DNA from: a virus
Virus record (IMG/VR): IMGVR_UViG_3300006315_000014
Span: 1 to 26,168 of that record
DNA: 26,168 nucleotides
Direction: 5' to 3' (one strand)
Shown: in pieces, positions 1 through 26,168 of the stretch
Layout of the letters: every line of letters begins with the position of its first letter
Position numbering within the stretch: position 1 is the first letter of the stretch
Program-made: the position numbers and the translations under genes
Notes under the pieces: generated by a model
What the model was told of the DNA's origin: nothing
The model's database searches: none
The model's input: the letters and a program-made list of their open reading frames with translations, nothing else

Positions 1-2
1 AA

Positions 3-239
3 GTAGCAAGATATATAAGAATACCTATTGAAAGAAAAGAATACGAAGAATATGTAGAGACAAGAGATTTGGTAGACTTGGCCGGTAGAATTGAAAGGGG
101 TGAACCACATGAAGTTAATCCTAACTATGGTGGACAAGGATATACATATCTTTATCCTGAAACAAAAGATTTAGGTAGATTAAAAGTAACCCCTGTAGAA
201 GATACATGGAAATTAGAATGGGAGAATCTTCATGGCTGA
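3..239 (+). CDS. C-terminal part of an unknown protein (5' truncated)
   Basis: An open frame enters from the left edge and ends at TGA 237-239, giving 78 residues of the C-terminus. I do not recognise the family. The visible part is hydrophilic and charged, with many Glu, Arg and Tyr, and it ends in a Trp/Glu-rich stretch (DTWKLEWENLHG). No membrane segment or metal motif is visible. Its stop overlaps the start of the downstream nuclease gene by eight bases (ATGGCTGA), which argues that it is a genuine upstream member of the same transcription unit. Its start lies outside the window. Confidence 0.6.
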   Translation, partial: VARYIRIPIERKEYEEYVETRDLVDLAGRIERGEPHEVNPNYGGQGYTYLYPETKDLGRLKVTPVEDTWKLEWENLHG

Positions 240-732
240 ATATAAAAATGACGAACCTTGTGAATTTGTATATAGAGTTGAAACAGTTTCGAAAGTAGTA
301 GATGGAGATACATTAGATTGTGTCTTTGATTTGGGGTTTGATGTTATGGGTAAATTTCGTGTGAGATTGTTAGGTATAGATACACCCGAATCTAGGACAA
401 GAGATCTAGAAGAAAAATTCTATGGTTTAAAATCTAAGGAAGCTCTCAAGTCATGGGTACATTGGGCAATCATGTCAGATAGAGATGATATTGATATACA
501 GATTAGATGTCCAGAAGCAGACAGTAGAGGAAAGTTTGGAAGAATACTAGGAGAGATCTGGATTAATTGTACTTCAGAAGGTGAACATAGTGGATGGACA
601 AACATAAATAAATGGATGTGTGAGAATGGTCACGCAGTGGGATATCATGGACAAAATAAAGATGATGTTCAAGATGCTCACATGGCTAATAGAAAATTAC
701 TGAATGAGCAAGGAATAGTATATAAAGGATAA
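232..732 (+). CDS. Staphylococcal nuclease-like (thermonuclease/SNase family) protein
   Basis: A 166-residue predicted calcium-dependent phosphodiesterase of the SNase fold that would cut DNA or RNA. The family signature is intact: VVDGDT (residues 22-27) supplies the Asp equivalents of the Ca2+ site, and VRLLGIDTPES (44-54) carries Arg45 and Glu53, spaced exactly like Arg35 and Glu43 of staphylococcal nuclease. GKFGRILGEIW (100-110) carries Arg104, the likely counterpart of Arg87. All key catalytic positions are present, so activity is expected. There is no signal peptide, so it should act in the host cytoplasm; host DNA or RNA turnover is a guess. The start overlaps the previous stop by eight bases and the stop is one base from the next ATG, so it is operonic. 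Confidence 0.88.
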   Translation: MAEYKNDEPCEFVYRVETVSKVVDGDTLDCVFDLGFDVMGKFRVRLLGIDTPESRTRDLEEKFYGLKSKEALKSWVHWAIMSDRDDIDIQIRCPEADSRGKFGRILGEIWINCTSEGEHSGWTNINKWMCENGHAVGYHGQNKDDVQDAHMANRKLLNEQGIVYKG

Positions 733-733
733 T

Positions 734-1003
734 ATGGCAAATCACATTGAATCTATAGAAGTAAGAAAAAGACGAGCACAATGGGCAAGGATTTCTTTAT
801 CTTGGGCTGTCGTTGGAACATTTTTAATATTATTATATTTGTTGTTTTTTTCTGATGCTGTTGCAGATAATCACATGCAACTGATAAACATTCTGGTAGG
901 AGCCTACGTGGCTGTGCTAGCGAAGTCAACCGATTTCTGGTTCAAGGAGAAAGACGATCCTGAAACTAAGGAAGGGGAAGAGGCATTAGCAAATGGGCAT
1001 TAA
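734..1003 (+). CDS. Small two-helix membrane protein (holin-like?)
   Basis: An 89-residue protein with a basic N-terminus (VRKRRAQWAR, residues 10-19), a hydrophobic segment at about 20-40, a short loop, a second hydrophobic segment at about 49-65, and a very acidic, charged tail (about 70-86). This is an inner-membrane protein topology. Size, two membrane spans and a charged C-terminus are features of many holins and of small phage membrane proteins with other roles. No lysis enzyme is visible in this window, so a holin role is a guess only. It starts one base after the nuclease stop and overlaps the start of the next gene by 11 bases. Confidence 0.75.
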   Translation: MANHIESIEVRKRRAQWARISLSWAVVGTFLILLYLLFFSDAVADNHMQLINILVGAYVAVLAKSTDFWFKEKDDPETKEGEEALANGH

Positions 1004-1217
1004 AATGAATAACTCTATGGTCTTCATGGAGAATATTGAGAACTTGGTTCAACAAACTAAGATGACCTATATAGATGCTGTTATGCATTACTGTGAAGAA
1101 AATAAATTAGAACCTGAAACCGCCGGTAAAATGATCGGTGGTAAACTAAAACAAAATATTCAGGAGGAAGCAGAAGACCTTCATCTTATTGAGAGGACTT
1201 CTAAACTTCCACTATAA
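993..1217 (+). CDS. 33: Late-promoter transcription coactivator (gp33-like)
   Basis: A 74-residue acidic helical protein resembling the phage late-transcription coactivator family (T4 gp33). The core around TYIDAVMHYCEEN (about 25-37), then LEPETAGKMIGGKLKQNI and EEAEDL, has the helix pattern of that family. In T4, gp33 binds the RNA polymerase beta flap and couples it to the sliding clamp and gp55 sigma to fire TATAAATA late promoters. It lies directly upstream of gp32, and in T4 genes 33 and 32 are also close together. The first ATG (993) overlaps the previous gene; ATG 1005 is an alternative start and would give a 70-residue protein. Identification is by pattern and context, without alignment. 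Confidence 0.72.
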   Translation: MGIKMNNSMVFMENIENLVQQTKMTYIDAVMHYCEENKLEPETAGKMIGGKLKQNIQEEAEDLHLIERTSKLPL

Positions 1218-1222
1218 CATAC

Positions 1223-1250
1223 TTGACAAATAAGGAAAGTGTGTTATAAT
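1223..1250 (+). promoter_or_regulatory. Sigma70-type promoter upstream of gp32 (TTGACA-16-TATAAT, extended -10)
   Basis: TTGACA at 1223-1228 and TATAAT at 1245-1250 are both perfect consensus hexamers with a 16-base spacer. TG at 1242-1243, one base before the -10, makes it an extended -10 element. Transcription would start near 1257 and give a leader of about 66 bases. This means gp32 can be read early by unmodified host polymerase, independent of the late TATAAATA system. Confidence 0.85.
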
Positions 1251-1256
1251 ATAATT

Positions 1257-1322
1257 ATATGTAAGTGAAATAAATCGCAATACAATTAATACAACGCTAT
1301 ACGAATAATACGAAAGGAAAAT
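1257..1322 (+). promoter_or_regulatory. gp32 leader with four ATAC(A/G)A repeats; candidate autogenous operator
   Basis: The leader is A/T-rich with no evident strong hairpin. The hexamers ATACAA (1280-1285), ATACAA (1289-1294), ATACGA (1299-1304) and ATACGA (1308-1313) recur at 9, 10 and 9 base spacing and run straight into the Shine-Dalgarno AAAGGA (1313-1318) before ATG 1323. In T4, gp32 represses its own translation by cooperative binding to an unstructured, repeat-bearing A/U-rich leader. The same role here is inferred from the layout. Confidence 0.45.
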
Positions 1323-2228
1323 ATGTCGTTTGCAGATATGAAGAAAAAACGTGGAGATAAACTCCAATCCCTCCTAAAAGAAACCGCAAAAATTAATACC
1401 CCAACCAGAGGTCAAGGTGATGATGATCGTTTCTGGCGTCCAGAATTGGACAAGTCTGGAAATGGTATGGCAGTAGTTCGATTCCTGCCCGCACCTGATG
1501 GTGAAGACTTGCCGTGGGCAAGAACTTGGAATCATGGATTTCAAGGTCCAGGTGGATGGTATATCGAAAACTCTTTAACTACTCTTGGTCAGAAAGATCC
1601 AGTAAGTGAATATAATTCACAACTTTGGAATTCTGGTATTGAGGCAAACAAAGAGATTGCTCGTAAACAGAAACGTAGGTTGACTTACATTTCTAATGTT
1701 TACGTTATCAAAGATCCTGCCAATCCTCAGAACGAAGGTACTATTCGTTTGTATAAGTTTGGTAAGAAGATTTGGGATAAACTCAATGATAAGATGAATC
1801 CTCAATTTGAAGATGAGACTCCAGTAAATCCATTTGATTTATGGGAAGGTTGTAATTTCAAAATCAAGATTCGTAAGTTAGATGGTTTTTCTAATTACGA
1901 TAAGAGTGAATTTGAGAATGCTTCACCTCTTGATGAAGATGAAGCCAAGATGGAAGAAATCTGGAAGGGTGAACATTCTTTGGAAGAGTTTACAGATCAG
2001 AAGAACTTCAAGTCTTATGCAGAATTGAAAGAGAAGATGGAACGTGTTTTAGGTCTTTCAACAGGAACTAACGAGGTTTCCTCTGATGTACCTTTTGATG
2101 GTGGTAAACCTATGACTGCCGCTCAAGCAGCTGTCACACCACCTGAAACTGCAACACCTGTTGTAGCAGAAACTGCAGGAGATTCAGATGAATATTCTTA
2201 CTTTGCAAAATTAGCTGAGCAAGATTAA
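1323..2228 (+). CDS. 32: Single-stranded DNA-binding protein gp32
   Basis: A 301-residue homologue of T4 gp32 (also 301), the cooperative ssDNA-binding protein of replication, recombination and repair. Residues 1-20 are basic (MKKKR at 6-10) like the T4 cooperativity region. The core shows conserved gp32 segments: NGMAVVRFLP (47-56), WNHGF (69-73), GGWYIENS (77-84), VIKDPANPQNEGTIR, FGKKIWDKLND and GFSNYDKSEF. The C-terminus is short and only moderately acidic. In T4, zinc is held by one His and three Cys; here His71 remains but all three Cys positions are replaced (around Ser84, Val94 and Ser95), so the zinc site is lost. ATG 1323 has a good Shine-Dalgarno and its own promoter. Confidence 0.95.
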   Translation: MSFADMKKKRGDKLQSLLKETAKINTPTRGQGDDDRFWRPELDKSGNGMAVVRFLPAPDGEDLPWARTWNHGFQGPGGWYIENSLTTLGQKDPVSEYNSQLWNSGIEANKEIARKQKRRLTYISNVYVIKDPANPQNEGTIRLYKFGKKIWDKLNDKMNPQFEDETPVNPFDLWEGCNFKIKIRKLDGFSNYDKSEFENASPLDEDEAKMEEIWKGEHSLEEFTDQKNFKSYAELKEKMERVLGLSTGTNEVSSDVPFDGGKPMTAAQAAVTPPETATPVVAETAGDSDEYSYFAKLAEQD

Positions 2229-2368
2229 TGTCAAATGAAAATAGTACTATGTATGGATTTTGGTTTTGTGTAATAGTTTTATTACTTAGTGTTGCTTGTT
2301 GGGGAACACCTGATTTAGTCGATGCTTGGATATACTATTTGTCAGATGGATTTTATAAATCATTGTAA
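2228..2368 (+). CDS. 46-residue single-span membrane protein
   Basis: A short gene starting with the ATG that overlaps the gp32 stop (TAATG at 2226-2230), so it is translationally coupled to gp32. It encodes a polar start (MSNENSTMYG), one hydrophobic segment at about residues 11-28 (FWFCVIVLLLSVACW), then GTPDLVDAWIYYLSDG and a short tail. I recall similar tiny proteins with a 'TPDL-DA' segment after gp32 in marine T4-like phages, but cannot verify this. Its stop overlaps by nine bases the 3' end of the convergent tape measure gene. Function unknown. Confidence 0.6.
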   Translation: MSNENSTMYGFWFCVIVLLLSVACWGTPDLVDAWIYYLSDGFYKSL

Positions 2369-4126
2369 TCGAGATGAGGCATCTCCATTGTCTGTTTTGA
2401 TTGATGAACCGCCAATGACAGTAGAACCTGATGTGTTAACTTGACTTGTATTATTAGTTTGAATAATTAATGGTCTGCCAGTAGCAGCGGCTTGAGCTGT
2501 TTGGACTTGTAATTGGGCTAACATTTGACCACTTACAAGTCCTTCTGTTGCAGCAGAGAATTCTTTTAGTTTGGCCATATCAGTAGCACCTAGAAACTTA
2601 TCAAGACTATCTCCTATCTTTTCTAGATTATCACTATCGAAAGCATCAAATGCATTTGCAAGTGCTGTAACTCCCATACCTGCTTGAGATAGTCCCGGCC
2701 CAATCGCGGCGAACTTCTGAAACTTTTCTACGGGGTCTTTATCTCCCCCAATCCAACTAGAGAAGGCATCACCTAATGCAGAGACTGCACCGCCACCCCC
2801 AAACGCCGCTAATCCAATACCTAATTTTTTAATTCCATCACCTACCATACCAAAGTTAGTTGCATCTATTGCACCAAATTTACTAACAGATTCTGCAACA
2901 GATTCTAATCCTCCTCCTTCAACTTTGAGTAGATCTGCTAATTTACCACCAACTCCAAAAACTCCTAATCCTATACCAACTGCTGTCATACCATCACCAA
3001 CCGATTTAAGATTTCCAGGCTCAATGTTAGCAAACTTTAAAACTGAGTTAGCAATTTTTTCAAGTGTTTCTGCGGATGGCATAAATGCACCAGCTATGGC
3101 CGCACCAGCAGAAAAGAGTACAAGTGCACCTGCCATTGCTGTTAATCCGGCAGCAACCGCTAACATATTTCCAGCAGGAAGAGCTGTTAGTCTTTCAACT
3201 CCTTCAACGATTTTATCTATTATTCCTATTATTGCATCACCAATAGTTTTAATAACTTTTGATATACCATCAAATATAGATGTAAGGATTTTATCAACAT
3301 TTTCCATAACGGCTATTATGACATCACCTACCTTTTGAATTATCGCACTAATTTCTTGAAGTGCAATACCAACAGTATCTAAAACTTTTTGAATAGTTGC
3401 ATTGAAGACGGGATCGGTAATAATATCTTTCAGTACTTTAAATATATCTACAACGATTGGATGTAATGCTTCAATTACTATTGCTATTCCTGTAAAGAAA
3501 TCTTTAATAAACGGCCCCATATTTTTGACCATGTTACCAAATCCCTCTAAAACTTTTTGAAGGATAGTTCCAATTGCTTCACCAAGTGCTAGGATTATTC
3601 CAGTAATTATTTTCAATGCTTTACCTTCACCGGCAATCATTTCGAATACTTTAAATGCGGCGGCTAGTCCTGCAGCAAATATTGGAAGTGTAAGGGACAT
3701 AACAGTTACACCTACTAATATCATTGGATTAGCAAAAGCGGCAAGACCTCTTGCAAGACCTTTTAGGAAACCTTCAATACCTTTTCCCATTTTACTCATA
3801 CTTTTGCCCATGGCGCCAACAGGATTCATTATAGCTTTACCCATCCTAGAGAAGAAACCACCAGCCTTTTTTTCTTCTTTTGCTCCATCTGGTATATCAC
3901 CTTCTTCATCCGTACCTTTTATTCTGGCTTGTTCTCTTAAGGCTTCAGCATTTGCTTTGTGGATTTTAGTTTGTAAATTGAATATTTTATTGAGGGCTTT
4001 GAGAGTTTTGTTGGCTACAATAAGATCTTCATCTTGTCCGGCTTTTATATCGGTTGCGTGAGTATCATTCGCAGTCTGATTCGCCGATAATTTATCGATT
4101 ACGTCTTGTAGTGAGGCTGCAGCCAT
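2360..4126 (-). CDS. 29: Tail tape measure / baseplate hub length-determining protein (gp29-like)
   Basis: A 588-residue protein (T4 gp29 has 590). It begins with a charged helical region (1-90), then a Gly/Lys/Met-rich stretch (90-125), several long hydrophobic segments (about 127-160, 171-190, 211-238), amphipathic helices to about 310, and a Gly/Ala-rich repeat region (about 320-500). The tail end is polar (Thr/Ser/Asn). This composition is typical of tape measure proteins, which fill the tail tube, set its length and are ejected with the DNA. Three diverged tandem repeats of 52-55 residues begin near 364, 416 and 471 (KF-x-x-I...VGDG...GIGL...FG-x-GG). It sits directly after the gp26/gp51 chaperone-like pair, the classic tape measure position. 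Start ATG at 4126 follows AAGGA. The gp29 name rests on size, composition and context. Confidence 0.75.
   Translation of the reverse strand: MAAASLQDVIDKLSANQTANDTHATDIKAGQDEDLIVANKTLKALNKIFNLQTKIHKANAEALREQARIKGTDEEGDIPDGAKEEKKAGGFFSRMGKAIMNPVGAMGKSMSKMGKGIEGFLKGLARGLAAFANPMILVGVTVMSLTLPIFAAGLAAAFKVFEMIAGEGKALKIITGIILALGEAIGTILQKVLEGFGNMVKNMGPFIKDFFTGIAIVIEALHPIVVDIFKVLKDIITDPVFNATIQKVLDTVGIALQEISAIIQKVGDVIIAVMENVDKILTSIFDGISKVIKTIGDAIIGIIDKIVEGVERLTALPAGNMLAVAAGLTAMAGALVLFSAGAAIAGAFMPSAETLEKIANSVLKFANIEPGNLKSVGDGMTAVGIGLGVFGVGGKLADLLKVEGGGLESVAESVSKFGAIDATNFGMVGDGIKKLGIGLAAFGGGGAVSALGDAFSSWIGGDKDPVEKFQKFAAIGPGLSQAGMGVTALANAFDAFDSDNLEKIGDSLDKFLGATDMAKLKEFSAATEGLVSGQMLAQLQVQTAQAAATGRPLIIQTNNTSQVNTSGSTVIGGSSIKTDNGDASSRLQ
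2371..2385. terminator. Weak hairpin at the convergent gene junction
   Basis: GAGATG (2371-2376) and CATCTC (2380-2385) form a perfect six-base stem with a three-base loop, just after the rightward stop (2368) and inside the last codons of the leftward gene. No U-run follows directly on either strand, so it is at best a weak terminator and may be a coding coincidence. Confidence 0.25.
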
Positions 4127-4134
4127 TTTATTCC

Positions 4135-4329
4135 TTACTTATATTTTGCGTTTTCGCGTTGGATTCTATCATTCTCTTCTTTAATCCAATTTTGTAATAA
4201 CATTACATATACTTGTCTTTCAAACGGCATCATATTTTCTAATTCCGTTAGACTCCACTTGTGATGCTGAATCATAGCGAAATTTGTTTGAAAATGGTTC
4301 GCCAGGGAATCGTGACTCAGCCCTATCCG
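4135..4329 (-). CDS. 51: gp51-like hub assembly segment, read by -1 frameshift from gp26 (alternative ATG at 4275)
   Basis: A 64-residue frame ending at TAA 4137-4135, nine bases before the tape measure ATG. From ATG 4275 it would encode only 46 residues (MIQHHKWSLTELENMMPFER...), but the protein-like sequence extends upstream of that ATG (IGLSHDSLANHFQTNFA), and there is no Shine-Dalgarno before ATG 4275. In this frame there is no ATG between the upstream TGA (4341-4339) and 4275. The frame joins gp26 exactly through the T-TTT-TTC heptamer at 4335-4329, giving a predicted fusion of 308 residues. The C-terminus is highly charged and helical. The gp51 label (baseplate hub assembly catalyst) comes from recollection of similarly placed short proteins in cyanophages and from context, not from alignment. 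Confidence 0.6.
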   Translation of the reverse strand, partial: RIGLSHDSLANHFQTNFAMIQHHKWSLTELENMMPFERQVYVMLLQNWIKEENDRIQRENAKYK

Positions 4330-5060
4330 AAAAAAGAGTCAACACCCGATAATACTAAAGGTTTTAACTTCTTACACTTAGGACATATCCAATTTATTTC
4401 ATGTTCTAATCTTGGCATTGTTTCGAAGAATTCTCTTATTTTACTAAATTGTCCAGAACTAAGAGATTCAACAAAATCATCTAATTCCTTTTTAGTGGAA
4501 TCTTTTCCTTTGTAAATTTCATCACCATCCCAGATATAATCAATACACTCAGAAATTAATTTAAAAACATTATCAGCAGATATATTTTCCCCCGCTGTAG
4601 CATATTTATTTACTAGGTCGAGATTTGGATATCTTAATTTTAATCCAATATCTTTAGTAATTTTTACTTCAGGAGATCCTTGTTTTGAAGTATCTACCTT
4701 TATATCATCAATATTAATATCTACATCACAAAGATCATCTTCTTCAGATTCTTTACAACATTTAAACTCTTCTGGTCTTGGAACTTTTACTGTTATATTT
4801 TCACCAACAGATTTTCCCCTAAGATGTAAAAAGAAATATTCAATATCAAAAGGTGCAAGGTCTTTAGTGTTTATTTTTCCTTCTGCACATGCTTCAATAA
4901 TATCTACCATCGCTTTAGTCATTGATGTATCAGAACCACTTTCTAATGCCATCAATAAGGCCTTTTCTTCTTTTACGAGAAAAGGTCTAAATTTAACCTT
5001 TTGTCCAGTAGATGGAATTTTCAATTCATAAGTTGGTGTTACCACTTTTGGTAATGCCAT
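4323..5060 (-). CDS. 26: Baseplate hub subunit gp26 (T4 baseplate protein family)
   Basis: A 245-residue member of the T4 gp26 baseplate family. The N-terminal signature YELKIPSTGQKVKFRPFLVK (11-30), followed by EEKALLMALES, is characteristic. The region around 68-80 (LAPFDIEYFFLHL) is also typical. Cysteines at 101, 102 and 111 and a C-terminal pair CPKC (226-229) could form a split zinc site. In T4 gp26 is needed for hub assembly; the position just upstream of the tape measure gene suggests a tail-assembly-chaperone-like role. ATG 5060 has AGGAG upstream on the minus strand, 27 bases after the preceding gene. The end of the gene carries a candidate -1 slippery site leading into the gp51-like frame. 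Confidence 0.85.
   Translation of the reverse strand: MALPKVVTPTYELKIPSTGQKVKFRPFLVKEEKALLMALESGSDTSMTKAMVDIIEACAEGKINTKDLAPFDIEYFFLHLRGKSVGENITVKVPRPEEFKCCKESEEDDLCDVDINIDDIKVDTSKQGSPEVKITKDIGLKLRYPNLDLVNKYATAGENISADNVFKLISECIDYIWDGDEIYKGKDSTKKELDDFVESLSSGQFSKIREFFETMPRLEHEINWICPKCKKLKPLVLSGVDSFFG
4329..4335 (-). promoter_or_regulatory. Candidate -1 programmed frameshift site (T TTT TTC)
   Basis: On the minus strand the last gp26 codons read TCT TTT TTC GGA TAG. The heptamer T-TTT-TTC matches the X-XXY-YYZ rule in the gp26 frame. A -1 slip continues as CGG ATA GGG CTG into the gp51-like frame. That frame is closed by TGA at 4341-4339 and gp26 is closed by TAG at 4325-4323, so any shift must occur in a short window that contains this heptamer. 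A weak downstream stem (AGGG with CCCT) is possible, but no strong stimulatory structure is evident. Confidence 0.65.
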
Positions 5061-5087
5061 AATATTCTCCTATAATATAATAATTAT

Positions 5088-5669
5088 TTAATTATGTAGT
5101 TCCCATTTTTTGTATACTATATCTACAGTAAAATCTAATAGTTCAGAATTTTCCCATCCTAGTTCTATAGCACTCATTCCTTTAGGCCAAGCATCTACTA
5201 ATTCAACTTTATGTTTAGGCTGTGTCGCTTCACGTTGTGTTCCGTCATAAACTGAAATATTAATACTACCTTTGTACTTATCATAATATTGCATATTATA
5301 ACCTCTTGTATTTTGTATATGCTCTAACCAATTATACCAAAATTTTCTACATTGCCATTTATCTGTTTCTAGAAAGGTAATTGATATACCTTCAGTTGTA
5401 GTTTCATAAGGAACTTCCATAGCATATTTACCGCCATATCTAAAGTTTGTTGTTCCAAAAGTTCTACTAGGAAAACTTACTGTCTTAACGAGAAATTCTA
5501 TATTTGCAGGATCTATTTCATCACTTCCGTCTGCGGCAGTAATAGATGTTGGAGGTGTAACTTCAACATGATATCTATTTCTCTTTGCAAAATCTCCTTT
5601 GGCGCCTACTCGGCTTATAAATTCACTTATTCCGAATTCTGAATATGGTGGATTTCCTGCGCTGGCCAT
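5088..5669 (-). CDS. Tail tube family protein (gp19-like; possibly the gp54 tube initiator)
   Basis: A 193-residue protein with the pattern of the T4 gp19 tail tube family: GDFAKRNRYHVEV near residues 25-37, a 'FLVKTVSFPSR' strand pair (59-69), a central GISITFLETDKWQCRKFWYNW helix region split over 94-114, and the C-terminal signature DAWPKGMSAIELGWENSE followed by a final strand ending KKWE. T4 gp19 ends with a closely similar WP...ELQLDW...YWE pattern. T4-like phages carry several tube-fold proteins (gp19, gp54, gp48). Because this gene lies among hub-assembly genes and not next to a sheath gene, the gp54 initiator role is possible, but the main tube protein cannot be excluded. Its start overlaps the preceding stop (TAATG). 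Confidence 0.78.
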   Translation of the reverse strand: MASAGNPPYSEFGISEFISRVGAKGDFAKRNRYHVEVTPPTSITAADGSDEIDPANIEFLVKTVSFPSRTFGTTNFRYGGKYAMEVPYETTTEGISITFLETDKWQCRKFWYNWLEHIQNTRGYNMQYYDKYKGSINISVYDGTQREATQPKHKVELVDAWPKGMSAIELGWENSELLDFTVDIVYKKWELHN

Positions 5670-6301
5670 TAAAACCTTTCTCGGCTATGTTTCCACACTG
5701 CCTCATTGTTTACACTCTGTGTTTGTGATCGAAATCTTTCAACAGGTAAAAATAGTGCTGATTCCCACTCATTAGCACTAACTTGAATAAATTGTGATTT
5801 AACGAAACCATTTAAATATCGATGTATAGTTGGTCTTGCTCTTTTAACTCTGCCACTCATATATCCTTTTAACATACTATACGTTAATCTTAATTTGGTG
5901 GTATCATCATAATTTTGATTATTCGAAAATTCTTTAAGTTGATCCATTAATATTGCCCTATCTTTTGGAGCAAGATAATGGAAATTTAAACCAAGAAATC
6001 CGTCAGGATATAAGTCAACAGGAAAAACTAAGGGAAATGTATCATACCAGGGAAGAGTCTTTTTATGTTTAGGATTATAATAAAAAAAATACATATTTCC
6101 TAGATATGCTTGTGGGGAATATTCTTTATGTCTAGCCAGAATACTTTCTGGAGTTTCGTTAGTAAATTTACCCCTTAGACCCGCTACCCCATAATTTTCA
6201 ATAAGTGAACGAAACCAATTAATTGCCGCTTTTGCTTGGGCAGTAACATTGGAAGTTCCAACTGCATCCTTTAATTTTTCTAAATAAGTTTGTTCGGCCA
6301 T
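5669..6301 (-). CDS. 2: DNA end protector-like protein (gp2 candidate)
   Basis: A 210-residue soluble protein with an N-terminal helical region (1-60) and a distinctive middle block: YLGNMYFFYYNP (66-77), then TLPWYDTFPLVFPVDLYPDG (about 82-101), then LGLNFHYL. A basic segment follows (YMSGRVKRARPTIHRYL). I recognise this block from marine T4-like phage proteins annotated as DNA end protector (gp2), which sits in the portal region and shields packaged DNA ends from RecBCD. In T4 gene 2 adjoins gene 4, and here it lies seven bases after gp4, which supports the call. It overlaps the start of the next gene by one base. No clear Shine-Dalgarno is visible. Recognition is from memory, so the name is moderately secure. 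Confidence 0.55.
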   Translation of the reverse strand: MAEQTYLEKLKDAVGTSNVTAQAKAAINWFRSLIENYGVAGLRGKFTNETPESILARHKEYSPQAYLGNMYFFYYNPKHKKTLPWYDTFPLVFPVDLYPDGFLGLNFHYLAPKDRAILMDQLKEFSNNQNYDDTTKLRLTYSMLKGYMSGRVKRARPTIHRYLNGFVKSQFIQVSANEWESALFLPVERFRSQTQSVNNEAVWKHSRERF

Positions 6302-6308
6302 AATATAA

Positions 6309-6734
6309 CTATTTAGTATTATTGAGAGTATCTTCTGTTAGTATTTTCCACTTCCATCCTCTCTTTTCACATACTATTTCAGCAGCTTTCCATTTTGCTT
6401 CATTTATTGCGAATGTTTTAACTTCCTTAAGATATCTTCTTTTATGTTTTGGATTGTGTTTGGGTGGTTTTGTTTGTTTCTTTGGTTTAATTTCTATTAA
6501 TGTCTCACCTTTAGCGGTTTTAACCCAAAAGTCAGGAAAATATCGATGCCATTTACCATCGATTGGACTTTTATATGGTATAATAATCTCTTCACTAGAC
6601 CATCGCAAGACTTCAGGTTGTCGGTCAAGGTATTTCATGAAGTTTAATTCCCACCCAGATCGATATCGAATATCACTTGAATCACCTTTATATTTGTTCC
6701 TGTTTTGAGGACGAAATTTCCCTTTGTATGCCAT
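6309..6734 (-). CDS. 4: Head completion protein gp4 (PD-(D/E)XK nuclease fold)
   Basis: A 141-residue homologue of T4 gp4 (gp50), which finishes filled heads before tail joining. The N-terminus MAYKGKFRPQNRNKYKGD matches the T4 pattern, so ATG 6734 is preferred over an upstream in-frame TTG at 6764. Conserved blocks are YRSGWELNFMKYLD, WSSEEIIIPYKSPIDG, HRYFPDFWVK and ETLIEIKPKKQTKPPK. The last two supply the PD...E-x-K arrangement of a PD-(D/E)XK nuclease. The C-terminus (NEAKWKAAEIVCEKRGWKWK) also fits the family. No Shine-Dalgarno precedes the ATG. First gene of the leftward cluster, divergent from gp48. Confidence 0.9.
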   Translation of the reverse strand: MAYKGKFRPQNRNKYKGDSSDIRYRSGWELNFMKYLDRQPEVLRWSSEEIIIPYKSPIDGKWHRYFPDFWVKTAKGETLIEIKPKKQTKPPKHNPKHKRRYLKEVKTFAINEAKWKAAEIVCEKRGWKWKILTEDTLNNTK

Positions 6735-6741
6735 ATAAATA
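6734..6741 (+). promoter_or_regulatory. T4-type late promoter TATAAATA upstream of gp48
   Basis: An exact match to the T4 late promoter consensus TATAAATA, 46 bases before the gp48 ATG (6788) and between divergent genes. T4 late transcription starts roughly 12-13 bases downstream of the first position's octamer end, leaving a leader of about 35 bases. It would drive the rightward hub/wedge cluster with gp55-type sigma and gp33. Confidence 0.75.
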
Positions 6742-6787
6742 TATAGATAGTTCAATAATACCAATTAAATAATAATGGAGAAAATAA

Positions 6788-7675
6788 ATGGCAGGATACC
6801 CTGGAGCAAATCCACAACCAGAAGATCCACCGGCTTCTAATCCAGTGTATTTAGAATACCCCTCTACTTTACTTTCGCAGGGGGGTTCATCAACGATGGA
6901 TAATTATATGATGTTTCAGGCAACAGATTTTAAATCTCAAAAGCCCACACTTAATATAGCAATGTATATTCCAGGTGGTGCATTAAATACTGATTACAAA
7001 GCAGCATACGAATCAGTACAATTAGGGGGTTTAGGTGCAGCTGCGGTAGATACTGCAAAAGTAGTAGATAAAGCCGTTAATTCGGGAGCTGGATTTAGTG
7101 TAGATTCATTTAAAGATATTATGAATGCTCAAAAGGCGGGTATGCAAAGTGAAATGGGAAAAGTTGCTACACTTAAAATGGCAGAAAAAGCTAATGTTAT
7201 TCAAGAGGGTACTAAAACTATAATGGAACGAGCTACTGGTGCAGTACTTAATCCTTTTACAGTTGCCGCATTTAAAGGTCCTACTGATATGAGAACATTT
7301 GAATTCGATTTTAAAATGTTACCACAAAATGAAGATGAATCTAAAACTTGTTTAAAAATTGCTAATTCATTTAAAAAGGCTATGTTACCTTCTCATGCGG
7401 GTGGAGATAGTGCAACTGCACCTTCAATGTTATTTGGATATCCTGATACTTTTGAAATTACGTTTTATATTGGTGGAAACCCTTTACCTACTGGGTCAGA
7501 GAATCCCATGTTTAATATAGGAAAATCTGTATTAACTCAATGTGACTTAAATTTTGATACAGAAAATGTACCTTTATTTTTTGAAGGAACACAATATCCA
7601 GTAACTATAGCAATGAAACTTTCGTTTATGGAAGTAGATATAATGTATAGAGAAAAAGTAGATCAAGGATTTTAA
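6788..7675 (+). CDS. 48: Baseplate tail tube cap gp48
   Basis: A 295-residue protein with the features of T4-like gp48, which caps the baseplate hub and, with gp54, forms the platform for tube growth. After a Pro-rich start, ALNTDY and LGGLGAAAVDTAK form a helical insert. The diagnostic block is VLNPFTVAAFKGPTDMRTFE (about 152-171), continuing as FDFKMLPQNEDESKTCLKIANSFKKAM (split here for length), with the tube-fold strands and helix. The end contains the strand pair VPLFFEGTQYPVTIAMKLSF. T4 gp48 is longer (364). ATG 6788 follows GGAG and a TATAAATA promoter. First gene of the rightward structural operon. Confidence 0.8.
   Translation: MAGYPGANPQPEDPPASNPVYLEYPSTLLSQGGSSTMDNYMMFQATDFKSQKPTLNIAMYIPGGALNTDYKAAYESVQLGGLGAAAVDTAKVVDKAVNSGAGFSVDSFKDIMNAQKAGMQSEMGKVATLKMAEKANVIQEGTKTIMERATGAVLNPFTVAAFKGPTDMRTFEFDFKMLPQNEDESKTCLKIANSFKKAMLPSHAGGDSATAPSMLFGYPDTFEITFYIGGNPLPTGSENPMFNIGKSVLTQCDLNFDTENVPLFFEGTQYPVTIAMKLSFMEVDIMYREKVDQGF
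6848..6855 (-). promoter_or_regulatory. Possible leftward late promoter (TCTAAATA)
   Basis: On the minus strand, TCTAAATA matches seven of eight bases of the late consensus about 114 bases before the gp4 start. It lies inside the gp48 coding region. A leftward promoter is needed for the 6734-2360 cluster, but in such A/T-rich DNA a seven-of-eight match is weak evidence. Confidence 0.25.
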
Positions 7676-7690
7676 TAGGAGAAATTAACT

Positions 7691-8266
7691 ATGTCTGAAT
7701 ATTTTCAACATTATCCACAAATAAATTATGATATTTCTGGCGCAAAACCTATAAAGACCAAGACTGCTATTAATATTATGCTCAATGCGAAGATAAAAAG
7801 CATACTTACAAGTTCTATTGTTAATTATTTTCCCTATTCAATACCAGAAGCAGAAAGACCAGATATAACTGCATTTAAAATGTATGGTCATGTAAAATAT
7901 ACATGGTTAATATTTTTGATTAATGATATACATGATCCCGTTTTTGACTGGCCACTAAATTCTAGGGAATTTGGAAATTTTATTAAAGATAAGTATGGAA
8001 GTCTTAATCATTGTCAAACTACTGTACATCATTATGAACAAATTGTTAGACCTAGAGTAGAAGCAACAGCAACTTCTGAACCAATTCCATTAAAATGTAT
8101 TGAAATTGATGAAACATCTTATAATGCACTTGACGAAGCAGACCGAGATATTATATATTGTTATGATTGGGAAACAGCTCGAAATGAGGCTAAGCGAGAT
8201 ATTAAATTGATTGATAGAAAATATGTTGCAGATATACTCTCTGAACATGCGGAGAAATTTGAATAA
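7691..8266 (+). CDS. 53: Baseplate wedge protein gp53
   Basis: A 191-residue homologue of T4 gp53 (196), which joins wedges together around the hub. The family core is present: ITAFKMYGHVKYTWLIFLIN (about 59-78), DIHDPVFDWPLNSREFGNFI (79-98), then KDKYGS. This corresponds to the T4 'YG-x-x-x-x-YW-x-x-x-x-x-N-x-x-DP-x-x-x-W' pattern. The C-terminus is charged and helical (EAKRDIKLIDRKYV). ATG 7691 has AGGAG upstream. Its stop overlaps the next ATG (TAATG). Confidence 0.85.
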   Translation: MSEYFQHYPQINYDISGAKPIKTKTAINIMLNAKIKSILTSSIVNYFPYSIPEAERPDITAFKMYGHVKYTWLIFLINDIHDPVFDWPLNSREFGNFIKDKYGSLNHCQTTVHHYEQIVRPRVEATATSEPIPLKCIEIDETSYNALDEADRDIIYCYDWETARNEAKRDIKLIDRKYVADILSEHAEKFE

Positions 8267-10065
8267 TGGGAGCCGGAACTATTATTGATAGGACGAATAA
8301 AGGAGTAGGTATTACTCCAGAATCCGCCGATCATGGAACTAAATCTGAATTTTTAAAAAATCCGAAGCAGGGTGCACTCCCCTCTTTTCCTGGCGATTTT
8401 GAACTTCAAAAACTTACCCTTACTTCACCTCATAGAAAAGGATATATTGATTTGAAGGCCGCGTGGTCAGATTTCAATATCTATGAAAGTATTTTTTCAC
8501 CTTATCTTACTGCTGATATACAATTAGTAGATGGTATTGGATTAATGGAAAGTGTACCTATTATTGGTGAAGAAACTATAACCATCCAAGTAAAAACAAA
8601 AGGTATTGTAAAAGAAAGAAAACCAGAAAATAATCTTCCAGGTCCATTTGAAGGTAGTCAAAATGAAGGTAGAATTAGTTTAAAGTTTAGAGTAGTTAAA
8701 ATTAATAATATTGTAAAACTTAATGATCAAATGTTGACTTATAAATTATCTTTAGTTTCTGAAGAAGCTATTTTAAATTTAAAGAAAAAGGTTAAAAAAT
8801 CCGCATTAGATCCTCAAACTTTTAAACCAAGAAAAATATCGGATATAGTTAAATCTCTATATACACAATTTTTTAAAAGAGGTAGAAATTCAAATAGTAA
8901 AAGAATCTTTATTGAACCTACTAAAAATCTTACAGATTTAATTATTCCAAATCAAACACCATTTAAAGCCCTTAATTTTTTGGCATCAAGAGCCGTGTCT
9001 GCGGGTAAACATGCAGTGGGTTCTAGTTTTGTTTTTTATGAAACTGTTAGAGGATTCTTTTTTATTTCTTTGGAAACACTTATGGCTGGTGGAGGTCTGG
9101 GATATCGTACAATTCCAGGATCGCCTGGATCACCAACAGAATTAGAGTATACTCAACCAGAAGATCCCGTGAAAGAAACCTATGTGATTCAACCTAAACG
9201 ATTGGGCGCACAAACTAATGAAGCTAAGAATGTTGCAGTAGAAATGACTGCTGTAGATGAATATCAATTTAATTCTAATTTTGATGTTCTACAAAATTTA
9301 CAAAGTGGAATGTATTCAAATAGATTACTTACACATGATCTAGTTAGAATGAGATATGATACATTAGATTTTAATTTGGTAAATAAGTCGGCATTAAGTG
9401 CAAAAATAACAGTAAATAGTGATACTGGTGCAGAAGAAGTTATAGAATTTTTAGAACAAGCACATGATGCAAAAAACTTTACTGATAATTTTACTCATTT
9501 GGGGTCAGGATTATTATCTACTGAAAAACAAGATGCCTTAGGTTCACCCGAATCACAAATATCTTTTTATCCTACTAATTTTTCACATGACATTATATTT
9601 AAAGAAGCTATAGGATCACAAGGAGTTCATGGAGAAATTAGAGAAAATGCAAGCCCAAGTATTCAACCTAGTAGAGTAGAACAATGGATGCAATCACGAT
9701 TGGTACAAAGTCAACAAATGAATAATATTAAATTAAGTATTAGGGCGCCTGGGTTATCTACTAGAACAGTAGGAGATTTAATTGAATTTAAATTACCTAC
9801 ACAATATCTTGAAGATAGGGATGGATTTACACAATCCACACATCATACTTATTTAAGTGGATATTATTTAATTACAAAATTAAGACATCACTTTAATAAA
9901 GAAAAGTATGAGATAGAATTTGAAGCAATAAAAGATTCATTAAAAAAGCCAGTCGGTAAAGATAGATCAGCGCCAGCCGCTTCTGGACATGGTACAATGA
10001 CGGGTAAAGATACTGAAGAAGCATTAGCTAAATCAGGTCGAATGAAGGGTCAATCAGGTAGATAA
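8266..10065 (+). CDS. 27: Baseplate hub protein (gp27-like)
   Basis: A 599-residue protein, longer than T4 gp27 (391). The N-terminal domain has the gp27/gpD tube-fold look: WSDFNIYESIFSPYLTADIQ (about 66-85), then LVDGIGLMESVPIIGEETIT (86-105), then a second strand block VVKINNIVKLNDQMLTYKLS. Later come a large alpha/beta region and a C-terminal tube-like domain (APGLSTRTVGDLIEFKLP, then YLSGYYLITKLRHHF and KYEIEFEAIKDS), followed by a polar Gly/Lys tail. It lies immediately upstream of gp5, the order seen in P2 gpD-gpV and in fused VgrG proteins. It probably forms the trimeric hub between tube and spike. The gp27 name is inferred from pattern and position. Confidence 0.68.
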   Translation: MGAGTIIDRTNKGVGITPESADHGTKSEFLKNPKQGALPSFPGDFELQKLTLTSPHRKGYIDLKAAWSDFNIYESIFSPYLTADIQLVDGIGLMESVPIIGEETITIQVKTKGIVKERKPENNLPGPFEGSQNEGRISLKFRVVKINNIVKLNDQMLTYKLSLVSEEAILNLKKKVKKSALDPQTFKPRKISDIVKSLYTQFFKRGRNSNSKRIFIEPTKNLTDLIIPNQTPFKALNFLASRAVSAGKHAVGSSFVFYETVRGFFFISLETLMAGGGLGYRTIPGSPGSPTELEYTQPEDPVKETYVIQPKRLGAQTNEAKNVAVEMTAVDEYQFNSNFDVLQNLQSGMYSNRLLTHDLVRMRYDTLDFNLVNKSALSAKITVNSDTGAEEVIEFLEQAHDAKNFTDNFTHLGSGLLSTEKQDALGSPESQISFYPTNFSHDIIFKEAIGSQGVHGEIRENASPSIQPSRVEQWMQSRLVQSQQMNNIKLSIRAPGLSTRTVGDLIEFKLPTQYLEDRDGFTQSTHHTYLSGYYLITKLRHHFNKEKYEIEFEAIKDSLKKPVGKDRSAPAASGHGTMTGKDTEEALAKSGRMKGQSGR

Positions 10066-10076
10066 GGTATAACACT

Positions 10077-12107
10077 ATGTCATATTTTATGGGAAAAGAA
10101 GGATTTGTATGGTGGCAAGGAGTTGTCGAAGATCGCCATGATCCTCTTTATCTTGGAAGATGTAAAATTAGAATACTAGGTTGGCATTCAGAAGATAAAA
10201 ATGATCAACCAACAGTTGGGCTGCCGTGGGCGTATCCTGTTGCACCAATTACTTCTGCAAGTCAAACAGGAGTAGGAACATCTCCATTAGGTCCAGTTGA
10301 AGGAACATGGGTTGTTGGATTTTATCGTGATGGTGAGGCAGGACAAGAGCCAATGTTTTTTGGAACACTTGGTGGTATTCCTGAATTAGATGCAAAAGGA
10401 ATTAATAATGATGGAACACCAACAGGAGGACAAGGGTTTCTTGATCCACGAAGAGAACAAGGAGATTTACCTCCAGGTGGAGATGTGGGTCACCCAGAAT
10501 TCGATGATGAAATAGGCCCAAGAGATTTAGCTTATAATCCCGCAAGTGAGTTAGTTCCAAGAGAACCCGCAACTATTATTCATAATTCTAATCCTGATCC
10601 TGAAGAATCTGCAACGTCTGTTCAAGTGGGTTCAATGGGTGCACCCACACCACAAGTATTTACTGCAAATGGTGTATATGTAAGATCTTTAATGGGTCAA
10701 ACTGGATTACAAGCACCAAGACCGGCATTTACAGTAAAGGTTGTAGAACAAGATGTAAGATCAACATTTCCTGATACTGGTATAGCAAATACAAATTTAT
10801 CATCTACAAGACAATTAAATTATTTAAAAGAACCTACTACGAATAGATTGGCTAGAGGTATTCGGGGAAATACAGATTCTAGTGATCCAAAGTCTTCAGG
10901 GATTGTATTTGAAAAAATGCAAAATAGAAAGGCCGGACAATTAGATATTCCTACAGCAGATGGTAGGAATTGGTCTGAACCTAAGATACCGTGGGCAGCA
11001 ATTTATCCATACAATCATGTTCATCAAACAGAAAGTGGACATATTATTGAAATGGATGATACTCCCAATGAAGAAAGATTACATTGGTATCATAGAACAG
11101 GAACATTTACAGAAATACATCCAGTTGGAATTAAAGTTGATAAAATAGTAAACAATTATTATAATATTATTTTAGGTGCAAAATATACACATATTGAAGC
11201 GAGTGATTATACAACAGTTGATGGTCATCAAGAAAATTATGTTATTGGTAATAGGACAGATAGAGTTGATGGTGATTATTCTGTTGCAATAGGTAAAGGT
11301 AGATTTAATGTTGTTAATACAAAAGGAGCAATTAATTTTCAAGCCTCTAAAATGAAATTAACAGCATCGGAATCTCTTGTACTAAGTGCTAATAATGTAA
11401 TAATTGAAAAGAAGTCTTCTTCTGGTTCAGAAATAACAACAGGAGATGAAAAAAAGAAGGTGGGTGGTAAATACACTATTCATAGTGGATCTTTTAGTTT
11501 GAGTTCTCAAGGAAGTGCAGGATTACAAACTGGTGGTGGATTATCATATAATATTACCGATTCAATAAATGAATCAATATTTGGAGTATTACCATCATTA
11601 ACTGGTGATTATGCAAAAAAGACTACGGCTACTCTAGGTAAGATTGGAATGGAATGTACTGATAATTTAGTTTCAGGTGGAATCTTAATGAATTTAGGTC
11701 TTGCGGGTTTAGGGGGAAATATAAAATTGTTACCGCCCGGAGATATAGAATTGAATTCTAATTTAGGAACAAGTGGTATTAAAGGAGAATCATTATTGGG
11801 GAATGTAGCATTTTCTTCTTTAGCGGGATATGCAGAAATGGCTAGTCTATTAGCCACGATGAGATTAGAGAGTTCAGGCGCGGCTACTTTACAAGGATTA
11901 TTGGGTGAGGTAACAGTAAGTTCAGGAGGTAAAGTAAAGGTAGCAGGATTAATTGCTACATTAAAAGAAGTATTAGATGAATTAATAGACATAATGACAG
12001 AACATACTCATCCAACAGGAACAGGGCCATCTGGACCACCAATGCCACCAGCTACTGCTAAATTATCCTTATTGAAATCCTTAAAAGTTAGTGGGAGTTT
12101 TGAATAA
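10077..12107 (+). CDS. 5: Central spike protein gp5 without a lysozyme domain
   Basis: A 676-residue spike protein. Residues 1-105 form the gp5 OB-fold: GVVEDRHDPLYLGRCKIRIL (15-34), then LPWAYPVAPITSAS and LGPVEGTWVVGFYRDGE, ending MFFGTLGGI. A linker of about 200 residues follows, then the VgrG/gp5 needle start (YNHVHQTESGHIIEMDDTPN) and a long beta-helix (about 340-625) with short Gly/Ser-rich strands. T4 gp5 carries a lysozyme between the OB-fold and needle; nothing resembling it is present here. The C-terminus has HTHPTGTGPSGPP (643-655), an HxH motif like the metal-binding tip of P2-type spikes. It would form the trimeric membrane-piercing spike. It begins 11 bases after the hub gene. 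Confidence 0.88.
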   Translation: MSYFMGKEGFVWWQGVVEDRHDPLYLGRCKIRILGWHSEDKNDQPTVGLPWAYPVAPITSASQTGVGTSPLGPVEGTWVVGFYRDGEAGQEPMFFGTLGGIPELDAKGINNDGTPTGGQGFLDPRREQGDLPPGGDVGHPEFDDEIGPRDLAYNPASELVPREPATIIHNSNPDPEESATSVQVGSMGAPTPQVFTANGVYVRSLMGQTGLQAPRPAFTVKVVEQDVRSTFPDTGIANTNLSSTRQLNYLKEPTTNRLARGIRGNTDSSDPKSSGIVFEKMQNRKAGQLDIPTADGRNWSEPKIPWAAIYPYNHVHQTESGHIIEMDDTPNEERLHWYHRTGTFTEIHPVGIKVDKIVNNYYNIILGAKYTHIEASDYTTVDGHQENYVIGNRTDRVDGDYSVAIGKGRFNVVNTKGAINFQASKMKLTASESLVLSANNVIIEKKSSSGSEITTGDEKKKVGGKYTIHSGSFSLSSQGSAGLQTGGGLSYNITDSINESIFGVLPSLTGDYAKKTTATLGKIGMECTDNLVSGGILMNLGLAGLGGNIKLLPPGDIELNSNLGTSGIKGESLLGNVAFSSLAGYAEMASLLATMRLESSGAATLQGLLGEVTVSSGGKVKVAGLIATLKEVLDELIDIMTEHTHPTGTGPSGPPMPPATAKLSLLKSLKVSGSFE

Positions 12108-12108
12108 T

Positions 12109-12582
12109 ATGGCATTAGTTAAAGCAACATTACAGGGTGAATTGATAGCAACGTATGGGGGTCATAGTCCTGATCCAATGAAGCCAGGAAAAGATATAGC
12201 AAAAGCATTTAAGAATTATTTAATGATGGCACAGAATGCGGGTGGATTTCCAGCATCAAATGTAGTAGATGCTCCAACAGGAATGACAATAGGTGGAGTT
12301 TATGCTCAACAATTACCATCTGGTGCAGCAGTAGGAACACAAATAGCATCGGCATTATCAACTATGGCATTGACATTTTTATCTGCAAATCAGATAGGGC
12401 CACCGGCGGTATCACCTTCACATACGCCGGAGTTAATACAATTATATTCAGGACATCAACCTTCAGGTGTAAGTTTTTCGAAGGAGTTGGCAAACATTTT
12501 AGATACATGGACAAAAACATGGGTAGTGAGTGGATTAATTCCAGGCGCTCCACCTGTTCCATTTTCAGGACCTTTATCATAG
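12109..12582 (+). CDS. Small protein of three 48-residue repeats, unknown
   Basis: A 157-residue protein that I do not recognise. ATG 12109 lies one base after the gp5 stop; a GTG at 12091 would add six residues but overlaps gp5 and is less likely. It consists of three gapless repeats with a period of 48: Tyr16/64/112, Pro21/69/117, Ile30/Ile78/Leu126, Ala31/79/127 and Phe34/Leu82/Leu130 align, with copies 1 and 3 the closest (ELIATYGGHSP against ELIQLYSGHQP). Each unit ends in a G-x-x-P...V turn. It has no charge cluster or membrane segment. Position after the spike suggests a baseplate or spike-associated structural protein, possibly forming a symmetric assembly, but this is inference. Confidence 0.75.
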   Translation: MALVKATLQGELIATYGGHSPDPMKPGKDIAKAFKNYLMMAQNAGGFPASNVVDAPTGMTIGGVYAQQLPSGAAVGTQIASALSTMALTFLSANQIGPPAVSPSHTPELIQLYSGHQPSGVSFSKELANILDTWTKTWVVSGLIPGAPPVPFSGPLS

Positions 12583-12589
12583 GAATACA

Positions 12590-15268
12590 ATGGCAGGAGC
12601 AATTGATAAAAAAATAGTTGAAGTGAAAAAGGAGATAATTGATTCTCCTGCAACGCATTTGTCTGCGAGAAATGGGATTCTCAATTCTGTTGCATTAATA
12701 AGAGAATTTTCTGAGAGTAGATTAAATGCACTATGTGAAAAGTTTACAGCTTCTACTTATACTCTTTATCTTCAATTAGAAGATCAGGGTGCAGGTAATA
12801 ATATTCTTTTAGAAGATGGTAATGAATTATTAATGGAAGCAACTATTTTGGATGCTAGTTATTCTCTTCATCAAGTATGTGAAAATCTAGCAGAACAAAG
12901 ATTGGTATGTTGGGGTGCAAGAGACATACGAACTACTTTTAGAAAATTTGATTTACCTTCTTATGAAACAGTAAATGGTGCTTTAGGTCTTAGTGAACCG
13001 AATACATCTTATTTTGGAATTAAAGCCACAGATATTGGAGAAACTTATAGTATTAATTTAACTAGTTTAGAAGGTACAACTCAAACACAAGGTAGTAATA
13101 CTTTCACTACTTATGTTAAAGATTATTATGTAGTTAGATCAAGAATAGATGGAGAGTTAGTAGATATTAATGATGATATGACTCCATATTCTTCACCAAA
13201 TGATGATACCCCTTTTGGTAATGCCGTTGCTTGGGGTCAAGCTACAGTAACAGAAGTGGGAACATGGAATGAGAATTATGCAAAGGCAAATATCGCGGGT
13301 GTATCGACACAAAGTTCAGGAGCATATAATGAATTAGTTACTATGTCATTATTAGATCATTTAGTGGGGGGTACTAATACTTCATATACTCCTGTAGGTC
13401 CTTCTTTTGGTCAAAAGTTTTATTTGAAAAGACACGCGGACTATGTAAACACATTCACTATCACGGGTACAACTACAACGGGTAGTTTAGAGATAACAAA
13501 CGTATCAGATACAGATCTTTCTAAAATTAAATATGGAGATGTTATTAGTGGAACAGGTATTCCAGATGACAATGTATCAATAGCAGCGGTACAAACTGCG
13601 GGTAGTAAAATTAGACTTAGTAATTCAGGAATAGCAACATCAGATGGTATAGTTACCATCACAGTAAATAGTGTTCCATTTGGATATGCAAAAGATGATA
13701 TATTCTGTCAAGTAGAAGTGGTAGGAGAAGGTTTAGTTAAAAATCCAGATTGGAAACCAGTAGGTGATGATGCGGGAGATTATAGTGGATCAGATGCGGG
13801 ACCGGATGATTTATTAAATGCTAATACTTCACAATTTGTAAGTCTTCTTGGATTTTTTGATCCTGACAATGGTAGTTCAAATGCAACGAATGATATAACT
13901 AAGGGCGCAAGAGGTGATTGGGTTTCTTTACAAAAAGAAGTTTCAGGAACTACATATCCTTATAAGGAACGAAATCCTTTTTTCCCAGCAATGGGAGGAA
14001 CAGTTAAAGCTTATGAAGTAGACAATGGTGTAATTGTAGGAACACAACCTACTGGGTTAGGAGAAGATGATATTCCTAGTGGAAGATTTATTAGGCATGA
14101 TTATGAAAGAGCAAATAGTGCAGGTACTATGCCAGAGAACAGGTATTATATTGACCAAGCTGAAAAATTCTATTATGAAGTACCTTGTACTAATATCTCA
14201 TATACAAGTGGAACTAGTGGTGCAATAGGTACTAATCATACTATGCCTAATACTGGAGAGCCTCCTCATACTATGACTAAAACTGGATTAAGTGGTGCTA
14301 TAAGTAGAATACAAGGAACATCAGTTACATGTGATGGTGTTTCAGTTGGTGTGGGTGCTACATCAACAGTACCAGTAGATGAAACTACCACACATCCTTC
14401 TTTAAGTGGATCAGCCGGAGCACCTAGTGTCAATGCAACTATAGGAAATTATTATACACTTGGTGCAAACAATTACATTTATATAAACAGATTACATTAT
14501 GAGTCTGTTACTATTACTTCAGGTACAAATTGGACAGCAACTTTAGGTACAGATACTACTGTATTTCCATGTAGATATAATTTCATACAGAAACACTTAT
14601 ATGAAGCTGGTGGTTCTGGAGATAATTCAATGAATGCTGATGTTCAGTTTGTAAAAGATACAATAAATGATTTACAATCTTTAGCATCTTTTCGTGATCC
14701 AATTATTGATATAAACACTGCACAAGCAGGTGGAAGTGGTATAAGTGATGTTGCTTTTGATACTTATATTCAAGCAGAACCTTTAGGGGATTTGGCAACA
14801 TTGACTGCTGCAACAGAAACTTTTCGTACTTCTTGGAATCACAGTAATAATACCAGAACAGGGACTAATAATGGTGGGAGTAATCTTGGTGTAACTGTAT
14901 TTATGGCAAATACTGAATGGGCCGCTTTTCATACTGAAATATCTACATTTGGTACTAACTGTTCAAAACGTGCCGCAGAAATTGATACACGTATTGGTGT
15001 ACCTACACGTTCAGGAACACCATCAACATCTTATAAGCAATACCCCGCTGTTTATGTGTCAGCAGTACCAGCAGCAAATACTACTGGTGGAGTTGTTCCT
15101 TATGGTAGAGCAATTTATGACAGTTGTAATTATCTATTAGGTAAGACACTTAAATTGGGAGTACAATTAATACAAGATATTCAAGGTTTAACTGATTTGG
15201 TAGATCTGGTTAAAAAGGCTAGAAACAAATATGAAATTTATAATGGTAGAGCGAAGGAGTATAGCTGA
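12590..15268 (+). CDS. Large virion structural protein, unknown (892 aa)
   Basis: An 892-residue secreted-free, beta-rich protein, likely tail or baseplate. N-terminal 1-55 is helical; 59-85 (LYLQLEDQGAGN, then NILLEDGNELLMEAT) is a module shared with the giant gene downstream. Residues about 285-360 are a compact Thr/Gly-rich beta domain (ITGTTTTGSLEITNVSDTDL, then GDVISGTGIPDDN) with the look of an inserted Ig-like module. The middle is Gly/Ser/Thr-rich; the C-terminal 200 residues are more helical and end in a charged helix. Such proteins follow gp5 in marine T4-like phages and are commonly called structural, but I cannot name it. ATG 12590 has AGGA upstream; the stop overlaps the next ATG (ATGATGG). 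Confidence 0.8.
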   Translation: MAGAIDKKIVEVKKEIIDSPATHLSARNGILNSVALIREFSESRLNALCEKFTASTYTLYLQLEDQGAGNNILLEDGNELLMEATILDASYSLHQVCENLAEQRLVCWGARDIRTTFRKFDLPSYETVNGALGLSEPNTSYFGIKATDIGETYSINLTSLEGTTQTQGSNTFTTYVKDYYVVRSRIDGELVDINDDMTPYSSPNDDTPFGNAVAWGQATVTEVGTWNENYAKANIAGVSTQSSGAYNELVTMSLLDHLVGGTNTSYTPVGPSFGQKFYLKRHADYVNTFTITGTTTTGSLEITNVSDTDLSKIKYGDVISGTGIPDDNVSIAAVQTAGSKIRLSNSGIATSDGIVTITVNSVPFGYAKDDIFCQVEVVGEGLVKNPDWKPVGDDAGDYSGSDAGPDDLLNANTSQFVSLLGFFDPDNGSSNATNDITKGARGDWVSLQKEVSGTTYPYKERNPFFPAMGGTVKAYEVDNGVIVGTQPTGLGEDDIPSGRFIRHDYERANSAGTMPENRYYIDQAEKFYYEVPCTNISYTSGTSGAIGTNHTMPNTGEPPHTMTKTGLSGAISRIQGTSVTCDGVSVGVGATSTVPVDETTTHPSLSGSAGAPSVNATIGNYYTLGANNYIYINRLHYESVTITSGTNWTATLGTDTTVFPCRYNFIQKHLYEAGGSGDNSMNADVQFVKDTINDLQSLASFRDPIIDINTAQAGGSGISDVAFDTYIQAEPLGDLATLTAATETFRTSWNHSNNTRTGTNNGGSNLGVTVFMANTEWAAFHTEISTFGTNCSKRAAEIDTRIGVPTRSGTPSTSYKQYPAVYVSAVPAANTTGGVVPYGRAIYDSCNYLLGKTLKLGVQLIQDIQGLTDLVDLVKKARNKYEIYNGRAKEYS
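12764..12844 (+). repeat. EDG module copy in the 892-residue protein
   Basis: These 27 codons (residues 59-85 of the 892-residue protein) align without gaps to 23967-24047 in the giant gene, with 19 of 27 residues identical (LED-Q, GN, ILLEDG, LLME). This indicates a module shared between two structural genes about 11 kb apart. Confidence 0.75.
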
Positions 15269-15453
15269 TGGCAGAACAAGAACATAAATGGAAAGAAGCA
15301 GAATTAAGAAGAGATGACATTAAGAAGTTATTAGAGAATACTAAAAAACTTGCTGAAATGTATTCAGAAGTTCTTAATCTAAAAAAGTCTGGTTGGGAAA
15401 ATGTTTTAAGGGCAAGAGCTAAGAGAGAAGAAAAGGAAAAACAAAATGGCTGA
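15268..15453 (+). CDS. Small charged helical (coiled-coil) protein, 61 aa
   Basis: A 61-residue protein composed almost entirely of Lys, Glu, Arg, Leu and Ala, predicted to be one or two long amphipathic helices (KWKEAELRRDDIKKLLENTK, then LAEMYSEVLNLKK). It has a strong Shine-Dalgarno (AAGGAG at 15254-15259). The start overlaps the previous stop by one base and its end overlaps the next start by eight bases (ATGGCTGA). The tight coupling on both sides makes a genuine gene likely. It could be a small scaffold or partner for the flanking structural proteins; function unknown. Confidence 0.65.
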   Translation: MAEQEHKWKEAELRRDDIKKLLENTKKLAEMYSEVLNLKKSGWENVLRARAKREEKEKQNG

Positions 15454-17437
15454 ATTTGAAGCATTATTAACGGCGAAGGCCGAATGGAAACCCCATCAAA
15501 TTGCAAAGGCGGGAGATATTTCTGCTTTAGCATCTGCAGCTACAAATCTTGCTGAAATAGTAAAGTCTAGTCTTGAACTTGCTAGAAATGGAATGGAAGT
15601 TGTTAAACTCTTAGCGGCATTACAAAATATTAATCCTATTTTAGTTGCATTAGATAAATTAGCAGATGAAGTATTAAAACAAATCCATGATTTAAAAGAG
15701 GCCGGATATTGGTACTTATATGTTGATCCATATTTTAAAGGAAATGTAACAGGAACACATCCCTTTGATTATGGATTTGAACAGTTAAGAAATGAAGCCG
15801 GTAAACGTTATTGGCAAATAAAGAACGATTCTGGTAATTGGGAAGATACTACAACCAAACCTGAAATGATAGATTTAGATCAAAAAAAGGCTAGACCAAA
15901 ATTAGTTACACCAAGAAAATTAATTGCGGGTGGTTATAATTGGTTTGATCCCTTACCTGATCCACTTGAGGGTCAAAGTAAATTTCCTCAATTTAGTGTA
16001 AAAAATGTAATTAATGAATTTGTGAAGGCGTTTGATGATGAGGGTGATGTTCCCAGATATAGAAAAAATGCTAAAGATTCTGATTTACCAAAAAAGGATG
16101 ATATATCAAAAGGAATGGATGATTCTGCAGCTTCAGTAGTATATGATATTGATGGTAATCCATTTAGAGGATGGGACCCCGCTGAAGATTTTGGATTAGA
16201 ATTATTTGATATGGGAAAAAGAACCGCAGAACAATCACGTTGGCCTCTAGATTATGAAGCATCAAGAAAACCTATTAATACTAAAGTTTCAATAGGTAAA
16301 CCTAATATTTTAGGAAATACAGAATTTGATGGTGGATCTGGAGCAATCGCAATTATAATTGCCGCAGATAACTTTGATAAATTTGCATCAGTCTTTAATG
16401 AATTTTCGAAAATGTTTTCTGATATTCCCGAATTTTCAGCCGATCAGGGTCAAAATTTACTAAACAAATTAAAAGAAATTATTACCCCAAATGATGTAAA
16501 AGTTAGTTTAACTCAAGTTGATACTAAGTATGAAAAATTTGTAGCTGGTGATATTATAAGTGGAAAACGATATGGTAGTCTTGGAGAAGTAAGATCTGTC
16601 AATTCTTCTGCTACAACCGCCACATCTATGAAGGGGCAGAAAGTAATAAAAGTAATTGATGATCTTGGAGAACCACTTAAAGATAAAGAAGGTGATATAA
16701 TTGAGGTACTTGAAGAAATAGATTTAAATCCAGATGAACGATGGGTGGATATGGAAATAATGGTGAAGCCTATGAGGGGGGTTGATGGATATAACCCGTG
16801 GACTCCAGGCGATACAGTTTTAGAGATGGAAAAAAGAGGAAAGTTTGGAAACTCAGAAGCAACAACCGCCGAAACTGGAATTGATTATTATGATAATTAT
16901 GTTATGGTGGGAGCAGAGACTGTCACCTTACCTAAAAATTTAAGAGTATATCCAAAGATAGGAAAAGTTTTAGTTGAAACATTACAAGTACTTCCAGATT
17001 CTACTCCTCCCGATTTTGATGGAATACAAATTAAAGATATTGTTCCTGGTTGGGGAGAATTTTTTCAAGAGTTAGAAAACTTTGTAAAACAAATAAAAGG
17101 AATGATAATAGATTCTACCGGATTTATTCAAGAGATGATTAATATGTTGGCACAGATTGAAGATTTTCTAGAACATTTAATTAAACTTATTGATAAATTT
17201 TTGGAATTTTTTAGAATAACATTACCATCATCTGGAGTATTCGCACTTTATATTCCAAATCAAAACGGAGGAAATGAGGGTTTAAAGAAGGAAATCAAAA
17301 ATGCCACAGGTATTCCAGATATGGGTTACGCATCAGGAATATTATTTATTGGTACAGAAGGAGATAAACTCATTGCAGGAGGGGGTAGTAAAAATCCAAT
17401 AGATTTGTTAGCATTAGTGCTAGGACTACTTAACTAA
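15446..17437 (+). CDS. Virion structural protein upstream of gp25, unknown (663 aa)
   Basis: A 663-residue protein of unknown family. Residues 1-85 are Ala/Leu-rich helices (ISALASAATNLAEIVKSSLE, then VVKLLAALQN). The middle (about 85-530) is mixed and Asp/Pro/Gly-rich, with a Tyr/Trp block GYWYLYVDPYFKGN (86-99). About 535-600 is a long amphipathic helical segment (FIQEMINMLAQIEDFLEHLI, then KLIDKFLEFF), and the end is hydrophobic (IDLLALVLGLLN). No signal peptide. Its constant position between spike-side genes and gp25 in related phages, as far as I recall, suggests a baseplate component. It overlaps the preceding gene by eight bases and has AAGGA upstream. Confidence 0.78.
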   Translation: MAEFEALLTAKAEWKPHQIAKAGDISALASAATNLAEIVKSSLELARNGMEVVKLLAALQNINPILVALDKLADEVLKQIHDLKEAGYWYLYVDPYFKGNVTGTHPFDYGFEQLRNEAGKRYWQIKNDSGNWEDTTTKPEMIDLDQKKARPKLVTPRKLIAGGYNWFDPLPDPLEGQSKFPQFSVKNVINEFVKAFDDEGDVPRYRKNAKDSDLPKKDDISKGMDDSAASVVYDIDGNPFRGWDPAEDFGLELFDMGKRTAEQSRWPLDYEASRKPINTKVSIGKPNILGNTEFDGGSGAIAIIIAADNFDKFASVFNEFSKMFSDIPEFSADQGQNLLNKLKEIITPNDVKVSLTQVDTKYEKFVAGDIISGKRYGSLGEVRSVNSSATTATSMKGQKVIKVIDDLGEPLKDKEGDIIEVLEEIDLNPDERWVDMEIMVKPMRGVDGYNPWTPGDTVLEMEKRGKFGNSEATTAETGIDYYDNYVMVGAETVTLPKNLRVYPKIGKVLVETLQVLPDSTPPDFDGIQIKDIVPGWGEFFQELENFVKQIKGMIIDSTGFIQEMINMLAQIEDFLEHLIKLIDKFLEFFRITLPSSGVFALYIPNQNGGNEGLKKEIKNATGIPDMGYASGILFIGTEGDKLIAGGGSKNPIDLLALVLGLLN

Positions 17438-17448
17438 ATTAACTAAAT
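17431..17448 (+). repeat. 9-bp tandem repeat before gp25 (TAACTAAAT x2)
   Basis: Two perfect copies of TAACTAAAT (17431-17439 and 17440-17448) span the preceding stop codon and the gap. The second continues into CTAAATAT, a partial match to the late promoter, but only 14 bases before the gp25 ATG, leaving almost no leader. Regulatory meaning is uncertain. Confidence 0.5.
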
Positions 17449-17462
17449 ATTAAGAGCAAGAT

Positions 17463-17855
17463 ATGGCTACTACATACGGAAAAGATTACGTTGATTTTGA
17501 TATGGATTTTACAAAACATCCATCTCATGGTGACTTATCTAAAGTTAAAAAATCAACAGCTATTAGCAGATCTATAAAAAATTTATTAAGCACAAAATCA
17601 AATGAAAGATTATTTCAACCAGATGTTGACAATGGTATAGGAATTCTTTTATTTGAAAATTTTAGTAATCTTACTACTGCTAGGTTAGAAAAAGCAATTA
17701 GGTTTACGATAGAAAAATATGAACCTAGAGCAATAATTGGTAATGTAACAGTAAAAGCTCAAGAAGATCGGAACGCATACGAAGTATTAATAACTTATAT
17801 GCCGGATAATGACGCTAGAGAAACAAACCTAGAAGTCTATTTGGAGAGGACATAG
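17463..17855 (+). CDS. 25: Baseplate wedge protein gp25 (GPW/gp25 family)
   Basis: A 130-residue homologue of T4 gp25 (132), the conserved sheath-initiator/wedge protein of contractile tails and type VI secretion systems (TssE). The family layout is clear: FDMDFTKHP near 12-20, AISRSIKNLLSTKSNERLFQ (33-52), PDVDNGIGILLFEN (53-66), the signature EPR in IEKYEPRAIIGNVTV (83-97), and a final strand. With gp6 and gp53 it builds the wedge. Eight bases before gp6. Confidence 0.95.
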   Translation: MATTYGKDYVDFDMDFTKHPSHGDLSKVKKSTAISRSIKNLLSTKSNERLFQPDVDNGIGILLFENFSNLTTARLEKAIRFTIEKYEPRAIIGNVTVKAQEDRNAYEVLITYMPDNDARETNLEVYLERT

Positions 17856-17862
17856 ATAACAC

Positions 17863-19740
17863 ATGGCAAGTTCAGATGGTAAACTTAATATATCAGAATT
17901 AGACTTTACTAAGATTAAAGAGAATCTTCAAGGATTCTTAACAAGTCAATCTGATTTTGTGGGATATGATTTTACGGGATCTTCCTTTGATGTTCTTCTT
18001 GATATTTTATCTTACAATACTCATTATAATTCATATTATGCAAATATGATTGCTAATGAAATGTTTTTAGATTCGGCCTCTCTTAGAAATTCTGTTGTAG
18101 CAAGAGCAAAACATCTAGGTTATAGACCACGTTCTGCACAAGGATCAAAAGCACAAGTAACACTTACTATTACACCAACAGATCAGCCCGCCGGTATAAA
18201 CATCCCTAAGAATACCCAGTTTCAAGGAGAAGTAGAGGGCGTAACATATATTTGGTGTACTTCTAATTCTTATTCTGTAAATATTAATGCAAATGGAGTT
18301 TATACAGTTGCTAGTGTAGATCTTACACAAGGAATGCCTACGACATTTAGATATACTGCTAATACAGGAGATCCAGATCAAAAATTTATTCTTCCTAATG
18401 AGAATACAGATATTAGTACTTTAGAGGTTACAATTCAAAATAGTTCTACTGATACTGATTCGGCAGTATATTCAGAAGCAACAGATATAACTACTGTAAA
18501 TTCTAGTTCAAAAATTTATTTTATAGATGAAGCTGAAGATGGTAAGTTTGTAATTCAATTTGGTGATGGAACATTAGGTAAACAATTATCAAATGGGAAT
18601 ATTGTTATACTATCAAGTTTAGTATGTGAAACTGATGCAACCAATGGTGCAAAAGCCTTTTCAGTAGTGTCTGATGTTGGAGGATATTCTAATGTAAAAA
18701 TTGAGACTACATCTATTTCAGCTGGTGGAGCCGTTGCCGCAGATATAGATGAAATAAAATTTAATGCTCCTAAAAACTATGAATCTCAAAATAGATGTGT
18801 TACAATTCATGATTATGTGGCTCTAGTTAAAAGAGATTATGGTGATGCACAAGCGGTTGTTGCTTGGGGTGGAGAAGATGCAGATCCCCCAGTTTATGGA
18901 AAAGTTTATGTAGCAATTAAACCGGCATCAGGTTCAGTTCTTTCTCAATCTAATAAAACTTTTGTAGAAGATGAAATATTAAAGAAAAGAAATATTGTAG
19001 GAATTACTCCGGAAGTTGTAGATCCAGATTATATGTATTTAAAAGTTAGTAGTACAGTTAAATATGATTCTGGTGCAACTACAAATAGTGCTTCTCAACT
19101 TAAGTCAACAGTAACTAATCAGATTACAGCTTTTGGAGATACTAATTTAAAAACTTTTGATAAATCATTTAGATATTCAAAATTAATTAAAGAAATAGAT
19201 GAATCTGAAATTTCTGTTAAAAGTAATCAAACATCTATTCAATTAAAAAGACTTCTTTATCCATTGTTAGGATCAGCTGAAGCCTATGATATGCCATTTT
19301 CTAATCAAATCTATCACCCTTCTAATACTTTTTGGGGTGCAGTAACTAGTAATACATTTTCGTATACAGATTCTGCAAATACTCAATGGTCAGGTTGTAG
19401 ATTACAAGATAACAATGGAGTAGTTGAAGTATATAGAACTTCAGGAGAAGATAGAATTATTGTTAATAATAATGTAGGTACAGTAAATTATCTTACTGGA
19501 AAAATATCACTTACAAGTTTTAAACCTCTTATTATTGGTTCAGAGACTACAGGAAATACTACACCATTAGAAGTTTATATTACTCCGGCCTCATCAGATG
19601 TTAATCCTCTTAGAGAACAAATTATATTAATAGAATCAGGAGATATTAGTATTACAATGTTAGATGATGCAGGAACAGGTACGTATGTTGAAGGAACTAT
19701 TTCAACTACTGATGGAACAACTCTAGCAACTGGATATTAA
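17863..19740 (+). CDS. 6: Baseplate wedge protein gp6 (gpJ-like)
   Basis: A 625-residue homologue of T4 gp6 (660), the main inner-ring wedge protein that dimerises around the hub. The N-terminal block is diagnostic: GSSFDVLLDILSYNTHYNSY (39-58), then YANMIANEMFLDSASLRNSV and ARAKHLGYRPRSAQGSKAQV. The central gpJ-like region follows, with NYESQNRCVTIHDYVALVKR (about 306-325) and DYGDAQAVVAWGGEDADPPV. The C-terminus is beta-rich. GGAGAGG near 17843 serves the ATG at 17863. Usually followed in T4-like genomes by gp7/gp8 wedge genes, consistent with the giant gene downstream. Confidence 0.93.
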   Translation: MASSDGKLNISELDFTKIKENLQGFLTSQSDFVGYDFTGSSFDVLLDILSYNTHYNSYYANMIANEMFLDSASLRNSVVARAKHLGYRPRSAQGSKAQVTLTITPTDQPAGINIPKNTQFQGEVEGVTYIWCTSNSYSVNINANGVYTVASVDLTQGMPTTFRYTANTGDPDQKFILPNENTDISTLEVTIQNSSTDTDSAVYSEATDITTVNSSSKIYFIDEAEDGKFVIQFGDGTLGKQLSNGNIVILSSLVCETDATNGAKAFSVVSDVGGYSNVKIETTSISAGGAVAADIDEIKFNAPKNYESQNRCVTIHDYVALVKRDYGDAQAVVAWGGEDADPPVYGKVYVAIKPASGSVLSQSNKTFVEDEILKKRNIVGITPEVVDPDYMYLKVSSTVKYDSGATTNSASQLKSTVTNQITAFGDTNLKTFDKSFRYSKLIKEIDESEISVKSNQTSIQLKRLLYPLLGSAEAYDMPFSNQIYHPSNTFWGAVTSNTFSYTDSANTQWSGCRLQDNNGVVEVYRTSGEDRIIVNNNVGTVNYLTGKISLTSFKPLIIGSETTGNTTPLEVYITPASSDVNPLREQIILIESGDISITMLDDAGTGTYVEGTISTTDGTTLATGY

Positions 19741-19742
19741 TC

Positions 19743-22700
19743 GTGTCTGAAGTTAAAGATAAAAAAGATGTATCAGTTTTAATTGAAACTCAATTACCAG
19801 AGTTTATTACCAACGAACATCCAAAATTCAAAAAATTCATAGAAAAATACTATGAATTTATGGAATCCTACCAACTTTATTTTGGGTCAACATTTACATT
19901 TAATGAACCAAAGCTTCAAGATGAAGATGAAAATTTTCTTGCCTATGAAGATGGAGATCGTCTTCAATTAGAATCAGAACGAGATATTGTAGGTAATGCA
20001 AACCTTATGTTTACTGTAGGGGAAACTCTTACAGGTGCTAATAGTGGTGCAACCGCAGTTGTTACTGGTACAAAAGGTAATACTATTGCCTTTGTAAAAA
20101 AGACTAACGAAGCAGTTTTTACATACAATGAAAAAGTTACTGGTAGTGATTCTCGTTCCTATGGTAATTTAGCAAATGGTGTTAGTGATGGTACATTTCC
20201 TAAAGCGGCAATAGATGCATATCAAACAAAAGCACCAGCGGTAGCAATAAGAGAATTAGTTGATTCACAAGATATTGATACTTCATGTGAAGGTCTTATT
20301 GATGATGCATGGAAAAAGGAATTTTATACAAATGTTCCTAAAACTTCTGTTGCTGATAGACGACAACTTCTTAAGAGAATGAAACAAGTTTATCGGTCAA
20401 AAGGTAATGAAGCATCTTTTGGTTGGTTGTTTAGAACACTCTTTGCTAAAGAAGATATAGAATTTTATTATCCTAAAACAGACTTATTAAAGATGTCTGA
20501 TGGAGAATGGTCACTTGATAAATCAATCAAAATTGTAACTTCTAGTGCAAATAATATTAATCTATTTACGGGTAGAAAAATTGTTGGTAGTCTTTCTAAA
20601 TGTACTGCAATAGTTGAAAAACAAATTACATCTTTTGCAGGAGCCCTTCAAGTTACAGAATTAACATTATCAGATGTAGTACAGGGTGTTGTTGATGGTG
20701 AATTATTTTACTTTAAAGAAAACGAAATCGTTACCTCTGAAACTGATACAGATGGATTATATGCAGATGCAACAGTATCGGGTATTTTACAAAGTGTTAC
20801 AGTAGATGTTGGTGGAACAAATTATATTATTGGTGATGAAGTTCATATTACCGGTGGTGGTGGACAGGGTGCACGAGCAAGAGTATCAGCAATTTTAGAT
20901 TCTGTTGTTGAAGGAATTGATGTTATAGATTCTGGGGATGGTTATGCAGTAGGTGATGTAGTAGGTTTTATTAATGATGGAACAGGTGGTTCTGGAGCCG
21001 CCGCTCAAATTAATAAAATTGTTTCTACTGGAGCAATATTAAGAAATACTGATTTAGTTAGTGCTTATGCCGTAAAACAATTATCAGCAGGAGATTATTC
21101 TAGTACATTCTTAGGACATAATGCCAATACTCATTTATATGGTAACTCTTCTTTAATATTTTCGGCAGCAATTAAATCAGCTTCAGCAAAACTCTATGAT
21201 AATCAAGGTAATTATAATGCTACACAACATATCCTTGCCGGAGATAGAATTGCAAAGGAAGTAACTGTAGATACTTCAGGACTAACCATTACTCAATCTG
21301 TAAAAACTGTTACACTTTCTGCTGGACTTTCAGAAGAAGAAAAAATAGATGTAGTTGGTGGTAAACTTACTTATGCAAACGCAAATACAACTATTATTAC
21401 AGGTTTTAATGCAAATAATGTTTTAACAGTTAGAGATACACATAACTTTGGAACAGGTCAAACTGTTACTATTGAATATGCAAGTAATACTTATTGGGGT
21501 ACAGTTATTAGTGCCAATACTACTGCATTCTTATATTCGGTTGGTTCTTATTATCGTGATAACGATATAGATGCATTGACAGTACAAAATTTTGTCAATG
21601 ATGATAACATCATAGTATATGATACTAAGTTTACAAAATTAGGTGCGGCTGCAGATGGATCAGGCTCCGATGCTCATAGTATGCATAATGGTATTACATT
21701 TCAAGTTGGAAATACCCCCGCCACAGTAACAACTAATACCTTTACTATGGTTGATGCACATGGAGCAAGTCCTGACTTAGAGTTAGTTTGTAATGGTGCT
21801 CTTAATATGACTTCAGTTAATGTTGGAGCAATTGATTCATTTGTTTTAACTTCAGGTGGTGGAAAATACGAATCAAAACCCCCCGTTACTATAGCTAATA
21901 ATTATACTCCAACTTTAGGAAATGCTTTAGATGTTGTAGGTGCACCTAATTCCATACTTAATTTAAATCTTCATTCATTTTTTGGGTCTACAGGATTAAT
22001 TTCACAAGATGGTAATGTTGTTACTTTAACTAGTGATGATGCATGGCCGGAAGCTAATTCTGGAATACTTACACTCATATATGCAAATGGTGTTACAGAT
22101 CAAGTAACTGAAGTTACAAGTAATACTGTTATTAGAGTAAGTAATGAAAAACTTTTCGGACAAGGTGTAGGAGATAATCCTGATAAGGAAACTTTTACTC
22201 TTACCTATATGGCACTCGCCAATAATATTACAAAAAATTCATTACTCTATAATGATGATTATACTGCAAGAGGTAGAGTTCTTGATTTTATAGACAAAGC
22301 ACATATTGCTACTACTGCCAGACCATTAACAATCGAAAATGGTAATACATCTCTTAGAGTGGATATGTTAACCACTCAAGATTTTGGTTCAACAGTAGAA
22401 AATATATTATTAGAAGAAAAAGACTTTCATCAAGATCGATATTCCCACGAAAGACTTTTACTTGAATCAGATACAGCAGGATCGCAAGATGGTGGTGGAG
22501 GACTATTCATAATTGAAGATAGTGTTACATGGTTACAAATGGAAGATGATGATCTTATTTGTAATGAATCAGATCAATCAAGATTCTATTCTGAAGATAC
22601 AAGTGGAGAACGAGTTACCGCATATAGTAATGCAGCTTCTGCATATTCTACAGGAACTTATGCACAATCAGGAACTACAATTACAGGAGTAGGAACTACA

Positions 22701-25700
22701 TTTCCTAATGATTGTGTTCGTGGAACTTTTACTCATCATGACGACAGTACTACTACAATAACTGGATATACTAATGCCACATCAATTACAGTTGAAGATT
22801 CTAAAACAGTAGGTGCAGGTAACACATATTCAATGAGTTATAACCGAGCATTGACATGGGGTACAAACCGAGAAATTACATTATCAGCAGGTGGTACAGG
22901 AAATAAAACAGTTACAGTAACAGAAGAAGGACATTATTTAAGGTCAGGCGATAAAGTTAGTATTACAGGTTCTAATGCTAATCCAATTTTTAACGGAGTT
23001 TATCCTATTACTGTTTCAAATAATAGTACATATACTTACGTATTACCTGAAACTCCTGGAACAACTACACCTCCAGGCGACCTTAGATCTAGACCCGTTG
23101 CTTCGGCGTGGTTAGCATCATCAAATGCAGTTTATCAAGATATTACTCCAAGAGGTAATAATGCCATAATTGAAGTATCTGCAATAGCAATTGGAGCAAT
23201 TCAAGCCATTGAGGTTTACGATTTTGGTGCAGGTTACTCTACTGTTCCTGCAGTTACTACTTCTGCGGGAGATAAGAATGCAGAACTTACCGCACACTTG
23301 GGGGCGTATGCAACATATCCAGGCTATTATAGTGGTACTAAAGGATTACTTAGTGGTGTTCCAAAACTTCAAGATAACAAATATTATCAGAACTTTTCTT
23401 ATGTCTTAAAAACAGATTTCGATGTAAATGATTATCGTAATTCGGTAAAAAGATTAGTTCACCCATCCGGATTAGTAATGTTTGGTGAGTTAGCTATACG
23501 AAGTAAAGTTTCTGTTGAAATGTTTGATAAAGGTGAACGTAATGTAGAAACTGAAACTTCCGCTGGCGATAAAAAATATCGTACTCTCGTTCTATCTTCT
23601 AATGCCGCTTCTATGAATGTCCAATTTTCTAATACTTATTGGAATAATGAAATAGAAATTTATACTAATAAACATCCTTGGCATGCAATGGATGCAAGGA
23701 TAGAAATAGGTGATGAAGTAAATATTCAATTAGAAAATTTTGAAGAGATTTCATCTATAGCAAGAACTAATTCCACAATGTATGTGGTTACTTCAACATT
23801 ACATGGATTACAAGCTGGTGATAAAATTAAGTGGACTGGAGATGAATCAGATCAACGATTTAATAATGAATATACAGTTACTACTGTACCCACTACAAAC
23901 ACATATACTATTACTCCATCGCCAGATACGGGATCAGTAACATCTCAATCAATGTATGATGGAAATTTGTATATCACCTTAGAAGATCAAACTACTGGTA
24001 ATACAATTCTCTTAGAGGATGGTGATGATTTGTTGATGGAGCCAACATCTTATTTGAAATCTTCAGTAATTTCTTATGCAGATGTTTTCAGAACACAATC
24101 AACAAATTGGGATAATCCCTTTTCTGGAAATATTTTAAATGAGGATGGTACAGATATTCAAATGGAAAGAGGTGGAACTTATCTCTATCCAACATTACAA
24201 TTTCCAGAAGAAGAAACAGGAACTATTTCCATTGATGTAAGTTTTAATAGTGATATACTTCTTGAAGATGATAATGGTACTTATGGGTGGGGATATCTCT
24301 TACACGAAGAGTCTGCCGGTCAAGGAAACGGCCCACAAAGATATATTTCTCTTGAAGAAGATACTCAAGGACCGGATCATCAATATGAAAGTATTCCGAT
24401 TGTAGATACTCATATATTGGAGACTTGGTTTAATTCTACAAGAGCTCATCTAATTTCTGAGGATGGTCAAGATCGTTTTATGATGGAAGATGAATCGTTA
24501 GTGACCTTAGATATTGTTCCAATAACATTAGATAATAGTCTAGAAAAAGAATTTGATTTACGAATAATTTATAATGCAATAGTCACAGAAGATGGACATT
24601 ATCTAATTGAAGAAAATAATACCTCAGGAAATAATTACATCAAGGTAGAAGATGATTATGGTTTAACTCAAAACAATTTATATTGTACAAAATTTAATCT
24701 TGTTGAAACTACCCATTGGCATCTAAGAATGGAGGACACATCTCATATCATATATGAAGATGAAACAAGAATGTTGTCTGAGGAAGATTATGTAAAAGCT
24801 CCTCTAGTAGAAGTCGAAACAGAACATTATGATACAATGGGGTATCATTTAAGAATGGAGAATGAAGATTATCTTCAACATGAAGATGGTACATGGGCTA
24901 TAATAGAGAAAAGTTCTGTAGCTGGTGGTAATCATGTTGAAACAATACAATATAATCTTTATGAAACACAGTATTGGCATTTACTACAAGAAGATGGAAT
25001 TACACACACTACTCTTGAAGATGAATCAGGAAGATTACTTACTGAAGACGCAAATATAAAAGCATCTGATTTATTAATACCTCCAGTGAAAAACATATAT
25101 GGTGTGGACACTATGGGGTGGCACATACTAATGGAGCCTGAAATTCCAGAACTTGAGAGGGTTGATATTGTATTAACAAATGTATTAGGTGATTTTGCCT
25201 TTGATGGATCAGATAGACCAGTTTATACTTTTTCAGGGGGTAGAGAATATCGTTTTAATATGGAACATTCTTCATTACGTCCTTCAGAAACACCAGGCGA
25301 TTGGCATCCAATTAGATTTTCTACAACAAACAATGGTACTCATGGTGGAGGTACAGAATATACTACAGGCGTAACAGTTGTTGGAGAGCCGGGAACTTCA
25401 GGAGCTTATGTTTCATTTATACCACCAGAAGACACGAATATTGATATTTGGTATTATTGTCTTAATCATAGTGGAATGGGAAATACTACTACAGCATCGA
25501 AAATTGTAACTTATAATACAGTTTATGCAGTAACTGCCGCAGGTGGAGCGTTTTTTATCGATGGAGTTTCTAGAGCATTAGTATCTATGACAGGCCAAAG
25601 AACATATCGTTTTGATTTGAGTGATGCATCGAACCGTCCTACAGAGGAGTCAGATTCTTGGCATCCCTTAAGGTTTTCCAAAACAAACAATGGTACTCAT

Positions 25701-26168
25701 GGTGGAGGTACAGCATATACAGATGGAGTAGTAATAAATGGTGATCCTGGAACTTCTGGAGCTTATATTGAAATTAGACCATCAAACGATACTCAAAAAC
25801 TTCATTACTATTGTGTTAATCATGCTGGAATGGGTTCAGAGATATTCATAGAGGCTAATATAATTGATGATGTATATCTTGCAATGGAAGATGTTCATAA
25901 GGATTTGGGTAGTGTTAATAATTCAAGAATTCTACAAGATATTCAAGAAAATAAACCACCTGTTATTACTAAAGAATATGTCACAGAAGAAGCACCAAGT
26001 GATATGCAAAGGTGGACTCCAGCAAACCATGAATTAGATTATATTGAAACTTGGCAAGATACAAAAGTTACAAGAACTTTTGGTATGCAACCATTTAGAC
26101 CACATTATGTTTCAAATTGGTCAGATGCTAATTTATATTATGTTGATGATAAATTTACACTTCAATCT
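19743..26168 (+). CDS. Giant modular tail/baseplate structural protein (3' truncated, over 2142 aa)
   Basis: A GTG-started frame two bases after the gp6 stop runs open for 2142 codons to the window edge. GTG is chosen because conserved-looking sequence begins at once (LIETQLPEFITNEHPKFKKF at 13-32, then IEKYYEFME) and the first in-frame ATG lies inside it. Residues 170-260 have the wedge-associated pattern DSQDIDTSCEGLIDDAWKKE, then QVYRSKGNEASFGWLFRTLF and DGEWSLDK. Beyond are beta modules: two 'Y-x-x-GD' Gly-rich copies (about 350-427), two H-x-L-x-x-GDK copies (about 1055-1110, 1349-1399), an acidic EDG repeat tract (about 1409-1800), and two cupredoxin-like domains (about 1805-2035). It may be a gp7-like wedge or a fibre; position after gp6 favours a wedge-attached protein. 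Confidence 0.8.
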   Translation, partial: MSEVKDKKDVSVLIETQLPEFITNEHPKFKKFIEKYYEFMESYQLYFGSTFTFNEPKLQDEDENFLAYEDGDRLQLESERDIVGNANLMFTVGETLTGANSGATAVVTGTKGNTIAFVKKTNEAVFTYNEKVTGSDSRSYGNLANGVSDGTFPKAAIDAYQTKAPAVAIRELVDSQDIDTSCEGLIDDAWKKEFYTNVPKTSVADRRQLLKRMKQVYRSKGNEASFGWLFRTLFAKEDIEFYYPKTDLLKMSDGEWSLDKSIKIVTSSANNINLFTGRKIVGSLSKCTAIVEKQITSFAGALQVTELTLSDVVQGVVDGELFYFKENEIVTSETDTDGLYADATVSGILQSVTVDVGGTNYIIGDEVHITGGGGQGARARVSAILDSVVEGIDVIDSGDGYAVGDVVGFINDGTGGSGAAAQINKIVSTGAILRNTDLVSAYAVKQLSAGDYSSTFLGHNANTHLYGNSSLIFSAAIKSASAKLYDNQGNYNATQHILAGDRIAKEVTVDTSGLTITQSVKTVTLSAGLSEEEKIDVVGGKLTYANANTTIITGFNANNVLTVRDTHNFGTGQTVTIEYASNTYWGTVISANTTAFLYSVGSYYRDNDIDALTVQNFVNDDNIIVYDTKFTKLGAAADGSGSDAHSMHNGITFQVGNTPATVTTNTFTMVDAHGASPDLELVCNGALNMTSVNVGAIDSFVLTSGGGKYESKPPVTIANNYTPTLGNALDVVGAPNSILNLNLHSFFGSTGLISQDGNVVTLTSDDAWPEANSGILTLIYANGVTDQVTEVTSNTVIRVSNEKLFGQGVGDNPDKETFTLTYMALANNITKNSLLYNDDYTARGRVLDFIDKAHIATTARPLTIENGNTSLRVDMLTTQDFGSTVENILLEEKDFHQDRYSHERLLLESDTAGSQDGGGGLFIIEDSVTWLQMEDDDLICNESDQSRFYSEDTSGERVTAYSNAASAYSTGTYAQSGTTITGVGTTFPNDCVRGTFTHHDDSTTTITGYTNATSITVEDSKTVGAGNTYSMSYNRALTWGTNREITLSAGGTGNKTVTVTEEGHYLRSGDKVSITGSNANPIFNGVYPITVSNNSTYTYVLPETPGTTTPPGDLRSRPVASAWLASSNAVYQDITPRGNNAIIEVSAIAIGAIQAIEVYDFGAGYSTVPAVTTSAGDKNAELTAHLGAYATYPGYYSGTKGLLSGVPKLQDNKYYQNFSYVLKTDFDVNDYRNSVKRLVHPSGLVMFGELAIRSKVSVEMFDKGERNVETETSAGDKKYRTLVLSSNAASMNVQFSNTYWNNEIEIYTNKHPWHAMDARIEIGDEVNIQLENFEEISSIARTNSTMYVVTSTLHGLQAGDKIKWTGDESDQRFNNEYTVTTVPTTNTYTITPSPDTGSVTSQSMYDGNLYITLEDQTTGNTILLEDGDDLLMEPTSYLKSSVISYADVFRTQSTNWDNPFSGNILNEDGTDIQMERGGTYLYPTLQFPEEETGTISIDVSFNSDILLEDDNGTYGWGYLLHEESAGQGNGPQRYISLEEDTQGPDHQYESIPIVDTHILETWFNSTRAHLISEDGQDRFMMEDESLVTLDIVPITLDNSLEKEFDLRIIYNAIVTEDGHYLIEENNTSGNNYIKVEDDYGLTQNNLYCTKFNLVETTHWHLRMEDTSHIIYEDETRMLSEEDYVKAPLVEVETEHYDTMGYHLRMENEDYLQHEDGTWAIIEKSSVAGGNHVETIQYNLYETQYWHLLQEDGITHTTLEDESGRLLTEDANIKASDLLIPPVKNIYGVDTMGWHILMEPEIPELERVDIVLTNVLGDFAFDGSDRPVYTFSGGREYRFNMEHSSLRPSETPGDWHPIRFSTTNNGTHGGGTEYTTGVTVVGEPGTSGAYVSFIPPEDTNIDIWYYCLNHSGMGNTTTASKIVTYNTVYAVTAAGGAFFIDGVSRALVSMTGQRTYRFDLSDASNRPTEESDSWHPLRFSKTNNGTHGGGTAYTDGVVINGDPGTSGAYIEIRPSNDTQKLHYYCVNHAGMGSEIFIEANIIDDVYLAMEDVHKDLGSVNNSRILQDIQENKPPVITKEYVTEEAPSDMQRWTPANHELDYIETWQDTKVTRTFGMQPFRPHYVSNWSDANLYYVDDKFTLQS
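23967..25140 (+). repeat. Acidic EDG/MED repeat tract in the giant gene
   Basis: A tract of about 390 codons in which short acidic motifs recur every 10-30 residues: ILLEDGDDLLME, NEDGTDIQME, LLEDDNG, LISEDGQDRFMMED, VTEDGHYLIEEN, HLRMEDTSH, HLRMENEDY, HLLQEDG and TLEDESGRLLTED. Histidine-led strands (WHLRMED, YHLRMEN, YWHLLQED, GWHILMEP) recur at roughly 30-45 residue spacing. This suggests a repeated beta-strand architecture. The first unit is the copy shared with the 892-residue protein. Confidence 0.7.
25155..25850 (+). repeat. Tandem pair of cupredoxin-like domains in the giant gene
   Basis: Two successive domains of about 118 residues. Domain 1 has WHPIRFS with His1855 and WYYCLNHSGMG with Cys1906, His1909 and Met1912. 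Domain 2 has WHPLRFS with His1974 and YYCVNHAGMG with Cys2024, His2027 and Met2030. A shared NNGTHGGGT block follows the first His in each. At DNA level a 31-base perfect match links 25326-25356 and 25683-25713, so the duplication looks fairly recent or conserved. C-x2-H-x2-M plus an upstream His is the ligand pattern of amicyanin-type blue copper proteins. Confidence 0.7.

Follow-up and report, generated by a model that had tools for sequence, protein, structure and literature searches.

In phage lambda a short tail assembly chaperone, gpG, and its -1 frameshifted, extended form, gpGT, are made from a locus just before the tape measure gene, where the slippery heptamer is GGGAAAG. The abstract of a 2022 study by Vladimirov et al. 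reportedly describes frameshifting as conserved in several groups of T4-like phages, with the group of T4 itself using genes 26 and 51. In 2016 the G-T frameshift was stated to be widely conserved 'except T4' (PMC5009743), and T4 gp51 has long figured as an essential protein of hub assembly whose function is unknown (PMC3004832). As relayed by two later papers (PMC10885494, PMC12846349), the assignment of gp26 and gp51 as chaperones was reported for T4-like phages in 2022, apparently together with poly-T slip sites (Vladimirov, Gautam & Davidson, Virology 566:9-15); one of the two, citing that study, names poly-T stretches as established -1 signals in the TAC-N genes of T4-like phages (PMC12846349).

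The window considered here, 26,168 nucleotides of the IMG/VR virus record IMGVR_UViG_3300006315_000014, represents an uncultivated marine clade of such phages. On the evidence of its sequence, gp26 and gp51 are very probably joined by a -1 programmed frameshift to give a tail assembly chaperone pair, following the strategy of lambda G/GT. The first-pass annotation had proposed such a pair, with products of 245 and 308 residues, and this proved clearly the best explanation of the locus; its remark that it knew of no such description for this group is, in view of the 2022 report as relayed, wrong in general. The concept is already known, and the additions made here are the window clade and possibly the stimulators of the shift.

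The locus resembles lambda in having a short chaperone and a putative -1 extended form just before the probable tape measure gene, but the window chaperone is longer (245 aa), appears to belong to another sequence family and has a different heptamer. The TAC locus of the Vandenendeviridae and Andersonviridae likewise has a poly-T -1 site at the end of TAC-N and an extension mis-annotated as a separate ORF, although these are different phage families and their motif is GTTTTT (PMC12846349). E. coli dnaX is comparable in combining an internal Shine-Dalgarno (SD) sequence, a slippery heptamer and a downstream stem-loop, elements found or predicted here, but it is a cellular gene which uses A_AAA_AAG and whose product is shortened by the shift.

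Geometry of the gp26-gp51 junction

The gp26 short form (TAC-N; 4323-5060, minus strand) has 245 codons and matches Pfam T4_baseplate (PF12322, E 1.7e-61), PHROG_150 (E 6.8e-68) and, in a profile comparison, T4 gp26 (E 3e-17). Its 3' end reads TCT TTT TTC GGA TAG, with the zero-frame stop at 4323-4325 and the heptamer T_TTT_TTC at 4329-4335 in the X_XXY_YYZ phase of a -1 slip. Just upstream of the heptamer the -1 frame is closed by a TGA (4339-4341), after which it is open (4138-4338) up to a TAA at 4135-4137. The two frames can be joined only within 4326-4338, a stretch of 13 nt that contains the heptamer, and a -1 slip there would yield 244 + 64 = 308 residues. All of this agrees with the first-pass reading, except that the gp51 stop lies 8 nt, and not nine bases, before the ATG of the next gene (4126).

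The 64 residues after the slip, the putative gp51 extension (TAC-C), match PHROG_634 'baseplate hub assembly catalyst' (E 2.3e-27) and are conserved from the slip site onward in 33 aligned members; a Pfam search with the gp51 segment gave nothing meaningful. The segment also matches PHROG_150 at the far end of its profile (E 2.5e-4), past the part covered by gp26 itself, and this profile therefore includes a comparable extension. No SD precedes the ATG at 4275, as had been noted, but this ATG is the first of three in the segment and not the only one, the two others lying further on in ENMMPF.

Under the proposed mechanism most ribosomes would stop at the TAG to give the 245-aa short form, and a minority would slip -1 on U_UUU_UUC to give the 308-aa form with its helical gp51 extension, with help from an internal SD-like motif some 7-8 nt before the heptamer and a stem-loop some 7 nt after it. 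By analogy with lambda gpG and gpGT, the short form would coat the product of the next gene, the tape measure protein, and tail-tube subunits would be recruited by the gp51 extension. Site, phase, extension, conservation, synonymous constraint and homology to T4 gp26 and gp51 are established at the level of sequence; we infer the existence of both products, their ratio and their role on the tape measure. A point against the proposal is that U_UUU_UUU is less shift-prone than A_AAA_AAG in E. coli (PMC5009743).

Separate models were predicted for gp26 and for the extension, the -1 joined protein not being a plain translation. The gp26 model (AlphaFold pLDDT 84.8) matched, among viral models, gp26 proteins as well as gp51 proteins of Campylobacter and Acinetobacter T4-like phages. 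Against solved structures it gave nothing significant, and a search of these with the gp26 sequence profile gave no match; the HK97 tail assembly chaperone gp13 (2ob9) was one of a few entries whose Foldseek probability was appreciable (0.41, E 2.7), a likeness of predicted fold that is only suggestive. The gp51 extension is predicted to be helical, its first helix beginning at the slip site (pLDDT 76).

Downstream lies a probable tape measure protein of 588 aa (2360-4126, minus strand). Its PHROG matches are to tail length tape measure families, the best at E 1.7e-7, and to a tail protein family at E 1.9e-9; its similarity to T4 gp29 is undetectable, and the assignment therefore rests on the PHROG profiles. 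The upstream gene (5088-5669, minus strand) encodes a tail-tube-fold protein of the gp19/gp54 type (PHROG_45 tail tube, E 1.3e-32; Pfam Phage_T4_gp19, E 1.5e-7). This may be a gp54-type initiator instead of the major tube protein, gp54 being annotated at the corresponding place in Mosig, S13 and HTVC008M. Melnitz, Mosig, Rhizobium AF3 and HTVC008M have some 360-420 nt with small ORFs separating gp51 from the long ORF that follows, the probable tape measure gene; the window clade lacks this stretch. Elsewhere in the window, the plus-strand ORFs of the baseplate region at 12091-12582, 12590-15268 and 15446-17437 are without PHROG match at E 1e-3.

Conservation of the slip site and its codons

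The junction was read in 94 relatives, comprising 76 IMG/VR loci (31-100% gp26 identity) and 18 named phages (cyanophages, pelagiphages, a methylophage, and phages of Ochrobactrum, Vibrio, Cronobacter, Aeromonas, Desulfovibrio and Rhizobium), all picked by gp26 or gp51 similarity, independently of the slip site. An in-phase T_TTT_TTN was present at the junction in every one, N being T in 48, C in 44 and G in 2. Elsewhere in 32 divergent gp26 genes the same in-phase motif filled only 4 of 7442 other codon slots, and its constant presence at the junction is therefore not due to chance. The two G variants (Rhizobium AF3 and locus L070) have T_TTT_TTG in the same place, gp26's second Phe codon thus being a Leu codon. 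The -1 frame carries a stop at, or at most 3 nt before, the heptamer in 52 of the 94 relatives; between the closing stop and the heptamer, GTG or TTG occurs in this frame in seven loci and ATG in none.

The heptamer lies 10 nt before the gp26 stop in 49 loci, 7 nt in 41 and 31 nt in four, whereas its distance to the PxER motif of gp51 is exactly 36 codons in 88/94, also where the gp26 stop moves. This constancy indicates that the spacing is measured from the heptamer, neither a start codon nor the gp26 stop serving as its origin. The four loci with the long interval are Mosig and loci L072-L074, whose spacing to the gp51 motif is the usual one, indicating that the gp26 stop is free to drift while the slip site is not.

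Codon choice was compared in 53 representatives below 90% identity and in a stricter set of 21 that are less than 50% identical. The first Phe codon of the heptamer is TTT in all 53, while the same genes elsewhere use TTT in 62.6% and TTC in 37% of cases; the codon before it always ends in T, against 61.6% elsewhere for the same residues. The naive probability of such freezing is about 1e-11 for each codon, and about 5e-6 and 5e-5 in the stricter set, values which are not fully independent because the 94 loci share kinship. Downstream of the slip site, the 16 codons before the first ATG vary in the window clade at 3, 5 and 13 of 16 columns for -1-frame positions one, two and three respectively. 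This concentration at third positions shows the stretch to be protein-coding in the -1 frame, and it bears out the earlier claim that a start at 4275 would cut off protein-like sequence, conserved -1 coding reaching upstream to the heptamer. The comparison of junctions suggested by the first-pass annotation thus gave heptamer and phase in all 94 relatives, synonymous freezing and a conserved pre-ATG peptide; heptamer or phase is lost only in T4 itself, where the genes are separate.

Candidate stimulators and competing explanations

Internal SD sequences and stem-loops are known stimulators of -1 frameshifting, as in dnaX and IS elements (PMC5009743), and candidates for both are predicted from sequence at this junction. 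Across the family, anti-SD pairing peaks sharply for 8-mers whose first base lies about 15 nt ahead of the heptamer (mean -6.0 vs 0.05 kcal/mol background), and the SD-like motif is stronger than expected from randomised synonymous codons (z -5.7 to -6.7). In the window the position of this peak is held by the G-rich UCGGGUG (4343-4349, minus strand), 7 nt before the heptamer, which is weak and taken alone is no stronger than its synonymous alternatives.

The predicted mRNA stem-loop (4266-4321, minus strand) starts 7 nt after the heptamer and consists of helices 4321-4313/4274-4266 and 4304-4298/4281-4275. Its minimum free energy is -18.2 kcal/mol (z -2.4 vs dinucleotide shuffles, -3.7 vs the synonymous null). 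In the 53 representatives, the fold of the 78 nt past the slip site is more stable than that of synonymous randomisations (mean z -2.09, p 2e-14), while four gp26 control stretches gave -0.15 to -0.54 in the same test. The stem is paired in 98.5% of cells across 17 window-clade sequences; covariation is limited to one compensated pair (G-C, G-U, A-U), 23 of 500 shuffles being as good, and the prediction therefore rests mainly on folding energy against the synonymous null. In two loci (L027, L028) the inner helix is broken and another hairpin is predicted (AGTTTGG with CCAAACT or similar). Both stimulators may be undescribed so far.

In many public records, among them those of Mosig, HTVC008M and Melnitz (products of about 44-47 aa), gp51 is annotated as a separate short cistron, which would have to be translated by re-initiation at an internal ATG, such as that at 4275, after termination of gp26. 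We consider this highly unlikely, as the start is not conserved: the Met stands at codon 20 or 21, is replaced in some phages and is absent in Desulfovibrio phage 7757, where ATG, GTG and TTG are all missing before PxER. An SD precedes the codon-20/21 ATG in no locus, and a gp51 with its own conserved ATG and SD, which would have favoured separate cistrons, occurs in no relative. The conserved protein sequence also continues upstream of the Met as far as the heptamer, and the heptamer and its spacing are frozen. An internal gp51 start was rejected for want of a conserved start codon and an SD.

The frames could also be joined by slippage of the transcribing polymerase on the T run, and not by the ribosome. 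Such slippage is known in bacteria on runs of 9 A or T (PMC5009743) and 37 of the 94 loci have a run of 8 T, but 46 have 6 T only, and in the window clade all 17 distinct sequences have a C after the 6 T, where a T would equally encode Phe. An SD-like motif and a downstream structure are, moreover, stimulators that act on the ribosome, and transcriptional slippage appears extremely unlikely. A homopolymer beside a change of frame is also the classic pattern of an assembly error, but the same architecture recurs in 94 records, finished isolate genomes included, and there is purifying selection on both sides of the junction. The probability that the split is such an error, or a decayed gene, is negligible, and this explanation can be regarded as already refuted.

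T4 and the annotation of gp51

In T4, genes 26 and 51 are separate and divergent, and there is no frameshift site, although their products are homologous to the short and long forms predicted for the window. T4 gp51 aligns end to end with the virtual fusion (232 columns, E 4e-10), T4 gp26 matches the short form as noted above, and at the place of the heptamer T4 gene 26 reads GAG TTC TTT GAG, the slip site having been lost. T4 therefore keeps its short and long chaperones as separate genes, which agrees with the mention of T4-like phages of this kind in the PRFect summary of Vladimirov et al. (PMC10885494). T4 gp51 is thereby placed in the tape-measure chaperone scheme. It is an even bet that in T4-like phages other than the T4 subgroup this junction carries a complete three-part recoding signal of internal SD-like motif, poly-U heptamer and downstream stem-loop, that this signal is ancestral to the whole group, and that T4 replaced it when a duplication of the chaperone gave one short and one long gene.

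The short gp51 ORF annotated as 'baseplate hub assembly catalyst' in hundreds of marine phage genomes is most likely the C-terminal part of a frameshifted chaperone and not a free protein. Public annotations either truncate gp51 at an internal Met or omit it, and in the records of S-WAM1, Cronobacter phage S13, Aeromonas phage AS-szw and S-CAM1 the gp51 extension is wholly unannotated.
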